Shown here one piece after another: positions 1 through 64,000 of a DNA stretch of 64,000 nucleotides. The notes under the pieces were generated by a model, which had not been told where the DNA came from, did not search any database, and saw nothing but the letters and a program-made list of their open reading frames with translations. The DNA comes from Herbiconiux sp. L3-i23 (GTDB lineage: Bacteria; Actinomycetota; Actinomycetes; Actinomycetales; Microbacteriaceae): the NCBI RefSeq assembly GCF_023734115.1, contig NZ_AP025737.1, positions 868,001-932,000 of the forward strand. The letters are read 5' to 3'. How positions within the stretch are numbered: the first letter of the stretch is position 1; each line of letters opens with the position of its first letter. A program made the translations under genes and the position numbers.

Positions 1-432
1 TTCCTGACCGCCGGGATCCAGAAGGGCATCCTGACGGTGATCCTCGCGCACGTGATGTTCTGCGTGAGCTTCGTGATCGTGACGGTGCGGGCGCGGGTGG
101 CGAGTGTCGACCCCTCGATCGAGGAGGCGGGCCGCGACCTCTACGGCTCACCCGCGCAGGTGTTCTTCCGCATCACGCTGCCGCTGCTCGCGCCGGGAAT
201 CGCAGGCGGGGCGCTGCTGTCGTTCGCGTTGAGCTTCGACGACTTCATCATCACGAACTTCAATTCGGGTCCTGCCACCACGTTCCCGAAGTTCATCTAT
301 ACGGCGGCCGCGCGCGGCATCCCGGCGGAGGCGAACGTGATCGCGTCGGCGATCTTCATCCTCGCCATCGCGGCGGTGCTCATCTCCCAGATCGCCGCCG
401 CGGCCCGCCGCAAGCGCCTCGCCTCCCGCTGA
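1..432 (+). CDS. ABC transporter permease, PotC-like (5' end missing)
   Basis: The reading frame is already open at base 1, so the gene begins upstream of the window; 143 C-terminal residues are present. They contain the ABC permease EAA-type loop (EEAGRDLYGSPAQVFF, then TLPLLAPGI) that contacts the ATPase, followed by membrane segments and a basic tail ending RRKRLASR. The FDDFI motif after the loop is typical of the PotC/spermidine-putrescine group. By family it would form one of two permease subunits importing polyamines or a related substrate. The neighbouring opposite-strand GABA aminotransferase fits polyamine breakdown, but that link is inferred from context. Another small-molecule substrate of the same subfamily is possible. 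Confidence 0.85.
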   Translation, partial: FLTAGIQKGILTVILAHVMFCVSFVIVTVRARVASVDPSIEEAGRDLYGSPAQVFFRITLPLLAPGIAGGALLSFALSFDDFIITNFNSGPATTFPKFIYTAAARGIPAEANVIASAIFILAIAAVLISQIAAAARRKRLASR

Positions 433-527
433 GATCCGGTATTGCGGGCACAGACGCACTGGGCCCACCGGACACGCTTGTTCGGGGGAGCCGGCGGGCG
501 CGCGTGCCCGGAACGTGCGGTCTCGCG
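431..527. repeat. Dispersed palindromic repeat G, copy 1
   Basis: This segment begins on the stop codon of the permease and matches 16408-16506. The left part (about 36 bp, GAGATCCGGTATTGCGGGCAC onward to GGGCCCACC) differs at one base, and the right part ends CCCGGAACGTGCG then TCTCGCG in both. In the middle is a hairpin, CCGGACA / TGTTCGG, whose sequence differs between copies while pairing is kept. The two ends are themselves imperfect inverted repeats (GCGAGA...CGGGCAC). Confidence 0.7.
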
Positions 528-562
528 TAGGCGGAGACGAGCGGGTGGCCCCCGATCGACGC

Positions 563-1573
563 TTAGACGGCGGTGACCCGGATCTCGCCGACGGGCTGGC
601 CGCCGCCAAGCACGGCGAGGTCGAGCCGCGCGCGCACCCGGGCGAGCGCCGGACCGTCGATCGCCCCGACCGAGGCGAGCAGCTCGACCACCACGGCCGC
701 TGCCGGGCGAAGGCTGCCGTCGAGCACCTTCACCGCCGCGGTCGTGCCGTCGGGTAGAGCCGCGACGAGGAGCCCTTCGGCTCCCACCTTGGCGAGCGCG
801 CCGAGCTCCTCGATCAGCACCGCGTCGGGCTGGCCGACGCCGGAGATGAGGTGAGGGTGCGCGAGCACAGCGTCGGTCAGCGTCGCGGCGTCACGGTAGA
901 GCGGCCACGGCGAATCATGCGTCGTGGTGCGGATGCGCGCATAGCCGGCGGCGAGGCCCTGCAGCGACACGGCGTAGACGGGCAGACCGCAACCGTCGAC
1001 CGAGGCGGCGCTGATGTGTTCGCCGGTCATCCGCTGGATCACCTCGCGCACACGCTCCTGCAGCGGATGCTCGGCGTCGAGGTAGGTCGCGCGATCCCAG
1101 CCGCTCACCGCGGTGGCGAGCAGCATCGCCGCGTGCTTGCCGGAGCACTCCATGAAGATCGGCAGGGGACCGTGGCCCCCGAGCACCAGCTCGTCGCGCG
1201 CCTCGCGGTCGTCGGGCCATGCGGGCGGACACTTCAGAGCCGAGATGCGCAGTCTGCCCTTGGCGAGGATGCCGCGGACGATGCGCGCCTGCTCGACAGT
1301 GCCCTGATGGCTGGCCGTGGCGAGCACGGTCTCCTCCGGCGTCAGTTGCGCACCGCTCGCGATCGCGGCGAGCGCCTGGAACGGCTTCAGCGTCGACCTG
1401 GGGAAGACCGGCGATCGTGGATCGCCGAGCTCGCGGATGACGTCGCCGTCAGCGGAGATGACCACCGCCGAACCGATGTGGCGCGATTCGACGAATCCGC
1501 CCCGCTCGACGACGGCGAGCTCGACGGCGTCCGCCGCCGCGAAGGTTCCACGCTGAGGGGTCGCGGCACTCAT
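563..1573 (-). CDS. L-asparaginase II family protein
   Basis: This 336-residue protein belongs to the asparaginase II family (PF06089), expected to hydrolyse L-asparagine to aspartate and ammonia in the cytoplasm. Visible family motifs are RGGFVESRHIG (about residues 24-34), FPRSTLKPFQ (57-66, a Ser/Thr-Lys pair near the active site), CSGKHAAML and DGCGLPVYA. The chosen ATG (complement of 1571-1573) gives the family's usual length; the frame stays open upstream but that part shows no similarity and overlaps gabT. It lies 53 bp downstream of gabT on the same strand and is probably cotranscribed, linking amide and amine nitrogen use. Substrate is inferred from family only. Confidence 0.85.
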   Translation of the reverse strand: MSAATPQRGTFAAADAVELAVVERGGFVESRHIGSAVVISADGDVIRELGDPRSPVFPRSTLKPFQALAAIASGAQLTPEETVLATASHQGTVEQARIVRGILAKGRLRISALKCPPAWPDDREARDELVLGGHGPLPIFMECSGKHAAMLLATAVSGWDRATYLDAEHPLQERVREVIQRMTGEHISAASVDGCGLPVYAVSLQGLAAGYARIRTTTHDSPWPLYRDAATLTDAVLAHPHLISGVGQPDAVLIEELGALAKVGAEGLLVAALPDGTTAAVKVLDGSLRPAAAVVVELLASVGAIDGPALARVRARLDLAVLGGGQPVGEIRVTAV

Positions 1574-1626
1574 CGGGGCCACGTATCCACGGTGACGCGG
1601 ACGTCGCGCAGCGGTCGCACCCGCGT

Positions 1627-2994
1627 TCAGAGCGCCGCGAAGCCGTCGGCGAGCACGCCGAGGGCATCGTCGATCTGCTCGTCCGTGATGGCGAGGCTGG
1701 GCAGGAAGCGGAGCACGTTGCCGTAGGTGCCGGCGGTGAGGATGAGCACCCCGTTCTCGGCGGCATAGGCGGCGAGGGCGCCGACCGCGGCGGCATTGGG
1801 TGCCTTCGTCGTCGATGCGGTGCCGGGCTGGACGAGCTCGATCGCGACCATCGCTCCGATGCCGCGGATGTCGCCGATGATGTCGAAGCGCTCGGCGATC
1901 GCCGAGAGACCCGCTTTGAGGCGCTTCTCGATGCGAGCGGCGTTCGCGAGCAGGCCGTCGCGCTCGATCAGGTCGAAGACCGCCACCGATGCGGCCGCGG
2001 CGACGGGGTTGCCGCCGAAGGTGCCGCCGAGCCCTCCCGGCTGCGCGGCATCCATGATCTCGGCACGGCCGGTGACCGCCGCGAGCGGCAGACCGCCCGC
2101 GATGCCCTTCGCCGACAGCAGCAGGTCGGGGACGAGCCCGAAGTGCTCGCTCGCGAAGTACGCGCCGGTACGGCCCATGCCGCTCTGGATCTCGTCGGCG
2201 ATGAAGACGACGCCGTTCGCGCTCGCCCACTCCTGCAGGGCGGGCAGGTAGCCCTCGGCGGGCACCATGAAGCCGCCCTCGCCCTGAATGGGCTCGACGA
2301 CGAGGGCCGCGAGGTCGCTCGCCCCGACGTGCTTCTCGAGGTAGGAGATGGTGCGCGCGGCCGCCTCGGCACCACTCAGCCCGTCGTGGAACGGGTAGGA
2401 GCTCGGCGCGTGGAAGACGTCGCCCGCGAGCGGTCCGAAGCCGGTGGCGTACGGTGCCGCCTTGAAGTTCATCGCCATCGTGAGGTTGGTGCGGCCGTGG
2501 TAGGCGTGCTCGAGCACGGCCACGGCGCGGCGACCGGTGTACTTGCGGGCGATCTTGACGCCGTTCTCGACGGCCTCGGCGCCCGAGTTGACGAGCACGG
2601 AGCGCTTCTCGAAGTCGCCGGGCGTGTGCTCGGCGAGCAGCTCGGCGACCCGCACGTACGACTCGTAGGGCGTGATGGTGAACAGCGTGTGCAGGAACTT
2701 GTCGAGCTGATCCTTCGCCGCCTCGACGACCGGGCCCTGAGTGTGCCCGACCGTGGTCACGCCGATGCCGGCCCCCAGGTCGATGAACTGGTTGCCGTCG
2801 ACGTCGCGCAGGATGGCGTCGTGCGCGCTCTCGATGTAGACCGGCAGCACGGAGTGCACTCCGGGCGGCACGACCTTCAGGCGTCGCGCGTGCAGCTCCT
2901 GCGATTTCGGCCCCGGGATCGCGGTGACGATGCGGCGTTCGCGGGGCGGCTCGGAGGGGGCGGTCGACGTGTCGGCGAGCACTGTGTCAGTCAT
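1627..2994 (-). CDS. gabT: 4-aminobutyrate aminotransferase
   Basis: A 455-residue class-III PLP aminotransferase. It shows the NSGAEAVENGVK cofactor motif (136-147), DEIQSG with the PLP-binding Asp267, and SAKGIAGGLPL with the Schiff-base Lys296. Sequence style matches actinobacterial GabT, which moves the amino group of GABA to 2-oxoglutarate, giving succinate semialdehyde and glutamate. The ATG start (complement of 2992-2994) gives standard length; an upstream open extension is unsupported. It is the first gene of a likely two-gene unit with asparaginase and is divergent from the OsmC gene. The polyamine-type permease nearby fits a putrescine-to-GABA route (inferred). A related omega-amino-acid aminotransferase activity cannot be excluded. 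Confidence 0.9.
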   Translation of the reverse strand: MTDTVLADTSTAPSEPPRERRIVTAIPGPKSQELHARRLKVVPPGVHSVLPVYIESAHDAILRDVDGNQFIDLGAGIGVTTVGHTQGPVVEAAKDQLDKFLHTLFTITPYESYVRVAELLAEHTPGDFEKRSVLVNSGAEAVENGVKIARKYTGRRAVAVLEHAYHGRTNLTMAMNFKAAPYATGFGPLAGDVFHAPSSYPFHDGLSGAEAAARTISYLEKHVGASDLAALVVEPIQGEGGFMVPAEGYLPALQEWASANGVVFIADEIQSGMGRTGAYFASEHFGLVPDLLLSAKGIAGGLPLAAVTGRAEIMDAAQPGGLGGTFGGNPVAAAASVAVFDLIERDGLLANAARIEKRLKAGLSAIAERFDIIGDIRGIGAMVAIELVQPGTASTTKAPNAAAVGALAAYAAENGVLILTAGTYGNVLRFLPSLAITDEQIDDALGVLADGFAAL

Positions 2995-3057
2995 TGTGAG
3001 CAGGAGTCTACGCCGGGCCCCGGACGCTTTTCCGGAGGCCGCCGATAGCATCTGAAC

Positions 3058-3522
3058 ATGCCTTCGGAGCACTCCTTCGCCCTGTCCGTCGAGTGGGTCG
3101 GCAACCGCGGATCGGGTACCAGCGGATACCGCGAGTACGGCCGCCAAGGCATCGTTTCCGCACCATCGAAGCAGCCCATCGAGGCGTCGGCGGCGCGCGT
3201 GTTCCACGGCGACGCCGACCGGTGGAATCCCGAGGAGCTGTTGATCGCGGCGCTCGCCGAGTGCCACATGCTCTCGTACCTGCACACTGCGGTGCGCGCG
3301 GGAGTCACGGTCGTCGCCTACCGTGACGACGCCACCGGCACGATGGCGCAGCAGGGCAACGGCGGCCGCTTCACCGAGGTGACGCTGCGCCCGCAGGTCG
3401 TCGTCGCCGACGAGGCGCAGATCGAGCTCGCGCAGGCGCTGCACGCGGAGGCGAGCGCCGACTGCTTCATCGCCGCGTCGGTGAACTTCCCGGTGCACCA
3501 CGAACCGGTGACGTCGGCCTGA
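3058..3522 (+). CDS. OsmC family protein
   Basis: This 154-residue protein has the OsmC/Ohr layout. The first conserved cysteine is in the AECHML motif (Cys69) preceded by NPEELL (Glu60), and the second is in ADCFI (Cys136). OsmC-type proteins use such a cysteine pair to reduce organic hydroperoxides with lipoyl or mycothiol-type reductants; this is family knowledge. The ATG at 3058 follows a short divergent spacer shared with gabT. There is no signal peptide, so it is cytoplasmic. It appears monocistronic, with a 50-bp gap to the next gene. It could be an uncharacterised OsmC branch rather than a true Ohr. Confidence 0.8.
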   Translation: MPSEHSFALSVEWVGNRGSGTSGYREYGRQGIVSAPSKQPIEASAARVFHGDADRWNPEELLIAALAECHMLSYLHTAVRAGVTVVAYRDDATGTMAQQGNGGRFTEVTLRPQVVVADEAQIELAQALHAEASADCFIAASVNFPVHHEPVTSA

Positions 3523-3572
3523 CGAGCCACCGCGCCCTGGGCAGGCGGAGCGCCGCGCGGCACACTGGAAGC

Positions 3573-4061
3573 ATGGAAATCGCGGAGATCCTCGACACCG
3601 TCCGATCCTGCGACGGAGCCCTGGTGCTCGCCCCCACCGAAGGGGATGACGCGCCGGAGATCGCGTGGGGCGACTACTTCTTCTACTTCGCGCCCGACGG
3701 CGTCGTTCCGACCGCCACTCAGCCGTACGCGACGATCGTCACCAAGGACTACCCCGACGACACCGCGTCGCGGCTCGGCGAAGGACGGTGGCGGGTCAAC
3801 ATCCACGTCGGCCAGCGCGCGCTCGGCGAACTCGTCGACGTCGATCCCGCGGACGAGGCGCCGCGGAACTTCGCCGCGACCGACGAGTTCCTACCGCACC
3901 CGGTCTACGGCGCGTTGGGCTGGGTGTCGGTGGTCGCCCCCGGACCGGTGACGGGAAGGACGGTGCTCGCTCTGCTGAAGAGCGCGCATGCCGATGAGCG
4001 GGCCCGCGTCGAGCGGCGCTCGCAGACCTCGAGTCCGTCCGGTGGACGACCCCAGGCGTGA
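3573..4061 (+). CDS. DUF6194 family protein
   Basis: A 162-residue soluble protein of unknown function. The central motifs WGDYFFYF, PYATIVTKDYP, RVNIHVG and LPHPVYGALGWV match what I know as DUF6194, a small family common in actinobacteria and sometimes resembling MmcQ/YjbR-like folds. No signal peptide or membrane segment is visible. The C-terminal 20 residues (ARVERRSQTSSPSGG) look disordered. It ends 12 bp before the convergent stop of the next gene, leaving little room for a terminator. The family name is from memory and the biochemical role is not known to me. Confidence 0.65.
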   Translation: MEIAEILDTVRSCDGALVLAPTEGDDAPEIAWGDYFFYFAPDGVVPTATQPYATIVTKDYPDDTASRLGEGRWRVNIHVGQRALGELVDVDPADEAPRNFAATDEFLPHPVYGALGWVSVVAPGPVTGRTVLALLKSAHADERARVERRSQTSSPSGGRPQA

Positions 4062-4073
4062 CCACCGCCCTCG

Positions 4074-5033
4074 TCAGCGTTCGGGGCCGGCGACCCAGAA
4101 CGAGTCGAGGCACGGGCGGCCGGCGTCGAGCGTGACGCACTGCCCGAGCCACTCGGGGAAGCGTTCGGCGGTCGGGTCGCCGAACCAGTCGGTGAAGATG
4201 CGCCAGAAGTTGCGGTTGCCGTACGAGGAGCAGTCGTCGCCCTCGCCGTACAGCTCGGCGACGGCGGCCTCGTTCGGCTGGTAGGGCGTGTAGAGGTACA
4301 GGTTGGCGGTGGCCTGGTTCTCGATCTCGACGGGTGCCGCGCCGCACTCGCCGCGCGGGTTGAAGCCGACGTCGACGGTGCCGACCGTGTAGGCGCGGTC
4401 GGTCGGGAAGAGGGTGTACTGCCGGAACTGCCAGGCGGCGTTGTACACCTGGTTGAAGAAGCCGAAGTACTCCGTGTCGCAGTCGGCGGTGTCGGGGCAG
4501 GCGTATCCCATCGCGCGCTCGTAGCCGGAGGGGCTCGGGCGGCTCACGAGCGACTGCTCCTTCTGCATGAGCACGAGCAGCACCTGCGGGTTGATGCCGC
4601 AGGCACGAGCGACGCCGACGATGATCACGGCCGCCGACTCCCACTCGTCTCCCGTGTAGGCGTCGCAGTGCCCGGATCCCACTGCGGGCACGTCGGGGGT
4701 GCTCTCGCGGTAGTCGGCGAGGCAGTCGACGCCCTCTTCGGGCCGGCAGGTCTCCTGTTCGAGGAAGGACTGGACGCCCGCGACGTCCATCGCGAGGTCG
4801 TCGTAGAACCGCTGGTCGCTGATCAGCAGACCGGGGGAGAAGTCGTCGGGGTCGGCGAGGCGCAGCGCGACGGCGGAGGGACGCGAGTACAGCGACTCGG
4901 ACGCGGATGCAGACGCGGACGTGGTAGACGGCGGGACGTCTCCGACCATCCCGTTCCCGGTTCCGGTTCCGGCGGAGAGGGTGGCTCCGATGGCGAGCAC
5001 GACCGCCACGATGGTCGCTCCGATTCCCGCCAT
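4074..5033 (-). CDS. Secreted protein with lysozyme-like core, function unknown
   Basis: A 319-residue predicted exported protein. Residues 1-22 form a hydrophobic signal or anchor, followed by a Thr/Ser-rich linker (SASASASES). The core contains paired cysteines (CRPEEGVDCLADY, GHCDAY, ARACGINPQVLLVLMQKEQSLVS, ACPDTADC) and many aromatic residues. The INPQVLLVLMQKEQ helix resembles the catalytic Glu helix of lytic transglycosylase or muramidase folds; I infer peptidoglycan contact, not proven activity. Similar proteins occur as hypotheticals in actinobacteria. It is convergent with the DUF6194 gene and divergent from dxr. The ATG at complement 5031-5033 places the signal at the very N-terminus. 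Confidence 0.6.
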   Translation of the reverse strand: MAGIGATIVAVVLAIGATLSAGTGTGNGMVGDVPPSTTSASASASESLYSRPSAVALRLADPDDFSPGLLISDQRFYDDLAMDVAGVQSFLEQETCRPEEGVDCLADYRESTPDVPAVGSGHCDAYTGDEWESAAVIIVGVARACGINPQVLLVLMQKEQSLVSRPSPSGYERAMGYACPDTADCDTEYFGFFNQVYNAAWQFRQYTLFPTDRAYTVGTVDVGFNPRGECGAAPVEIENQATANLYLYTPYQPNEAAVAELYGEGDDCSSYGNRNFWRIFTDWFGDPTAERFPEWLGQCVTLDAGRPCLDSFWVAGPER

Positions 5034-5113
5034 CCCGACAGACTATGTTCCCCGAGCCGGCCGTGGTCGGAGGCGGCCGGGTCGGGCGAAGGTCCTAGTG
5101 ACAGGATGAGGGC

Positions 5114-6205
5114 ATGCGACGCGTCCTCATCCTCGGTTCGACCGGCTCGATCGGCACGCAGGCGCTCGACGTCATCGCCGCGAACCGCGACCGCTTCGAC
5201 GTCGTCGGGCTCGCCGCCGGCAGCAACGCCGACGCGTTGGCCGCTCAGGCCGAGGCCTTCGGGGTTCGCGCCACCGCGCTCGGCGCCGACGACGCGGTGC
5301 GGCTCGTGCACGACGTCGACGCGGACGTCGTGCTCAACGGCATCACCGGGTCCGTCGGCTTGGGGCCGACCCTCGCCGCACTCGAGGCGGGTCGGACGCT
5401 CGCCCTCGCCAATAAGGAATCGCTGATCGTCGGCGGGTCCCTCGTCACCGATGCGGCAGCGCCGGGACAGATCGTGCCCGTCGACTCCGAGCACTCGGCG
5501 ATCGCCCAGTCCCTGCGATCCGGCACCGACGCCGAGGTGCGCCGACTGGTGCTCACCGCCTCGGGCGGCCCGTTCCGCGGGCGCACCCGCGACTCGCTCG
5601 AGGGCGTCACGCCCGCCGATGCGCTCGCCCACCCGACCTGGGACATGGGCCTCGTGGTCACCACCAACTCGGCGACGCTCGTGAACAAGGGGCTCGAAGT
5701 CATCGAGGCGCACCTGCTCTTCGACATCGACTACGACCGCATCGATGTCGTCGTGCATCCGCAGTCGATCGTGCACTCGATGGTCGAGTTCGTCGACGGC
5801 TCCACCATCGCCCAGGCCTCGCCGCCCGACATGCGCCTGCCCATCTCGCTTGGCCTCGACTGGCCGCATCGGGTGAGCGGAGTCGGCGCGCCCCTCGACT
5901 GGACCCGCGCCTCGTCCTGGACCTTCGAGCCGCTCGACGAGGCCGCGTTCCCGGCTGTGGCGCTGGCGAAGCGCGTCGGGCGTGCGGGCGGCACGTTCCC
6001 CGCCGTCTACAACGCGGCGAACGAGCAGGCGGTCGCGGCCTTCCACGCGGGGCGCATCGGATTCCTCAGCATCGTCGAGATCGTCGAAGCGGTCGTCGAC
6101 GCGCACTCGGAGCCCGACGGCGCCCTGTCGCTCGAGCTGCTGCTGCAGACCGAAGCCGAGGCCCGCGCGGCCGCCGACGCCTTCATCGCGGCCGCCACCC
6201 GCTGA
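5114..6205 (+). CDS. dxr: 1-deoxy-D-xylulose 5-phosphate reductoisomerase
   Basis: A 363-residue enzyme of the MEP isoprenoid pathway that converts DXP to 2-C-methyl-D-erythritol 4-phosphate with NADPH. The N-terminal nucleotide-binding motif [11 protein letters not shown] (8-18) is clear, followed by [11 protein letters not shown], the metal and substrate region VDSEHSAI, and the C-terminal helical domain with [12 protein letters not shown]. Length is slightly short of the usual 380-400. The ATG follows AGTGACAGGATGAGGGC. In mycobacteria dxr, the site-2 protease and ispG are adjacent; here the other two lie at 12.1 and 17.6 kb on the same strand, separated by unrelated genes. Two palindromes follow the gene. 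Confidence 0.97.
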
Positions 6206-6236
6206 CCCCGACGCCCTGCGCCCGGAGCCGAGCACT

Positions 6237-6292
6237 GAGGTGCTCAGTTCTGCGGGTGTCGGCGCTCCCCAACCCGCAGATCTCGGCACCTC
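6237..6292. repeat. 56-bp palindromic element D1
   Basis: The ends pair as GAGGTGC / GCACCTC and an inner stem pairs as CTGCGGGT / ACCCGCAG, separated by small unpaired bulges. It has the same 56-bp length as D2 and aligns with it end to end. It lies between the convergent genes dxr and the first kinase. Confidence 0.75.
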
Positions 6293-6309
6293 GATGTCGC
6301 TCAGGTGGT

Positions 6310-6365
6310 GAGATGCCCAGTTCTGCGGGTGTTTTCGCCTGAGCACCGGCAGAACTGGGCACCTC
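6310..6365. repeat. 56-bp palindromic element D2
   Basis: This element has a perfect 13-bp stem TGCCCAGTTCTGC / GCAGAACTGGGCA, extended by GAG/CTC at the tips, around a 22-base loop. The left half is nearly identical to that of D1. It is followed within 20 bp by the stop codon of the kinase on the other strand, so it may end transcription from both sides, although it lacks a T-tract. Confidence 0.75.
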
Positions 6366-6382
6366 GGCGTGACGCGCGCGCG

Positions 6383-8179
6383 TCAGTTGTCGTCGCTGTT
6401 GCCCGAGCCGCTGTTGTCGGATCCGCCGTTGCCGTTGCCGCTGTTGCCATTGCCGCTGTTGCTGCCGCCGAACCAGTCCTCGAACTGGTCGCGGAGGCCC
6501 TGGCCGATCTCGTCGAGGCGGTCCTGCAGGCCCGACTGCTGCTGCTCCTGCTCCTCCTCGAGGCGCTGCTGCTCCTCCTCCAGCTGACGCTGGCGCTCCG
6601 CCTCCTCCTCGAGGCGGCGCTGCTCCTCCTCGGCGGCGATCGCGGCGTCGACGTCGGTGCGGACCAGCGCGATCGCGTCGAGCATGTTCCGGTAGCGGGC
6701 CGAACTGACCTGGTCGGCGGTGGCCGCCAGGTCGAGGTGCGTGGACAGCGTGGTCAGAGCGTCGGAGGCCGCCGCGTAATCGGGCGTGCTCGCCGCGGTG
6801 GATACCGCGAGCACGTCGTTCTGCAGGGTCTCCTGGGCGTCGTACGCGAACCCGTCGCCCCCGACGCTCTCCTGCAGTGCGGCGAGGTGCCCGCCGATCG
6901 AACCGTCGACGACCGGGTAGGCCGGCACGGGCGGGCGCGCCGGCGCGACCGCCTGCTGGATGACCGGCCACAGCGCGACGCCGGCGCCGGCGAGGAGGGC
7001 GAGCACGACGACGACGATCGCGAAGACCTTGCGCTTGCGGCGGCGCGGCACCGCGGGCGGGGGCTCGGGAGTCCATTCGCGCGGACGGAAGCCCTCGTCG
7101 TCGGCGGGCAGCACCTGCGTCCGATCGCCCAACGCGTCCGGCAGCACCGACGCGTCCGGCAGCACCGACGCGACCGGGAAGACCTCGGTCGGATCGACCG
7201 CCCCGATGGGGAACACGTCGGTGACGGGCGACTGGGCAGGGAGGACGCGCGTGCGTTCGGGCGCTCCCGCTCCCAGGACCTCGGTCGGGTCGGTGAGCGG
7301 CGGTGGGGCGACCGGAAGCACCGATGTCGCCGCGTCGGAGGCGTAGGGAGCGGGCGAGTTCCAGCGACGCAACGCCCGCTCGACCCCTGCGGCGCTCGGC
7401 CGCTCGGAGGGATCGAGCGCCGTCATCGCCTCGATCAGAGCGCTGTCCGCGTCAGTCAGCCCGTCGGGGATCGGCGGCCCGGACATCGTGCGCGCCACCG
7501 CCGATTCGGCCCGCGCCCCACCGAACGGGCGGACGCCGGTCAACGCCTCGATCAGCACCAGCCCCAGCGAGTAGATATCGCTCGCGGTGCCGACGTGGGC
7601 GCCCGTCACCTGCTCCGGGCTGAGGTACGCGGCGGTTCCGATCACGGCGCCGGCCGAGGTGAGGTGCGACTCGTCGACGATGCGGGCGATGCCGAGGTCG
7701 GCGAGCTTCGCGTGGAGGAGGCCGTCGTCGCCGCGGAAGACGAGGATGTTCTCGGGCTTCAGATCGCGGTGCACGATCCCGCGGGCGTGGATGTACGAGA
7801 GTGCACCCGCCACCTCGGCGACGAGGTCGGCGATCTGCTCGGCCTCGAGCGTGTCCGAGCGCAGCAGGGTGCCGAGGTCGCTGCCGTCGACGAGTTCGAG
7901 GACGAGGTAGGCGGGGCTGCCGTCGTCGCCGTCCGCCGCGTCGTGCAGCGTCACGAGGGCGGGATGGTTGAGGCTCGCCAGGGTGCGGATCTCGGAGCGC
8001 ACCCGGCGCAGATCGCGGGCCTCGGCGACATCGGGCCGGAACAGTTTCACCGCGACCTCGCGCCCGAGGCGCGCGTCGTAGGCGCGATGCACCTCGGCCA
8101 TCCCGCCGCGGCCGACTACCGGGCCGAGCGTGTAACGCCCGCCCAGGGTCCGCGCCGGGAGCGATCTCGTGTCTGCCAT
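6383..8179 (-). CDS. Membrane Ser/Thr protein kinase 1 with fused coiled-coil ectodomain
   Basis: A 598-residue Hanks-type kinase. The kinase domain (about 14-275) has the Gly-loop GRGGMAEV (23-30), Lys45, HRDLKPEN with Asp139, DLG (161-163, replacing DFG) and GTAAYLSPEQ. A linker (276-380) carries six T-x-V-[LF]-[PG] motifs. One membrane segment spans about 385-407. Outside are the motif YPVVDGSIG (421-429), a 60-residue helical module (about 452-513), a long Glu/Gln-rich coiled coil (514-548) and a Gly/Asn/Ser tail. The module is the same one that kinases 2 and 3 carry on separate lipoproteins. ATG start at complement 8177-8179; the gene is last in a five-gene unit. Ligand and substrates are unknown. 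Confidence 0.9.
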   Translation of the reverse strand: MADTRSLPARTLGGRYTLGPVVGRGGMAEVHRAYDARLGREVAVKLFRPDVAEARDLRRVRSEIRTLASLNHPALVTLHDAADGDDGSPAYLVLELVDGSDLGTLLRSDTLEAEQIADLVAEVAGALSYIHARGIVHRDLKPENILVFRGDDGLLHAKLADLGIARIVDESHLTSAGAVIGTAAYLSPEQVTGAHVGTASDIYSLGLVLIEALTGVRPFGGARAESAVARTMSGPPIPDGLTDADSALIEAMTALDPSERPSAAGVERALRRWNSPAPYASDAATSVLPVAPPPLTDPTEVLGAGAPERTRVLPAQSPVTDVFPIGAVDPTEVFPVASVLPDASVLPDALGDRTQVLPADDEGFRPREWTPEPPPAVPRRRKRKVFAIVVVVLALLAGAGVALWPVIQQAVAPARPPVPAYPVVDGSIGGHLAALQESVGGDGFAYDAQETLQNDVLAVSTAASTPDYAAASDALTTLSTHLDLAATADQVSSARYRNMLDAIALVRTDVDAAIAAEEEQRRLEEEAERQRQLEEEQQRLEEEQEQQQSGLQDRLDEIGQGLRDQFEDWFGGSNSGNGNSGNGNGGSDNSGSGNSDDN

Positions 8180-8192
8180 CTGGGTCGGAACT

Positions 8193-8762
8193 TTACGCGC
8201 TCGCGGGTGTCGCCGTCGGCTTCGGCGTCGTCCCGCCGCCCGGTGCGGGGGTCTTGGTGGGAGCGGGCGTCGCCGGGGCGGTCGGTGCCGGGGTCGGTGT
8301 CGTCTCCGGCTCCTCCGGTTCCTCCTCGGGATCATCGGAGGGCTCCTCGGTGGGCGGTGCCTCCTCGGCGGGCGGCTCGACGGGATCGGCGGGAGCCTCG
8401 TCCTCGTCGTCGCTCGGGGCGGGAGGCGGCGTCAACTGCGCCGCGAGGAAGGCGCGGACCGACTCGACCGCCGCGGCGATGCGCGCGTACCGGTCCTCGT
8501 GGACCTCGCCGCGCACCTTCGCGGCTTCGAGCTCCGCCGACACCTGGTCGAGCGACGCGAGCGCTGCCGCGAGGTCTCCGCCTGCGGCCTCGTCGGACAC
8601 TGCGAGCACCGCCTGCTGCAGCCGTTCGGCTGTGCGGGTTTCGATCGCCGGCGCGGCGGCGCACCCGCTCAACGCGACGGAAGCGGCGAGCACGGCCGCC
8701 ACGGCGACCCGCCTCGCGGCGGCCCTCGTGAATGCGGCCTTGCGCATGACGGCCCGGTTCAC
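8193..8762 (-). CDS. Lipoprotein carrying the kinase ectodomain module (partner of kinase 2)
   Basis: A 189-residue predicted lipoprotein. The signal ends with the lipobox LSGC, so the mature protein would be acylated on that Cys. After it comes a helical module of about 60 residues (beginning RLQQAVLAVSDEAA, ending SVRAFLAAQL) that aligns without gaps to the ectodomain of kinase 1. The C-terminal half is a Pro/Glu/Thr-rich stalk (PTEEPSDDPEEEPEEPE and so on), probably wall-spanning. The GTG start at complement 8760-8762 overlaps the stop of kinase 2 by 4 bp, implying translational coupling; an internal ATG at complement 8745-8747 is an alternative. I infer it is a detached sensor part of kinase 2. 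Confidence 0.75.
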   Translation of the reverse strand: MNRAVMRKAAFTRAAARRVAVAAVLAASVALSGCAAAPAIETRTAERLQQAVLAVSDEAAGGDLAAALASLDQVSAELEAAKVRGEVHEDRYARIAAAVESVRAFLAAQLTPPPAPSDDEDEAPADPVEPPAEEAPPTEEPSDDPEEEPEEPETTPTPAPTAPATPAPTKTPAPGGGTTPKPTATPASA

Positions 8763-10129
8763 GGCTGCACACTCCGCTGCAACTCGTCGAGCAGGTCTCC
8801 GAGCTCGCCGTCAACGGCCGGATACTGCGGGGGAGTGAGCGTCTCGGGTGCCATCAGGTTCGCGATGACGAGTGCCGCGATCGCCGCGGCGAGCAGCACC
8901 GCGACGATGATGAGGACCACGTGCAGCGCCCGCCGCGATCTCGGGGCGGCCGCGGTGGTGGTCGGGCCGGTGGGGGAGCCCGGCGCGGCCGGCGTCGTCG
9001 CCGTGCCATCGGGGGCGACGGCGACCTGGTCGGTGGGTGCCGGCACCGGCGCGCCGTGCATCACCGCGGTGGAATCGGTGGTCGCGACGACCTCCGCGAA
9101 GGCGGCGTCGAGGCGCGCGGTGTCATCGGCGATCTCGTGCACGTCGCCCGCACTCGGAGCGTCCGCGATGCCGACGTCGACAGCGGTGTCGTCGTCCTCG
9201 GAATCGCGGTCGGTCGAGCCCGGCAACGGCGTGGCCGCCGTCGCCTGCAGGTCGGACATCGCGGGCATCGCCCGCGTGTGCACGACGGGGGGACCGCCCG
9301 CGATGAGGGTCGTCTCGACCTCGGCGGCGCTGATCCTCGACGTGGGGTCGAGACGCGTCATGGCCTGCAGCAGCACCTCATAGTCGGGATCGACGTCCGC
9401 GGGGACGAGCGGCTGCGCGACGGTCCGTGCGGCGGCCTGCTCCGCGGGTGTCCCCGCGAACGGCCGCTCCCCGGTGAGGCACTCGAAGAGCACCAGTCCG
9501 AGCGCGTACACGTCCGCCGCCGTTCCGACGGTGCCGCCGCCGACCTGCTCGGGGCTGAGGTAGGCCACGGTGCCGAGGATGCTGCCCGCGGTCGTCAGAT
9601 GCGTCGCGTCGGCCATCCGCGCGATACCGAGATCCGCCAGCTTGGCGTGCAGCACCCCGTCGTCGTCGCGTCGGATGAGGATGTTCGCGGGTTTGACGTC
9701 GCGGTGGACGATGCCCTTCGCATGGATGTGGGCGAGGGCGCCGGCGATCTGGGCGATCACCGCGGCGGCGTCATCGGTGCTCAGCGGGCCTGCGCGCAGC
9801 AGGGACGCGAGGTGCTCGCCGTCGACGAGTTCCATGACGAGGAACGGCGTCGATCCGTCGTCGCTCAACGCCGCGTCGTGGAGGGTGACGAGACTCGGGT
9901 GATTGATGCTGCCGAGCATCTTCATCTCGGCTTCGACACGGCGCGAGTCGCTCGCCTCGGCGACGTCGCTGCGGAAGATCTTGATCGCGACATCGCGGTC
10001 GAGGAGCAGGTCGTGCGCCTGATAGACGGTCGCCATGCCGCCCGTGCCGATCGCCGGGCCGAGCCGGTAGCGCCCACCGCCGATGATCTCACCGCTCTCG
10101 CTGTCGGTGTCGGGCCGGGTGCTGGTCAC
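8759..10129 (-). CDS. Membrane Ser/Thr protein kinase 2
   Basis: A 456-residue Hanks-type kinase with GTGGMATV Gly-loop (28-35), Lys50, HRDVKPAN with Asp144, DLG at 166-168 and GTVAYLSPEQ. After an acidic, Ala/Thr-rich linker there is one membrane segment (about 405-424, LHVVLIIVAVLL), and the chain then ends only some 30 residues outside, immediately after YPAVDGELGDLLDELQRSV. The rest of the ectodomain seen in kinase 1 is encoded by the next gene, whose start overlaps this stop by 4 bp. The start is GTG at complement 10127-10129. It is downstream of kinase 3 and its lipoprotein. Activity is expected because all core catalytic residues are present; the target is unknown. Confidence 0.9.
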   Translation of the reverse strand: MTSTRPDTDSESGEIIGGGRYRLGPAIGTGGMATVYQAHDLLLDRDVAIKIFRSDVAEASDSRRVEAEMKMLGSINHPSLVTLHDAALSDDGSTPFLVMELVDGEHLASLLRAGPLSTDDAAAVIAQIAGALAHIHAKGIVHRDVKPANILIRRDDDGVLHAKLADLGIARMADATHLTTAGSILGTVAYLSPEQVGGGTVGTAADVYALGLVLFECLTGERPFAGTPAEQAAARTVAQPLVPADVDPDYEVLLQAMTRLDPTSRISAAEVETTLIAGGPPVVHTRAMPAMSDLQATAATPLPGSTDRDSEDDDTAVDVGIADAPSAGDVHEIADDTARLDAAFAEVVATTDSTAVMHGAPVPAPTDQVAVAPDGTATTPAAPGSPTGPTTTAAAPRSRRALHVVLIIVAVLLAAAIAALVIANLMAPETLTPPQYPAVDGELGDLLDELQRSVQP

Positions 10130-10240
10130 GGTCGGGGTCGCTTTCGCTTTCGGCGCTGAGCATCGCCGTTTTTCAGGTGGAGATCAATCGTACGGAAGGG
10201 AGCCGGGAAGTTGTCGGGAGTGCCGATGACGCGCGCCGTG

Positions 10241-10759
10241 TCACCCCTTCTTTCCGTGCCCCTTGCCGTTGCCCTTGTCGTTCCCTTTCCCCGGTTCGGG
10301 CGCGGGCTCGGGGGCGGGAGGCGCGGGATCCTCGGCCGCCGCGCGATCGAGTTCGGCCTGCATCTGCTCGAGCCGAGCGGCGAGCTCGGCCGCCTCGCGC
10401 TCCTGCGCCGCCGCGGCGTCCGCTTCGGCGGCGACTCGCGCCGCTTCCGCCTCGGCGGCCGCCCGGGCATCGAGCTGAGCGCGGACGTCGGCGATCGCGT
10501 TCCGGATCTGGCGGTACCGCGACGGAGTGACTCCGTCGTCGTCGGCGGCGCGTTCGAGGGCGGCCAGTGCCTCGTCGAGGGCGGCGCGGGCGGCCGTCTC
10601 GTCGCCGGCGCTCGCGGCCGTCGCGGCCTCGAGGACCTCGGCGCGCAAGCCCTGGGTCACCTCGGAGCGGAGGTCGGGCGCGGGGGCGCAGCCGGCGAGG
10701 AGACCGATCGCCGCGACGACGACGGCGGCGGGCATCCATCGGCGCATCGATGCGCTCAC
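10241..10759 (-). CDS. Lipoprotein carrying the kinase ectodomain module (partner of kinase 3)
   Basis: A 172-residue predicted lipoprotein with signal and lipobox LLAGC. The mature part starts CAPAPDLRSEV and continues with the same helical module found in kinase 1 and in the other lipoprotein (conserved VL, AA, GD, SRYRQI, AIADVRAQL). It then forms a long Ala/Glu/Arg coiled coil and a Pro/Gly/Lys tail (GKGNDKGNGKGHGKKG) that may bind the wall. The GTG at complement 10757-10759 overlaps the kinase 3 stop by 4 bp. The downstream gap to kinase 2 is 111 bp. Function is inferred from the arrangement: an outer-surface sensing arm for kinase 3. No catalytic motif is visible. Confidence 0.75.
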   Translation of the reverse strand: MSASMRRWMPAAVVVAAIGLLAGCAPAPDLRSEVTQGLRAEVLEAATAASAGDETAARAALDEALAALERAADDDGVTPSRYRQIRNAIADVRAQLDARAAAEAEAARVAAEADAAAAQEREAAELAARLEQMQAELDRAAAEDPAPPAPEPAPEPGKGNDKGNGKGHGKKG

Positions 10760-11970
10760 GGCTCGATCACCGACTCGAGTCGTTCGAAGGACTCGCCGAG
10801 CTCACCGTCGATCGCGGGATAGGAGATCGCGGGTGTCGTCGGTGCAGCGGGCGCCGGCGTCGACAGAGCGGGAATCACGAGTCCGGCCGCGACGAGCAGC
10901 ACGGCGACGGCGCCGCCGAGCAGAAGCGTCCGTCTCGATGGCCGGCGAGATCGGCCTGTCCGCGACTCGGGCTGCCCGATCTCGGTGTCGTCAGCCGCGT
11001 CGGTGTCGACGGTCGACGGGGGAGCGAGGCCAACACCGGCCAGGCGACGCGTGGGCGCTTCGGCGGCGGCCGTCGCGACCGGATCGTCCGCCGTCGTGTC
11101 GGCTGCCGCCGTGGTGCGGGCGCCGACGACCGCTGCCGTGGGGCGCGGCGACGTCCAGGATCGGAGTGCGGTGCGGACGGTGGCGGCATCGGGACGGTCG
11201 GCCGGATCCGTCGCGGTCATCGCGCGCAGTAGCGCCTCGTCGGCGGCGGACAGCCCGGCGGGGAGAGCGGGGCCGCGCACCAGGCGCGCCGCCATGCTCT
11301 CGGCTTCGGTGCCGGGGAAGGCGCGGGCGCCGGTGAGCGCCTCGATCAGCAGCAGGCCGAGCGAGTAGACGTCGCTCGCCGTCGTGACGCGGTCGCCGCG
11401 CGCCTGCTCGGGGCTGAGGTAGGCGACCGTGCCGACGATGCTGCCGCCCGCGGTGGCCCGAGTGGCGTCCATGAGGTAGGCGATGCCGAGATCGGCGAGC
11501 GTTCCGCGGGGAGTCCCGTCGACGTGCCGCACGAGCACGTTGCCGGGTTTCACATCGCGGTGCACGACGCCGCGGAAGTGCGCGTGCGCCAGCGCAGCCG
11601 CGACGTCGGCGACCACGGACACGAGCTCCTCGATGGGAAGCGACCCGGCGGTGCGCGCGAGGTCCGCCCCGTCGACGAGCTCCATCACGATGTACGGGTC
11701 GTCGCCGTCGTCGCCGAACCCCGCGTCGTGCAGTGTGACCAGCGATGGGTGCGTCAGGGCGGCGAGGAGGGTGACCTCAGATCGCAGCCGGCGTAGCGTC
11801 TCGCCGTCGGACCGCCGATCGCGCAGCACCTTGACCGCCACCTCGCGGGGGATGCGCGTGTCCTGCGCGCGGAAGACGTCCGCGGATCCGCCGCGGCCGA
11901 TCCGTTCGACCAACCGGTAGCGACCGGCGATGAGGGTTCCGCCGCGCGGCTCGATCTCGATGTCGGTCAC
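10756..11970 (-). CDS. Membrane Ser/Thr protein kinase 3
   Basis: A 404-residue Hanks-type kinase with Gly-loop GRGGSADV, Lys47, HRDVKPGN with Asp139, DLG (160-162) and GTVAYLSPEQ. The kinase domain is followed by an Ala/Thr-rich linker, a basic stop-transfer stretch (RSRRPSRRT) and one membrane segment (about 350-370). It ends with a short external tail carrying YPAIDGELGESFERLESV, the same juxtamembrane motif as in kinases 1 and 2. Start is GTG at complement 11968-11970; no ATG is available nearby. It is the first gene of the inverted kinase block and is divergent from rseP across 138 bp, so the block's promoter should lie there. Confidence 0.9.
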   Translation of the reverse strand: MTDIEIEPRGGTLIAGRYRLVERIGRGGSADVFRAQDTRIPREVAVKVLRDRRSDGETLRRLRSEVTLLAALTHPSLVTLHDAGFGDDGDDPYIVMELVDGADLARTAGSLPIEELVSVVADVAAALAHAHFRGVVHRDVKPGNVLVRHVDGTPRGTLADLGIAYLMDATRATAGGSIVGTVAYLSPEQARGDRVTTASDVYSLGLLLIEALTGARAFPGTEAESMAARLVRGPALPAGLSAADEALLRAMTATDPADRPDAATVRTALRSWTSPRPTAAVVGARTTAAADTTADDPVATAAAEAPTRRLAGVGLAPPSTVDTDAADDTEIGQPESRTGRSRRPSRRTLLLGGAVAVLLVAAGLVIPALSTPAPAAPTTPAISYPAIDGELGESFERLESVIEP

Positions 11971-12108
11971 CGTTCCCCCTCACGCCGGTCGCCCCCGACC
12001 GCTTTTCGCGCTCCGCTTCGAGCCTAAGTCGGCGCTCCTGAAGCGACGCAGGGAAAGCTGCGGGCGCCCTTCGGCGCGTTCATAGACTCGCGCCACTACC
12101 CTCAGCAC

Positions 12109-13443
12109 GTGGATTTCCAAGCCGTGCTGCTCTATGTACTCGGCGTGCTCGTCATCGTCATCGGGCTCGCCGTGTCGATCGCGCTGCACGAGATCGGCCA
12201 CCTGATCCCCGCGAAGCTGTTCGGCGTCAAGGTGACGCAGTACATGATCGGCTTCGGCAAGACCCTCTTCTCCTTCCGCCGGGGCGAGACCGAGTACGGC
12301 CTGAAGGCCATCCCGCTCGGCGGCTACGTCGCGATGATCGGCATGTATCCGCCCACGGCTCCCGGCGGCACCGCCCGCAACGCGACGACGGGTGTGTTCA
12401 ACCAGCTCGTACAGGACGCCCGCGACACCAGCGCCGCCACCATCGGCGAGGAGGAGGACGGTCGCACCTTCTACCGGCTCTCCGTCTGGAAGCGCGTCGT
12501 CATCATGCTCGGCGGCCCGTTCATGAACCTTGTGCTCGGCATCCTCTTCTACGCCGTCGTGATCATGGGCTTCGGCCTGCCGATGGCGTCGACGACCATC
12601 GGCACCGTCAGCGAATGCGTCCTCCCCTCGACGAGTGATCGCCAGACCTGCGAATCGGCCGACCCCGAGGCGCCGGGGCTCGCCGCCGGCATCCTGCCGG
12701 GCGACCGCATCGTCAGCATCGACGGCGAGCAGATCGACAGCTGGACGCAGGCCACCGCACTGATCCGCGAGTCGCCGGGCGACCCGCTCACCGTCGTCGT
12801 CGAGCGCGGCGGAAGCGAGGTAACCCTCGAGGCGACGCCGCTGCTCACCGAGCGCTACAGCACCGACGCCGACGGCAACGTGATCACCGATGCCGACGGC
12901 GAACCGGTCACCACCGAGGTCGGAGTGCTCGGGATCGGCAGCCAGGAGCAGCTCGTGCCGCAGCCGGCGACCGAAGTGCTGCCCGCCGTCGGGAACAACA
13001 TCACCGCCGTCGCCGGCATCATCCTGAACCTGCCGCAGCGGCTCATCGATGTCGCGAACGCGGCGTTCGGACCCGGCGACCGCGATCCCGACGGGCCCGT
13101 GAGCGTCGTCGGCGTGGGACGTCTGGCGGGTGAGATCGCGAGCCTCGACACCATCCCCGTCGCCTCGCGGATCTCGAGCATGCTGGGCATCCTCGCCTCG
13201 CTGAACATCGCGCTCCTCGTGTTCAACCTGGTGCCCCTCGTCCCCCTCGACGGCGGCCACGTCGTCATCGCGCTGTGGGAGGGAGTGAAGCGCGGGTTCG
13301 CGAAGCTCTTCCGGCGGAAGGACCCGGGCCCCGTCGACGCGGCGAAGCTGATGCCCGTCACCTTCGCGGTCGTCCTCATCCTCGGCGCGATGAGCGCCCT
13401 GCTCATCTACGCCGACATCGTCAAACCCATCAGTGTTCTCTAG
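12109..13443 (+). CDS. rseP: Site-2 membrane protease, RseP/Rip1 family (M50)
   Basis: A 444-residue intramembrane zinc metalloprotease. The HEIGH motif (His27, Glu28, His31) lies in the first membrane helix and the second metal motif is in PLVPLDGGHV near residue 385. A PDZ domain sits between, with PGLAAGILPGDRIVSIDGEQ about 185-204. Family members cut single-pass anti-sigma factors and other membrane stubs after a first cleavage. The start is GTG at 12109, placing HEIGH close to the N-terminus as usual. It belongs to the dxr-rseP-ispG group of other actinobacteria but is isolated here. Its last codons and stop lie in a 16-bp tandem repeat. Anti-sigma substrates are not in this window. Confidence 0.93.
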   Translation: MDFQAVLLYVLGVLVIVIGLAVSIALHEIGHLIPAKLFGVKVTQYMIGFGKTLFSFRRGETEYGLKAIPLGGYVAMIGMYPPTAPGGTARNATTGVFNQLVQDARDTSAATIGEEEDGRTFYRLSVWKRVVIMLGGPFMNLVLGILFYAVVIMGFGLPMASTTIGTVSECVLPSTSDRQTCESADPEAPGLAAGILPGDRIVSIDGEQIDSWTQATALIRESPGDPLTVVVERGGSEVTLEATPLLTERYSTDADGNVITDADGEPVTTEVGVLGIGSQEQLVPQPATEVLPAVGNNITAVAGIILNLPQRLIDVANAAFGPGDRDPDGPVSVVGVGRLAGEIASLDTIPVASRISSMLGILASLNIALLVFNLVPLVPLDGGHVVIALWEGVKRGFAKLFRRKDPGPVDAAKLMPVTFAVVLILGAMSALLIYADIVKPISVL

Positions 13444-13510
13444 CTGCAGTGTTCTTTAGCTGCAGTGTTCTTTAGCTGCGGTGTCCACTAGCTGCGGCGT
13501 CCTCTCGCTG
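13431..13510. repeat. 16-bp tandem repeat, five units, covering the rseP stop codon
   Basis: Five consecutive 16-bp units follow the pattern CAGTGTTCTTTAGCTG: 13431-13446, 13447-13462, 13463-13478, 13479-13494 and 13495-13510. Units 2 and 3 are identical and the last two have diverged. The first unit contains the TAG stop of rseP (13441-13443), and units 2 to 4 repeat the TAG. It is a small VNTR-like array. Confidence 0.8.
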
Positions 13511-13533
13511 CGGGTAGGGCGTTCCGGGCGAAC

Positions 13534-13572
13534 GCGCACATTTCGGCCGGCCACGCGCGCCGGAACGTGCGC
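13534..13572. other. Imperfect intergenic hairpin
   Basis: GCGCACATTTCGG pairs with CCGGAACGTGCGC at 11 of 13 positions around a 13-base loop. It lies between rseP and the histidine kinase. The right arm shares CCGGAACGTGCG with the end of repeat G, so it may be a remnant of that family. A role in transcription termination is possible, but there is no T-tract. Confidence 0.4.
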
Positions 13573-13675
13573 GCGGCCGGTTCCACCCATCGCCAACAGG
13601 TACTCCTGGCGGAGTACGCGGTCCTCGGTCCGCAGCACGACGCGCCCGCCGCGCGCCGCGGTCTAGCATCGGCGC

Positions 13676-14848
13676 ATGCCCGCGTCCTCGTTCCCGCGCG
13701 AGGTCGCCTGGATGCACGACCCCGAGTCGCTCCCGCGTCGAGGGTCGGCGACCGCGCGGCTCGTGCTGCCCGCGGTGCTCGCGTTCCTCATCCAGACCCC
13801 GTTCGCGGTGTTCCTCGCCGCGAGGGCGGGATGGTCGTTGGACGGCGCGCTGGCCGTGCTCGCCGCGATCGCAGGGCCGGTCGCCCTGCTCGGCTCACGG
13901 CGGTGGCCGGGCCCCGTCGTGGTCGTGTGCGCCGCCGCGGCGACCCTTGGACTGGTCGTCGGAGCGGGCGCCGGTTTCGGGCCGCCTCCCGTCGCGTTGC
14001 TCTTGGCGATCGTGCTCGCCATCGTGCGCGGAGCGCGGGTCTGGGCGCTCGCGGCGCTCGCCGCGACGTGGACGGCGATCCTCGTGCTGCTCGCGGTGGG
14101 CGGAACCGCCGTGCATCCGCCCCGCATCGTCGCCTTCGGGGTCGGTCTGCTCATCGCGGTCGGCGCGGGGGAGTTCGCTCGCGGGCGACGCGAACGCTAC
14201 GAACGGTTCCGCAGCGGGCTGCGCGAGCAGCGGCAGAGCGCCGAGCAGGCCGAACGCGTGCGGATCGCCCGCGAACTGCACGACGTGCTCGCCCACTCGC
14301 TGTCGTCGATCAACGTGCAGGCCGGCATGGGTCTGCACCTCATCGAGACCCGGCCCGAGAAGGCCGCCGAGGCGCTCGCCGCGATCAAGGCGGCCAGCAA
14401 GGACGCCCTTGACGAGGTGCGCGGAGTCATCGGCGTGCTGCGCGCCGACGACGACGCCCCGCGACGTCCGGAGCCCGGGCTCGACGGGCTCGACGCCCTC
14501 GCCGAGCCGCTCCGCGCGAGCGGCATCACCGTCGAGGTGCGCGACGACCTCGCGGACCAGCCGTCCGCCGCCGTGCAGCTGGCGCTCTACCGGATCGCGC
14601 AGGAGAGCCTGACGAACGTGCTGCGTCATGCGGAGGCCCGCCGCGTCGAGGTGTCGGTCGCTCCGCACGAGGACGGCGTCGAACTCGTCATCATCGACGA
14701 CGGTCATGGCGGGCACCCATCCCCGGGCGGACGCGGACTGCTCGGCATGGCGGAGCGCGCCACCCTGCTCGGCGGCACCTTCGAGGCGGGGCCTGCCGGC
14801 TCCGGCGGGTTCCGCGTCCGCGCCATCCTGCCGAAGGGGAACCGATGA
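13676..14848 (+). CDS. Sensor histidine kinase, NarL/DesK type
   Basis: A 390-residue membrane histidine kinase. The N-terminal half has about five to six hydrophobic segments and no recognisable extracellular sensor domain. The HisKA_3 dimerisation motif RIARELHDVLAHSL carries the phosphoacceptor His202. The ATPase domain shows LTNVLRHAEA (N-box) and DDGHGG with a G-rich lid (GGRGLLGMAERA). It overlaps the following response regulator gene by 4 bp (ATGA), which defines its partner. Signal is unknown; the transmembrane-only sensor suggests membrane or envelope conditions (inference). ATG at 13676; the preceding 230 bp hold only the tandem repeat and a hairpin. Confidence 0.92.
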   Translation: MPASSFPREVAWMHDPESLPRRGSATARLVLPAVLAFLIQTPFAVFLAARAGWSLDGALAVLAAIAGPVALLGSRRWPGPVVVVCAAAATLGLVVGAGAGFGPPPVALLLAIVLAIVRGARVWALAALAATWTAILVLLAVGGTAVHPPRIVAFGVGLLIAVGAGEFARGRRERYERFRSGLREQRQSAEQAERVRIARELHDVLAHSLSSINVQAGMGLHLIETRPEKAAEALAAIKAASKDALDEVRGVIGVLRADDDAPRRPEPGLDGLDALAEPLRASGITVEVRDDLADQPSAAVQLALYRIAQESLTNVLRHAEARRVEVSVAPHEDGVELVIIDDGHGGHPSPGGRGLLGMAERATLLGGTFEAGPAGSGGFRVRAILPKGNR

Positions 14849-15510
14849 CGATCACCATCGCGATCGCCGACGACCAGCAGCTCGTGCGCGGTGGTTTCCG
14901 CGCGCTCCTCGACGCGGAGGCGGACATGCGGGTCGTCGGAGAGGCGGGCACGGGCGAGGGGATCGTCGCCCTCGTCGAACGCGAGCGCCCCGATGTCGTG
15001 CTCATGGACATCCGCATGCCCGGTCTGGACGGCATCGAGGCCACGACCCGGATCGTGTCCGACCCCACCCTCTCCGCCACCCGTATCGTCGTCGTGACGA
15101 CGTTCGAACTCGACGATTACGTGGTCGCCGCGATCCGCGCCGGTGCCAGCGGCTTCCTCGTGAAGGACACCGAGCCGGTCGAGCTGATCCGCGCCGTGCG
15201 GGTCGTCGCCGGCGGTGACGCGCTTCTTTCGCCTGGAGTGACGCGGCGTCTGCTCGCCCGAGTCGCCGAGGGGGCCCGCGCCCCTCACGACCAGGGTCTG
15301 CTCGACTCGCTGACGGATCGGGAGCGCGAGGTGCTGGTGCAGGTGGCCGCGGGGCGCAGTAACGAGGAGATCGCGGCGGAACTGTTCCTGTCGCCGCTCA
15401 CGGCGAAGACCCACGTGTCGCGCATCCTGACCAAGCTCGGCGTCCGCGACCGAGTGCAGCTCGTCGTGCTCGCCTACGAGTCGGGGCTCGTGAAGCCCGG
15501 CTGGCACTGA
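14845..15510 (+). CDS. LuxR/NarL-type response regulator
   Basis: A 221-residue two-domain regulator. The receiver has the acidic pair DD (9-10), phosphoacceptor Asp55 in LMDIRMPG, the Thr at VVTTF and Lys in LVKDTEP. The C-terminal GerE helix-turn-helix is LTDREREVLVQVAAG with NEEIAAELFLSPLTAKTHVS (about 155-205). It is translationally coupled to the upstream kinase by an ATGA overlap. Downstream lie the A-B-A-B palindrome array, then two short ACTC...GAGT palindromes just before the SHOCT gene; these are candidate binding sites (inference). Regulators of this group often control envelope or efflux genes. Confidence 0.93.
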   Translation: MTITIAIADDQQLVRGGFRALLDAEADMRVVGEAGTGEGIVALVERERPDVVLMDIRMPGLDGIEATTRIVSDPTLSATRIVVVTTFELDDYVVAAIRAGASGFLVKDTEPVELIRAVRVVAGGDALLSPGVTRRLLARVAEGARAPHDQGLLDSLTDREREVLVQVAAGRSNEEIAAELFLSPLTAKTHVSRILTKLGVRDRVQLVVLAYESGLVKPGWH

Positions 15511-15536
15511 CCCACCCCACCCTCCACTCGGCGCTG

Positions 15537-15624
15537 CTGACCAAATCAAGGAAAAAGCGGTGTCGAGTCACACGTTCATGCCGATCCGGGGCCGTCAGAG
15601 GTGAAATCTCCTTGATTTGGTCAG
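15537..15624. repeat. 88-bp palindromic element A1
   Basis: It has perfect 16-bp terminal arms CTGACCAAATCAAGGA / TCCTTGATTTGGTCAG. The non-palindromic core contains GAGTCACACGTTCATGC followed by GATCCGGGGCC and is shared with A2. It is first of four 88-bp elements in the gap between the response regulator and the SHOCT gene. Confidence 0.85.
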
Positions 15625-15650
15625 TCGCCCAGCGCGGACAGGTTGAGTGG

Positions 15651-15738
15651 CTGACCGAATGCAGGAGAAATTGGTCGGGTAGGCCCCGAATCGGGCAGTT
15701 TTCCGGGTTTCGGGCGAAGAACTCCTGCATTTGGTCAG
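15651..15738. repeat. 88-bp palindromic element B1
   Basis: The arms CTGACCGAATGCAGGAG / CTCCTGCATTTGGTCAG pair with one mismatch. The core contains CCCCGAATCGGGCAG followed by TTTTCCGGGTTTCGGG and can form a second inner stem (CCCGAA/TTCGGG). It has the same length as A1 but different arms and core, 26 bp downstream of A1. Confidence 0.85.
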
Positions 15739-15753
15739 CCGCCCGCCATGCCT

Positions 15754-15841
15754 CTGACCAAATCAAGGAGAAAGCAGGTTCGAGTCACACGTTCATGCGG
15801 ATCCGGGGCCATCGGCGCCGTGATCTCCTTGATTTGGTCAG
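15754..15841. repeat. 88-bp palindromic element A2
   Basis: A second copy of element A with perfect 18-bp arms CTGACCAAATCAAGGAGA / TCTCCTTGATTTGGTCAG. The core is nearly identical to that of A1. It lies 15 bp after B1, so the A-B pair repeats with a period of 217 bp. Confidence 0.85.
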
Positions 15842-15867
15842 TCACCCCGTCCGCACGCGGCGGGTGG

Positions 15868-15955
15868 CTGCCCGAATGCAGGAGAAATTGCTCGGGCAAG
15901 CCCCGAATCAGGCAGTTTTCCGGGTTTCGGACGAAAAACTCCTGCATTCGGTCAG
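15868..15955. repeat. 88-bp palindromic element B2
   Basis: A second copy of element B. The arms CTGCCCGAATGCAGGAG / CTCCTGCATTCGGTCAG have one mismatch, at a different position from B1. Its distance to A2 is 26 bp, the same as between A1 and B1. Core differences from B1 are scattered single bases. Confidence 0.85.
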
Positions 15956-15956
15956 C

Positions 15957-16001
15957 CACTCGGGGGAGTGAGGGTGGCGGAGCTACTCCCGGGTGAGTAG
16001 C
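15957..16001. promoter_or_regulatory. Two short palindromes upstream of the SHOCT gene
   Basis: CACTC-GGGG-GAGTG (15957-15970) and GCTACTC-CCGGGT-GAGTAGC (15982-16001) are perfect dyads sharing ACTC...GAGT half-sites, about 90 bp before the start of the small membrane protein. They could be binding sites of the response regulator encoded 450 bp upstream. This is an inference from position and symmetry. Confidence 0.35.
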
Positions 16002-16092
16002 GGGGATTCGTCGTTGCGGCGGATTCGGGCGACACGTCCGCTGGCGAGGCTGGAAGCACGGTCCGACCGGACCCGTTTCCTCATCGACAGAG

Positions 16093-16395
16093 ATGGTCGT
16101 CATGTTCACCACCGCCCTCACCACCGTCGCCATGCACGGCGGTCCCTTCGCCGCCGGCTTCGGCTGGATCCCCCTCCTCGTGATCCCGCTGTTCTGGATC
16201 GCGTTCTTCACCCTCCTCTTCGTCCTGCTCCGTCGCCGGGGTCGCGGGCCGTGGGGCCCCGGTCCGTGGGCGCAGGGCGGCCCCGGTAACCCGTGGGCTC
16301 AGCGCAGCGCCGAGCAGGTCCTGGCCGAGCGCTTCGCCCGCGGCGACATCGACGAGACCGAATACCGCGCGCGCCTCGAGGTCCTCCGCTCCTGA
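16093..16395 (+). CDS. Small membrane protein with SHOCT domain
   Basis: A 100-residue protein with a strongly hydrophobic segment (about 24-46, WIPLLVIPLFWIAFFTLLF), a Gly/Pro/Trp-rich basic linker and a C-terminal SHOCT motif (LAERFARGDIDETEYRARLE). SHOCT domains are short oligomerisation or interaction modules with no enzymatic role. ATG at 16093 is used; an in-frame ATG at 16102 is also possible. Its position after the two-component system and the paired ACTC...GAGT dyads suggests it is a target of that regulator (inferred). It is followed directly by repeat G copy 2. Confidence 0.8.
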   Translation: MVVMFTTALTTVAMHGGPFAAGFGWIPLLVIPLFWIAFFTLLFVLLRRRGRGPWGPGPWAQGGPGNPWAQRSAEQVLAERFARGDIDETEYRARLEVLRS

Positions 16396-16407
16396 ACCAC
16401 CTACCGC

Positions 16408-16506
16408 GAGATCCGATATTGCGGGCACAGACGCACTGGGCCCACCCGCGCCCGTTCGCGCGGGGGGATTCGGCGGGCACGCAAGCCCGGAACGTGCGTT
16501 CTCGCG
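16408..16506. repeat. Dispersed palindromic repeat G, copy 2
   Basis: It matches 431-527 at both ends. The central hairpin here is CCCGCGC / GCGCGGG, a perfect 7-bp stem different in sequence from copy 1. The shared motif GGGCCCACC precedes the hairpin in both copies and again at 27121 inside the nusA-infB repeats. The end stems begin CGCGAGA and finish TCTCGCG. Confidence 0.7.
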
Positions 16507-16548
16507 GCTCCCAGGAGCACGTCGCCGCCCCTGCCTAAGGTGGATCGC

Positions 16549-17601
16549 ATGCTCGCCACCGTCATCCACGCCGCCCGGGACATCCGCATCGAGGAGGTCC
16601 CCGACCCGGTCGTCTCGACCGGACGCGACGCGATTGTCAGGGTGGTGGCGAGCTGCGTCTGCGGCTCCGACCTGTGGCCCTACCGCGGCGTGACCCCCAC
16701 GAAGCACGCCCACCGCATCGGCCACGAATTCGTCGGCGTCGTCGAACAGATCGGCGACGGCGTCGAGAACGTGAGAATCGGCGATTTCGTGATCGCCCCC
16801 TTCTACCTCTGCGACATGACCTGCGAGAACTGCCGCAACGGGTTCAGCACCTCGTGCCTGAACGGCGGTTGGTGGGGTTCGAAGGACCGCACAGGCGGGT
16901 TCGCCGACGGCGGCCAGGGCGAGTTCGTGCGGGTGCCGGATGCGGACGGCACCCTCGCGGTGGTGCCCGGCGGTATGCCGGCGCCAGAGTTGATCCCGCA
17001 CCTGCTCACCCTGTCGGACGTCATGGGCACCGGTCACCACGCCGCGGTCAGCGCCGGCGTGACGAAGGGCTCGACGGTCGTCGTCGTCGGCGACGGCGCG
17101 GTCGGGCTCTGCGCGGTGCTCGCGGCGAAGCGCCTCGGGGCGTCGCGGATCGTCGCGATGTCCCGGCACGAGAGCCGCCAGGCGGTCGCCCGCGAGTTCG
17201 GCGCGACCGACATCGTCGAGGAGCGCGCCGACGAGGGCGTCGCCCGCATCAAGGAGCCGTTCGACGGCATCGGGCCCGACTGCGTGCTCGAGTGCGTCGG
17301 CACCGAGGAGTCGATGGATCAGGCCCTTCGGTCCGCCCGGCCCGGAGGCCAGGTGGGCTTCGTCGGGGTGCCGAACGGCGGTCCCGAGCTGCCGATGCAG
17401 ACCATGTTCAGCACGAACGTCGGGGTGCGCGGGGGAGTGGCGCCGGTCCGCAATTACGTCGACGAGCTGCTGCCCGAGGTGCTCGACGGACGTCTTCGAC
17501 CCGGCCTCGTCTTCGACCTCGAGCTGCCGCTCACCGAGGTCGCCGAGGGGTATGCCGCGATGGATGAGCGCCGCGCCATCAAGGTGCTGCTGCGTCCCTA
17601 G
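16549..17601 (+). CDS. Zinc-dependent alcohol dehydrogenase (MDR family)
   Basis: A 350-residue medium-chain dehydrogenase. The catalytic zinc region is [10 protein letters not shown] and GHEFVG; the structural zinc loop has Cys in CDMTCENC and a fourth in STSC. The Rossmann motif is [20 protein letters not shown]. The [13 protein letters not shown] and [10 protein letters not shown] segments resemble the IMP dehydrogenase/glutathione-independent-type alcohol dehydrogenases of actinobacteria; substrate is unknown. ATG at 16549 is preferred to GTG at 16540 because AAGGTGG (16537-16543) is a correctly spaced ribosome site. It stands alone, with ispG 44 bp downstream on the same strand. Confidence 0.9.
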
Positions 17602-17645
17602 CGCCTCGCGGCCGACGTTCACCCGGGAGGTTTACGCTTCATAGC

Positions 17646-18800
17646 GTGCCTGCAGTGAATATCGGTATGCCGAAGCCCGCCCCCGAGACCCTGGCCCCGC
17701 GCCGCAAGTCGCGCCAGATCAAGGTCGGCAAGGTCCTCGTCGGCGGCGACGCGCCCGTCTCGGTGCAGTCGATGACCACCACGGCGACGACGAACATCAA
17801 CGCGACGCTGCAGCAGATCGCCGAGCTCACCGCCTCGGGCTGCGACATCGTCCGCGTGGCGGTGCCCAGCCAGGACGACGCGGATGTGCTGCACATCATC
17901 GCGAAGAAGAGCCAGATTCCTGTCATCGCCGACATCCACTTCCAGCCGAAGTACGTCTTCCAGGCGATCGACGCCGGCTGCGCCGCGGTGCGCGTCAATC
18001 CCGGCAACATCCGCAAGTTCGACGACCAGGTCGGCGCGATCGCGAAGGCCGCGAAGGACGCCGGCGTGAGCCTGCGCATCGGCGTTAACGCAGGATCCCT
18101 CGATCGTCGCCTGCTCGAGAAGTACGGCAAGGCCACCCCCGAGGCGCTCGTCGAGAGCGCCGTCTGGGAGGCAAGCCTGTTCGAGGAGCACGACTTCCAC
18201 GACTTCAAGATCTCGGTCAAGCACAACGACCCGATCGTCATGGTGAAGGCGTACCGTCAGCTCGCCGAACGCGGCGATTGGCCGCTGCACCTCGGCGTCA
18301 CCGAGGCGGGCCCCGAGTTCCAGGGCACGATCAAGAGCGCGACGGCGTTCGGAATCCTGCTCTCCGAGGGCATCGGCGACACGATCCGCGTCTCGCTGTC
18401 GGCTCCTCCCGCGCAGGAGGTGAAGGTCGGGCTGCAGATCCTGCAGTCCCTGAACCTCCGCGAGCGCAAGCTCGAGATCGTCTCGTGCCCGTCGTGCGGA
18501 CGCGCGCAGGTCGACGTGTACACGCTCGCCAACGACGTCACCGAGGGTCTCCAGGGCATGACCGTGCCGCTGCGCGTGGCCGTGATGGGCTGCGTCGTGA
18601 ACGGCCCCGGCGAGGCTCGCGAGGCCGACCTCGGTGTCGCCTCCGGCAACGGCAAGGGTCAGATCTTCGTCAAGGGCGAGGTCATCAAGACCGTTCCCGA
18701 GGCGGACATCGTGCGCACCCTCATCGAGGAGGCGAACCGCATCGCCGACGAGATGGGCCCCGGCGCCGAGACGGGCACCCCCGAGGTCGTCACCGTCTGA
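17646..18800 (+). CDS. ispG: 4-hydroxy-3-methylbut-2-en-1-yl diphosphate synthase
   Basis: A 384-residue 4Fe-4S enzyme of the MEP pathway that turns MEcPP into HMBPP. The cluster ligands are Cys281 and Cys284 (SCPSCGR) and Cys316 ([10 protein letters not shown]), with the neighbouring conserved Glu. The N-terminal TIM barrel begins at [19 protein letters not shown]. Length is typical for the actinobacterial form. The start is GTG at 17646. It completes the dxr...ispG pair of this window, though they are 11 kb apart. The downstream gap contains a GGATCAGGAG palindrome. Confidence 0.97.
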
Positions 18801-18858
18801 CCTCGGCGGCGCCTGCACGGCGCGACCCGCGCCGCAACTCCGGCCCGCAACGCCCACG

Positions 18859-18966
18859 GGTGCACGGATCAGAACGATGTACACCGATCAGGAGATCCGC
18901 CGCGGATCAGGACGATGACGGGCGTCGCGCTCGGCGGGTCGCCTCCTCGATCCTGATCCATGCACC
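18859..18966. repeat. GGATCAGGAG palindrome, cluster C1
   Basis: The outer arms are GGTGCACGGATCAG and CTGATCCATGCACC (one mismatch) around two further inner GGATCAGGA copies and a CTCCTCGATCCTGATCC return arm. It fills most of the gap between ispG and the convergent lipoprotein gene. Confidence 0.75.
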
Positions 18967-19008
18967 CCGCCGCCGACGGAAGGGCGCCCCCGCGGGACGC
19001 CGACGCGA

Positions 19009-20145
19009 TCAGGGCGCGGCGATCCGCTCGAGCAGCACTTCGGCGGCCGCCTGGATGCGCGCCTTGTCGAGCGGCACCCCGGATTCGATGCCGCCGACGC
19101 GCAGCCACCCGCCGTCGGTGAAGACGTCGAGGGTCGCGGTCGGACCGCCCTCGGGCAGCTCGTCGCCGACATTCATGATGGTCACCCAGCGTGCAGCGAG
19201 CGCTCCCTCGACTTCAGCGTCCTCGACGCCCTGGCCGGTCGGCGTCACCGTGTCGACCCACGACCCTCCGGGAACGAGCTCGAACCAGACGAAGGTGGCC
19301 TCGTCGGCGAGCGTGTCGCCCTCGGCGCAGAAGAGCGCACCCTGCGTGGCGTAGGCCACCTGCTGCTCGGGCTCCATGCCTCGAGGTGCGGTGGACGACG
19401 GCGCCCCCGGCAGAGCCGCCGCGGTCGCGGCCGCTCCCTCGGGATCGACGGCATCGCAGGATGAGATGTCCGCCCACGCCGAAGAGGGACGCTGCCAGGT
19501 CTGCTCCGGCAGCGAACGCAACCGGTCGAGGGCCGCGCTCACCAGTTCGTCGCCGGCGGAGTAGGGGTCCTCGGCTCCGCCGCGGTAGCTGATCCTGATC
19601 CAGTCGCCGCCGTCGATGTAGCTGCCTGAGCAGGCGTAGCTGTCGGGGGTGAAGCGTGTGCACCCGAGAGTCGACTGGTCGGTGGTGCGGATGTCGCCGC
19701 TGACCCTTTCGCCGAGCAACGGGCGTCCGGCTTCGCCGGCTCCAGGCACGACGCTGAAGCGCACCTCACGGCCGGCGCCGCCGACCAGCATGCAGGTGAG
19801 GAGCCCGGCTTGAGCTTCGGCGGCGACCGAGACGTCGTAGTGATCGGCCAGGGTGACGGAGCTGGCGGCGGGGTCGTCGCCGCTCCAGGTCATCGGGCCG
19901 AACACGTCGAGCGCGGATCCGAAGAGGCTCCCGCAGTCCACGCCCGCCCAGTGCGGTTGCGGCGCCGCGACGGGCGCGAGAGTCGCCGGAGCGGCGGAGG
20001 GAGTCGGGCTCGGTGTCGAGGCCGACGGCGCCGGGGCGGGATCAGCCTGGGCAGGCGCGCATCCCGCGAGTAATAGCGGAGCGATGACCCCGAGTACGAC
20101 CAGTGCGCGCCGCGTTCCGGCGCGAGAAAGACGGTGTTCCCCCAT
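19009..20145 (-). CDS. Secreted lipoprotein of unknown function
   Basis: A 378-residue predicted lipoprotein. The signal peptide ends in LLLAGC, followed by a Pro/Ala/Ser/Thr linker (about 35-60). The rest has two similar-looking halves, each with paired cysteines (WAGVDCGSLF, LLTCML, LGCTRF, YACSGS, then SSCDAVD and LFCAEG) and a GG-W-(I/L)-R-(I/V) strand motif (GGDWIRI, GGWLRVGG). This suggests a duplicated extracellular domain. No enzyme motif was recognised. ATG at complement 20143-20145 puts the signal at the start. It is divergent from the MFS gene. Similar proteins are common unnamed lipoproteins of Microbacteriaceae, to my knowledge. Confidence 0.7.
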   Translation of the reverse strand: MGEHRLSRAGTRRALVVLGVIAPLLLAGCAPAQADPAPAPSASTPSPTPSAAPATLAPVAAPQPHWAGVDCGSLFGSALDVFGPMTWSGDDPAASSVTLADHYDVSVAAEAQAGLLTCMLVGGAGREVRFSVVPGAGEAGRPLLGERVSGDIRTTDQSTLGCTRFTPDSYACSGSYIDGGDWIRISYRGGAEDPYSAGDELVSAALDRLRSLPEQTWQRPSSAWADISSCDAVDPEGAAATAAALPGAPSSTAPRGMEPEQQVAYATQGALFCAEGDTLADEATFVWFELVPGGSWVDTVTPTGQGVEDAEVEGALAARWVTIMNVGDELPEGGPTATLDVFTDGGWLRVGGIESGVPLDKARIQAAAEVLLERIAAP

Positions 20146-20265
20146 GGCTGCACAGTACGACGGGGCCGCCTGGGCTCGGAAGGCGCGGTGTCGAATCGTT
20201 ATCCCGATCTTGAGGCGGCGGTGCAAGACCTTCGGCGGCCAGCGAAGCGTCACTAGATTGACGGC

Positions 20266-21513
20266 ATGAGCGCCGAGGAGCCGATTGTCGATCGGGCCGT
20301 TCAGCGCAGGACACTGGTCGTGCTGTCGGTGGGGCAGATCCTGTCCGGGGTCGGCCTCGGCGCCGGGGTCTCACTCGGCGCCCTGCTGCTTGCCGATCTC
20401 GCGCGCGACGAATCCGTGTCCGGACTCGCGGCGACCGCCGGCACGCTCGGAGCCGCGGTGTTCGCGATCCCGCTCGCCCGCCTCGCGCGGCGATTGGGCC
20501 GGCGACCCGCCCTCGGCACGGGCGCGGCGATCGCGGCGGTCGGCGCGCTCGCCGTGATCGGAAGCGGACTGCTTGGGTCGCCGGTACTCCTCGTCGCGGC
20601 CCTCCTGGTGCTTGGCGCCGGCAACGCGGTGAACCTGCAGGCGCGCTTCGCCGCGGTCGACCTCGCGTCCCCGAGTCACCGGGGCCGGGACCTTTCGGTC
20701 GTGGTGTGGATGACGACCGTCGGCATCGTGGTCGGCCCCAATCTGGTCACGCCCGGGCAGGCGCTTGGCGACGCTCTCGGGCTGCCGGACATGACCGGTC
20801 CGTTCGTCATCACCGTGGCGTGCCAGCTGCTCGCCGCCCTGCTCTACCTCGTCACCCTGCGCCCGGACCCGCTGCAGGCGGCCCTGCGCGAGGCGCGACT
20901 CGGCGCCGTGGCCACCCGCCACCGCGGCGTCCTGGCCACCCTGCGCACGGTTCCCTCTCGAACCAGGGGTGCCATCGCGATCGTCGCCTTCGCCCACGCG
21001 ACGATGGTGGCGGTGATGGCGATGACCCCGGTGCACCTCGTCCACCAGGGTGCGACGCTGACCATCGTCGGGCTCACGATCAGCCTGCACACCCTCGGCA
21101 TGTTCGGGCTCTCGCCGGTGTTCGGCTGGCTCAGCGACAGGATCGGTCGCGAGAGCGTCGTGCTCGGCGGACAGGCGATCACCGGCGTTTCGCTGATCAT
21201 CGGCTGGGTCGCCTCGGCATCGCAGGTCGCCGTCACGATCGCTCTGATCCTGCTCGGCCTCGGCTGGTCGGCGACCACGATCGCCGGATCCGCGCTCGTC
21301 GCCGGGGGAGCGGCGATCGAGGACCGGGCGTCGGTGCAGGGCGTCTCCGACACCGCGATGAACCTGGCCGGGGCGCTCGGCGGGGGGCTTGCCGGCATCG
21401 TGCTCGCTCTTCTCGGCTATGCGGGACTGAACGCCGCAGTGCTCGTCCTCGTCGCCGCAGGCGCGGTGCTCGCCCTGCGGCAACGCCCCGTGCGCGCAGT
21501 GCCGGTCGGCTGA
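20266..21513 (+). CDS. MFS transporter
   Basis: A 415-residue major facilitator with about 12 membrane segments. A motif resembling the MFS loop signature appears as LARRLGRRPALGTG between helices 2 and 3, and in the second half as GWLSDRIGRESVVLGG between helices 8 and 9. It probably acts as a proton-driven exporter; the substrate cannot be read from sequence. ATG at 20266 follows a 120-bp divergent spacer shared with the lipoprotein gene. It is single, with no regulator alongside. Drug/sugar efflux is typical of the subgroup. Confidence 0.85.
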   Translation: MSAEEPIVDRAVQRRTLVVLSVGQILSGVGLGAGVSLGALLLADLARDESVSGLAATAGTLGAAVFAIPLARLARRLGRRPALGTGAAIAAVGALAVIGSGLLGSPVLLVAALLVLGAGNAVNLQARFAAVDLASPSHRGRDLSVVVWMTTVGIVVGPNLVTPGQALGDALGLPDMTGPFVITVACQLLAALLYLVTLRPDPLQAALREARLGAVATRHRGVLATLRTVPSRTRGAIAIVAFAHATMVAVMAMTPVHLVHQGATLTIVGLTISLHTLGMFGLSPVFGWLSDRIGRESVVLGGQAITGVSLIIGWVASASQVAVTIALILLGLGWSATTIAGSALVAGGAAIEDRASVQGVSDTAMNLAGALGGGLAGIVLALLGYAGLNAAVLVLVAAGAVLALRQRPVRAVPVG

Positions 21514-21693
21514 CCCCGTCTCGAATCCCGGCGCCGTCGCGCGCCCTCGGGCAGGCGCGAGCAGCGCTCGTCAGCTCCGCTCGCTACGGAGTCCTTCTCA
21601 CGTTCGCGACACCCTGAGAATCGACGGCGAACCGCGCGTCGCTGTCCATAGCGTGATCCGGCACCATTCGCACCACATTCGAAACGGATCCTC

Positions 21694-22935
21694 ATGGCGA
21701 CTCGTCGCATCCCTGTCCTGCCCGCCCTCGGCGCAGCCATCGCGCTCATCGCGGCACCCTTCGTCGGCGCTTCGGCGGCCTCCGCCCTCCCGGCGCCCGA
21801 CCCCGATCTCGGCATCCTCGTCTTCTCGAAGGAGGGGTTCACCGACCCCGACGAGGAGGATGCCGACATCAGCGCCGAGCTCGCCCTGATCGGCTCGGTC
21901 ACGACCTTCGACGGTGGCGACGGCTCAGCAGCGGCCTGGACCGCCGCGCTCGCTGACCAGGACGTCGTCGTCTTCCCGGAGGGTCTGGTCTATGCCGATG
22001 GCGGGACGGACGTGATGTCCGAGGAGGCCGTCGTCGTGGTCAAGGACTGGGTGAGCGCGGGGCGCACCGCCCTCGGCACGGGGTCCTACACTCACGGCGA
22101 TCTGGTGGATGTGCTCACCGGAGTCGATTACACCGACGTCTGGTCGAACGGAAGAACAGGCGGCGAGTGGTCGCTGCAGCTCGACGACGCAACCCTGCCG
22201 ACAACCCTCCCGAACGCGAACTACGCGGGCGGACTCCTCGCCTACAGCACCTGGAGCGACGCGCAAAAGGCGTCCGTGACTCCCGTGTACCTCTCCGATG
22301 ACGACAACCTCGGCGTCGCGTCCTTCTCGGTCGGCGGAGGACAGTTCCTCTACTACGCCTACGACTGGTTCCCCGCCGCGAACGAGGCGACCAACGGCGT
22401 CCGCGCCGCCTGGAACGAGGCGCTGCGCCTCGGAGCCGGTGGGCGTCTGACCCCGGCCCCGACGGCGCCGGCACCCACCTCGCCGGTGCCCGCACCGAGC
22501 GCCGCCGCCCTGTCGCTCGAGCTGAAGATCGCGGCCGGCCAGCCGGTCGCGGGCGGCAAGGCGAACTTCACGGCCGAGGGACTGAAGCCCGGCGCCGACT
22601 TCTCGCTGGTGCTCCGCTCCACGCCGATCACCCTCGCCGCGGGAGCCGTGCCCGTCGACGGCGCCGTCTCGCAGGAGATCACCATCCCGGCCGGTCTCGA
22701 AGCGGGCTGGCACAGCCTCACCTTCGCCAGCACCTTCGCCGACGGCTCGGTCGCGAACTCGGTGCTCTGGTTCGAGATCGACGCATCGGGCGCGCTCCTG
22801 CAGACCAGCACCACCGCCCCGGCGCTCGCCGCGACCGGAGCCGCCGCCCTGCCGCTCGGTGCCCTCGCGCTCGGACTGCTCGTCGCCGGCGGTGTGGTCG
22901 TCCTGCTCCGTCGCCGCGCGACCGCGGGTAGCTGA
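21694..22935 (+). CDS. Sortase-anchored surface protein (LAATG motif)
   Basis: A 413-residue exported wall protein. A signal peptide covers about 1-31. Residues 35-245 resemble a ThuA/class-I-glutamine-amidotransferase-like fold (DPDLGILVFSKEGFTD, QDVVVFPEG, GQFLYYAYDWFPAANEA) without an obvious Cys nucleophile. A Pro/Ala/Thr linker is followed by a second beta-rich domain (about 268-370). The C-terminus has LAATG (378-382), a hydrophobic helix and RRR, the pattern used by actinobacterial class E sortases. Function is probably surface display; the ligand is unknown. No sortase gene is in this window. A stem-loop terminator follows at 22978. Confidence 0.75.
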   Translation: MATRRIPVLPALGAAIALIAAPFVGASAASALPAPDPDLGILVFSKEGFTDPDEEDADISAELALIGSVTTFDGGDGSAAAWTAALADQDVVVFPEGLVYADGGTDVMSEEAVVVVKDWVSAGRTALGTGSYTHGDLVDVLTGVDYTDVWSNGRTGGEWSLQLDDATLPTTLPNANYAGGLLAYSTWSDAQKASVTPVYLSDDDNLGVASFSVGGGQFLYYAYDWFPAANEATNGVRAAWNEALRLGAGGRLTPAPTAPAPTSPVPAPSAAALSLELKIAAGQPVAGGKANFTAEGLKPGADFSLVLRSTPITLAAGAVPVDGAVSQEITIPAGLEAGWHSLTFASTFADGSVANSVLWFEIDASGALLQTSTTAPALAATGAAALPLGALALGLLVAGGVVVLLRRRATAGS

Positions 22936-22977
22936 TGCGCTGAATCAGTGAGTCGCTGACGCTCTGACGCGCTGAGG

Positions 22978-23009
22978 AGGGGCGGTCGATCTTCGGATCG
23001 GCCGCCCCT
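22978..23009 (+). terminator. Stem-loop terminator after the LAATG protein gene
   Basis: AGGGGCGGTCGAT pairs with ATCGGCCGCCCCT (one G-T pair) around the loop CTTCGG, followed by TCGTCGT. It is a strong GC stem 42 bp after the stop codon, with only a weak T-rich tail. Confidence 0.7.
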
Positions 23010-23044
23010 TCGTCGTCCCCGCGCAAAGGCCGTGCGCGCCGTCG

Positions 23045-23149
23045 GTGCACGGATCAGGAGTTCCGACTCGAAAGAGGGCACCTCGCACACGGATCAGGAG
23101 AGTTGGGACGACTTCTCCTGATCCGCGCACGAACTCCTGATCCGTGCAC
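23045..23149. repeat. GGATCAGGAG palindrome, cluster C2 (105 bp)
   Basis: The outer arms GTGCACGGATCAGGAGTTC / GAACTCCTGATCCGTGCAC are perfect over 19 bp. A second nested pair inside is CACGGATCAGGAGA / TCTCCTGATCCGCG. It lies between the LAATG gene and proS and is the cleanest example of the family. Confidence 0.85.
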
Positions 23150-23222
23150 ACGGGATCGGGGCCCTCGGGTTGGGGGAGGCTCTGCGACGGATGGGGCGCG
23201 GGCAGGTCGGTAGGCTTGGCGG

Positions 23223-25001
23223 GTGCTAGCCCGCATGTCAACGCTCTTCGTCCGCACCCTCCGTGAGGACCCCTCCGACGCCGAGGTCGCGAGCCACCGA
23301 CTCCTCGTCCGCGCCGGATACATCCGCCGCGAGGCCCCCGGCATCTTCGCCTGGCTGCCGCTCGGTCTGCGGGTGCGCGCCAAGGTCGAGGAGATCATCC
23401 GCGAAGAGATGACCGCGGCCGGCGCCCAAGAGGTCCTCTTCCCGGCGCTGCTCCCGCGCGAGCCCTACGAGGTGACCGGGCGGTGGGAGGAGTACGGCGA
23501 CGGCATCTTCCGTCTGAAGGATCGCAAGGACGCCGACTACCTGCTCGCCCCCACCCACGAAGAGGTTTTCACCCTCCTGGTGAAGGACCTCTACTCCTCC
23601 TACAAGGACCTGCCGCTCACGATCTACCAGATCCAGGACAAGTACCGCGACGAGGCCCGCCCCCGCGCCGGTCTGCTGCGTGGCCGCGAGTTCTCGATGA
23701 AGGACGCCTACTCGTTCGACTGGACCGACCACGGCCTCGACATCAGCTACCAGGCGCAGCGCGACGCCTACGAGCGCATCTTCCAGCGCCTCGGCCTCGA
23801 ATACGTCATCGTCGCCGCCGACGCGGGCGCGATGGGCGGATCGAAGAGCGAGGAATTCCTGCACCCGACCGAGATCGGCGAGGACACCTTCGTCCGCTCC
23901 GCCGGCGGCTACACCGCCAACGTCGAGGCGTACACGACGCCCGTCCCCGAGTCGATCCCGTTCGACGACGCCCCGGCCGCCGAGATCCTCGATTCGCCCG
24001 CCACCTCGACCATCCAGACCCTCGTGGACTTCGCGAACGCGGAGCACCCTCGCGAGGACCGGGAGTGGACCGCCGCCGACACCCTGAAGAACGTCGTGCT
24101 CGCGCTCACCCATCTCGACGGCACCCGCGAGGTCGTCGTCGTCGGGCTCCCCGGCGACCGCGAGGTCGACATGAAGCGCGCCGAGGTCGCCTTCCAGCCC
24201 GCCGAGGTCGAAGCCGCCACCGAGGCCGACTTCGACAAGACGCCGGGCCTGGTCAAGGGGTACATCGGCCCCTGGTCGCCCGAAGGCCCCGTGCTCGGGC
24301 TCGAGTCGGCCACCGACATGCGCTACCTCCTCGACCCCCGCGTCGTCGACGGCACCGCATGGATCACCGGCGCCAACGAGTACGAGAAGCACGTGTTCGG
24401 CCTCGTCGCCGGTCGCGACTTCACCAGCGACGGCACCGTCGAGATCGCCGACGTCCGTGAAGGCGACGCGGCACCCGACGGATCCGGGCCCGTCACGCTG
24501 GCCCGCGGCACCGAGATCGGTCACGTCTTCCAGCTCGGCCGCAAGTACGCCGAAGCGCTCGGGCTGCAGGTGCTCGATCCCAACGGCAAGCTCGTCACCG
24601 TGACGATGGGATCGTACGGGATCGGCGTCACCCGCAACCTCGCGCTGATCGCCGAGGCGAACAACGACGGACGCGGGCTCGTCTGGCCCCGCGCCGTCGC
24701 GCCCTACGACGTGCACATCATCGCCACCGGCAGGGACGAGGCGGTCTTCGAGTTCGCGGCCACCCTGTCCGCCGAGCTCGAGAAGACCGGACTCGACGTG
24801 CTCTACGACGACCGCCCCAAGGTCTCGCCGGGCGTCAAGTTCGGCGATGCCGAACTGCTCGGAATGCCCACGATCGTGATCGTCGGCAAGGGCTACGCCG
24901 CCGGCGAGGTCGAGCTGTGGGACCGCCGCACCGGCGAACGCCGTGCGGTGCCCCTCGACGGCGCGGCCAACGAGGTCATCGCCGAGGTGCGCGGCTTCTA
25001 G
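23223..25001 (+). CDS. proS: Prolyl-tRNA synthetase
   Basis: A 592-residue class II synthetase of the long bacterial type, charging tRNA(Pro). Motif 2 is in [21 protein letters not shown], and motif 3 in [12 protein letters not shown]. An inserted YbaK-like editing domain (about 230-390) is present, including [16 protein letters not shown], which normally clears mischarged Ala-tRNA. The C-terminal anticodon-binding domain begins near [13 protein letters not shown] at 23223 gives [16 protein letters not shown], matching the usual N-terminus; ATG at 23235 is an alternative. The next gene starts 2 bp after its stop. The palindrome C2 sits directly upstream. Confidence 0.97.
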
Positions 25002-25003
25002 CG

Positions 25004-25468
25004 ATGCCGTCGGGGAGCGAGAAGTACATCCGGCCGGGACGACCGACCAGGATCGCCAACGCGCTCCTCACCGCGCTCGGACGCCGCGGGGTCAGCCTCG
25101 CCGGATCCCGCACGCTCACCATCGTGGGCCGGGTGAGCGGCGAGCCGCGCTCGACGCCGGTCAACCCGCTCACCCTGGGAACCGAGACGTACCTCGTCGC
25201 GGCGCGCGGCACCACCGAGTGGGTCCGCAACCTCCGCGTCGCGGGCGAGGGAACGCTGACCCTCGGCCGCGAGGTCACCCTGTTCACGGCCGTCGAAGTC
25301 GTCGGCGAGGAGCGGGTGCCCATCCTCCGGGTCTACCTCGCCAAGTGGGCGTGGGAGGTCGGCACGTTCTTCGAACTGCCGAAGAACCCCAGCACGGCGG
25401 CGATCCGGGCGGTCGCACCGCTGCATCCGGTGTTCCGGCTGCGCCTCGGCGAGCCGACTCGGAAGTGA
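25004..25468 (+). CDS. Nitroreductase/deazaflavin-dependent (Ddn-like) family protein
   Basis: A 154-residue protein of the split beta-barrel F420/FMN-binding group. The RTLTIVGRVSGEPRSTPVNPL and YLVAARGTTEWVRNLRV segments are typical of deazaflavin-dependent nitroreductase-like proteins, where they bind cofactor phosphate and the flavin ring. Substrate is unknown, and F420 use is inferred from family only. It starts with ATG two bases after the proS stop and is probably cotranscribed. The pairing with proS has no obvious functional logic. Confidence 0.75.
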   Translation: MPSGSEKYIRPGRPTRIANALLTALGRRGVSLAGSRTLTIVGRVSGEPRSTPVNPLTLGTETYLVAARGTTEWVRNLRVAGEGTLTLGREVTLFTAVEVVGEERVPILRVYLAKWAWEVGTFFELPKNPSTAAIRAVAPLHPVFRLRLGEPTRK

Positions 25469-25493
25469 CCGAGGTCCGCGAGTCGACGCCTGC

Positions 25494-25799
25494 TCAGGCG
25501 ACCGGGTCGACGAAGGTGATCCACTTCTCGGCGATGCGCTGAGGCTGCCCCTCGAACACCGCCGAACGCTCGGGTGAGGCGTTGTAGTGCTCCTCGAACT
25601 GCAGGAAGCCCGCCCGGTCGCCGGGCACGCTGACCGCCCACGTGAACAGCGAGTGCTCCGGATCGGCGTAGGCGAACTCGATGTGGAAGCCGAACTCGGC
25701 GCGCATCGGCAGCAGATCGTCGCGCATCCACTCCACGAAATCGTCGAACATCTCGGGGTGGATGCGGTAGCGGCGCAGTTGGACGGTTCGGATCCTCAC
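25494..25799 (-). CDS. NIPSNAP-like small protein
   Basis: A 101-residue protein resembling NIPSNAP/dimeric alpha-beta barrel proteins: RIRTVQLRRYRIHPE at the start, then WAVSVPGDRAGFLQFEEHYNASPER. Such proteins are small dimers with uncertain roles. The GTG at complement 25797-25799 gives a compact domain; the frame continues upstream into the nusA region but that extension has no family character. It converges with the deazaflavin-type gene and is divergent from nusA. No partner gene was recognised. Confidence 0.65.
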   Translation of the reverse strand: MRIRTVQLRRYRIHPEMFDDFVEWMRDDLLPMRAEFGFHIEFAYADPEHSLFTWAVSVPGDRAGFLQFEEHYNASPERSAVFEGQPQRIAEKWITFVDPVA

Positions 25800-25920
25800 A
25801 GGGGCATTCTCTCGCAGTCCGCATGAGCGTCTCGCAGGTAGCGCAGGCCGCCGATCGGGTACCGTAGATGCGGCCCGTTTCACCATGCGGGTGTCATAGA
25901 GCGAATAGTGGAGTGCGGCC

Positions 25921-26925
25921 GTGGAAATCGACCTGAGCGTCTTGCGTCTGATGGAGCGAGAGCGCGAGATCCCGTTCGAGGAGCTCGTCCAGATCATCGA
26001 GCAGGCGATCCTCACCGCCTACCTGAAGCACACCGACAAGGTCGAGCCGAAGCACGGCTCCGACGAGCCGGCACCCGCCCGCGTCGACATCGACCGCAAG
26101 ACCGGTCACGTCGCCGTCTACGTTCCCGAGATCGATGACGACGGCGCCGTGGTCGGCGAGGCCGAGGACAGCCCCAGTGACTTCGGCCGCATCGCCGCGT
26201 TCGCCGCGAAGCAGGTCATCAACCAGCGTCTGCGCGACATCGGCGACGACAAGGTGCTCGGCGAGTTCAAGGGCCGCGAGGGCGACATCATCGCCGGCGT
26301 CATCCAGCAGGGCCCGAACCCGCGGATGATCCACATCGACCTCGGTGCCATCGAGGCGATCCTGCCTCCCGAGGAGCAGGTCCCCGGCGAGAGCTACGGG
26401 CACGGCGAGCGGATCCGCGTCTACGTGACCAGCGTCGCGAAGGGCGCCAAGGGCCCCTCGATCACCGTGTCGCGCACCCACCCGTCGTTGGTGCGCAAGC
26501 TGTTCGCGCTGGAGGTGCCCGAGATCGCGTCGGGACTCGTCGAGATCGTGTCGCTCGCCCGTGAAGCCGGGCACCGCACCAAGATCGCGGTCCGCGCGAC
26601 CGAACCGGGCATCAACGCCAAGGGCGCCTGCATCGGCGAGCTCGGGCAGCGTGTCCGTGCGGTGTCGGCGGAGCTCGGCGGCGAGAAGATCGACATCGTC
26701 GACTACTCCGAGGACCTGCCCCAGTTCGTCGCGAACGCCCTGTCGCCTGCGAAGGTGACCAGCTCGTACGTGATCGACGCGTCGCTGAAGGCCGTCCGCG
26801 CGCTGGTGCCCGACTATCAGCTGTCCCTCGCGATCGGCAAGGAGGGCCAGAACGCCCGCCTCGCCGCGAAGCTCACGGGCGCGAAGATCGACATCCAGCC
26901 GGACTCCATCCTCGACGAAGACTGA
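25921..26925 (+). CDS. nusA: Transcription termination/antitermination factor NusA
   Basis: A 334-residue NusA of the short actinobacterial form. It has an N-terminal RNA-polymerase-binding domain (about 1-120), an S1 domain (about 125-195, including [17 protein letters not shown]), then two KH domains, with [12 protein letters not shown] and [17 protein letters not shown] as landmarks. It lacks the C-terminal acidic repeats of E. coli NusA. Start is GTG at 25921. In most actinobacteria rimP precedes and ylxR follows nusA; neither is present at those positions here. The following 766 bp are repeats and the infB leader. Confidence 0.95.
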
Positions 26926-26995
26926 CCTCCCCGCGGGGCGGCGGCGGGCGCCCGCCCGCCCGCCCCGCGAAGCGATACGAAGGGCGACTTCCACC

Positions 26996-27184
26996 CCGGT
27001 CGTCGAGTAGGCGCGCCAGCGCCGTACCGAGACGGCTCGAGTAAGCGAGGAACGAGCGCACCGAGAGCTCAGTTTCAACCTCGGCGCCATGGTCTCGGTG
27101 CGCTTCGCTTACTCGACCCTGGGCCCACCGCGCATGCTTGCGCGGGGGACTCGATACGCTCCTTCGTCGCTACTCAACGACCGG
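26996..27184. repeat. GGTCGTTGAGTAGG-type repeat, unit F1
   Basis: It starts CCGGTCGTCGAGTAGGCG then CGCCAGCGCCGTA and ends with the inverse, TCAACGACCGG. It contains arms of the form GGCTCGAGTAAGCGAGGAACG and TACGCTCCTTCGTCGCTAC. The middle includes CTGGGCCCACC with the hairpin CCGCGCA/TGCGCGG, the core also found in repeat G. I know this style of repeat as common in Microbacteriaceae genomes. Confidence 0.75.
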
Positions 27185-27223
27185 GGCTCGAGCGAAGCGA
27201 TGCGTACGGCACGAGTTCCCACC

Positions 27224-27372
27224 CCGGTCGTTGAGTAGGCGCGCCAGCGCCGTATCGAAACGGCTCGAGTAGCGAGGAACGAGCGCATCGAGAGCGCGCA
27301 CGCTGTGGTCTCGGTGCGCTTCGCTCACTCGACCCGTCTCGGTACGCTCCTTCGTCGCTACTCGACGACCGG
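27224..27372. repeat. GGTCGTTGAGTAGG-type repeat, unit F2
   Basis: A second unit, starting CCGGTCGTTGAGTAGGCG then CGCCAGCGCCGTATCG and ending CTACTCGACGACCGG. It shares its first 70 bp or so with F3 and is a shortened version of F1 without the GGGCCCACC hairpin. Confidence 0.75.
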
Positions 27373-27379
27373 GTCAGAT

Positions 27380-27472
27380 CCGGTCGTTGAGTAGGCGCGC
27401 CAGCGCCGTATCGAAACGGCTCGAGTAGCGACGAAGGAGCGTATCGAGAGCGCATCGCTACTTGACGACCGG
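27380..27472. repeat. GGTCGTTGAGTAGG-type repeat, unit F3
   Basis: The third and shortest unit (93 bp), starting CCGGTCGTTGAGTAGGCG and ending CTACTTGACGACCGG. It reads through GAGTAGCGACGAAGGAGCG, the most typical form of the arm. It abuts the candidate infB promoter region. Confidence 0.75.
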
Positions 27473-27510
27473 TGGAGCAGGCTCTCGGCCTGTCGCGGGC
27501 GGCGGGGGAG

Positions 27511-27516
27511 TACAAT
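27511..27516 (+). promoter_or_regulatory. Candidate -10 box of an infB promoter
   Basis: TACAAT preceded by GAG is a near-consensus -10 hexamer in otherwise GC-rich DNA, 176 bp before infB. No convincing -35 is visible at 17 bp. If used, it would give infB its own leader containing the palindrome GGGCACAGCTGTGCCC (27542-27557). Confidence 0.35.
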
Positions 27517-27660
27517 GGTCGAGTTCCCCCTCTTCTGGCGAGGGCACAGCTGTGCCCGGAACGCTGGAATGCAGGGTCTACCGAAAAGAACAGGCTGAAC
27601 GGCTTATGGACAACTAATGAGCTACTCGAAATGAGTTCCTCACACCGCTAATCGGCTTGC

Positions 27661-27685
27661 CCTGTCTGGGTGAGCCTCAGACAGG
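27661..27685 (+). promoter_or_regulatory. Hairpin covering the infB ribosome-binding site
   Basis: CCTGTCTG (27661-27668) pairs perfectly with CAGACAGG (27678-27685). The right arm includes the first bases of the AGGAGA ribosome site (27683-27688), which lies just before the GTG start at 27692. Folding would limit ribosome access, so this may tune IF2 synthesis; regulation is inferred. Confidence 0.5.
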
Positions 27686-27691
27686 AGAAAA

Positions 27692-30469
27692 GTGGCTGCA
27701 AAACCACGCGTACACGAGGTCGCAACCGACCTCGGAATCGACACCAAGGTCGCGCTCGCGAAGCTCAAGGAGATGGGCGAGTTCGTCAAGGGACCGTCGT
27801 CGAGCATCGAGCCCCCGGTCGTCCGGAAGCTGAAGGCGAAGCTCGAAGCCGACGGCATCACCCGCAAGCCCGCCGACGGTGCGGCTCCCGCCGCGCCCGC
27901 GAAGGCGACGCCTTCCCGCGCGACCCCGTCGCGCCCCGGCCCGGCCCCCTCGGCTCCGGCCGCGCCCGCTGCCGCGGCTCCCGCCGCGCCCAGCTCGCCC
28001 GCCTCGCCGGCGGCACCGCGCGCGCCGCGTTCGGAGGAGCGCCCCGCGGCGACCGAGCGTCCCGCGGCATCCGCCCGTCCCTCCGCCGCTCCGGGAGCTC
28101 CCGCTCCGCGTGACGGCGAGCGTCCCGCCGCCCCCGGCGGCTCGGCCGGCATCCCGCGTCCCGGCGCCCCGCGCCCGGCCGGCATCCCGCGTCCCGGCAA
28201 CAACCCGTACTCGAGCAGCCAGGGCATGCAGCGCCCCGGTGCTCCGCGCCCCGGCAATAACCCGTTCGCGGCCAACCAGGGCATGCGTCCCGGCGGCATC
28301 CCGCGTCCGGCCGCTCCCCGTCCCGGCTCGCCGCGTCCCGGCGCTCCCGGTGCCGGTGCTCCCGGTCGTCCCGGCGGCCCCGGTCGCCCCAACGGCGGCT
28401 TCCAGCGTCCCGGTGGCGGCGGCGGACGTCCGGGCGGTGCGCCCGGCGGCTTCCAGCGTCCCGGTGGTGCGCCCGGCGGCTTCGGCGGCCCGCGCCCCGC
28501 AGGCGGCGGCGGTCGTGGCCGTGGCCCCGGTGGTGGTACCGCCGGTGCGTTCGGTCGCGGTGGCGGCAAGAGCAAGGCCCGCAAGTCGAAGCGGACGAAG
28601 CGTCAAGAGTTCGAGATGCGGGAGGCCCCGTCGCTCGGCGGCGTGAGCGTCCCCCGCGGTGATGGCAGCACGGTCATCCGTCTGCGCCGTGGTGCGTCCA
28701 TCACGGACTTCGCGGACAAGATCGACGCGAGCCCCGGCAACATCGTCACCGTCCTCTTCCACCTCGGTGAGATGGCGACGGCGACCGAGTCGCTCGACGA
28801 GGCCACCTTCCAGGTGCTCGGCGAGGAGCTGGGCTACAAGATCCAGATGGTCTCGCCCGAGGACGAGGACAAGGAGCTCCTCGAGGGCTTCGACATCGAC
28901 CTCGACCAGGAGCTCGAGGACGAGAGCGACGAAGACCTCGAGATCCGTCCGCCGGTCGTGACCGTCATGGGTCACGTCGACCACGGTAAGACCAGGCTTC
29001 TCGACGCGATCCGCAAGACCAACGTGATCGCCGGTGAGGCGGGTGGCATCACCCAGCACATCGGTGCCTACCAGGTCTGGACCGAGCACGAGGGCTACGA
29101 CCGCGCCATCACCTTCATCGACACCCCCGGTCACGAGGCGTTCACCGCCATGCGTGCCCGTGGTGCGCAGGTCACCGACCTCGCGATCCTCGTGGTCGCG
29201 GCGGACGACGGCATCATGCCGCAGACGGTCGAGGCGTTGAACCACGCCCAAGCCGCCGGTGTGCCGATCGTCGTCGCGGTGAACAAGGTCGACAAGGAGG
29301 GCGCGAACCCGGCGAAGGTGCGTCAGCAGCTCACCGAGTTCGGTCTCGTAGCCGAGGAGTACGGCGGCGACACCATGTTCGTCGACGTGTCCGCGCTCGC
29401 GGGCACCGGTATCGACAACCTGCTCGACGCCGTCCTGCTCACCGCCGATGCCGGTCTCGACCTGCGCGCGAACCCGAACAAGGACGCGCGCGGTGTCGCC
29501 ATCGAAGCCCGTCTCGACAAGGGACGCGGTGCGGTCGCGACCGTGCTCATCCAGTCCGGCACCCTGCGCGTCGGCGACGCGATCGTCGCCGGCACCGCGT
29601 ACGGACGTGTCCGCGCGATGATGGACGAGAACGGCGACCCGGTGGCCGAGGCCTACCCGTCGCGTCCCGTGCAGGTGCAGGGTCTGTCGACCGTGCCCCG
29701 CGCCGGTGACACCTTCCTCGTCACCGAGGAGGACCGCACCGCCCGTCAGATCGCCGAGAAGCGCGAAGCCGTGGAGCGCAACGCGAGCCTCGCGAAGGCC
29801 CGCAAGCGCATCTCGCTCGAGGACTTCACCCGTGCTCTCGAAGAGGGCAAGGTCGACTCGCTCAACCTCATCATCAAGGGTGACGTCTCCGGTGCCGTCG
29901 AGGCGCTCGAAGAGGCGCTGCTCAAGATCGAGGTCGACGAGAGCGTCCAGCTGCGGATCATCCACCGCGGTGTCGGTGCCGTCACCGAGAGCGACGTCAA
30001 CCTCGCAACGGTCGACAACGCGATCATCATGGGATTCAACGTCCGTCCGGACAGCAAGGCCCGCGAGCGCGCCGCCCGCGAGGGTGTCGACATCCGCTTC
30101 TACTCGGTCATCTACACGGCTCTCGACGACATCGAGAACTCGCTCAAGGGCATGCTCAAGCCCGAGTACGAGGAAGTCCAGTCGGGTGTGGCCGAGATCC
30201 GCGAGATCTTCCGCTCCAGCAAGGTCGGGAACATCGCGGGTGTCATCGTCCGCAGCGGCACGATCACGCGCAACGCCAAGGCGCGCGTCATCCGCAACGG
30301 CGTCGTGGTCGGGGACAACCTCGCGATCGACTCGCTGCGCCGCTTCAAGGACGACGTCACCGAGGTCCGTGAGGGCTACGAGTGCGGTATCGGACTCGGG
30401 AAGTACAACGACATCCAGATCGGCGACGAGATCGAGACGATCGAGATGCAGGAGAAGAAGCGGGCCTAG
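27692..30469 (+). CDS. infB: Translation initiation factor IF-2
   Basis: A 925-residue IF-2 that delivers fMet-tRNA to the 30S subunit and hydrolyses GTP on subunit joining. An IF2_N helix ([19 protein letters not shown]) is followed by a long Ala/Pro/Gly/Arg-rich spacer (about 60-300) with repeated [10 protein letters not shown]-like units. The G domain begins near 420 with GHVDHGKT (427-434), then DTPGHEAF and NKVDKE, and domains II to IV follow. GTG start with AGGAGA ribosome site, partly held in a hairpin. It is followed by a 68-bp palindrome and rbfA. The spacer is long but usual for actinobacteria. Confidence 0.97.
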
Positions 30470-30486
30470 TCCGCACCATTCCTTAC

Positions 30487-30554
30487 CGAGCGCGGTGTGT
30501 TGCTGCGAGCGCGGGTGTTCAAACACCCGCGCTCGTGACAACACACCGCGCTCG
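30487..30554. repeat. 68-bp palindromic element E between infB and rbfA
   Basis: Two 33-bp arms pair except for three central bases (CTG against TCA): CGAGCGCGGTGTGTTG and CGAGCGCGGGTGTT make up each arm, with a 2-base loop. Each arm is itself a pair of related 14-16-bp words starting CGAGCGCGG. No T-tract follows, so a simple Rho-independent role is doubtful. Confidence 0.85.
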
Positions 30555-30589
30555 CGGGGGTGAGAAGTGCTTCATGAAGGAGGAGTGTC

Positions 30590-31027
30590 ATGGCTGATCC
30601 GGCACGCGCGGCCAAGATGGCCGATCGCATCAAGGAGATCGTCGCCCGCAGGCTCGAGAAGGGCATCCGCGACCCGCGTCTCGGATTCGTGACCATCACG
30701 GACGTCCGGATGACCGGCGACCTGCAGCACGCGAGCATCTTCTTCACCGTGTACGGCACCGAGGAGGAGCGCGCCGACAGCGCCGCCGCCCTCAAGGCCG
30801 CGACGGGGATGCTGCGCAGCGAGGTGGGGAAGAACCTCACCACGCGGCTGACGCCGAGCATCGAGTTCATCCTCGACGCCGTCCCCGAGACCGCGGCGAG
30901 CATCGAGAAGCTGCTCGTCGAGGCGCGCGAGCGTGACAGCGAGTCGCGTGCTCTCGCGGCGAACTCGCAGTACGCCGGCGACGAGGACCCCTACGTCAAG
31001 CCCCGCGAGACCGACGAAGAAGACTGA
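30590..31027 (+). CDS. rbfA: Ribosome-binding factor A
   Basis: A 145-residue protein with the RbfA KH-like domain: ARAAKMADRIKEIVARRLEKG, DPRLGFVTITDVRMTGDLQHA and LTPSIEFILD. It helps mature the 5' end of 16S rRNA in the 30S subunit. The C-terminal 30 residues are acidic and probably disordered. A strong ribosome site, AAGGAGGAG, precedes the ATG at 30590. It follows infB after the E palindrome and ends the local operon, with a textbook terminator 44 bp downstream. Confidence 0.95.
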   Translation: MADPARAAKMADRIKEIVARRLEKGIRDPRLGFVTITDVRMTGDLQHASIFFTVYGTEEERADSAAALKAATGMLRSEVGKNLTTRLTPSIEFILDAVPETAASIEKLLVEARERDSESRALAANSQYAGDEDPYVKPRETDEED

Positions 31028-31070
31028 TTCAGCGACTCGCCCGTCAGGCGTGAGACGCATTCAGGCAAGG

Positions 31071-31115
31071 AAGAAGGCCTGCGACCGGGTGGCGCGTCGC
31101 AGGCCTTCTTTCTTC
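31071..31115 (+). terminator. Rho-independent terminator after rbfA
   Basis: AAGAAGGCCTGCGAC and GTCGCAGGCCTTCTT form a perfect 15-bp stem with a 10-base loop, followed by TCTTCAT. The A-rich 5' side and T-rich 3' side make it potentially bidirectional, also serving the converging collagen-like gene. Confidence 0.9.
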
Positions 31116-31216
31116 ATATAAGCGGACTTCCGCGGCGCGCGGCATGCCCAGTCCGGGGGGTGCGGCTCAGCCCACCGGCGTGCTCGTGCCGTGGTGTCGG
31201 ACCGCGGAAGGGCGCG

Positions 31217-32065
31217 TCAGCCGACCGTGTTCAGCTGGATGGCGCTGAGGTTCGACTTCGACAGGCCCCATGAGATCACGGCACCGAAGGGGGACTGGCG
31301 TTCGCATGCCAGCCCGAGTTGCTGCCCGGCTGCGATGGTGACGAAGTTGCCGACCGATACCTGCGGACGCTCGAGGTCCCAGAAGTTCTGGCCGCCGAAG
31401 TAGCTCGGCTGAGTGAGAGAGGGCGAGACGAGCTGAGACGCGTCGCTGCCCTGACCGCTCGTGCCGTCGTCCCCCGTCACCGCCACGAACTGGCAGGCGA
31501 AGTCGGCGGTGGGAATGGCGACGGCGACCTTGGGGTTCAGCGTGCCGTCGACGTACCAGGTGCCGGCGGGGATCGACCAGACGCCCTGCAGGTGGATGGC
31601 TCCGTCGGCGCTGCCGGAATACTCCTCGTCGCCGATCGACCCGGAGACGAGCGTCGGGACGTAGCCGCGGGATACGCCCGGTACGCCCTGAGGTCCCGGT
31701 TGCCCCTGCGCGCCCGCGGCGCCGCTCTGGCCCGCTGCCCCCGCCGCGCCATTCGCGCCCGCGGCGCCGGTCGCGCCCGTGGCTCCCGTGCGACCCGTCG
31801 CGCCGGCCGTGCCGGTCGCGCCCGCCGTGCCGGGAGCGCCAGTGGCTCCGGGAGCGCCGTTCGCCCCCGCCGCCCCGGTCGCGCCCGTCGCCCCTTCGGG
31901 ACCCGCGGGGCCGGAGGTGTCGGAGGCGAGCGCGATGTTCGGCCCGAACCACATGGCGACGAACGCCGCGGTGCCGCCCGACAGCAGGAGGCAGATGATG
32001 ACCGTGATCGCGCAGATGACGAGCGTGCGCCTCGTCGGGTGCGGCTGCTGCTGTGCGTCACTCAC
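31217..32065 (-). CDS. Collagen-like membrane-anchored protein
   Basis: A 282-residue protein with a short cytoplasmic start, one membrane helix (about 14-38), then 26 uninterrupted Gly-X-Y triplets from residue 52, mostly GAT, GAA, GAN and GAP. A globular C-terminal domain (about 135-282) contains YVPTLVSGSIGDEEYSG, IPAGTWYVDG and two cysteines, and looks like a trimeric beta-rich head. Such proteins form triple-helical stalks on the cell surface. Threonine-rich X-Y positions are characteristic of bacterial collagens that lack hydroxyproline. GTG start at complement 32063-32065. It is convergent with rbfA. The ligand is unknown. Confidence 0.85.
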   Translation of the reverse strand: MSDAQQQPHPTRRTLVICAITVIICLLLSGGTAAFVAMWFGPNIALASDTSGPAGPEGATGATGAAGANGAPGATGAPGTAGATGTAGATGRTGATGATGAAGANGAAGAAGQSGAAGAQGQPGPQGVPGVSRGYVPTLVSGSIGDEEYSGSADGAIHLQGVWSIPAGTWYVDGTLNPKVAVAIPTADFACQFVAVTGDDGTSGQGSDASQLVSPSLTQPSYFGGQNFWDLERPQVSVGNFVTIAAGQQLGLACERQSPFGAVISWGLSKSNLSAIQLNTVG

Positions 32066-32154
32066 GGGTCTACTCCTCGGTGCCGGGATTGCAAGGGCAT
32101 CGAGAAGCTATCGGCGGCCCGCCGTCACGGCGGCGCGCCGCGCCGTAAGGGAGT

Positions 32155-33030
32155 TCACGGGAGACGGAATCCTGCGGGGTCGCGCACGACGAGTCCGTCC
32201 GCGATGAGGCCGGTGAGGATGCGCTCGCGGCGTTCCCCGTCCGTCACCGCAGCGGCGAAAGCGTCGGCCGCGAGCGGAGATGCGCTTTCGCGTAACAGCG
32301 CGAGCACGGCGCCGCGGGCCTGACGGTCGGAGCCCTCGTACTGCTTCTGCGGTGCGCGCCGGACCCCCGTGTAGTCGGGATAGCCGGCGAGGCGCCACAC
32401 GCAGACCTCCTTCAGCGGGCACTCGCCGCAGCGGGGCGACCGTGCCGTGCAGACGATGGCGCCGAGCTCCATCGTGCCCGCGTTGAAGGAGCGGGCGTCG
32501 TCGAGTTCGTCCGGGAGGTGGATCGCCATGGCTTCGAGGTCGCGTCGCGTCGACGGCGGGCCCGGCTCCGCCTGACCCGCGACCGCGCGGGCGAGCACTC
32601 GGCGCACATTGGTGTCGACGACGGGATGCCGGCGTCCGTACGCGAACGAGGCCACCGCGCGGGCCGTGTACGCGCCCACCCCCGGCAACGCGAGGAGTTG
32701 ATCGACGTCATCCGGCACCCGGTTGCCGTGCTGGTGAGCGATCGCGACGGCACAGGCATGCAGGGCGAGAGCTCGGCGCGGGTAGCCGAGCCGCCCCCAG
32801 GCCCTCACGGCCTCGCCCGGCGCTTCCGCGGCGAGATCGGCCGGGGTGGGCCACCGCTCGAGCCACTCGAGCAACCGCGGAACCACACGCGCCACCGGGG
32901 TCTGCTGCAGCATGAACTCGCTGACGAGCGTGCCCCAGGCGCTGAATCCCGGCCGCCGCCACGGCAGGTCGCGACTGTTGCGAGCGAACCACGGCACGAC
33001 GAGGTCAGCCAGCTCGCCCGCGTCCGTCAC
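32155..33030 (-). CDS. mutY: A/G-specific adenine glycosylase
   Basis: A 291-residue base-excision repair glycosylase that removes adenine paired with 8-oxoguanine. The catalytic Glu38 is in SEFMLQQT and Asp139 in VVDTNVRR; the helix-hairpin-helix is LPGVGAYTARAVASFAYG. The 4Fe-4S cluster is held by Cys194, 201, 204 and 210 (spacing 6-2-5). It lacks the large C-terminal NUDIX-like domain of E. coli MutY and ends with a short winged-helix-like tail. GTG start at complement 33028-33030. It is divergent from the uridine-kinase-like gene across a GGATCAGGAG palindrome. Confidence 0.93.
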   Translation of the reverse strand: MTDAGELADLVVPWFARNSRDLPWRRPGFSAWGTLVSEFMLQQTPVARVVPRLLEWLERWPTPADLAAEAPGEAVRAWGRLGYPRRALALHACAVAIAHQHGNRVPDDVDQLLALPGVGAYTARAVASFAYGRRHPVVDTNVRRVLARAVAGQAEPGPPSTRRDLEAMAIHLPDELDDARSFNAGTMELGAIVCTARSPRCGECPLKEVCVWRLAGYPDYTGVRRAPQKQYEGSDRQARGAVLALLRESASPLAADAFAAAVTDGERRERILTGLIADGLVVRDPAGFRLP

Positions 33031-33080
33031 CAGCCCACTGTAGGTCGGACGCCCGACAGCGCAGCACCACCGACCGCCCT

Positions 33081-33186
33081 GTGCGCGGATCAGGACGAGG
33101 TCCCCGGACACGCCGCCGGAAGCGCCGGTTCGGCCCTGATCCGCGCACCATCTCCTGGTCCGTGCACTCGGTCCTGATCCGTGTAC
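33081..33186. repeat. GGATCAGGAG palindrome, cluster C3 (106 bp)
   Basis: Forward arm GTGCGCGGATCAGGAC at the left; return arms CCTGATCCGCGCAC, CTCCTGGTCCGTGCAC and TCCTGATCCGTGTAC at the right. The arms are more diverged than in C2. It occupies the divergent gap between mutY and the uridine-kinase-like gene. Confidence 0.7.
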
Positions 33187-33241
33187 CCGGCAATGGGGAA
33201 GTGCAGGTTCCGTGCTCAGCGGGGAGGTGCATAGTTGAGGC

Positions 33242-33715
33242 ATGACGAGGTGGGCGCCCGCTCGGGCCGACATCATCGGCGAGTTCGCCGACGAGATCCT
33301 GCACAACTACCGTTCGGCGCGCGCGATCGTCGGTGTCGACGGAGTCCCCGGCGCCGATCAGGCCGCCTTCGCCGACGACCTGGCTGAGGCGTTCCGCGAG
33401 CGCGGCAGCTCCGCCGTCCGTGCGAGTGCCGAGCTCTCGCACGCGGAGGAGTTCGTCGACGAGGTCGCGAAGCCCTTCCGCGCCGAGCCGGGCGCCGGAG
33501 TGCTCGTGGTCGACGGCACCCGGCTGCACGACCCGACCTTCCTGCCGGTATTCGCCTACACGATCTGGTTGACAGTGCCGCACCGGGATCCGCTGCCGGC
33601 CTCCGACGAGCAGTCCGCCTACGAACGGCGCACCTCGCCGCGTGCGCGGGCCACCGCGAACGTCGACAACTCCGATCCGGAGCATCCTCGCCGTACCTTC
33701 GCCGACAGCTGCTGA
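33242..33715 (+). CDS. Uridine-kinase-like protein lacking a functional P-loop
   Basis: A 157-residue protein with the outline of actinobacterial uridine kinases: GVDGVPGADQAAFADDLAE in the position of the Walker A loop, then HAEEFVDEVAKPF, VLVVDGTRLHDP and a C-terminal YERRTSPRARATANVDNSDPEHPRR. In active relatives the loop reads G-x-x-G-x-G-K-[ST]; here GADQ (37-40) replaces the GK[ST] part. Phosphate binding and catalysis are therefore doubtful. It may be a pseudoenzyme or a divergent binder. ATG at 33242. The frame is intact and codon use resembles its neighbours, so it is not an obvious pseudogene. Confidence 0.7.
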   Translation: MTRWAPARADIIGEFADEILHNYRSARAIVGVDGVPGADQAAFADDLAEAFRERGSSAVRASAELSHAEEFVDEVAKPFRAEPGAGVLVVDGTRLHDPTFLPVFAYTIWLTVPHRDPLPASDEQSAYERRTSPRARATANVDNSDPEHPRRTFADSC

Positions 33716-33768
33716 TCACAGCCCGACGACCGGCCGGCTGACCGTCCGGTCGCGCAGCCGGTCGAGTC

Positions 33769-34752
33769 TCAGCGGGGGAGCGCGGCGACGACCTCGTCGA
33801 CGGAGAAGAACCGTCCCGTGCGCTCGACCTCGTGCACCATGTCGACGAGCGCGGCGTTGACGGGGGCGGCGCCGCTGAAGGCCTCGGCGGCGCGCACCAC
33901 GGCGCCGTTCAGCCAGTCGACCTCGGTCGGCCGCCCTCGGCGGATGCTCTGCAGCGTCGAGCCCGGATTCGGCGTCGCGCCCATCCGACGCGCCATCGCG
34001 CGGGGCAGGAACTCGGCCAGGGCGATAGGCAGTGCGCCGACGAGGCGCAGCAGCGGGTCGCTCAGCCCCTGGAGCCTCGCGAAGCAGACGCCCGAGCGGC
34101 GTGCGATCGCGACCGTCTCCCTGATGCCGCGAGTGAGAGCGCGGCGCAGGCGGCGGTCGGCGATCGTCGCCTGCACGCTGAGTCCGGTGATGGCGGGGAG
34201 CGCGTTCACCTGGTTCACGACGAGCTTGGTCCACTCCGCGCCGATGGGGTCGTCGCTGACCACCACAGGAAGGGCGCCGCGGAGGATGGCGGTGACCGCC
34301 TGAGCGTCTCCGCCGCCGATGTAGAGCGGGGCGGGGGCGGTGATGGTGACGTGACCGGGATCGACGAGCGACGCCGCGAAGACCGCCAGCCCGCCGGACA
34401 CGCGGGTCGGATGCGAGTCGCCGAGCGCACGCTCGACCTCGTCGCGAGCACCCAGGCCGTTGCGCACCACGAGAGCCAGCGGGAACCGCGCGCCGGCGTT
34501 GGCCTCGACCGCGGCGGCGAGGTCGGGGGCTTTCGTCGCGAAGACGACGAGCTCGAAGTCGCCCGACAGGCTCGTCGCCGCCTCGATCTGCGCGGAATGC
34601 GCGCCGAACGCGCCGTCGAGCAGAATCCCGCCGTCCTGGAGCCTCTGCAGCGCGTCCGGTCGGGCGGCGACGACGACGTCGTGCCCTGCCCGGTCGAGCA
34701 CCGCAGCGATCGCTCCGCCCACCGCGCCGGCGCCCACGATCCCGATCCGCAC
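33769..34752 (-). CDS. Ketopantoate reductase family oxidoreductase
   Basis: A 327-residue NADP-dependent reductase of the ApbA/PanE family. The N-terminal Rossmann motif is RIGIVGAGAVGGAIA, and the C-terminal helical domain has the conserved KLVVNQVNALPAITG with a catalytic Lys, and NPGSTLQSIRRGRPTEVDWLNG. PanE reduces 2-dehydropantoate to pantoate for coenzyme A. No other pantothenate gene is nearby, so it may act on a related 2-keto acid. GTG start at complement 34750-34752. It is divergent from truB, with 24 bp between starts. Confidence 0.8.
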   Translation of the reverse strand: MRIGIVGAGAVGGAIAAVLDRAGHDVVVAARPDALQRLQDGGILLDGAFGAHSAQIEAATSLSGDFELVVFATKAPDLAAAVEANAGARFPLALVVRNGLGARDEVERALGDSHPTRVSGGLAVFAASLVDPGHVTITAPAPLYIGGGDAQAVTAILRGALPVVVSDDPIGAEWTKLVVNQVNALPAITGLSVQATIADRRLRRALTRGIRETVAIARRSGVCFARLQGLSDPLLRLVGALPIALAEFLPRAMARRMGATPNPGSTLQSIRRGRPTEVDWLNGAVVRAAEAFSGAAPVNAALVDMVHEVERTGRFFSVDEVVAALPR

Positions 34753-34776
34753 CCGCCCAACAGTAGGCTGTTCGGC

Positions 34777-35712
34777 ATGCCCGCGCCGGAACATGCTTCG
34801 CAGGGCGTTACCGGAATCCTGCTCGTCGACAAGCCGGAAGAGATCACGAGCCACGGCGTGGTCGCCCGCATCCGCCGCATCGCGAACACGCGCAAGGTCG
34901 GTCACGCCGGAACCCTCGACCCGATGGCGACCGGGCTGCTCGTCGTCGGCATCGGCACGGCCACCCGCCTGCTCACCTACTTCGTCGGGCTCGACAAGCA
35001 GTACCTTGCGACCATCCGGCTGGGGCGGGCGACGACCACCGACGACCGGGAGGGCGAGCCGCTCGGCGACGAGGTCGACGCGACGAGCCTCGACTCGGCG
35101 CGCATCGACGCGGCCGTCGCCGATCTCACCGGCCCGATCATGCAGGCGCCGAGCTCGGTGAGCGCCATCAAGGTCGACGGCGTCCGCAGCTACACCCGGG
35201 TCCGCTCCGGCGAAGAGGTCGACCTGCCGCCGCGCCCCGTCACTGTCAGCGAGTTCACGGTGCTCGGCGCATCGCGCCCCTCGGGCGGGCCGGCCGGTGC
35301 GCTCGACCTCGACGTTCGGGTCACCTGCTCGTCGGGGACGTACATCCGCGCCCTCGCCCGCGACCTCGGCCGCGCGCTCGGCACCGGCGGCCACCTCACC
35401 GCGCTGCGCCGCACCCGCGTCGGACCCTTCGCCGTCGACGAGGCCGCGCCGCTCACCGAACTCATGGACGGACGGCCCGCCGAGCCGCTTCCCGCGGCCG
35501 ACGCCGCCGGGCGGTTGCTACCCGTCGTGCACCTCGACGACGACGCGCGGACCGCGGACATCCGCAACGGAAAGCGAGTGCCGCTTCCGGGCGTCGACGA
35601 CGGTTCGCCGGTCGCCGCGCTCGGCCCCGACGGAGTTCTGCTCGCCCTCGTCGAGGTGAAGCGCGGCGTCGCACGGGTGCTCACCGGATTCCCGCAGGAG
35701 GCCCGCCCGTGA
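34777..35712 (+). CDS. truB: tRNA pseudouridine(55) synthase
   Basis: A 311-residue pseudouridine synthase acting on U55 of the T-loop of tRNAs. The catalytic Asp48 is in HAGTLDPMATGLL; the substrate motif SSVSAIKVDG and GTYIRALARDLG follow. A C-terminal domain (about 240-311) replaces the PUA domain, as is usual in actinobacteria. ATG at 34777. The stop overlaps the GTG of the next membrane-protein gene by 4 bp, and the unit continues to ribF, an arrangement seen in many actinobacteria. Confidence 0.95.
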   Translation: MPAPEHASQGVTGILLVDKPEEITSHGVVARIRRIANTRKVGHAGTLDPMATGLLVVGIGTATRLLTYFVGLDKQYLATIRLGRATTTDDREGEPLGDEVDATSLDSARIDAAVADLTGPIMQAPSSVSAIKVDGVRSYTRVRSGEEVDLPPRPVTVSEFTVLGASRPSGGPAGALDLDVRVTCSSGTYIRALARDLGRALGTGGHLTALRRTRVGPFAVDEAAPLTELMDGRPAEPLPAADAAGRLLPVVHLDDDARTADIRNGKRVPLPGVDDGSPVAALGPDGVLLALVEVKRGVARVLTGFPQEARP

Positions 35713-36077
35713 TCCTCGGCTTCACCATCGTCCAGGTCGTCATCGCCGTCGCCGCCGGACTCCTCGCCGTCGTTCTGGGACTCGCCGGCCGCAAGCCCTC
35801 CGACCTGACCCTGGCGGGCGCGGCGATCGTCGAACTGCTGCTCGTCGCCCAGGTCGTCGTGGCGATCGTCGCGCCGTTCGCGGGCAACGAGCCGAGCGGC
35901 AACCCGTACGAGTTCTGGGCCTACCTCATCAGCGCCCTCTTCATCCCGCTCGGAGCCGTGATCTGGTCGTTCGTCGACCGCGGCCGGTGGAGCACGGTCG
36001 TCGTCGGCGTCGGCAACCTCGCCATCGCGGTCATGCTGTACCGGATGGAGATCATCTGGAGCGTCCAAGGGATGTGA
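35709..36077 (+). CDS. Small four-helix membrane protein
   Basis: A 122-residue membrane protein with four hydrophobic segments (about 3-25, 35-58, 68-88, 95-115). No motif for transport or catalysis is visible. It overlaps truB by 4 bp (GTGA), which indicates translational coupling and supports the GTG start. It lies between truB and ribF, where unnamed membrane proteins are often found in this family of bacteria. Function is unknown to me. Confidence 0.7.
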   Translation: MILGFTIVQVVIAVAAGLLAVVLGLAGRKPSDLTLAGAAIVELLLVAQVVVAIVAPFAGNEPSGNPYEFWAYLISALFIPLGAVIWSFVDRGRWSTVVVGVGNLAIAVMLYRMEIIWSVQGM

Positions 36078-36148
36078 CCCCGCCGCTCGTGATCGCGGCC
36101 GCCGCCGGTGGCGGCGCGAGAGCACGCCGACCTGGAACAATGGGCGGC

Positions 36149-36598
36149 ATGGCATCGCACGACACCGCCCCCTCGCGTCCTCGCACCAGGGTCAGCGGCA
36201 TCGGCGTCGTGCTGGTCTTCGTCTACGTCATCCTCGCGCTCGCCGCCACCGGCAGGTCGACCGTGCAGATCCTGCGCGACTTCGACGAGGCGCCGTTCGC
36301 CTACAGCCTGTCGGCGCTCGCCGCCGTCGTGTACATCCTCGCCACGGTGTCGCTCATCGTGCCCGGCCGCGTCTGGAACCGCATCGCGTGGATCACCATC
36401 GGCTTCGAGCTCGTCTTCGTGCTCGTCGTCGGCACCCTGAGCCTCGTCGACGCCGAACTGTTCCCGCGCGACACCGTCTGGTCGTACTACGGCATGGGCT
36501 ACCTGTTCTTCCCGCTGATCACGCCGATCCTCGGGCTCGTCTGGCTGTCGAAGAGCCGCGGAGTGATCCGCACCGACCACGCGGGAGACCGCCCGTGA
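36149..36598 (+). CDS. Small membrane protein upstream of ribF
   Basis: A 149-residue protein with four predicted membrane segments (starting near 22, 55, 82 and 118) and a short, positively charged start. ATG at 36149 is taken; an in-frame ATG at 36140 adds only three residues. The stop overlaps the GTG start of ribF by 4 bp, so the two are translationally coupled. The FDEAPFAYSLSALAAVVYI segment is distinctive, but I recognise no named family. It may be a transporter accessory or simply a linked membrane protein. Confidence 0.65.
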   Translation: MASHDTAPSRPRTRVSGIGVVLVFVYVILALAATGRSTVQILRDFDEAPFAYSLSALAAVVYILATVSLIVPGRVWNRIAWITIGFELVFVLVVGTLSLVDAELFPRDTVWSYYGMGYLFFPLITPILGLVWLSKSRGVIRTDHAGDRP

Positions 36599-37554
36599 CG
36601 GTGTACCGCAGCGTCGCTGCGATCCCTGCCGACTTCGCGCCGTCCGCCGTCGCGATCGGCAAGTTCGACGGGGTGCACGCCGGTCACCGGGCCGTGCTCG
36701 GCTCGCTCGTCGAGGAGGCCCGCGCCAAGGGTCTGCGTTCCGTCGTCGTCACCTTCGACCGCAACCCGCTCGCCCTGCTGCGCCCCGAGCGGTGCCCCGA
36801 GAACGTCGTCGGCCTCGGCCAGAAGGTCGAGCTGCTCGAGGACTCCGGCGTCGACGACGTCGTCGTCCTGCCCTTCGACCACGCGCTCGCCGACCTCTCG
36901 GCCCGCGACTTCGTCGCCTCCATCCTCGTCGGAGCGCTGCGGATGCGGGCCGTGCTCGTCGGCGCCGACTTCCGCTTCGGCGCGGGCGGCGCCGGCACCG
37001 TCGACACCCTGCGCGAGCTGTCGGGCGAGTTCGGCTTCGAGGTCGTCATCGAGCCCGAGGTGCAGGGACGAGACGGCGGCCGGGCCTCGTCGACGGCGAT
37101 CCGTACGCTGCTCGCCGACGGCGACGTCGAGGGCGCCGCTGAGATGCTCGGACGCCCGCCGCGCGTACGAGCCCGCGTCGTGCACGGGCTGAAGCGCGGA
37201 CGCGAACTCGGCTACCCGACCGCCAACCTCGCCGCCGCACCCGACGGCTTCGTCCCCGCCGAGGGCGTCTACGCCGGCAGACTCGTCGACCACGACGCCC
37301 CCGGCGAGCCCTCGTATCCGGCGGCGATCTCGATCGGGGTGAACCCCACCTTCGACGACGTGACCGAGCGGCAGGTCGAGGCGTACGTCCTCGACGCGGA
37401 CCTCGACCTCTACGGACATCTGGTCGACATCGAGTTCGTGCACCGCATCCGCGGCATGGTCGCCTTCGACGGCATCGAGCCACTCATCGCCCAGATGGCG
37501 AAGGACGTCGACGAGACCCGCGACGCTCTCGCCCGCGCCGACGCCGCACGCTGA
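36595..37554 (+). CDS. ribF: Bifunctional riboflavin kinase / FAD synthetase
   Basis: A 319-residue enzyme making FMN then FAD from riboflavin and ATP. The N-terminal FAD synthetase (nucleotidyltransferase) domain has GKFDGVHAGH (22-31) and a later SSTAIRTLLADG. The C-terminal riboflavin kinase domain has GRELGYPTANL and the metal/flavin region GVNPTFDD with the conserved Asn-Pro-Thr. GTG start at 36595 overlaps the upstream stop by 4 bp. It ends the truB-to-ribF unit. Length is standard. Confidence 0.95.
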   Translation: MTVYRSVAAIPADFAPSAVAIGKFDGVHAGHRAVLGSLVEEARAKGLRSVVVTFDRNPLALLRPERCPENVVGLGQKVELLEDSGVDDVVVLPFDHALADLSARDFVASILVGALRMRAVLVGADFRFGAGGAGTVDTLRELSGEFGFEVVIEPEVQGRDGGRASSTAIRTLLADGDVEGAAEMLGRPPRVRARVVHGLKRGRELGYPTANLAAAPDGFVPAEGVYAGRLVDHDAPGEPSYPAAISIGVNPTFDDVTERQVEAYVLDADLDLYGHLVDIEFVHRIRGMVAFDGIEPLIAQMAKDVDETRDALARADAAR

Positions 37555-37615
37555 CGAGGCGAGGGCGCCCCGCCCTGCACCCGACTCGCCGGACCGGGGC
37601 GGGTAAACTCGGCTG

Positions 37616-38839
37616 GTGACATCGGCCCCCCAGTTCTCGGACAGGGCGGGCCGGATTCTCGCTCTCGCCGGCATCGTCCTCGCCGCTCTCGGCATGCGCA
37701 CCGCGGTCGCCGTCATCTCGCCCATCGCCGACTACATCGCCGCCGACATCCCGCTCGGCAGCGTCGGGCTGGGCGTGCTCGGCATGGTGCCGCCGGTCGC
37801 GTTCGCGGCGTTCGCGCTGCTCACCCCGGCCATCGTCGCCCGACTGGGGCTCGAGCGCTCGATGGTCGTCGCGCTCGCCCTCATGGTCGTCGGGCATCTG
37901 CTGCGCGGCTACGCCCCCGGCTACGCGGTGCTGCTGATCGGCACCGTCGTCACCCTCGTCGGAATCGGCATCGGCAACGTCCTCCTGCCCCCGCTCGTCC
38001 GCCGCTACTTCCCGACCCGCATCGGGGTCTTCACCTCGATCACGGCGACCCTGATGGCGATCGGCACCGCGGTGCCGTCGGTGCTCGCCGTGCCGATCGC
38101 GACGAGCGCCGGGTGGCGGCTCGCCCTCGGAGTGTGGGCGGCGCTCGCGATCGCCTCGCTGGTGCCGTGGATCGCGCTGCTCGCCGGGCTCCGCTGGCAA
38201 CCGAGCGCGGCGCTCGAGGAACCGTCGCCGACGCTCATCACGGCGCTCTGGCGGTCGAAGACCGCGGTAGCCGTCGCGGTCGTCTTCGCCACCTCGGCGC
38301 TCGCGGTCTACTCGATGTTCGCGTGGCTGCCGCAGATCCTCGCCGAACGCACCGACCTCGACGCCGCCGCAGCCGGCGCCCTGCTGTCGCTGTTCAGCCT
38401 CGCTGGTTTCCCCGTCGGCATCGTCATGCCGATCCTCGCCGCGCGGATGCGGAACGTCGCGCCCCTCATCTATCTCGCGTTCGTGCTCTTCGCCCTCGGC
38501 TACGGCGGCCTGCTGTTCGTACCCGGCATCGCGACCTGGCTCTGGGTGCTCTTCGCGGGGCTCGGTCCGCTGCTGTTCCCCGTCGCGCTGGCGCTCATCG
38601 CCCTGCGGTCGCGGACCCACGCGGGCACGGTCGCGCTGAGCGGGTTCGCGCAGGGCATCGGCTACACCGCCGCCGCGGTCGGCCCGCTGCTCGTCGGAGT
38701 CCTCCACGACGTCACCGGCAGCTACGACGCGTCGCTCGTGCTGCTCTTCCTGCTGACCGTTCCGTCGCTCGCCGCGGCGTACGTACTGCGCCGACCCCGC
38801 TTCGTCGAGGACGAGATCGAGGCGCGCGGGGCGCGCTAG
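37616..38839 (+). CDS. MFS transporter, CynX/NimT-like
   Basis: A 407-residue facilitator with about 12 membrane segments. The start LAGIVLAALGMRTAVAVISPI and the second-half TDLDAAAAGALLSLFSLAG-like region match the cyanate/nitroimidazole (CynX/NimT) exporter subgroup. Transport direction and substrate are unknown. GTG at 37616; 61 bp separate it from ribF. Its stop codon overlaps the convergent ROK gene by 4 bp, so the two cannot have a stem-loop terminator between them. Confidence 0.85.
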   Translation: MTSAPQFSDRAGRILALAGIVLAALGMRTAVAVISPIADYIAADIPLGSVGLGVLGMVPPVAFAAFALLTPAIVARLGLERSMVVALALMVVGHLLRGYAPGYAVLLIGTVVTLVGIGIGNVLLPPLVRRYFPTRIGVFTSITATLMAIGTAVPSVLAVPIATSAGWRLALGVWAALAIASLVPWIALLAGLRWQPSAALEEPSPTLITALWRSKTAVAVAVVFATSALAVYSMFAWLPQILAERTDLDAAAAGALLSLFSLAGFPVGIVMPILAARMRNVAPLIYLAFVLFALGYGGLLFVPGIATWLWVLFAGLGPLLFPVALALIALRSRTHAGTVALSGFAQGIGYTAAAVGPLLVGVLHDVTGSYDASLVLLFLLTVPSLAAAYVLRRPRFVEDEIEARGAR

Positions 38840-39768
38840 GCGCGACCGAAGACGAGAGCGGCGGCACCCACGAGGGGGCTTTCGCCGCCGAGCGCTGCGG
38901 GCGCGATCTCGGCTCGCGCCATGAACGGGAACGCCGCGTACCGGTCACGGCCCTCGCGCACCTGGTCGAGGTAGTCGGGGGTCACGTGCGAGAACCCGCC
39001 GCCGATGACGACCATGTCGAGGTCGACGAGTGCCGTCGCCGACGCGATCGCCGCCCCGACGGCATGAGCGCTGCGGGTCACGGCGGCCAGCGCGAGGCTG
39101 TCGCCGTTCGCCGCGGAGGCGGCGAGGTCCTCGCCGGTCTCGCCCGTCCATCCCTGCGACTGCGCCCAGCGCACGATGTTCGGGCCCGACGCGATCCGCT
39201 CGACGTGCGCACGGAGACCGTGCACGTCTTCGCCGGCGAACCCTGCGACCTCGAGCTGGCCGATGTGTCCCGCGTTGCCGGAGCTGCCGCGAAGGGGCTT
39301 GCCGCCCGAGATGATGCCACCGCCGATCCCGGTCGACACGATCATGCCCATCATCGATTGCACGCCGCGGCCCGCGCCGCACCAGTGCTCGGCGAGGGTG
39401 ATGCAGAGCCCGTCGAGAGCGAACTCGGTGGCGATCTCGGTACCCGTCGCCGCGGTCGCCGCGTCACGCACGATGCGGCGGATCGGGAAGTCCTGGGCGT
39501 CGGAGAGGTTGAGCGGCGCGACGCTGCCGCGCCCGATGTCGATCGGTCCCGCACTGCCGACTCCCGCCCCGACCGGGATCGCGCCGTCGGGCGACGCCGC
39601 GAGCGCGGCGGTCACGACGTCTTCGACGGCGGCGGTGAGCGATTCGGTGGTCGCGTCGGCGCCGGTCGGACGCCGGTGGCGGGTGTCGGACAGGAGCGAG
39701 CCGTTCTCGTCGACGAGGGCGGCTTCGACCTTGGTTCCGCCGAGATCGACGGCGAGAGCGAGGGGCAT
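38836..39768 (-). CDS. ROK family sugar kinase lacking the zinc cysteines
   Basis: A 310-residue ROK-family kinase. The ATP phosphate-binding motif DLGGTKVEAAL is at 8-18, the second phosphate motif GTGIGGGI appears as STGIGGGII, and the ROK region is GSSGNAGHIGQLEV. The usual zinc motif (C-x-C-G-x-x-G-C-x-E) is replaced by GEDVHGLRAHVE, with no cysteines there. Most members phosphorylate glucose or N-acetyl amino sugars at C6. ATG at complement 39766-39768. It is 34 bp from the ABC-2 gene on the same strand but is probably functionally separate. Confidence 0.85.
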   Translation of the reverse strand: MPLALAVDLGGTKVEAALVDENGSLLSDTRHRRPTGADATTESLTAAVEDVVTAALAASPDGAIPVGAGVGSAGPIDIGRGSVAPLNLSDAQDFPIRRIVRDAATAATGTEIATEFALDGLCITLAEHWCGAGRGVQSMMGMIVSTGIGGGIISGGKPLRGSSGNAGHIGQLEVAGFAGEDVHGLRAHVERIASGPNIVRWAQSQGWTGETGEDLAASAANGDSLALAAVTRSAHAVGAAIASATALVDLDMVVIGGGFSHVTPDYLDQVREGRDRYAAFPFMARAEIAPAALGGESPLVGAAALVFGRA

Positions 39769-39802
39769 CCCTCAAGCCTATTGGGATGCCCCCGCTCTCG
39801 TT

Positions 39803-40624
39803 TCAGCTGCGGCGCATGGCCCTCAAACCGACGGTGAGCCCCACCGCCGCGGTCAGTGCAGCGGCCAGCGCGCCCTGCCAGATGGCGGGGGAGAGCAGGT
39901 CGCCCGCGAACGCGGCGCGCTCGGCCGCGACTAGATAGGTGAGCGGATTGAAGGCCGCCGCCGTCTGCAGCCAGGCTGGTCCCGCGTCGAGGGGGAGCAG
40001 CACTCCCGACAGGATCATGAGCGGGAAGAGCAGGGTCTGCTGCACTCCCCAGAACAGCCACTCGCGATCGCGGGAGGCGAGGCCCAAGGTGAAGCTCAGT
40101 GCACCGAGACCCACCCCGAACACCGCGAGCAGCAGCAGGCCGACGAGTGCCCCGACTGGGTACAGGCGGAAGCCGAACGGGATGGTCGCGATGACGATCA
40201 CCGCGGCCTGGATGGTGAGCGGCACCATCTCCTTGAGTGCCCGGCCGATCAGCAGCGCCGCCCTCGACACCGGCGCGACGAGGGTGCGCTCATGCGACCC
40301 GGTCATGATCTCGAACAGCAGGTTCGAGCCGGTGACCCCGGTGCCGAACAGGGCGATCATCACGAGCACGCCGGGCAGGAACCACTGCAGGCCCAGTTCG
40401 GCCTGTGCGCCGCCGGTGCCGGTCAGGCCGCCGAGCAGCGGGCCGAACAGGGCGAGGAAGACCAGCGGCTGCAGCAGGCTGAAGATCAACGTGAACGGGT
40501 CGCGAAGGGTGGGCCAGAGCTCCCGGAGGAACACGGTCCAGACGTCGCGCACGAATTTCGCGGGCCCGCTCGGCGGGTCGCCCACCTCTCGGATCGCGGC
40601 GGCGGGAGCTGTCGTCGTGGTCAT
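39803..40624 (-). CDS. ABC-2 type exporter permease
   Basis: A 273-residue membrane protein of the ABC-2 (DrrB-like) family, with six predicted membrane helices and the typical motifs PGVLVMIALFGTG, GSHERTLVAPVSRAALLIGRALKE and LLLPLDAGPAWLQ. It forms the membrane pore of an exporter with the ATPase encoded just upstream; their coding regions overlap by 4 bp (ATGA). ATG at complement 40622-40624. Drug or lipid export is typical of the family; the actual substrate is unknown. The WYL regulator divergent from the pair is its likely controller. Confidence 0.9.
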   Translation of the reverse strand: MTTTTAPAAAIREVGDPPSGPAKFVRDVWTVFLRELWPTLRDPFTLIFSLLQPLVFLALFGPLLGGLTGTGGAQAELGLQWFLPGVLVMIALFGTGVTGSNLLFEIMTGSHERTLVAPVSRAALLIGRALKEMVPLTIQAAVIVIATIPFGFRLYPVGALVGLLLLAVFGVGLGALSFTLGLASRDREWLFWGVQQTLLFPLMILSGVLLPLDAGPAWLQTAAAFNPLTYLVAAERAAFAGDLLSPAIWQGALAAALTAAVGLTVGLRAMRRS

Positions 40625-41685
40625 GCCATCACCTCGTCGGTCTTGTCTGTGTTGCCGTTGGGGTCGCCCTTCGCTGCGCCCTTCTGGTCGGCGGAGTCGT
40701 TCTCGGGTTGCGCCGGTCCGGTGTTGTTCTCTTCGCGGAGGCTGCGGCCGGTGAGGGCGAGGAAGACGTCGTCGAGCGTGGGGCTCGTCGAGGATGCGGT
40801 GAGCGGCGGAACCTCCTCGGAGTCGAGCTCGCGGACCAGCCGGGGCAGCAGCGCGTCACCCGCCCGGGCCCGGAGCTCGAGCACCGCGCCATCCGGAGTC
40901 GCCGACGCGTCGGCCACCCGGCCCGCGACCGCGGCGGCGCGGGCGGCCTGTCCCGCGTCGGCGAAGCCGAGCAGCACACGGTCGCCGGCGAGGTCGGCCT
41001 TCAACTGGTCGGCCGTGTCGTCGGCGATGATCCGGCCGCCATCCATCACGAGCACCCGTTCGGCGTACTGGTCGGCCTCTTCGAGGTAGTGGGTGGTGAC
41101 GAAGATCGTGGTGTCGTGCTCTTCACGGAGCCGCCGGATGTGCTCCCACAGGTTCGCCCGACTCTGCGGGTCGAGCCCCGTCGACGGCTCGTCGAGGAAC
41201 AGCAGGCGCGGTGCGTGCAGCAGGCCGAGCGCGATGTCGAGCCGCCGCTTCTGCCCTCCGCTCAACTTGCTCACCGTCTTGTCGGCGTGCGCGGCGATGT
41301 CGAGGGAGTCGAGCAGCATGGTCGTGCGCTTCTTCGTGTCGGCTTTCGAGAGCCCGTAGAACGCGCCCTGGCTCATCATCTCGTCGCGCGCCCGGTGGCT
41401 GTGGCCGCCGCTGGTGCCCTGACCGACGTACCCGATGCGGGCGCGGACGGCGCCGGGGTGCCGCACGGTGTCGAATCCGCACACCGACGCGCTGCCCGCC
41501 GTCGGTCGGAGGAGGGTCGCGAGCATTCGGAACGTGGTCGACTTGCCCGCGCCGTTCGGTCCGAGGAGTGCCACCATCTCTCCGGTCGCGACGGTGAGGT
41601 CGGTGGGGTGCACGGCGGTCGTCGTCGACTTGCCGCGGGAGAACGTCTTGCTGAGACCTGAGGTCTCGATCATCGTTTCTGCCAT
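40621..41685 (-). CDS. ABC exporter ATPase, DrrA-like
   Basis: A 354-residue ATP-binding subunit. Walker A is GPNGAGKST (42-50), the signature is LSGGQKRRLDI and Walker B is LLFLDEPSTGLDP, followed by the His switch in VTTHYLEEAD. The C-terminal 100 residues hold a DrrA-type regulatory domain and a hydrophilic tail (ENNTGPAQPENDSADQ). It overlaps the permease gene by 4 bp. Start is ATG at complement 41683-41685; a second in-frame ATG lies 12 bp downstream. The operon is divergent from a WYL-domain regulator, with an inverted repeat between them. Confidence 0.92.
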   Translation of the reverse strand: MAETMIETSGLSKTFSRGKSTTTAVHPTDLTVATGEMVALLGPNGAGKSTTFRMLATLLRPTAGSASVCGFDTVRHPGAVRARIGYVGQGTSGGHSHRARDEMMSQGAFYGLSKADTKKRTTMLLDSLDIAAHADKTVSKLSGGQKRRLDIALGLLHAPRLLFLDEPSTGLDPQSRANLWEHIRRLREEHDTTIFVTTHYLEEADQYAERVLVMDGGRIIADDTADQLKADLAGDRVLLGFADAGQAARAAAVAGRVADASATPDGAVLELRARAGDALLPRLVRELDSEEVPPLTASSTSPTLDDVFLALTGRSLREENNTGPAQPENDSADQKGAAKGDPNGNTDKTDEVMA

Positions 41686-41705
41686 GCGACGACGGTAGAA
41701 CCGAT

Positions 41706-41726
41706 TGCGGACACATTCCGTCCGCA
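41706..41726. promoter_or_regulatory. Inverted repeat in the WYL regulator / ABC exporter divergent spacer
   Basis: TGCGGAC-ACATTCC-GTCCGCA is a perfect dyad with 7-bp arms, centred in the 60-bp space between the two divergent starts. It is the obvious candidate operator for the WYL regulator controlling both genes. Confidence 0.55.
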
Positions 41727-41745
41727 TGGGTGTCAGACTTCGAGC

Positions 41746-42753
41746 ATGGACACCTCGCCGTCGAGTCGCATGCTCACGCTGCTCTCCCTGCTCCAGGCGC
41801 GCTCGTTCTGGCCAGGAGGCGACCTCGCCGAGCGCCTCGGCGTCACCTCACGCACCCTGCGCCGCGACATCGATCGCCTGCGTGAACTGGGGTACCGGGT
41901 CGAGAGCAGCAGGGGGCCGGCGGGCGGCTACGGGCTCGAGGCGGGCTCGGGCCTGCCACCGCTCGTCCTCACCGAGGACGAGGCGGTCGCCGTGGCCATC
42001 GGGCTCCACACCGCGGGATCGTCGGGTCTGCTCGGCGGCGAGGACCTCGGCGTCGGGGCGCTCGCGAAGCTCGAGCAGGTGCTGCCGTCGCACCTGCGGC
42101 GCCGGGTCGCCGCGCTGCACACGCACATGAAGTCCTCCGGGTGGGTGCCGCTCGATCAGGTCGACGGCGTCGAACCCGAGATGCTCGGCCGACTCGCACT
42201 CGTCTGCCGTGACGGCGAACGGCTGCGCTTCCGCTACCGCTCGAAGGGCGACGACGCGACCGACCGGCACGTCGACCCGCACTCGCTCGTGAACCTCGAC
42301 CGCCGCTGGTATCTCGTGGCATGGGATCTGCAGCGGGTCGACTGGCGCACCTTCCGCGTCGACCGCATCTCCGACCTGCGCACCACCGCGGTGCGCATCC
42401 CGCCCCGCGAGCTGCCCGCCGAGGACGCCGCCGCGTTCGTGCGGGTGTCGATCAGTTCTGTGCCGACCAAGTACGCAGCCGATGTGGTGCTGGCGATGCC
42501 CATCGCCGAGATGCAGGCCGCCTTCGGCCCGTGGGCGCGGGGTGCGACCGCCGAGGGAGCCCACGAGACCCGCTGGCCGATCGGCGGGGATTCGCTGCAG
42601 GACCTCGTCTACTCGCTGTTCTACCTGCCCGCCGGGGTCGCCTACCGCATCGAGGCCGACCCGGAGGTGCTCGACTTCCTCGCCGCGGCGGCTCGCGGAT
42701 TCACCGCTGCCGTGTCTGCATCGTCCAGCGCGGACTCGGGATCACCGACCTAG
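41746..42753 (+). CDS. HTH-WYL transcriptional regulator
   Basis: A 335-residue regulator with an N-terminal winged helix (LAERLGVTSRTLRRDIDRLRELG, about 27-50), a WYL domain (about 140-240; FRYRSKGDDATDRHVDPH and WYLVAWDLQRVDWRTFRVDRI), and a WCX-type C-terminal domain. WYL proteins sense ligands such as nucleic acids or small molecules and often act as local activators or repressors. It is divergent from the ABC-2 exporter across 60 bp containing a 7-bp-arm dyad, so it probably controls that exporter. ATG at 41746. The substrate signal is unknown. Confidence 0.9.
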   Translation: MDTSPSSRMLTLLSLLQARSFWPGGDLAERLGVTSRTLRRDIDRLRELGYRVESSRGPAGGYGLEAGSGLPPLVLTEDEAVAVAIGLHTAGSSGLLGGEDLGVGALAKLEQVLPSHLRRRVAALHTHMKSSGWVPLDQVDGVEPEMLGRLALVCRDGERLRFRYRSKGDDATDRHVDPHSLVNLDRRWYLVAWDLQRVDWRTFRVDRISDLRTTAVRIPPRELPAEDAAAFVRVSISSVPTKYAADVVLAMPIAEMQAAFGPWARGATAEGAHETRWPIGGDSLQDLVYSLFYLPAGVAYRIEADPEVLDFLAAAARGFTAAVSASSSADSGSPT

Positions 42754-42763
42754 GCTTGCCTCC

Positions 42764-43591
42764 ATGTCGGGCGGTGTTGCCACGCGCCGGACGGTGCTGG
42801 CTTCCCCGATCCTGGTGCTGCTCGGCCTCGTGGCCGTGATGGTGGGCGTCCTCGTGCCCGCGCGCCCCGCCGTCGCCTACGACGAGGGGACCATCTCGCA
42901 GCTGGTGAATGAGGCGCGGTGGGCGAACGGCCAGGCCGGCCTCCTGCGCAACGGCGACCTCGACGCCGTCGCCGCGGCGTGGGCGCAGCACATGGCGCAG
43001 ACCGGTGTCATGGAGCACAACCCCGATGTCGCCTCCCAGGTTCCATCGGGATGGCGTGCCGTCGGCGAGAACGTGGCGATGGGGTATTCGAGCGGCGCCT
43101 CGGTGCACCAGGCCTGGATGAACTCTCCCGGGCACCGCGCCAACATCCTCGGCGACTACACCGACATCGGCATCGCCCTGGTCGACGGCGGCGGCTCCAC
43201 CTGGGGAGTGCAGGTCTTCGCCCGCTATCCAGGGCATGCCGGGCCCGGAGCGCCGGCGCCAGCACCGCCGCCCGCACCGGAGCCGGCGCCCGCACCGGTC
43301 GTGCCGCCGCCTCCGCCGACGCCGACCCCCACACCGACCGTCACTCCGACCCCGTCACCCACCCCGACGGTGACGCCGACTCCCGCGCCCACGCCGAGTC
43401 GCAGCGCCGTCATCACTCCTACACCGTCGCCGAGCGCCGATTCCGCGTCGCTCTTCCTGCCCCTCGTCATCGCGGGCGCGGTCCTGCTCGTCGCGGGGGC
43501 CGCGGTGCTCGTCTGGTGGCTGCTCCGGCGGCGCCGACGGAGCGCAGCCGGGTGGAAACCTCGGGGGAGGCGACGTAGCCTCGACGGGTGA
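42764..43591 (+). CDS. CAP/SCP-domain exported protein
   Basis: A 275-residue protein with a signal peptide (about 1-38), a CAP (cysteine-rich secretory/PR-1) domain at about 40-165, a Pro/Thr-rich wall-spanning stalk (PTPTPTVTPTPSPTPTVTP-type) and a C-terminal membrane helix followed by RRRRR. CAP landmarks are LVNEARWANG, VAAAWAQHMAQTGVMEHNP, VGENVAMG and SPGHRANILGDYTDIGIAL, including the His and Glu of the CAP cavity. Roles of bacterial CAP proteins are uncertain. ATG at 42764, 10 bp after the WYL gene; its stop overlaps the next gene by 4 bp. Confidence 0.85.
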   Translation: MSGGVATRRTVLASPILVLLGLVAVMVGVLVPARPAVAYDEGTISQLVNEARWANGQAGLLRNGDLDAVAAAWAQHMAQTGVMEHNPDVASQVPSGWRAVGENVAMGYSSGASVHQAWMNSPGHRANILGDYTDIGIALVDGGGSTWGVQVFARYPGHAGPGAPAPAPPPAPEPAPAPVVPPPPPTPTPTPTVTPTPSPTPTVTPTPAPTPSRSAVITPTPSPSADSASLFLPLVIAGAVLLVAGAAVLVWWLLRRRRRSAAGWKPRGRRRSLDG

Positions 43592-44175
43592 GCGATCATG
43601 AGGACTCCGCCATGACCACGAATGCCATGACCACGAACGACACGACTTCGACCGGCGCGACCTCGAGCACCAAGACGGTGTTCGTGGGCGACAGCCTGAC
43701 CGCCGAGGGCGATTGGGCGGCCTGGTTCCCGGACGCCGAAGTGGTGAACCTCGGCGTCAGCGGTGACACGACCGAGGAACTGCTCGAGCGGTTGCAGGGC
43801 GTCATCGACGAGCGACCCGACGTCGTGGTGCTGATGATCGGCACCAACGACCTCGCGTGGCGCCGCACGGTCGAGCAGATCGTGCGCAACGTCGAATCGG
43901 TGCTCTGGCGTCTGCACAGCGAGCTCCCCGACGCGCGGATCGTCGTGCAGTCGGTGCTGCCGCGCGCCGAGGAGTACGCCGACCGGGTCAAGGAGATCAA
44001 CATCCACCTGCGTCAGTTCGCGCCGACCGTCAAGGCCGAATGGGTCGACCTCGGGCCGGTCTTCGCAGACGACGACGGCGTTCTCCGCGACGACTTCAGC
44101 GCCGACCGCCTGCACCTGAACCCGCACGGCTACCAGGTGTGGGTCGACGCGTTGAAGCCGGTCCTCGGCGGCTGA
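43588..44175 (+). CDS. SGNH/GDSL hydrolase
   Basis: A 195-residue esterase-fold protein. Block I GDSLTAEGDW holds the nucleophile Ser, block II is LGVSGDTTEELLERL, block III is GTNDLAW (Asn of the oxyanion hole) and block V is DRLHLNPHGY with the catalytic Asp-x-x-His. It lacks a signal peptide and begins with a Thr-rich stretch, so an internal start (ATG at 43612) is possible. The GTG at 43588 overlaps the CAP gene stop by 4 bp. It probably deacylates a small ester or acylated polymer; the substrate is unknown. Confidence 0.85.
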   Translation: MSDHEDSAMTTNAMTTNDTTSTGATSSTKTVFVGDSLTAEGDWAAWFPDAEVVNLGVSGDTTEELLERLQGVIDERPDVVVLMIGTNDLAWRRTVEQIVRNVESVLWRLHSELPDARIVVQSVLPRAEEYADRVKEINIHLRQFAPTVKAEWVDLGPVFADDDGVLRDDFSADRLHLNPHGYQVWVDALKPVLGG

Positions 44176-44182
44176 CGACGGA

Positions 44183-44704
44183 TCAGTCGGCGAGCGCTCG
44201 CTCGAAGCGCGCGAGCATGTCGGCGCTGAACAGCACGAAGCGCACGATCTCGATGCCGGACCCGCGGCCGACGCTCGAGCGCACCGTGTCGACGGCGACG
44301 CGCGCCGCATCGTCGGCCGGCCAGCCGTAGACGCCGGCCGACACCGCCGGGAAGGCGATCGAGCGCGCCTGCACCTCCTCGGCGACCTCCAGGCTGCGTC
44401 GGTAGGCGCTCGCGAGCAGGCCCGACCGGTCCTCGCTCCGCGAATAGACGGGTCCGACGGTGTGGATGACGTGCCGCGCGTCGAGGCGACCCGCCGTCGT
44501 GGCGACCGCGTCGCCGGTCGGCAGACCATCGCGCAGGGTCGTCTCGCGCAGCCGTCGGCACTCGGCGAGGATCTCGGGTCCACCGGCTCGATGGATCGCG
44601 CCGTCGACCCCGCCGCCGCCCAGCAGCGAGCTGTTCGCGGCGTTCACGATAGCGTCGACGCGTTGACGGGTGATGTCGCCCTGCACCGCCTCGATCAGAG
44701 TCAT
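44183..44704 (-). CDS. Macro domain protein (ADP-ribose processing)
   Basis: A 173-residue single macro domain. VDAIVNAANSSLLGGGGVDGAI (split: VDAIVNAANS, then LLGGGGVDGAIHRAGG) and FPAVSAGVYGWP are the two ADP-ribose-binding loops. Proteins of this MacroD-like type remove O-acetyl groups from OAADPr or ADP-ribose from proteins. ATG at complement 44702-44704. It lies downstream of the M20 peptidase on the same strand, with 40 bp between. The C-terminal region RFVLFSADMLARFERALAD is the usual closing strand and helix. Confidence 0.9.
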   Translation of the reverse strand: MTLIEAVQGDITRQRVDAIVNAANSSLLGGGGVDGAIHRAGGPEILAECRRLRETTLRDGLPTGDAVATTAGRLDARHVIHTVGPVYSRSEDRSGLLASAYRRSLEVAEEVQARSIAFPAVSAGVYGWPADDAARVAVDTVRSSVGRGSGIEIVRFVLFSADMLARFERALAD

Positions 44705-44718
44705 GGCCGCCTCCTCAG

Positions 44719-44759
44719 CTCGCCCGCAGTCAACTCGCCCGCAGTCAGCTCGCCCGCAG
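44719..44759. repeat. 15-bp tandem repeat covering the M20 peptidase stop codon
   Basis: Units CTCGCCCGCAGTCAA (44719-44733), CTCGCCCGCAGTCAG (44734-44748) and the partial CTCGCCCGCAG (44749-44759) follow each other. The peptidase stop codon (complement of 44745-44747) is in the second unit. It resembles, in position, the 16-bp repeat at the rseP stop. Confidence 0.75.
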
Positions 44760-46076
44760 AACGTGCTCGTACACGTCGATGCCGCGCAGCCAGGTCGCGA
44801 CGTCGATGTGCTCGTCGCGTGCGTGCAATGTGGCACGGTGCTCCGCGTGCAGTTCGAACGGGGTGAGGCGGTAGACGAAGTCGCTGATGCGGGTGAAGTG
44901 CCGCGCGTCGCTCGCGCCGAGCATCGTGTACGGCGTGGGGGAGACGTCCGGGTAGACGCTCTGCACCGCGCCGGCCAGCCGGTCCCAGACCGCGCCCGTC
45001 GAGGGCGACACCGGCGACGGCTCCGAGGCGTGCAGGACATCGACCGCGACCCGATCGTCCGCGATGCTGCGCCGGATGTGGCGGACCGCCTCGTCGACGC
45101 TCGAGCCGACGGCGACGCGCACGTTGACGACGGCGCTGGCGCGCTCGGCGAGCACGTTGGCGCCGTCGCTCCCGCGCAGCTGGGTGACGGCGGCGGTCGT
45201 GCGCACCATGGCGCGGGGCTCGTCGCCGAGCCGGCTGAACAGGCGGCCGACGATCGGCGCGAGCGGTCTCGCACGCCGGAACAGCTGCGCCCGCGCTCCC
45301 GTGCTGTGCTGGGCCAAGCTCTCGACGAACGCGATGACGGCGTCGTTCATGCGCACCGGGAACGGGGAACGGGTGAGCCGATCGATCGCGCGGGCGAGTC
45401 GGCCCGTCGCCGTCACGAGCGGCGGGGTCGACGCGTGACCGCCCTGCTGATCGACCGTCAGCGCGACGCTGGTGATGCCCTTCTCCGTCACGCCGATCAC
45501 CGCGAGCGGCGCATCGACCCCGGCGATCAGGCCGGGTTCCACGATCGCCCCACCCTCGTCGAGCACCAGGGCGGGGCGCACGCCGCGTCGCCGCAGCGTC
45601 TCCACCACCTCGCCCGCCGCGACCCCCGCGACCTCCTCGTCGTGGCCGAAGCTGAAGTAGACGTCGTGAGCGGGAGTGAAGCCGTCGGCCGCGAGCCGCT
45701 CGGCGGCTTCCAGGATCGCGACGAGGGCGCCTTTGTCGTCGATCGTGCCGCGCCCGTGCAGCACGCCGCCGTCGAGTACGGCAGCGAACGGCGGATGCCG
45801 CCAGCCGTCGTCGTCCGAGGCGGCGACGACGTCGTAGTGCGCCATGAGCACGGTCGGTTCCGCGGTTTCGGCGCCGGGCCACCGGTAGAGCATGCTGTGG
45901 CCGGACACGAGCTCGCGCGTCGTCACCCGGTGCACGGCAGGGTAGAGCGCCGGCAGGGCGTCGATGAACTCCTCGAAGCGGGCCCAGTCGGTGTCGGCGT
46001 CGTCGAGGTGCGAGATGGTCGGGATGCGCAGCAGCCGTCGGAAGCGGCCGACCGGATCGATCTCACCGGAAACCAT
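44745..46076 (-). CDS. M20 family metallopeptidase
   Basis: A 443-residue zinc peptidase. The metal ligands begin with His80 and Asp82 (LMAHYDVV), followed by the bridging Asp in GRGTIDDKG and the catalytic Glu pair in FGHDEEVAG. The dimerisation domain lies near 190-310 (KGITSVALTVDQQGGHAS). The subgroup resembles carboxypeptidase S/PM20D1-like peptidases that cleave N-acyl or dipeptide substrates. ATG at complement 46074-46076. The 3' end runs into a 15-bp tandem repeat. It is upstream of the macro-domain gene on the same strand. Confidence 0.87.
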   Translation of the reverse strand: MVSGEIDPVGRFRRLLRIPTISHLDDADTDWARFEEFIDALPALYPAVHRVTTRELVSGHSMLYRWPGAETAEPTVLMAHYDVVAASDDDGWRHPPFAAVLDGGVLHGRGTIDDKGALVAILEAAERLAADGFTPAHDVYFSFGHDEEVAGVAAGEVVETLRRRGVRPALVLDEGGAIVEPGLIAGVDAPLAVIGVTEKGITSVALTVDQQGGHASTPPLVTATGRLARAIDRLTRSPFPVRMNDAVIAFVESLAQHSTGARAQLFRRARPLAPIVGRLFSRLGDEPRAMVRTTAAVTQLRGSDGANVLAERASAVVNVRVAVGSSVDEAVRHIRRSIADDRVAVDVLHASEPSPVSPSTGAVWDRLAGAVQSVYPDVSPTPYTMLGASDARHFTRISDFVYRLTPFELHAEHRATLHARDEHIDVATWLRGIDVYEHVLRAS

Positions 46077-46111
46077 GTCGGAACACTATCGCCCGCGCTT
46101 AGGCTCGGTCC

Positions 46112-47953
46112 GTGACCCGGCCCGCGCTCGCAGTCCTCGTCCGACGCCTCACGATCACCGCCGCCCTCGGTGCGTTCGTCGCGGGCCTCGTCGCCGTCGC
46201 GGCGACGCCGCCCGCCGCTGCGGCGGCCCCGCGCGACGTCGACGACTTCACCTTCTCGTCCTTCGACGCGCAGTACACGCTCGGACGCGACGCCGACGGC
46301 CACTCGACCCTCCGGGCCGTCGAGACCCTGGTGGCGCAGTTCCCGGACACCGATCAGAACCGCGGCATCCGTCGAGCGGTACCGAAGGACTACGACGGGC
46401 ACCCCACCGACCTGCGCATCCTGTCCGTCACCGACGGCGAGGGCGAGGCGCTCGACTACGACACCGACAGCGACGACGGCTTCGAAGTCGTCACCATCGC
46501 CGCCGACGACTTCGTGCACGGCGAACGCACCTACGTGATCACCTACGAACAGACCAACATCACCCGCGCGTTCGAAGACGAAGCCGACGAGGAGTTCTAC
46601 TGGGACGTCAACGGCACCGGGTGGGCCCAGCGGTTCGACAGGGTGACCGCGACGGTTCGCATCGGGTCGGAGCTCGCTCCCGCGCTCACCGGTCGATCCG
46701 ACTGCGCAGCGGGCGCATCCGGTGCGACGGGGAGCTGCCGCATCGCCTCGTCGGAAGACGCGGGCGACACCGTCGTGACCGCCGAGGCGGACGGACTCGC
46801 CGCCGGTGAGACCCTGTCCTTCGCCGTCGGATTCGAGGAGGGCACCTTCGTGCCGCGCGACTCCTCGATCTGGTCGAGTCAGTGGTCGGTGGTGCTCGTC
46901 CTCGGACTGGTGCTGCTGGTGCTCGCCGTCGGCGGCGGCATCCTCGCTCGGGTCACGGTGCTCGCCGATGCGAGGGGCCGCGCGACGGTGATCCCCGAGT
47001 ACCTGCCTCCCGCCGAACCCGAGCTGCCGGTGCTCGCCATGGTGCTCCGCCGTCCGACGAAGGCGGTCGCCGCCACCCTCATCTCATTCGCCGTACGCGG
47101 GTTCGCTCGCATCGTCCAAGACGGGTCGGACTACCAGCTGGAGTATCAGGGGCCGGCCAAACCCGTCAGGTCGTCGGCACGGGCGGACCTCGGGCCGATC
47201 GAGCTGCGTATCGCGAGGGCGTTCTTCGGCTCCACCTTCACACCGGGAGAGCGCGCCGACCTCTCCGGCGGCGACGAGAAGGTCGGCCCGAAGATCCACA
47301 AGGCGGTGGCGGCCGCGCGGACCGCCGCGGTGACCGAGGGGTACATGACCTCGCCGGCGAGCGCACCCGTCGCGATCGTCTGGATCCTCGGGATCGCCGC
47401 GACCGTCTCGCTCTTCCTCGGCTCGGTCGGTCTGCTCGCCGACGCGCGAGGAGGCGCACTGCCCGTCGTGACCCTCGTCCTCGCCGCGGTCCCGATCGTG
47501 CCCGTGCTCCTCGTTTCGCGCCGGCCGCTCACCGCCCGCGGCGCGGAGGCGCGCGACCATCTCCGCGGCATGCGCGACTACCTCCAGCTCGCCGAGGAGG
47601 ACCGTCTACGGGTGCTGCAGAGCGTCGAGGGAGCGGAGCGATCGATGACGGGCGACGGTGACTCCGTCATCCGCCTCTACGAACGGCTGCTGCCCTACGC
47701 GGTGCTCCTCGGCGTCGAGAAGAGCTGGGCGGGCGTGCTCGCCCGCGCCTACGAGACCGAGGAGACGGCCCCGGGCTGGTACGCCGGGCGGGATGCGTTC
47801 TCGTCCGCGACCTTCGCGGCGTCGATCGGGGCGTTCTCGTCGAGCACCGTCAGCCACTTCTCCGGCAGCGCCGCGTCGAGCTCGTCGGGCGGAACCGGCG
47901 GCGGCATCTCGGCAGGCGGGGGCGGCGGAGGAGGGGGTGGTGGGGGCGTGTGA
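46112..47953 (+). CDS. DUF2207 membrane protein
   Basis: A 613-residue membrane protein with a signal peptide, a DUF2207 extracellular domain (about 45-250; TLRAVETLVAQFPDTDQNRGIRR region, YVITYEQTNI, FYWDVNGTGW), a membrane helix (about 265-290), a cytoplasmic domain, two more helices (about 425-470) and a C-terminal tail rich in Ser and then Gly (SSSSGGTGGG followed by poly-Gly). This matches the broad DUF2207/YciQ-like family of unknown function. GTG start at 46112, divergent from the M20 gene. The 9-residue Gly run near the end is typical of the family. Confidence 0.9.
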   Translation: MTRPALAVLVRRLTITAALGAFVAGLVAVAATPPAAAAAPRDVDDFTFSSFDAQYTLGRDADGHSTLRAVETLVAQFPDTDQNRGIRRAVPKDYDGHPTDLRILSVTDGEGEALDYDTDSDDGFEVVTIAADDFVHGERTYVITYEQTNITRAFEDEADEEFYWDVNGTGWAQRFDRVTATVRIGSELAPALTGRSDCAAGASGATGSCRIASSEDAGDTVVTAEADGLAAGETLSFAVGFEEGTFVPRDSSIWSSQWSVVLVLGLVLLVLAVGGGILARVTVLADARGRATVIPEYLPPAEPELPVLAMVLRRPTKAVAATLISFAVRGFARIVQDGSDYQLEYQGPAKPVRSSARADLGPIELRIARAFFGSTFTPGERADLSGGDEKVGPKIHKAVAAARTAAVTEGYMTSPASAPVAIVWILGIAATVSLFLGSVGLLADARGGALPVVTLVLAAVPIVPVLLVSRRPLTARGAEARDHLRGMRDYLQLAEEDRLRVLQSVEGAERSMTGDGDSVIRLYERLLPYAVLLGVEKSWAGVLARAYETEETAPGWYAGRDAFSSATFAASIGAFSSSTVSHFSGSAASSSSGGTGGGISAGGGGGGGGGGGV

Positions 47954-48010
47954 ACGCACCCATCCTCTAGGATCGGGGTACGACAGACCACTACTGACCC
48001 GGAGGTGCCC

Positions 48011-49612
48011 ATGCCTGAGGACAAGGCCGCCTCCCGACCGCTCATCGCGGTGAAGCCGTGGAACCGGGTGCACACCCGCGCCGACGTCGCCGAGCGCGAT
48101 GGATTCCTGACTCTCGTCGATCAGACCGTGACGCCCCACGAGGCCATGGTCGACGACCTGCTCTTCGTGCGCCGCGCGCTCGACGACGCCGGCATCAGCT
48201 TCCTGCTCATCCGCGGCAACGACCAGCGGCCGGTGCTCGCCGTCGACGAGACCGTCTACGCCGACGTCGAGCGCGCGCTCGTCGAGGCCGGCGCGGACGA
48301 GCCCTTCTACGCCGAGACGTTCCGACCTCGCGACCTGACTCCGAAGGGCGCGCCGGTGCTTCTCGCCGACGGTGCCCTCTCGGAGAGCCGGTCGCCGCGC
48401 ATCATCCGGCTCTACCGTCCCCGGCTCGCGCAGGGCGGCTGGCTGGCCTACGGTCGCAACGCCGGAGTGCAGCTCGAGGTGTGGCGCACCCGCGGCTCCG
48501 ACGTGCTCGTGCCGGTCGAGAACGCGCTGACCCGCCGCTCGCTGCCGGTCGAGGAACTCGTCGGCGCCTCCGTCGAGCGATACGGCGTCACCTGGCCGAC
48601 GATCCGCCACATGTTCGACGAGCTCGCGGGCGACGTCACCTTCGACATCGACATCGTCTTCAGCTGGGTCGACGGCACCGACAAGGAGTTCCAGCGTGCG
48701 CGCGCCAAGCGGATGGCGAGCTACGTGGTGGGCGAAGGGGACGACTCCGAGGCCCGCTTCCGCCAGATCGACGAGCTGAAGTACGCGCTGCGCTCGATCT
48801 ACATGTACGCGCCCTGGATCCGTAACATCTACATCGCCACCGACTCGCCGCGCCCCGTGTGGCTCGACGAGCACCCACGGGTCACCCTGATGCGCAGCGA
48901 GGACTTCTTCGAGGATCTGTCCAATCTGCCGACCCACAATTCACAGGCGGTCGAGGCGCAGATCCACCGCATCCCGGGGCTCAGCGAGTACTACCTGTAC
49001 TCCAACGACGACATGTTCTTCGGCCGTCCCGTCTTCCCCGACATGTTCTTCTCCCCGGGCGGGCTCACGAAGTTCATCGAGGCGACCACCCGCATCGGGC
49101 TCGGTGAGAACAACCCGAAGCGCAGCGGCTTCGAGAACGCCGCCCGCGTCAACCGGCGGCTCCTGCACGAGCGGTTCGGACGGGTGACGACGCGTCACCT
49201 CGAGCACACGGCGGCGCCGCTGCGCAAGAGCGTCGTCGAGGACCTCGCCCGCGAGTTCCCGGACGAGTTCCGTCGCACCGCGGCGAGCCCGTTCCGTGCG
49301 GCCGACAACATCTCGGTGACCAACTCGCTGTACCACTACTACGCGCTGATGACGGGCCGCGCGGTGCAGAAGGTCGGCGCGAAGGTGCTCTACGTCGACA
49401 CGACCATGAAGTCGGGTCTGCGAATGCTGAAGAAGCTGCTGAAGAAGCGCGACTACGACTTCTTCTGCCTGAACGACGGCAGCTTCCCCGAGGTCGGCCC
49501 CGAGGAGCGCGCGCGGAAGATGCGGTCGTTCCTCGAGCGCTACTTCGCGATCCCGGCCCCGTGGGAGAAGCCGGTCAGCACCCCGGTTCCGGCGGAGAAG
49601 TCGGCGTCCTAG
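48011..49612 (+). CDS. Stealth family protein (sugar-phosphate transferase type)
   Basis: A 533-residue Stealth protein. Stealth enzymes transfer hexose-1-phosphate units to capsular or wall polysaccharides. The four conserved regions are present: DIDIVFSWVDGTD (about 212-224), DELKYALRSIYMYAPWI (about 254-270), SNDDMFFGRPV (331-341) with THNSQAVEAQIHRI before it and RHLEHTAAPLRK after it, and the final FCLNDGSF. ATG at 48011 is chosen over GTG at 48005 because GGAGG (48001-48005) is correctly spaced from it. It is single here, with no capsule cluster around it, so its acceptor polymer is unknown. Confidence 0.9.
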   Translation: MPEDKAASRPLIAVKPWNRVHTRADVAERDGFLTLVDQTVTPHEAMVDDLLFVRRALDDAGISFLLIRGNDQRPVLAVDETVYADVERALVEAGADEPFYAETFRPRDLTPKGAPVLLADGALSESRSPRIIRLYRPRLAQGGWLAYGRNAGVQLEVWRTRGSDVLVPVENALTRRSLPVEELVGASVERYGVTWPTIRHMFDELAGDVTFDIDIVFSWVDGTDKEFQRARAKRMASYVVGEGDDSEARFRQIDELKYALRSIYMYAPWIRNIYIATDSPRPVWLDEHPRVTLMRSEDFFEDLSNLPTHNSQAVEAQIHRIPGLSEYYLYSNDDMFFGRPVFPDMFFSPGGLTKFIEATTRIGLGENNPKRSGFENAARVNRRLLHERFGRVTTRHLEHTAAPLRKSVVEDLAREFPDEFRRTAASPFRAADNISVTNSLYHYYALMTGRAVQKVGAKVLYVDTTMKSGLRMLKKLLKKRDYDFFCLNDGSFPEVGPEERARKMRSFLERYFAIPAPWEKPVSTPVPAEKSAS

Positions 49613-49630
49613 CCTCTCGCGGCCGACCGC

Positions 49631-50686
49631 TCAGCGGGTGCGGCTGAGTCGGCGCACCGGGTCGGTCACCGCTCCGGCGATCGTTCCCTGCACGTGCTTG
49701 TTGCGCGCCGGAGGAACGAGGATGCCCGCCTCGGCGAGGCGGTCGGCGCTCTCCTTCGCCGACACGAACGACACCTGGTCGTAGGCGCCGATCGGCGTCA
49801 CCGAGTGCACGATCGTGTCGTCGTAGACGTGCACGAGGTTGAACGATGTGGCCCCGTTCTGTGCGCGTGTGCCGCCGAACTCGACGGCGAGATCCTGCGA
49901 GTAGCAGGTCGCCGACGCGACCGAGACCGGGATGCCGGCGAAGGTCGCGGCGGTCGAGTAATGCAGGTGGCCGGCGATGATCGAGCGGACGTCACTGCCG
50001 CGCAGCACCTCGGCCAGCCGCTGCTGATCGCGCAGCTCCACGGTGACCGCGAGGTCGAGCACGGCGGGGATGGGCGGGTGGTGCATGGCGAGGATCGTGC
50101 CGTGCGGAGCCGGAGTGGCGAGCACATCGGCGAGCCAGTCGAGCTGGTCGCGGCTGACCTCGCCGTGGTGGAGTCCGGGGACGCTCGAGTCGAGCACGAT
50201 GACCCTCAGGCCGTTCACGTCGTGCACCCGGTCGACAGGGGAGTATCCGCCGTCCTCGTCGAGGAGTCCGCGGCGGAACGCATCCCGATCGTCGTGGTTG
50301 CCCATGCACCAGATGATCTCGGCGCCGATCGACGCGGCGAACGGCTCGACGATGTCGCGCAGCTTCTCGTAGGCGGCGAGGTCGCCCTTGTCGGCGAGGT
50401 CGCCGGTGAAGACGATGGCCTCGGGACGCGAGCCGGACTTCTCGAAACCGGCGGCGAGCCGGCGCAGGTTCCCCTCGGCGTCGACGGAGCCGTACAGCGC
50501 GTCGGTGCCGGGGATGAGGTGGGTGTCGCTCAGATGAAGGAGGAAGTGATCGGGCTTCGTGTGCTCGGCGATCCTCAGGTCGGTGACCGTCTCGCGGTTC
50601 TGCAACTGCCTCTGCCGGGCGGTCAGAGCATCGCTCCGCGTCGCGCCGGCGTCGGTACTGTCACCCTCCGGGGTGGCTGTGCTCAT
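49631..50686 (-). CDS. Calcineurin-like phosphodiesterase, CpdA-like
   Basis: A 351-residue metallophosphoesterase. The five blocks are [42 protein letters not shown] and [10 protein letters not shown], giving the Asp, His and Asn ligands of a dimetal centre. This set matches cAMP phosphodiesterases of the CpdA/Rv0805 type. ATG at complement 50684-50686 is taken; an ATG 12 bp upstream lies directly on the AGAGAGG ribosome site and is less likely. The C-terminal extension (about 270-351) is poorly conserved. Its cyclic nucleotide partner genes are not in the window. Confidence 0.87.
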
Positions 50687-50854
50687 CTGTCGACGCATCC
50701 TCTCTGGTCGGCGTCCAATGTTACGAGCATGTTTCGTCGAGTCAACCAAGGTTCGGTGTCGAGTCGGGGTATGAAACGCCGTCTCGATCGTTGCGAGACA
50801 GTGAACTCCTGGTGAAGGGCCGTTCTCGCGTCCCAGAACGGGTGTCAGGGTTCG

Positions 50855-51430
50855 TCAGCCCCGGAGCGTCACGCGGATGTCGTCGGCGACGATCTCGAGG
50901 TCGTTCCCGAACTGGTGCCCGCCGGTCGTCGTCCGCGCTCGGGCGCCGGGCAGTCTCGCCGCCCACAGGTCGCGATGGGCGAAGGGCACCGTGTCGTCGT
51001 CCTCGCTCGCGTAGAGGAACACCGGTACGCCCGCCGGAATCGCATCGTCGAGTCCGTCGGGCATCGCGAACCCGTCGAAGGTCCAGTCGGCGTCGCCGCC
51101 GGGGAACGGCGTCGCGAGCAGACAGATCGCCCTGAGGTCCCCGAGAGGGCGCCGTGCCGCCAGGTATTCGACGAGCACGAATCCGCCCACGGAGTGTCCG
51201 ACGAGCACCAGAGGTCCGCTCGCTCGAGCGACCACGCGCTCGATCACCGGCGCCCAGCCCGACGGGTCTGGGGAGCCCTCGTCGGGGAACACGGGGAAGT
51301 CGACGACGATGCCTCCGGTGTGGTGGTCGAGGTGGTCGCGCAGACTCGCCGCGAGGAGCGCGTCCTCGGCGTGCGCACCCAGCCCGCCGCCCTGGACGAC
51401 GATCACCGTGGCCGCGTCGTGCGCGCTCAT
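50855..51430 (-). CDS. Alpha/beta hydrolase (RBBP9/YdeN-like)
   Basis: A 191-residue serine hydrolase. The nucleophile elbow is GHSVGGF, an Asp-rich loop ASEDDDTVPFAH supplies the acid, and the catalytic His is in TTGGHQFGND. The N-terminus AATVIVVQGGGLGAHAEDALL is typical of this small subfamily. It has no signal peptide. ATG at complement 51428-51430. It is downstream of the pfkB-type kinase with only 9 bp between, on the same strand, suggesting cotranscription with the psu genes. Substrate unknown. Confidence 0.82.
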   Translation of the reverse strand: MSAHDAATVIVVQGGGLGAHAEDALLAASLRDHLDHHTGGIVVDFPVFPDEGSPDPSGWAPVIERVVARASGPLVLVGHSVGGFVLVEYLAARRPLGDLRAICLLATPFPGGDADWTFDGFAMPDGLDDAIPAGVPVFLYASEDDDTVPFAHRDLWAARLPGARARTTTGGHQFGNDLEIVADDIRVTLRG

Positions 51431-51439
51431 GCCGACAGA

Positions 51440-52357
51440 CTAGGCCGATGGGGGCCGACGCGGGCGGGCTCCGATCGAGCGGATGGCACGCGCCGCCGCC
51501 TCCATGCCCCGGGTCGCCGCACGGGGGAGCGCGGCGTCGGTACCGCGGTCCGGCAACCAGCCGGCGAGGAACCCGGCGGTGAACGCGTCCCCCGCGCCGG
51601 TGGTGTCGACGACCTCGTCCGGGCCGACGAGCGACAGCACCTCGAAGACCTCCCCGCCGCCCTGTGCGACGATCGCGCCGCCGCGACCGTGCGTCAGAGC
51701 GACCACGGGGAAGAGCCCCCTCAGGGTCTCGACGGCGGTCTGCGCGTCGTCGGTGCGGCCGAGGAGCAGGCCTTCGTCGAGGTTCGGCAGCAGCAGGTCG
51801 GCGCCCGAGACGGCGCGGATGAAGGGCAGCGCGCCGTACTTCTCCAGGTAGGAGACCGAGCCGGGGTCGACCGAGACGGTGGCGCCGGCCGCGTGGGCGC
51901 GGTCGATGACATCGTTCCAGGACGACGGATCCGCCCCGGCGAAGACGGAGTAGCCCGTGAAGTGCAGGTGCGAGGCGCCGTCGAGGAGGTCGTCCGTGAC
52001 GAGGTGGGGGCCGGTGCGGAGGTTCGCGCCGCGCGAGGTGTACATGTGGCGGCTGCCGCCCTCGATCATGACGACGATGGTGCCGGTGAGGTCGTCCGAG
52101 GCGTCGAGCCGGGCGTCGACGCCCGCGTCGCGCAGCAGTGCGGTGTGGCGATCGACGTCGTCGCGATGCACGGTGCCGACGAAGCGGACCGGGAGTCCCT
52201 CGGCGGCGAGCCACGCGGCGGCGTTCGCGCCCGATCCGCCCGGACGCCGTTCGATGAGCGCGTCGGTGTCGCTGTCGGGGACGACGGGCGAGCTGGCCCT
52301 GACGAGGATGTCGTCGACGACATCGCCGAGGACGACCACGTGACCGAGTCCGCTCAT
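51440..52357 (-). CDS. psuK: PfkB family kinase, probable pseudouridine kinase
   Basis: A 305-residue PfkB-type sugar or nucleoside kinase. Signature 1 is in RRPGGSGANAAAWLA, signature 2 in DTTGAGDAFTAGFLAGW, with the catalytic Asp in the latter. Its ATG overlaps the stop of psuG by 4 bp, and together they form the usual pseudouridine catabolic pair: the kinase makes pseudouridine 5'-phosphate, which PsuG splits to uracil and ribose 5-phosphate. Substrate is inferred from this pairing. ATG at complement 52355-52357. Confidence 0.8.
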   Translation of the reverse strand: MSGLGHVVVLGDVVDDILVRASSPVVPDSDTDALIERRPGGSGANAAAWLAAEGLPVRFVGTVHRDDVDRHTALLRDAGVDARLDASDDLTGTIVVMIEGGSRHMYTSRGANLRTGPHLVTDDLLDGASHLHFTGYSVFAGADPSSWNDVIDRAHAAGATVSVDPGSVSYLEKYGALPFIRAVSGADLLLPNLDEGLLLGRTDDAQTAVETLRGLFPVVALTHGRGGAIVAQGGGEVFEVLSLVGPDEVVDTTGAGDAFTAGFLAGWLPDRGTDAALPRAATRGMEAAARAIRSIGARPRRPPSA

Positions 52358-53283
52358 GCCGGCCGTCCGGCGGCGTAGGCGGTGGCGATGCGCCCGGCGA
52401 GGCGCACGTTGTTACGGGCGAGGGCGAGGTTCACCTCGAGCGAGACGCCGCCCGACGCGTCGACGATGCGGTGCAGCAGGAACGGGGTCACCGCTTTGCC
52501 GCGCACTCCCGCCTGGTCCGCTGCGGCGAACGCCTCGGCGAGCACCCGGTCGTGCTCGGCCGGATCCCACTGCTGGTCCCGCGGGACCGGGTTGGCGACG
52601 ACGAGGCCAGGACGGTCGGGGCGCCCGTCGGCCGCGTCGTCCTGCGCTCGCAGGATCGCCGCGACCTCCTCGGCGGTGTCCACCCGCCAGTCGAGGGCAT
52701 AGGGGGAGTCGGCGATCCAGAACCGTGGGAAGACATCGGTGCCGAAGCCGACGACGGGAACGCTCAGCGTCTCGAGCCGTTCGAGGGTCGCCTGCACGTC
52801 GAGGACCGACTTGACGCCCGCCGAGACGACCGCGACCGGAGCTGCGGCGAGTGCCAGCAGATCGGCGGATTCGTCGAACGTCGTCTCCGCGCCGCGGTGG
52901 ACGCCGCCGAGCCCGCCCGTCGCGAAGACGCGCACCCCGGCTCGGGCGGCGAGGAACGCGGTCGCGGCGACCGTCGTGGCGCCGCTGCCGCCGCGGGCGG
53001 CGAGAATCGGCAGGTCGCGGACGCTCGCCTTCGCGAGTTCCTCCGTCGCGATGCGGCGCAGTCCGTCGGCGTCGAGCCCGATGCGCGGCACTCCGTCGAG
53101 CACCGCGATGGTCGCCGGGACGACGCCATCGGCGCGCAGGATCGACTCGAACTCGGTCGCCGCCTCGAGGTTGCGCGGTCGCGGCAAGCCGTGGCTGATG
53201 ATCGTGGACTCGAGCGCCACGACGGGAGTGCCCTCGGTGAGGGCTGACGCGACCTCGGGCGAGACGACGAAATTCTGGGTCAC
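52354..53283 (-). CDS. psuG: Pseudouridine-5'-phosphate glycosidase
   Basis: A 309-residue enzyme that cleaves the C-C glycosidic bond of pseudouridine 5'-phosphate to uracil and ribose 5-phosphate. Family motifs are VALESTIISHGLPRPRN, GVPRIGLDADGL, ARGGSGATTVAAT, ATGGLGGVHRGAETTFD with the catalytic Lys region, VVSAGVKSVLD, and VTPFLL near the C-terminus. GTG at complement 53281-53283 matches the usual length; the frame extends 30 bp upstream. It overlaps the PfkB gene by 4 bp. It is divergent from the lipase gene. Confidence 0.92.
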   Translation of the reverse strand: MTQNFVVSPEVASALTEGTPVVALESTIISHGLPRPRNLEAATEFESILRADGVVPATIAVLDGVPRIGLDADGLRRIATEELAKASVRDLPILAARGGSGATTVAATAFLAARAGVRVFATGGLGGVHRGAETTFDESADLLALAAAPVAVVSAGVKSVLDVQATLERLETLSVPVVGFGTDVFPRFWIADSPYALDWRVDTAEEVAAILRAQDDAADGRPDRPGLVVANPVPRDQQWDPAEHDRVLAEAFAAADQAGVRGKAVTPFLLHRIVDASGGVSLEVNLALARNNVRLAGRIATAYAAGRPA

Positions 53284-53311
53284 GCGGTCACCATACCGAT
53301 AGGTTCGGCGC

Positions 53312-54565
53312 ATGGAACCCGCCGCCGCCCGCCCTCGAAGGAGACTCGCGCGGGGGGTCCTCGCCCTCGGGGTCGCCGCGTCGATCGCGGCCGTGTCGAG
53401 CCTCTCGGCGTGCTCGGCGGTCGAAGCGGAGCTGCGCGACTACGAGCAGGGGCAGCTCGACGAGCCGTTCTACGCGGCCGTCGACATTCCGGACGGTGCC
53501 GCGCCCGGCGACCTGATCCGGCAGGAGCGCATCGGCGGCGCGCCGCACGGGGCGGACGCGTGGCGGGTCGTCTACCTCACCACCGACCTCGACGACCGGC
53601 TCATCGCCGCGTCCGGCATCGTGGCCGTGCCCGCCGATGACGCCCCCGAGGGCGGTCGCGTCGTACTGTCGTGGGCGCATCCCACCACCGGAGCCGCACC
53701 TCGGTGCGCGCCGTCCGTCGGCATCGATCCCTTCCTCCTCATCGAGGGAGTCGGCGATGCGCTCGGCGCCGGATACGCGGTCGTCGCGACCGACTATCCG
53801 GGACTCGGCGTGCCGGGCCCGAACTCCTATCTCGTCGGGGTCACCGAGGGGCACAGCGTGCTCGACATCGCGCGCGCGGCGAAGCAGCTCGACGACGACC
53901 TCGGCGACGGCGACCTCGGCGACCGGCTTTTGCTGTGGGGCCACTCGCAGGGCGGCCAGGCGGCGCTGTTCGCCGCCGAGCTCGCAGCGACCTACGCCCC
54001 CGAGTTCGATCTCGTCGCGACGGGGGTCGCGGCGCCCGCCGCCGACCTCGGCACCCTGCTCGAGGACGACATCGACGACGTGTCGGGAGTCACCATCGGG
54101 GCGTACGCGTTCCAGGCGTACTCCGAGGTGTACGCCGACCTGCCGGGCAGCGACCTCGACACGATCCTCACGCCCGCGGCGGTGCAGGTCGTCGGCGAGA
54201 TGAGCGACCTGTGCCTGCTGGGACAGAACAGCGAGCTGCACGACATCGCGACACCACTGATCGGCGGGTTCCTGAAGGCCTCGCCGACCGAGACGGAGCC
54301 GTGGGCGCAGATGCTGTCCGCCAACTCCCCGGGCAAGAAGGCGCTGCCCGGACCGGTGTTCATCGCGCAGGGCGAGAGCGACGAGCTGGTGCGACCGTCG
54401 AGCACCGCCGACTTCGCGAAGCGCCAGTGCGAACTGGGCGCCGACGTGACCTTCCTGCCCCTGCCGGACACGAACCACGGCATGGTCGCCGACCGCGCCC
54501 TGCCGACCCTGATGCCCTGGTTCGCCGCGGCCCTCGCGGGCACCCCGAAACCCTCGACCTGCTGA
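53312..54565 (+). CDS. Secreted lipase lipoprotein (LIP family)
   Basis: A 417-residue predicted lipoprotein with lipobox LSAC (Cys34). It is an alpha/beta hydrolase of the secretory lipase (LIP) type: ATDYPGLGVPGPNSYLVG, the nucleophile elbow GHSQGG (Ser212), the acid in GESDELVRP and His in TNHGMV. Such proteins hydrolyse triacylglycerols or other esters outside the membrane. ATG at 53312 places the signal at the N-terminus. It is followed by a 400-bp region with two GGATCAGGAG palindromes. No chaperone or partner gene is adjacent. Confidence 0.85.
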   Translation: MEPAAARPRRRLARGVLALGVAASIAAVSSLSACSAVEAELRDYEQGQLDEPFYAAVDIPDGAAPGDLIRQERIGGAPHGADAWRVVYLTTDLDDRLIAASGIVAVPADDAPEGGRVVLSWAHPTTGAAPRCAPSVGIDPFLLIEGVGDALGAGYAVVATDYPGLGVPGPNSYLVGVTEGHSVLDIARAAKQLDDDLGDGDLGDRLLLWGHSQGGQAALFAAELAATYAPEFDLVATGVAAPAADLGTLLEDDIDDVSGVTIGAYAFQAYSEVYADLPGSDLDTILTPAAVQVVGEMSDLCLLGQNSELHDIATPLIGGFLKASPTETEPWAQMLSANSPGKKALPGPVFIAQGESDELVRPSSTADFAKRQCELGADVTFLPLPDTNHGMVADRALPTLMPWFAAALAGTPKPSTC

Positions 54566-54608
54566 CCAGCCGCGGGCGCGCCCAACTTTGGCCCTCCCGA
54601 GCCGGTGG

Positions 54609-54713
54609 GTGCACGGATCAGGAGTTCGTGCACGGATCAGGAGAACCGGCCCGAATCCTCCTGATCCGTGCGCGAGTTGCCCGGTTTTCGGCCGGAACTC
54701 CTGATCCGTGCAC
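54609..54713. repeat. GGATCAGGAG palindrome, cluster C4a (105 bp)
   Basis: The outer arms GTGCACGGATCAGGAGTTC and GAACTCCTGATCCGTGCAC match C2 in all arm positions except the middle, with nested arms GTGCACGGATCAGGAG and CTCCTGATCCGTGCGC. Its length equals C2. It lies right after the lipase gene. Confidence 0.85.
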
Positions 54714-54730
54714 ACCCGGCCCGCTGAGGT

Positions 54731-54878
54731 GTGCATGGATCAGGAGCAGGCGCACGGATCAGGAGATCTGCCGCGGATCAGGACCGATCTGGGCGCAATC
54801 CTCGGCGTGTCGCGGGCTCGGTCCTGATCCGTGCACAGCTCGAGTCCTGATCCGCGCACAATCTCCTGATCCGTGCAC
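54731..54878. repeat. GGATCAGGAG palindrome, cluster C4b (148 bp, six arms)
   Basis: Three forward arms (GTGCATGGATCAGGAG, CGCACGGATCAGGAG, GCGGATCAGGACC) are followed by three return arms (GGTCCTGATCCGTGCAC, GAGTCCTGATCCGCGC, CTCCTGATCCGTGCACC). It is a longer variant than C4a. The bases that follow up to 54964 are GC-rich and include the stem CCCGAGC/GCTCGGG (54938-54957); no gene is seen there. Confidence 0.75.
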
Positions 54879-54964
54879 CAGCCCAGCCCGAGCCAGGGCC
54901 CACTCAAGCCGCCCGAGCCCCCACCAGCCCGGGCCGACCCGAGCGCACGAGCTCGGGCCGAGGC

Positions 54965-56602
54965 TCAGATGTTGACGTCGCCCGCGAGGTGCACCGTGAT
55001 GCCCAGGCGGTCGAACACGGCGGCCTTCGCGAGGAGCGCCTTGTCGGCGGTCTCGGCGTCGGGTGCGTAGACGACCTGCGCGTGGTTCGCCTTGTGGCGC
55101 GCCATCAGCTGATCGCGGCTCACCCCGTGCAGCACGACGTGCTGGATGGGCCACTCGGGATTCGTGGCGTCGAGCCGGCGCTGCGTCTCTTCGGCGGGCA
55201 GTTCGATGGCGGTGCCGCGCCCGATATCGGCGTGCAGCGCGCCATCCATGATGAACACGCGCGACCAGACGATCTCGCCGGGCTTCGCGACGCCCGAGAT
55301 GGTGCTGCCGCCGGCGGGGAAGAACACCGGGCCCTGCCGCTTGCCGACCGCCCCCTTGTATCCGTCGGCGAAGTGCGACGGCGGGACCGATCCGGAGATC
55401 TCGAACACCCAGACGAAGTCGTCGCCATAGGTCTCGCCCCAGCGCACGTCGTGCAGGGTGTTCGCGGGGTCGAGACCCATCGCGGTCCACACCCGGTCGG
55501 TGATGAGCGCGTCGACGGCGACACCCTCGTCGACCTCGTTGAAGTGCGGGAACGCGCGGCCCTCGAAGAGCACGTGCGAGCCGTCGCGGCTCGTCACCGG
55601 CGGACGGTCGACGTTATTGAGCAGGCCTTCGACAAGGTCGCTCGCGGGAGCGAGATCCTTGAGCCCCTGCTGGTACTGGATGCCGACCGCGTCGAGCCCG
55701 AAGTCCTCGGCGATGCGCAACGCGGCGATGTACATCTTGTACTGCCAGTTCAGCTGCGCCTGGGTCAGCTCGGTGGCCTCGTCGGTGCCGAGCTCGAAGG
55801 TCATGCCCTTCTCGAGCAGCCAGTCGCCGATCGCCTTCGCCTCCTCGTCGGAGACCTTCTGCATCTCGGCCCACAGCGCGCTCTGCGACAGGCGCTCCTT
55901 GTAGATACCGGTCGGGTTCAGCAGCTCGTCGTCGAAGATCGCGTTGTACATGCCCATGCAGCCCTCGTCGAAGACGCCGATGATGGCCTTGTCGCGCAGC
56001 AGCTGCTCGGCGATCGCGTCACCGAGCTCCTTCTCCGCGGAGTCGGGAAGGGCGGGCAGGTCGCGCACGTGCGAGCTGTCGTGGCTGATCGACCCGTTCT
56101 CCACCCAGCTGGTAATGCCCGACACGAACCAGTCGTCGGTGAAGTCGACGCTCCAGATGGTCGAGTAGTCGACGCCCATCTTGGTGAGACCGGCGTTGAG
56201 GTTCAGCAGCCCGACGAGCCCCGGCCATTCGCCCGCGAAGTTCGCGACGGTGAGGATGGGGCCGCGGTGGGTGCGGAGGCCCGCGAGCACGTGGTGGCTG
56301 TACTGCCACACCGACTCGGCGACGATGAGGGGCGCGTCGTCGGGGATGTTCTTGAAGACCTCGAGCCCCATGCGCTGGCTGCTGATGAAGCCGTGCCCGG
56401 TCGACGGGTCGACCTCGTTGGCGCGGACGATGCTCCAGCCGAGGTTCGAGAAGGCCGTGCCGATGGCCTCCTCCATCGCGGCCTGCGTCGGCCACCCGGC
56501 CGTGTTGGCCGACTCGCGGAGGTCGCCGCTCGAGATCAGGTAGGCCGTCTTGGGTGCCGCGGTGGGGCGTTCTGCGGTCACGGGGAGGGCGTACGGGGAC
56601 AT
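54965..56602 (-). CDS. L-fucose/L-arabinose-isomerase-like protein
   Basis: A 545-residue protein resembling fucose isomerases: GVFDEGCMGMYNAI, GIQYQQGLKDLAP, a middle HWTD-like region GEGRAFPHF-type segment (VLFEGRAFPHFNEVDE), and a C-terminal RHKANHAQVVYA with the conserved Asn-His. Enzymes of this fold interconvert aldoses and ketoses using a divalent metal. It is downstream of the FGGY kinase (33 bp), on the same strand. The pairing suggests isomerise-then-phosphorylate catabolism of a pentose or deoxyhexose. Substrate is not known. ATG at complement 56600-56602 with AAGGA upstream. Confidence 0.6.
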   Translation of the reverse strand: MSPYALPVTAERPTAAPKTAYLISSGDLRESANTAGWPTQAAMEEAIGTAFSNLGWSIVRANEVDPSTGHGFISSQRMGLEVFKNIPDDAPLIVAESVWQYSHHVLAGLRTHRGPILTVANFAGEWPGLVGLLNLNAGLTKMGVDYSTIWSVDFTDDWFVSGITSWVENGSISHDSSHVRDLPALPDSAEKELGDAIAEQLLRDKAIIGVFDEGCMGMYNAIFDDELLNPTGIYKERLSQSALWAEMQKVSDEEAKAIGDWLLEKGMTFELGTDEATELTQAQLNWQYKMYIAALRIAEDFGLDAVGIQYQQGLKDLAPASDLVEGLLNNVDRPPVTSRDGSHVLFEGRAFPHFNEVDEGVAVDALITDRVWTAMGLDPANTLHDVRWGETYGDDFVWVFEISGSVPPSHFADGYKGAVGKRQGPVFFPAGGSTISGVAKPGEIVWSRVFIMDGALHADIGRGTAIELPAEETQRRLDATNPEWPIQHVVLHGVSRDQLMARHKANHAQVVYAPDAETADKALLAKAAVFDRLGITVHLAGDVNI

Positions 56603-56635
56603 GGATCCTTCTTCCTAGTTCGGTTCTTCGGTACG

Positions 56636-58126
56636 TCAGGAGTCGGCCAGGCGCTGGCGTTCGGCCAGTGCGTGGGCGATGTCGGCGGTCGAGTGGTAGA
56701 GCTGCTCGTAGAGCGAGAAGAGCTCGTCGTACGACGCCGCTGCCTCGGGGTCGGGTTCGACGGTCTCGGCGGGCGGGTTCCAGGCGTCGATGTCGACGTC
56801 GCCGCGCGCGGTGGCGGCGAGGAACGCGGCGCCGTACGAGGCTCCGATCGTCTTCTCGGGGATCACCTGCGGCAGGCCGGTCACATCGGAGACGATGCGG
56901 GTCCACAGCGAGCCCTTGGTGCCGCCGCCCACGGCGACGATCCGCTCGATGGGGGCACCCGCTGCGGTCATCGCGGCGACGTTCTGACGCACCCCGAGCG
57001 CCGTCGCTTCGAGCGCGGCGCGGTACAGGTCGCCGCGTTCGTGACTCAGCGTGAGCCCGGCGACGATGCCGCGGGCATCGGGGTCCTGGATCGGTGTGCG
57101 CTCGCCGGCGAAGTACGGCAGCATCAGCAGCCCGCGGGCGCCCGGGCCCGACTTCGCGGCCTCTTCGACGAGGTCCTCGAAGCGGGGGGAGCCGTAGAGC
57201 TCGCGGAGCCAGCCGGTGATCGCGCCGGAGGTCGCCATGCCGCCCGCGAGGTTCCTCGTGCCGGGGAAGGCGCCGACGGTGCCCCACATCGACGGCGTCG
57301 TCACCGGCTGCTCGACCGTGCAGATGAGGAACATCGTGGTGCCGTACATGAGCATCAGGTCGCCGGGGTTCTGGGCGCCGACGCTGATGGCCTCGGTCCA
57401 GGCGTCGATGGTGCCGGCGACGACCGGCGTGCCTTCGGGGATCCCCGTGAGGGTCGCGGCCTCGGCGGTGACCTCGCCGACGACGTCGGCAGGCCAGACC
57501 AGCTTCGGCAGCTCGAGCCCTGGCGCGACCTCATCGGCCCACGCCGGGTACCACTCGAGCGCGAGGGTGTCGAAGAGCGGCGTGCACTGGCTCGCCGAGT
57601 GGAAGTCGAGCACGTAGGCGCCGGTCAGACGGTTCGCGAGGAAGGAGGCGGGCATGTAGAGGCGCTTCGCCTCGGCCCACACCTCGGGCTCGTTCTCGCG
57701 GATCCAGGCGAGCTTCGGCCCCGCCGCCTGCGTGGTGAGCACCGAGCCGCAGCGCTCGAGGATCTCGTCGGCGCCGAAACGGTCGGTGAGCGCCGCGATC
57801 TGCTTCGTCGCGCGGGTGTCGACGCCGTAGAGGATCGCCGGGCGAAGTGGCTCGTCGTGCTCGTCGGTGACCAGCACGCAGGGGCCCATACCGCTCACGC
57901 CGACGGCGGTGACCTCGGCGTCGGGTGCGGCGGCGAGGAGGTCGCGCGAGATGGCGACGAACTCGTCCCACCAGATCTCGGCGGGCATCTCGACGTGGCC
58001 CGGATGCGGCCGCGAGGGGGAGTGCTCACGGGTGGCCGTTGCGAGGATCGCGCCTCGCGCGTCGACCAGGACGCCCTTGCTGCTCGACGTGCCGATGTCG
58101 ACACCGAGCGTCACTGCTTCGGCCAC
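56636..58126 (-). CDS. FGGY family carbohydrate kinase
   Basis: A 496-residue kinase of the FGGY (gluconate/xylulose/fuculose) superfamily. The N-terminal phosphate motif is GVDIGTSSSKG, the central hinge includes VVAGTIDAWTEAISVG, and the C-terminal FGGY signature region is LLMLPYFAGERTPI with VAVGGGTKGSLW. It phosphorylates a sugar made by the adjacent isomerase-like protein (inferred). GTG at complement 58124-58126 has a strong GAGGAGG ribosome site 5 bp upstream. A perfect palindrome AGAAATCGATTTCT lies 37 bp upstream and is probably the LacI operator. Confidence 0.85.
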   Translation of the reverse strand: MAEAVTLGVDIGTSSSKGVLVDARGAILATATREHSPSRPHPGHVEMPAEIWWDEFVAISRDLLAAAPDAEVTAVGVSGMGPCVLVTDEHDEPLRPAILYGVDTRATKQIAALTDRFGADEILERCGSVLTTQAAGPKLAWIRENEPEVWAEAKRLYMPASFLANRLTGAYVLDFHSASQCTPLFDTLALEWYPAWADEVAPGLELPKLVWPADVVGEVTAEAATLTGIPEGTPVVAGTIDAWTEAISVGAQNPGDLMLMYGTTMFLICTVEQPVTTPSMWGTVGAFPGTRNLAGGMATSGAITGWLRELYGSPRFEDLVEEAAKSGPGARGLLMLPYFAGERTPIQDPDARGIVAGLTLSHERGDLYRAALEATALGVRQNVAAMTAAGAPIERIVAVGGGTKGSLWTRIVSDVTGLPQVIPEKTIGASYGAAFLAATARGDVDIDAWNPPAETVEPDPEAAASYDELFSLYEQLYHSTADIAHALAERQRLADS

Positions 58127-58162
58127 ACGTTCCTCCTCGATCCGCGATGCCGCAAGGCTGTC

Positions 58163-58176
58163 AGAAATCGATTTCT
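58163..58176. promoter_or_regulatory. Candidate LacI-family operator upstream of the FGGY kinase
   Basis: AGAAATCGATTTCT is a perfect 14-bp palindrome with a central CG, the form typical of LacI/CcpA-type operators. It lies between the FGGY kinase start (58126) and the stop of the LacI gene (58230). This suggests the LacI protein represses the kinase-isomerase unit. Confidence 0.6.
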
Positions 58177-58229
58177 CGCGCAAGCGTCGAACACGGTCTG
58201 CCCCGAGGTAGGGGGCCTTCGCCGGTGGG

Positions 58230-59177
58230 TCAGGCGGGGAGGACGAGCGAGCGCGCCGGCTCGACGTCGCCGGAGATCCGCTCGAGCAGTCGGCGGGCGG
58301 CGCTCGCGCCGAGCTCGCGCGCCGGCAGTGGGAGGGCGATCAGGTCGTCGGGCGCGTCGAAGCCGATCGGGAGATCGCCGATGACGGCGAGCGGTAGTGA
58401 GCGACCCGCGCCGCGCAGGGCACGGGCGACGCCGACGGCCATGACGCTGTTCGCGATCACCGCCGCGTCGACGGGCGCGCCGCGCGCGAGCAAGGCCTCC
58501 ATCGACTCGCGCCCGCCGCCCTGTCGGAAGTCCGAGCGCACGACGAGCGACTCGTCGGCGGGGAGACCGGCCTCGGTCAGGGCCGCACGCCACCCTTCGG
58601 CGCGTCCGTCGGCCGTGTCGACACCGGCTGGTCCGGTGATGCAGGCGATCCGCCGCGCGCCGCGGGCGATGAGCGCTTCGGTCGCGTGCCGACCGGCGGC
58701 GACGTTGTCGACGGTAACGATGTCGACGGAGTGCTCGTGCGGCGCCCGGTCGACCGCGACGATGGGGCGCCCCGCGGCGACGAGGCCGGAGAGATCGCTG
58801 CGCTCGGATGCCGGCGCGAGCACGACGCCCGCCATCCGCTCGGCGAGGGCGACGCGCAGATAGTCGCTCTCGCGGGCGAGGTCGTCGTCGGTGTTGCAGA
58901 GCACGACCGAGAATCCGGCCTCGCGCGCGACGTCTTCGACGCCGCGGGCGAGAGCGGTGAAGAACGGATTCTCGATGTCGGGGATGACGAGGGCGATGAG
59001 CTCCGAATGCGCCCGGCGCAGCGATCGCGCCGACCGGTTGGGCGTGTAGTCGAGCTCGGCGGCGGCCGATCGCACCCGCTCGGCGAGGTCGGCGGCGACG
59101 GCGGTGCCGTTGAGCACGCGCGACACGGTCGCGGGGGAGACCCCGGCGCGGGCCGCCACTTCGTAGATCGTCGCCAT
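58230..59177 (-). CDS. LacI family transcriptional regulator
   Basis: A 315-residue regulator with a LacI helix-turn-helix (TIYEVAARAGVSPATVSRVLNG, about 3-24), a hinge helix ending ARSLRR, and a periplasmic-binding-protein-like sensor domain (about 60-315) that should bind a sugar. It is upstream of the FGGY kinase and isomerase-like genes on the same strand, with the palindrome AGAAATCGATTTCT between. It probably represses them until its sugar appears. ATG at complement 59175-59177; a GGATCAGGAG palindrome lies upstream. Confidence 0.93.
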   Translation of the reverse strand: MATIYEVAARAGVSPATVSRVLNGTAVAADLAERVRSAAAELDYTPNRSARSLRRAHSELIALVIPDIENPFFTALARGVEDVAREAGFSVVLCNTDDDLARESDYLRVALAERMAGVVLAPASERSDLSGLVAAGRPIVAVDRAPHEHSVDIVTVDNVAAGRHATEALIARGARRIACITGPAGVDTADGRAEGWRAALTEAGLPADESLVVRSDFRQGGGRESMEALLARGAPVDAAVIANSVMAVGVARALRGAGRSLPLAVIGDLPIGFDAPDDLIALPLPARELGASAARRLLERISGDVEPARSLVLPA

Positions 59178-59226
59178 CGTGAGTGAACCCTAGCGCCGCA
59201 TCCCGTCGCCACCGGGCCCGAACCGC

Positions 59227-59332
59227 GTGCGCGGATCAGGATCGGTGCGGCCGACACGCCGCATCCGACCGCGGAATGATCCTGATCCGTGACGCATCTC
59301 CCGATCCGTGCACACCGTCCTGATCCGTACAC
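59227..59332. repeat. GGATCAGGAG palindrome, cluster C5 (106 bp)
   Basis: Forward arm GTGCGCGGATCAGGAT and return arms ATCCTGATCCGTGACGC, CTCCCGATCCGTGCAC and TCCTGATCCGTACAC. It resembles C3 in arm number and length. It lies in the space between the LacI and DeoR genes, on the LacI upstream side. Confidence 0.7.
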
Positions 59333-59333
59333 A

Positions 59334-59379
59334 CCGGAGTCGTCCGATCACCGGGTCCGGAGTCGTCGGATCACCGGGT
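59334..59379. repeat. 23-bp direct tandem repeat
   Basis: Two copies of CCGGAGTCGTCCGATCACCG followed by GGT (59334-59356 and 59357-59379) differ at one base. They follow C5 directly and end 18 bp before the DeoR stop codon. Confidence 0.65.
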
Positions 59380-59397
59380 TCCGGTTCGTGTGCCGGG

Positions 59398-60195
59398 TCA
59401 GGCGGTGGTGACGCCGACGCCGGTTGCGCGGAGGCGGTCGAGTTGCCCGGCGTCGGCATCGGAGTCGGTGATGACGCGGTGCACCGCCGACAGCGGGACA
59501 ACCCGGCTGAGCTGGCGGGTGCCGAGTGCCGAGCCCTCCGCGACGACGATGCGGTGCGCCGACCCCATCAGCATCCGCCGCTTCATCTCCGCGTCGGGCA
59601 GGTCGATGTTCGTCACTCCGGCCTCGGCGTCGACCCCGTCGCAGCTGATGAAGCCGACATCGACGCTCATCCGGTCGAGCACGGCATGACCCATGGGATC
59701 CGCGAGTGCGTGCTGCCCCTTGCGGAGGGTGCCGCCCGTCACGACGACCGTGAACCGGTCGGCGGCGGGCTCGAGCTCGAGCGCGGTGCTGAGCGAGTTG
59801 GTGATCACGGTGACGCCCTCGAGGTCACGACGGTCGACGAGAGCGCGAGCGATCGCCGCCGTCGTCTTGCCCGCGCTCAACAGCACCGACTCGCGATCCG
59901 ACACCATCGCGGCGGAGGCGACGCCGATCCTCCTGCGGCGCTCCGCATCGGTGCGCGCGCCCCGCGGATCGGCGTGCCCCAGCAATCCGCTCGCCGATGC
60001 GGCGACGGCGCCGCCATGCACCCGCTCGATCACGTGCCGAGCGGCGAGTGCTTCGAGATCGGCGCGGATCGTGACCTCGGAGATCTTGAACAGCGCGCTA
60101 AGAGTCGAGACCTTCGCGAAGCCGTCGCGCTCGATGATGGCGCGGATCTGATTGCGGCGCGTCGCCGCGGGCGGGGTTTCTGACCACTCTGTCAT
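59398..60195 (-). CDS. DeoR family transcriptional regulator
   Basis: A 265-residue regulator with N-terminal DeoR helix-turn-helix (VSTLSALFKISEVTIRADLE, about 29-48) and a DeoR C-terminal sugar-phosphate sensor domain (LSAGKTTAAIARAL, VTGGTLRKGQHAL, GFISCDGVDAEAGVTN). It is divergent from the gntR-aldolase-transporter operon, so it may sense a phosphorylated sugar from this region and act in the 154-bp spacer. ATG at complement 60193-60195. Direct repeats TTTCGT spaced 10 bp are next to its start, a form often bound by DeoR proteins. Confidence 0.9.
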   Translation of the reverse strand: MTEWSETPPAATRRNQIRAIIERDGFAKVSTLSALFKISEVTIRADLEALAARHVIERVHGGAVAASASGLLGHADPRGARTDAERRRRIGVASAAMVSDRESVLLSAGKTTAAIARALVDRRDLEGVTVITNSLSTALELEPAADRFTVVVTGGTLRKGQHALADPMGHAVLDRMSVDVGFISCDGVDAEAGVTNIDLPDAEMKRRMLMGSAHRIVVAEGSALGTRQLSRVVPLSAVHRVITDSDADAGQLDRLRATGVGVTTA

Positions 60196-60203
60196 GACCG
60201 TTC

Positions 60204-60219
60204 TTTCGTTTGCTTTCGT
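60204..60219. promoter_or_regulatory. TTTCGT direct repeats, candidate DeoR site
   Basis: TTTCGT occurs at 60204-60209 and 60214-60219, exactly 10 bp apart, directly upstream of the DeoR gene start. Direct repeats on one helix face suit DeoR-family binding. This is inferred by position and pattern. Confidence 0.4.
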
Positions 60220-60252
60220 CTTTACAGCTTCGACGAATGCGGTGCCAGTCCC

Positions 60253-60318
60253 TTGACCGTCTCCAAAGGGCCGACCTAGCTTCGGTTCACGGTTAACCGT
60301 CAGCCGTCTACCGCTGAC
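60253..60318 (+). promoter_or_regulatory. Candidate promoter and GntR operator of the aldolase-transporter operon
   Basis: TTGACC (60253-60258) and TAGCTT (60277-60282) are spaced by 18 bp and form a plausible sigma-70-type promoter. Seven bp later is the perfect 12-bp palindrome ACGGTTAACCGT (60289-60300), which would cover the start of transcription, followed by GTCAGC...GCTGAC (60299-60318). It lies 31 bp before the gntR start, so autoregulation is likely. Confidence 0.5.
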
Positions 60319-60349
60319 GAAGCCTACCGACGAAGACGAAGGAGTCGAC

Positions 60350-61084
60350 GTGGACGCATGGCAGGGTCTCGCCGCCGATGTGGTCGCCCCACGAGCACAA
60401 GTGCTCGGTGATCAGGTGCTAGAGCAGTTGCGGGTGCTCATCGTGAGCGGTCGCTTGCGTCCCGGCACGCACCTCGTCGAGGCCCAGCTGTCGACCACGT
60501 TCGGCGTGAGTCGAGGCCCCATCCGCGACGCCCTCGTCTCGCTCGAGGCCGAAGGGCTGGTTGAGAGCAGGCGCCGCGGATCGTTCGTCCGTGGCCTCAC
60601 GGTGAAGGACATCGACGAGCTGTATTCGATGCGGGAAGCGATCGAGGTCATGGCCCTGCGCCTCGCCTCGAACGCCGGTGCCGACGCCTGGCAGCTCGCC
60701 CTCGGACCTCTCGCCGAGATGCAGCGCGCGGCGACCGCCGGCGATCACCTCTCGTTCGCCCACGCCGACATGGCCTTCCACAGCAGCTTCTACGAGATCG
60801 CGGACCACTCGCGGCTGCGTCGCATCTGGAAGCAGTACGAGCCGACCTTCGCGGCCCTGCTCGAACTCACCACCGCCGAGGACATGGACCTCGGCCCGTC
60901 GTACCGATCGCACGTCGAGATCCACGAGCAGATGCTCGCGGGCAAGGTCTCGGAGGCGTCGGTCAGCCTGCAGGAACACCTGCTCGGTTCACGCTCACGC
61001 CTGTTGAGCGCCTACGCCCGGTCGACTCTCATCGACGGGCTCGCTGAGGTCGACGATGTCGACGACAAGGAGGACGGTCGCTGA
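60350..61084 (+). CDS. GntR family regulator, FadR/FCD type
   Basis: A 244-residue regulator with winged helix (RPGTHLVEAQLSTTFGVSRGPIRDALVSLEAEGLV region, about 35-75) and an all-helical FCD ligand domain (about 90-225) with the metal or acid-binding Asp and His residues: ADMAFHSSFYEIADHSR and SYRSHVEIHEQML. FCD proteins bind organic acids or sugar acids. It is first gene of the operon with the aldolase and transporter genes. The GTG at 60350 has AAGGAG upstream. The palindrome ACGGTTAACCGT precedes it. It overlaps the aldolase gene by 1 bp (TGATG). Confidence 0.9.
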   Translation: MDAWQGLAADVVAPRAQVLGDQVLEQLRVLIVSGRLRPGTHLVEAQLSTTFGVSRGPIRDALVSLEAEGLVESRRRGSFVRGLTVKDIDELYSMREAIEVMALRLASNAGADAWQLALGPLAEMQRAATAGDHLSFAHADMAFHSSFYEIADHSRLRRIWKQYEPTFAALLELTTAEDMDLGPSYRSHVEIHEQMLAGKVSEASVSLQEHLLGSRSRLLSAYARSTLIDGLAEVDDVDDKEDGR

Positions 61085-61971
61085 TGACCACGCCCATTCT
61101 GATCGCTGCCACCCCCACCGCGTTCGACGCGGACGGGGCCGTCGACCTCGAATCGACCCGCGCCATCTACGCCCACACCCTCGAGGGCGGCACGCACGCG
61201 ATCTTCGTCAACGGCACCACCGCGGAGTTCGCGGCGCTCAGTGTCGCCGAGCGGCGCGCGAACCTCGCCGCCGCGGTCGATGTCGCCGGCGCCGACCGGG
61301 TCATCGCCCACGTCGGGGCCGCCTCACCGCACGAGACGGCGGTGCTCGCCCGCGACGCCGTCGAGCTCGGCATCACGCGGCTGTCGGTGCTCACCCCGTT
61401 CTACATGCCGGCGACGCTCGTGGGGGTTCGGCGGCAGATCGCCGCCGCGAAGACCGCGGCACCCCAGGCCGAGATCTACCTCTACCTCTTCCCCGACCGC
61501 ACCGGAGTGCACGTCAGCCCCGAGCAGGCCGCCGCCCTCATCGACGAGTTCGACCTCGCCGGCGCGAAGATCTCGATCGCGGGCACCGACTATCTCGGCG
61601 CTGTCGCCGCCGCGCTCAGCACCCCCCGCACACTGCTCTCCGGGAACGACGGCCTGCTCCGCGAGATCCTCGCGGTGGGTGGTCACGGAGTCGTCTCGGG
61701 GGTCTCCTCGTCGCTGCCCGAGCCCTTCGCCCGGCTCGTCGACGCGATCGCGGACGGCTCCGACGATGTCGACTCGGCGGCCGACCGGGTGAACGAGATC
61801 GTGCCCGTGCTGGGGCCGAGCATCGCCGGCCTCAAGCTGTCGCTGCAGCTGCAGGGCGTCATCACCGACAGCCGCTGTCGCATGGCGATCGACGAACCCG
61901 CATCCGACCTGCGGGAGCGGATCGAGGCGACCATCGCCGCCGCGGCCCCCGTCGAGTCGTCCCTCCGGTGA
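61084..61971 (+). CDS. Dihydrodipicolinate synthase family aldolase
   Basis: A 295-residue class I aldolase. The Schiff-base Lys162 is in LAGAKISIAGTD and the proton-relay Tyr134 in IYLYLFP. The N-terminal substrate motif appears as NGTTAEF (residue 43 on) where DHDPS usually has GTTGE, suggesting a catabolic aldolase rather than a lysine enzyme. Such enzymes cleave 2-keto-3-deoxy sugar acids or related compounds. Its ATG overlaps the GntR stop by one base. It is followed by the MalF/MalG permeases, fitting uptake and cleavage of a sugar acid (inferred). Confidence 0.85.
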   Translation: MTTPILIAATPTAFDADGAVDLESTRAIYAHTLEGGTHAIFVNGTTAEFAALSVAERRANLAAAVDVAGADRVIAHVGAASPHETAVLARDAVELGITRLSVLTPFYMPATLVGVRRQIAAAKTAAPQAEIYLYLFPDRTGVHVSPEQAAALIDEFDLAGAKISIAGTDYLGAVAAALSTPRTLLSGNDGLLREILAVGGHGVVSGVSSSLPEPFARLVDAIADGSDDVDSAADRVNEIVPVLGPSIAGLKLSLQLQGVITDSRCRMAIDEPASDLRERIEATIAAAAPVESSLR

Positions 61972-62029
61972 ACTCCGACATCGCCAACGCCACCAGCGCT
62001 TACTGACCCTCACCCGTAAGGAGAATCAG

Positions 62030-62998
62030 ATGGCCACCGTCGTCCATCATCCCGCCGAGACGAAGCGTCCGCCCGTCCGGCAGACGCCCCCGCCTCCGCC
62101 CGCGCCGCCGACCCCCTCGTCCGCACGGCGCCGCAAAGCGGCGGCGAATGCGCCCGCCGGACTCGCGTGGGGCCTCATCCTGCCCTCGATCGTCGTCGTC
62201 GCGATCGTGTCGATCTTCCCGATCGCGTACGCCATCAACCTCAGCCTGCACGAGACCAGCTACATGCAGGTCGGCGAGTTCATCGGCTTCGAGAACTTCC
62301 TGCCGATCTTCACCACCGGCGAGGGCCTCGGCCAGATCGGGCTCTCGCTCGTCTATGTGATCGGGTCGCTGCTGCTCGCGGTGCCGCTCAGTCTGGGGCT
62401 CGCGAACCTGCTGAACCAACAGGTCGCGTTCCGGCGGGTGTTCCGTGTGCTCATCCTGCTGCCGTGGGTGGTGTCGCAGACCGTCGCCGCGCTGCTCTGG
62501 AAGTGGCTCGTCAACCCCGACTACGGACCCCTCGGCCTCGGCGAGCTCGGCGGCAACCGCGTCGACTTCCTCGCCGACCCGGTGCTCGCGATGGTGCTGC
62601 TCATCGTCGTCAACGTGTGGATCAGCTACCCGCTCGCCACGATCCTCTGCCTCGCGTCGCTGCAGACCATCCCCGAGGAGCTCAAGGAGGCCGCCGAGGT
62701 CGACGGCGCCGGACCGTTCCGCCGCTTCATGCAGGTGACCCTGCCGCTGATGAAGCCCACCCTGTTCGTCGTCGCGATCCAGCTGACCCTCCTCTACTTC
62801 AACATGGTCACCCTCGTCTACACGCTCACCGGCGGCGGGCCGCTCGGCGGCACGAACCTGCTCTCGCTCGGCGCGTTCAAGGAGAGCTTCGAGTTCTTCA
62901 ACCTCGGCCTCGGCGCCGCCTACAGCGTGGTGCTCTTCGCCTTCAACGTGATCTTCGGCGCCGCGTACATCCGACTCCTGAGGAGCGACAAGTCATGA
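62030..62998 (+). CDS. Sugar ABC transporter permease, MalF-like
   Basis: A 322-residue permease with about six membrane segments and the EAA loop EELKEAAEVDGAGPFRRF then QVTLPLMKPTLF. A Pro-rich N-terminal cytoplasmic stretch (TPPPPPAPPTPSS) precedes the first helix. It pairs with the MalG-like gene whose ATG overlaps its stop by 4 bp. ATG at 62030 with AAGGAG at proper spacing. By family it imports a sugar or oligosaccharide; the nearby aldolase and GntR suggest a sugar acid or its precursor. Confidence 0.93.
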   Translation: MATVVHHPAETKRPPVRQTPPPPPAPPTPSSARRRKAAANAPAGLAWGLILPSIVVVAIVSIFPIAYAINLSLHETSYMQVGEFIGFENFLPIFTTGEGLGQIGLSLVYVIGSLLLAVPLSLGLANLLNQQVAFRRVFRVLILLPWVVSQTVAALLWKWLVNPDYGPLGLGELGGNRVDFLADPVLAMVLLIVVNVWISYPLATILCLASLQTIPEELKEAAEVDGAGPFRRFMQVTLPLMKPTLFVVAIQLTLLYFNMVTLVYTLTGGGPLGGTNLLSLGAFKESFEFFNLGLGAAYSVVLFAFNVIFGAAYIRLLRSDKS

Positions 62999-63909
62999 CC
63001 GACCTCACCGCACCCGCCCACCCCATCCACGCGGGCGTCTCCGACGCAGGCGCCACCGCCCGCACAGCCGCCGCGAGGCGTCGCCGCCGCCGAGGCAAGC
63101 CGAACCCCCTCACCTACGTGGGGCTCGTCGCCGCGTCGCTGTTCGCGATCATCCCGCTTCTGTGGGGGCTGTCGACCTCGTTCAAGTCCGAGAGCGCGAC
63201 CCTCAGCGACAGCGGGTGGATCCCCGCGCAGTTCACCTTCGAGAACTACCGGCTCGTGCTGTTCGAGTCGAAGATCCCGGTCTACCTCGGCAACACGCTG
63301 CTCGTCGCGGGACTCACGGTCGTCGCCACCATCATCGTCGCGATCTTCGGAGCGTACGCCGCCGCACGATTCCGGTTCCGCGGCAAGACGGCGAGCATGT
63401 TCCTGATCCTGATGACGAGCATGATCCCGGGCATCGCGATCCTCGTCCCGCTCTACTTCATCGCCGTCAACCTGGGGCTCTACGACAGCTACGCGATCAT
63501 GGTGATCGTCTACACGGCGTGGCAGATCCCGACGGTGATCTGGATGCTGAAGGGCTTCTTCGAGTCGATCCCGGACTCCATCGAGGAGGCCGGCCGAGTG
63601 GACGGCGCCTCGCACTGGCGGGTCATGACGAAGCTGATCTTCCCGCTCGCCGTCCCCGGCGTCGCGGCCGCCGCGGTGATCTCGTTCATCTACGTCTGGA
63701 ACGACTTCCTCATCGCCTCGACCCTCATCTCGACCGACGAACGGCGCCTCGTCGCCGTCGGTCTCTACAACTACCTCTCCCAGTACGGCGTCGTCTGGGG
63801 TCAGCTCACGGCGGCGGTCGTCGTCACGGTGATCCCGATCATCCTCGTCTTCGTGCTCATGGAGAGACGAATCGTCGCCGGCCTCTCGGCCGGTGCGACC
63901 AAGGGCTGA
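62995..63909 (+). CDS. Sugar ABC transporter permease, MalG-like
   Basis: A 304-residue permease with six membrane segments and the EAA loop DSIEEAGRVDGASHWRVM then KLIFPLAVPGVA. The ATG at 62995 overlaps the MalF-like stop by 4 bp. It forms the inner pore with that protein and requires an MsiK-type shared ATPase, as no ATPase gene is present here (inferred from actinobacterial practice). The next ORF, 52 bp downstream, is probably the binding protein. Confidence 0.93.
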   Translation: MTDLTAPAHPIHAGVSDAGATARTAAARRRRRRGKPNPLTYVGLVAASLFAIIPLLWGLSTSFKSESATLSDSGWIPAQFTFENYRLVLFESKIPVYLGNTLLVAGLTVVATIIVAIFGAYAAARFRFRGKTASMFLILMTSMIPGIAILVPLYFIAVNLGLYDSYAIMVIVYTAWQIPTVIWMLKGFFESIPDSIEEAGRVDGASHWRVMTKLIFPLAVPGVAAAAVISFIYVWNDFLIASTLISTDERRLVAVGLYNYLSQYGVVWGQLTAAVVVTVIPIILVFVLMERRIVAGLSAGATKG

Positions 63910-63961
63910 CGCCCGCCCTCCCACCCCAACCACCAGAGAACAACGAGAGAAAGGCCCTCCC

Positions 63962-64000
63962 ATGAGAAGAGGCATGGTCCGCAACGTCGCGGCCGCAGCA
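63962..64000 (+). CDS. Start of a probable sugar-binding lipoprotein (truncated by window end)
   Basis: An ATG at 63962 opens MRRGMVRNVAAAA, a basic then hydrophobic start expected of an exported protein. AGAAAGG lies upstream as a ribosome site. Following two permease genes, it is most likely the substrate-binding component. Only 13 codons are visible, so the identity is inferred from position. Confidence 0.45.
   Translation, partial: MRRGMVRNVAAAA

Follow-up and report, generated by a model that had tools for sequence, protein, structure and literature searches.

A probable four-helix sensor divided between Ser/Thr kinases and lipoproteins of overlapping genes in Herbiconiux sp. L3-i23

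The kinase locus

In the window, i.e., the 64,000 nt stretch of Herbiconiux sp. L3-i23 DNA analysed here, three Hanks-type kinase genes (K1, K2 and K3), all on the minus strand, are flanked by dxr and an rseP-like gene. K1 carries an extracytoplasmic domain in its own chain, and K2 and K3 end shortly after the membrane and are each followed by a lipoprotein gene (lipo2 and lipo3). The locus raises the question of whether kinase and lipoprotein together supply one domain. The features are as follows (all minus strand).

6383..8179, K1, Ser/Thr kinase carrying the complete four-helix ectodomain in its own chain (Pkinase 165.6 bits)
within 6383..8179, K1 beyond the bundle, a long charged helix and then a Gly/Asn/Ser-rich end
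6863..6919, K1 helix 1 segment YPVVDGSIGGHLAALQESV (AlphaFold2 helix 4-19)
6575..6844, K1 helices 2-4 (26-44, 48-67, 73-114; AlphaFold2 and homology to the lipoprotein module)
8193..8762, lipo2, with signal peptide, LSGC lipobox, three-helix module and Pro/Thr/Glu-rich C-terminus
8394..8663, mature N-terminal part of lipo2, assigned as helices 2-4 (module profile and profile alignment)
8759..8762, overlap of K2 stop and lipo2 start, 4-bp GTGA
8762..8824, K2 extracytoplasmic tail, assigned as bundle helix 1 (tail alignment and K1 model)
8759..10129, K2, Ser/Thr kinase with one membrane helix and the short C-terminal tail YPAVDGELGDLLDELQRSVQP (Pkinase 170.9 bits)
10241..10759, lipo3, with signal peptide, LAGC lipobox, three-helix module, Ala/Glu-rich helix and Gly/Asn/Lys-rich C-terminus
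10421..10690, mature N-terminal part of lipo3, assigned as helices 2-4 (module profile and profile alignment)
10756..10759, overlap of K3 stop and lipo3 start, 4-bp GTGA
10759..10821, K3 extracytoplasmic tail, assigned as bundle helix 1 (tail alignment, matching helix 1 of the K1 model)
10756..11970, K3, Ser/Thr kinase with one membrane helix and the short C-terminal tail YPAIDGELGESFERLESVIEP (Pkinase 136.5 bits)

All three Pkinase scores lie above the Pfam cut-off of 31.7 bits, which places the proteins among Hanks-type kinases. The catalytic motifs are VAVKLF, HRDLKPEN and DLG in K1, VAIKIF, HRDVKPAN and DLG in K2, and VAVKVL, HRDVKPGN and DLG in K3; DLG is thus present in place of DFG, and the three are predicted kinases by motif. 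The start of K1 is placed at the ATG at 8179, with an in-frame ATG at 8335 as the longer option. PknA and PknB are the nearest solved chains to the kinase domain. The likeness to the PASTA kinases PknB/Stk1 is in the kinase domain, and K1-K3 differ from these in being without PASTA repeats. No PASTA repeat is found in the kinases or lipoproteins of the window, and no PknH-type ectodomain in K1-K3, lipo2 or lipo3 (Pfam, E up to 1). The NCBIfam PASTA-kinase model NF033483 scores 245.9, 263.6 and 255.7 bits with K1, K2 and K3, below its cut-off of 450. A comparison of the kinase with plasmid sequences gives 786 matching records, all with less than 60% identity and none spanning 80% of the query.

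K2 and K3 terminate 21 residues past the start of the YP motif, and in both pairs the kinase TGA and the lipoprotein GTG share 4 bp. An ATG is also present a few codons 3' of the overlapping GTG in lipo2 and lipo3, so GTG is only the presumed start; in relatives, ATG is itself the overlapping codon in 54 of 115 split pairs. The signal peptides and the lipoboxes ending in Cys predict lipoproteins by pattern. In lipo2 about 8 residues separate the lipid anchor from helix 2, and a bundle would therefore have limited ways to stand on the membrane.

Homology of the lipoprotein module and the K1 ectodomain

A profile of the lipoprotein modules (19 rows) aligns with a profile of the fused ectodomains (9 rows) over 77 columns with hhalign (98.5%, E 2.1e-15). 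Among the controls, none of 40 column shuffles exceeds 1.1%, and a reversed profile reaches 3.6%. A search of the genome with lipo3 recovers the K1 ectodomain at E 8.9e-11. The lipo2 query recovers it weakly, at E 0.009, together with one unrelated protein at 0.006; this match, near 807 kb, was rejected as a family member, as it reads as a solute-binding-like protein. Judged by these profiles, the module of the lipoproteins and the K1 ectodomain are homologous.

A sequence-only reading of the locus had proposed one ectodomain in three kinases, fused in K1 and split in K2 and K3 onto homologous lipoproteins whose GTG starts overlap the kinase stops by 4 bp. The coordinates and the profile alignment agree with this, and the overlaps are found at 8759-8762 and 10756-10759. 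Its statement that PASTA and other known kinase ectodomains are lacking also holds, in that no curated Pfam or NCBIfam family scores above its cut-off with the ectodomain in the window. The YP motif is present just outside the membrane as described; its treatment as a mere tag ahead of the module is replaced, since in the K1 model the motif opens helix 1.

Predicted fold

AlphaFold2 models were made for single natural chains, i.e., two natural fusions. The K1 ectodomain is modeled confidently as a four-helix bundle (pLDDT 94.7, pTM 0.83) with helices at 4-19, 26-44, 48-67 and 73-114, where helix 1 is based on 15 aligned fused rows and helix 4 continues into a long helix. The second fusion, which has the other of the two tail types and is without a kinase, displays the same plan (pLDDT 93.4, pTM 0.84; helices 5-17, 27-45, 49-67 and 77-97). 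On these models, the split in K2 and K3 is predicted to pass through the domain, with helix 1 on the kinase and helices 2-4 on the lipoprotein.

Neither model has a Foldseek match at E<=0.001. The top structural match of the K1 model is PDB 7nsn, residues 1321-1411 (Z 13.4, rmsd 2.3, 92 residues), with the reservation that a Z near 13 is in the range that helical bundles reach through a common arrangement. This segment is the C-terminus of a GH92 mannosidase, and in the available part of the paper the authors assigned it no function (PMC10167667). It has four helices like the K1 ectodomain, and unlike the split K2 and K3 sensor it lies complete within one chain, as part of an enzyme.

A resemblance to the Pfam domain FIMAH (PF22888) lies at the edge of detection. 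The module covers profile positions of about 13-79 of 81, with the first helix left out. Matches at E<=0.01 are present in 24 of 78 rows, and FIMAH sequences from the same order align with the family in register (44%, E 2.4e-4; shuffles at most 0.9%). One relative, the L083 module, passes the cut-off of 24.8 with 28.5 bits. The members in the window are under it: lipo2 scores 14.9 bits, the K1 ectodomain has no match at 0.01, and the lipo3 module is not listed at E<=5. A profile made from fused forms alone (A2) fares no better against FIMAH than a reversed control (3.6%). FIMAH is a common domain, and the available part of the structural paper (PMC10167667) leaves its function open; the resemblance would suggest a role for bundles of this kind. 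Homology to the ribosomal protein bS20 was rejected as a common helical hairpin, despite a profile E of 0.0024 against solved chains and a partial overlap in fold; the best score is 22.4 bits (L085), with 11.1 for the lipo3 module, below the Pfam cut-off of 29.5.

Distribution in relatives

Genomes were drawn from larger groups (family 299, order 396, class 296). Identical modules were counted once, and the count was restricted to matches of 1e-8 or better, because the weaker ones that were read (five, from matches with a per-genome E of about 1e-4 to 1e-7) were non-members: by sequence reading, four bS20 proteins and one heavy-metal-type domain. One row, L127, was left out as a piece of a module at the edge of its locus that belongs to another record. 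This gives 143 distinct modules matching the split-lipoprotein profile, a count that may miss very divergent or fused forms. A kinase-lipoprotein pair with the identical 4-bp overlap is present for 120 of them, and no split pair has another spacing. The others are fused to a kinase (10) or to a membrane segment without a kinase (5), lie ahead of a kinase (3), are a tandem copy (1) or have no adjacent kinase (4). In the class search 10 of 296 genomes match, all inside the order. As 120 of the 143 modules share the overlapping arrangement, the pair is not special to K1-K3; relatives carry an equivalent pair, and the view of the triplication as a local oddity was rejected. The split pair appears to be widespread in soil and plant actinobacteria.

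A DNA pattern of the tail that contains neither the stop nor the overlap has at least 122 distinct matches in genome contigs. Among the matches listed, 121 are short tails with the overlap and one is a fusion; a downstream frame of more than 80 residues is found in 116, and all 116 of these frames contain the module at E<1e-5. Organism names are available for 80 of 118 loci among the tail-pattern matches listed. Of 115 split kinases selected solely through their lipoprotein, all 115 have a hydrophobic stripe of four positions in the tail, with spacings of 4, 3 and 4.

Whether lipoprotein genes in relatives always overlap the kinase had been posed as a check. They do for the great part, and fused, reversed and unlinked forms also exist. 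The tail is kept without the overlap where the gene order is reversed (L153, L155) and where the genes are unlinked (G152). Lipoproteins without kinases, which the sequence-only reading had named as contrary evidence, are found as the four modules without an adjacent kinase. Three of those genomes have a proper pair elsewhere, and the fourth has a tailed kinase without overlap on another contig. In one genus (g8), the five kinases read are tail-less, and the bundle forms a membrane protein of its own. The last 30 residues of the lipoproteins (110 proteins) are rich in G (25%), K (13%), N (13%) and D (12%).

Evolution of the split and fusion

In the kinase tree, a single clade of 20 rows (support 99/99) unites the K1, K2 and K3 groups of the genus, in agreement with the proposed triplication of one sensor design; K3 orthologs are found in the genus. 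Fused rows are nested among split rows, two changes are needed, and fusions occur at a minimum of two places. The L175 fusion is on a long branch and its placement is uncertain. The split is the common state among the modules counted, and by this tree K1 is a derived fusion, because fused rows nest among split ones. The suggestion that a sensing arm had been released from the kinase is thus reversed in direction. Module and kinase parts are fused, permuted and separated in nature.

Proposed mechanism and alternatives

The probable explanation is a split four-helix sensor, made of a Ser/Thr kinase and the lipoprotein of an overlapping gene. The kinase would span the membrane once and expose only a short tail, helix 1. 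The lipoprotein, lipid-held in the same membrane, would supply helices 2-4, and its long or disordered arm may reach into the wall. Docking of tail and lipoprotein would complete the bundle, and a change in bundle or arm (wall state or ligand) could affect how the kinase dimerises and autophosphorylates. Translation may be coupled through the 4-bp overlap, which would place the two proteins together in roughly equal numbers. K1 would be the covalent form, derived from a split ancestor after triplication of the locus. We infer a physical kinase-lipoprotein partnership, with docking in the split pairs, sensing, a signal and substrates. On balance we also lean to a stricter form, in which the sensor is obligatorily assembled from two translationally coupled proteins (helix 1 from the kinase and three helices from the lipoprotein), its pieces have been repeatedly fused, swapped and separated, and K1 is the natural single-chain version.

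Kinase and lipoprotein could instead be operon partners only, linked by a shared pathway and by descent of the module, with a tail that does not complete the domain and is a leftover or binds something else, e.g., a second kinase copy. Since 4-bp overlaps are common in high-GC operons, the overlap alone indicates joint expression only. Binding in split pairs is what we infer, and the g8 kinases lost the tail and persist tail-less. Once the kinase tree is accounted for, the distances of tail and module still correlate (partial r 0.20; at most 0.14 in 500 permutations); for 34 windows of equal length from the kinase domain, the value averages 0.10 and reaches 0.23. Because the kinase windows reach this value, co-evolution is not supported, and co-variation was rejected as evidence. 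Against a partnership in the operon alone, the same tail is predicted as bundle helix 1 in natural fusions, the tail precedes the module in at least two fusions to a kinase and in one to a membrane segment, and the tail is retained in split kinases wherever examined; we consider this explanation unlikely. That the tail is conserved as DNA, its codons providing the lipoprotein gene with its ribosome-binding site and start, is very improbable. In 103 of 205 pairs, a core SD word precedes the overlapping start by 4-13 nt, where synonymous recoding with the codon usage of the window's kinases predicts 90 (SD 2.8, maximum 98, 200 runs), and the tail is without its Q-x-S residues when the lipoprotein gene comes first (L153, L155). 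However, the word occurs in just half the pairs and the excess is small, so the ribosome-binding site was rejected as an explanation of the tail; fused, reversed and unlinked forms, which have no start codon to serve, retain the hydrophobic stripe.

A rather doubtful possibility is that the lipoprotein is a brake or scaffold that fixes the state or place of the kinase, while signals enter elsewhere. The Gly/Asn/Lys/Asp-rich lipoprotein ends suit wall attachment as well as sensing, and no ligand pocket was identified. Yet the results are also compatible with sensing, and the split bundle is retained under both.

Comparison with known systems

No description of this kinase-lipoprotein pairing was found in the literature searched. 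In M. tuberculosis, the PknH-like extracellular domain is both kinase-fused and borne by the lipoproteins LpqQ, LprH, LppH and LpqA, which is the likeness to K1 and the pairs here; it is whole in each protein and differs in fold, having a cleft as well as two disulfides, and the available part of the paper describes no division of a domain across overlapping kinase and lipoprotein genes (PMC4118811). In E. coli, the operon-encoded lipoprotein QseG binds the periplasmic part of QseE and is needed for its activity (PMC6075780). K2/lipo2 resembles this in the operon-encoded lipoprotein; binding was observed there and is proposed here, and QseE/QseG, unlike the pairs in the window, consists of a histidine kinase and an outer-membrane lipoprotein. 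To our knowledge, QseE and QseG have no shared domain with fused versions. The C. glutamicum GlnH-GlnX-PknG pathway is, like the present system, an actinobacterial Ser/Thr kinase fed by a lipoprotein (PMC9769921). As far as that account extends, GlnH, unlike lipo2 and lipo3, is a solute-binding lipoprotein acting via a separate four-pass protein, and PknG, unlike K2 and K3, has no tail in the wall space.

The pairs may represent a wide, apparently undescribed family of receptor kinases in environmental and plant-associated actinobacteria, with a testable anatomy. If the split is functional, the lipoprotein could be taken away, exchanged or supplied externally, and the open question of how bacterial Ser/Thr kinases are activated across the membrane could be approached in this way. 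Natural fusions are built-in controls, with one-chain and two-chain bundles in the same genome; K1-type fused orthologs are present in 9 of 9 genomes of the genus examined.

Gene organization and kinase class

The locus contains three Hanks-type Ser/Thr kinases (K1, K2 and K3) and two lipoproteins (lipo2 and lipo3). The explanation that fits best is a four-helix Ser/Thr kinase sensor divided between two proteins, in which the short extracytoplasmic end of the kinase (the tail) would dock with the helical module of the lipoprotein.

6383–11970, minus strand: five genes, in transcription order K3, lipo3, K2, lipo2, K1
5114–6205, plus strand: dxr, left neighbor (name read from translation)
12109–13443, plus strand: rseP-like protease gene, right neighbor (name read from translation)

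Pfam detects the protein kinase domain in K1, K2 and K3 (165.6, 170.9 and 136.5 bits), and PknA and PknB are the nearest solved chains to K2. The three score 246–264 bits against the NCBIfam PASTA-kinase model, whose cut-off is 450, and are therefore outside the PASTA-kinase family; their extracytoplasmic parts match no curated Pfam family. This agrees with the sequence-only reading, which saw no PASTA or other known ectodomain.

K2 and K3 each have one membrane crossing and end after YPAVDGELGDLLDELQRSVQP (K2) and YPAIDGELGESFERLESVIEP (K3). The stop of K2 overlaps the start of lipo2, and that of K3 the start of lipo3, by 4 bp (GTGA). A later ATG in the frame of each lipoprotein is a possible alternative start; the overlapping start codon is ATG in 54 of 115 relatives. 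Homologs of dxr and rseP both lie beside the pair in 11 of 20 longer loci, and therefore the genomic place is old too.

Two palindromic repeats of approximately 58 nt, 76% alike, are found between dxr and K1 (positions 6236–6366). The repeat core, CAGTTCTGCGGGTGT, with at most one mismatch, has 30 copies in the genome versus 0 for the reversed control, and the repeats look like a REP-type element or terminator. At positions 15537–15962 a 209-nt repeat occurs twice in tandem (copies 85% alike, spacing 217), with several nested inverted repeats.

Homology and predicted structure

With lipo3 as query against its own genome, the K1 ectodomain is found at E 8.9e-11, but lipo2 at E 0.009 lies beside an unrelated protein at 0.006, so the single-sequence evidence is weak. 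Profiles of 19 lipoprotein modules and of 9 fused ectodomains, both from relatives, give a 77-column alignment at 98.5% (E 2.1e-15), compared with at most 1.1% in 40 column shuffles and 3.6% for a reversed profile. The homology of the lipoprotein modules to the K1 ectodomain, proposed earlier by eye, can be regarded as settled by these alignments.

Given the K1 ectodomain sequence and 77 natural relatives, AlphaFold2 yields a model with a pLDDT of 94.7, a pTM of 0.83 and helices at residues 4–19, 26–44, 48–67 and 73–114. Residues 1–19 are the stretch retained by K2 and K3, and the lipoprotein module corresponds to residue 26 onward. A second natural fusion, to a membrane segment without a kinase in one genus (g8), displays the same plan (pLDDT 93.4, pTM 0.84; helices 5–17, 27–45, 49–67 and 77–97). 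Since the two models share one plan, the sensor would most simply be a bundle of four helices divided between helices 1 and 2. Matches of the models among solved folds are generic bundles. The linker from the membrane stretch to the tail has a median of 11 residues (range 3–24, 114 pairs).

Rearranged loci are consistent with a tail that is part of the bundle whatever the gene positions. In loci with the lipoprotein ahead of the kinase (L153, L155), the tail is kept, with LEHDV or LEHEV in place of LQxSV. Genome G152 has its lipoprotein and a kinase with the C-terminal end LPSVDGDLGVHLEELMEEVSP on different contigs; the kinase has a TAG stop and no overlap. In genus g8 (L168, L169, L171, L173, L174; L297, L298, L300, L301, L310) the bundle including helix 1 is a stand-alone single-pass membrane protein, and the five kinases read have no tail and have Gly/Asn/Lys-rich ends resembling those of the lipoproteins. 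The C-terminal 30 residues of 110 split-pair lipoproteins are 25% Gly, 13% Lys, 13% Asn and 12% Asp; such ends perhaps extend into or bind the wall.

Two further tests of the tail were of little help. Ribosome-binding words in the tail are in only slight excess (103 of 205 observed versus 90, SD 2.8, after synonymous recoding), and co-variation of tail and module is above permutation but not above that of kinase-domain windows.

Distribution in related genomes

The lipoprotein-module profile was searched against 299 family, 396 order and 296 class genomes. At E ≤ 1e-8 the order search has matches in 32 of its 396 genomes, spread over three families (f1, f6, f9), and the class search in 10 of its 296, every one inside the order. 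Loci were read for family matches to approximately 1e-10 and for all order matches listed. A script classed 115 of 141 distinct modules as split pairs overlapping by exactly 4 bp, 10 as kinase fusions and 16 as having no kinase under its rules; no split pair among them had any other spacing. Reading the 16, adding three loci and dropping one edge fragment gave 143 (Table).

Table. Arrangement of 143 modules
Overlap pair with kinase: 120
Fused to kinase: 10
Fused to membrane segment, no kinase: 5
Lipoprotein ahead of kinase: 3
Second tandem lipoprotein: 1
No adjacent kinase: 4

The kinase–lipoprotein finding is real, and wider than the sequence-only reading could see. The overlap, whose recurrence in relatives was to be checked, is present there in 120 of the 143 modules; as to the refuting condition of lipoproteins occurring without kinases, four modules lack an adjacent one. 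In 2 of the 120 pairs the kinase frame is disrupted upstream or truncated at a contig end, with tail and overlap intact. In L036/L008 the K3 frame is interrupted upstream while tail and lipoprotein are intact, by either a frameshift or an assembly error. L138 (G071) has two tandem lipoproteins after one kinase, with the module in both.

The genome_contigs collection (one genome per species, 84,980 species according to the tool description) was scanned with a DNA pattern for YPxVxGxLGxxLxxLQxxV that includes no stop codon and no overlap. It found at least 118 loci with at least 122 distinct matches. Among the 122 matches listed, 121 are short tails with the 4-bp overlap and one continues into a fused module; the module is present at E < 1e-5 in 116 of 116 downstream frames longer than 80 residues. 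Taxon names, for 80 of the at least 118 loci, include Cryobacterium, Naasia, Clavibacter, Frigoribacterium, Herbiconiux, Microcella and others, of the Microbacteriaceae, as well as Arthrobacter, Pseudarthrobacter and Paenarthrobacter (Micrococcaceae) and Cellulomonas, Actinotalea and Pengzhenrongella (Cellulomonadaceae).

Direction of change

A midpoint-rooted tree was built from 123 kinase domains. One clade (99/99) takes in every one of the 20 rows from the triplicated locus of the genus, and the nine fused K1 rows form one clade (100/94) beside the K2 and K3 rows. The fused label needs two changes, and starred branches force two; the second fusion (L175) is on a long branch. By this topology the split state, which is the common one, is likely older, and K1 is a derived fusion that arose after triplication. 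The triplication of one sensor design proposed earlier is thus retained, but not an arm 'released' from a fused form.

Known families and precedents

FIMAH is the nearest Pfam family: at a threshold of 0.01 it is matched by 24 of 78 rows (the best at 4.2e-8), over profile positions of approximately 13–79 of 81, and one relative is above the cut-off (28.5 bits). In the order, 26 of 198 genomes have FIMAH sequences at 1e-7; aligned with the module family these are in register, at 44% (E 2.4e-4), with controls below 1% (shuffles) and 3% (reversed), and a profile of fused forms alone reaches no more than 3.6%. The window's own proteins are below the Pfam cut-off and are therefore termed FIMAH-like and kept out of FIMAH.

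No description of an overlapping kinase–lipoprotein pair was found in open-access literature on the pairing, PknH, FIMAH and the GH92 enzyme, and such a pair is apparently undescribed there, as had been supposed. The best precedents are PknH, whose ectodomain type also occurs in lipoproteins (PMC4118811), and QseE/QseG (PMC6075780) and GlnH-GlnX-PknG (PMC9769921) for lipoprotein-gated signalling.

In many genomes the module profile also has hits to ribosomal protein bS20 (E of approximately 1e-4 to 1e-7; e.g., L358, L359, L360, L362), which has the same helical hairpin with the pattern GD..A..AL...LD.A...G.I.
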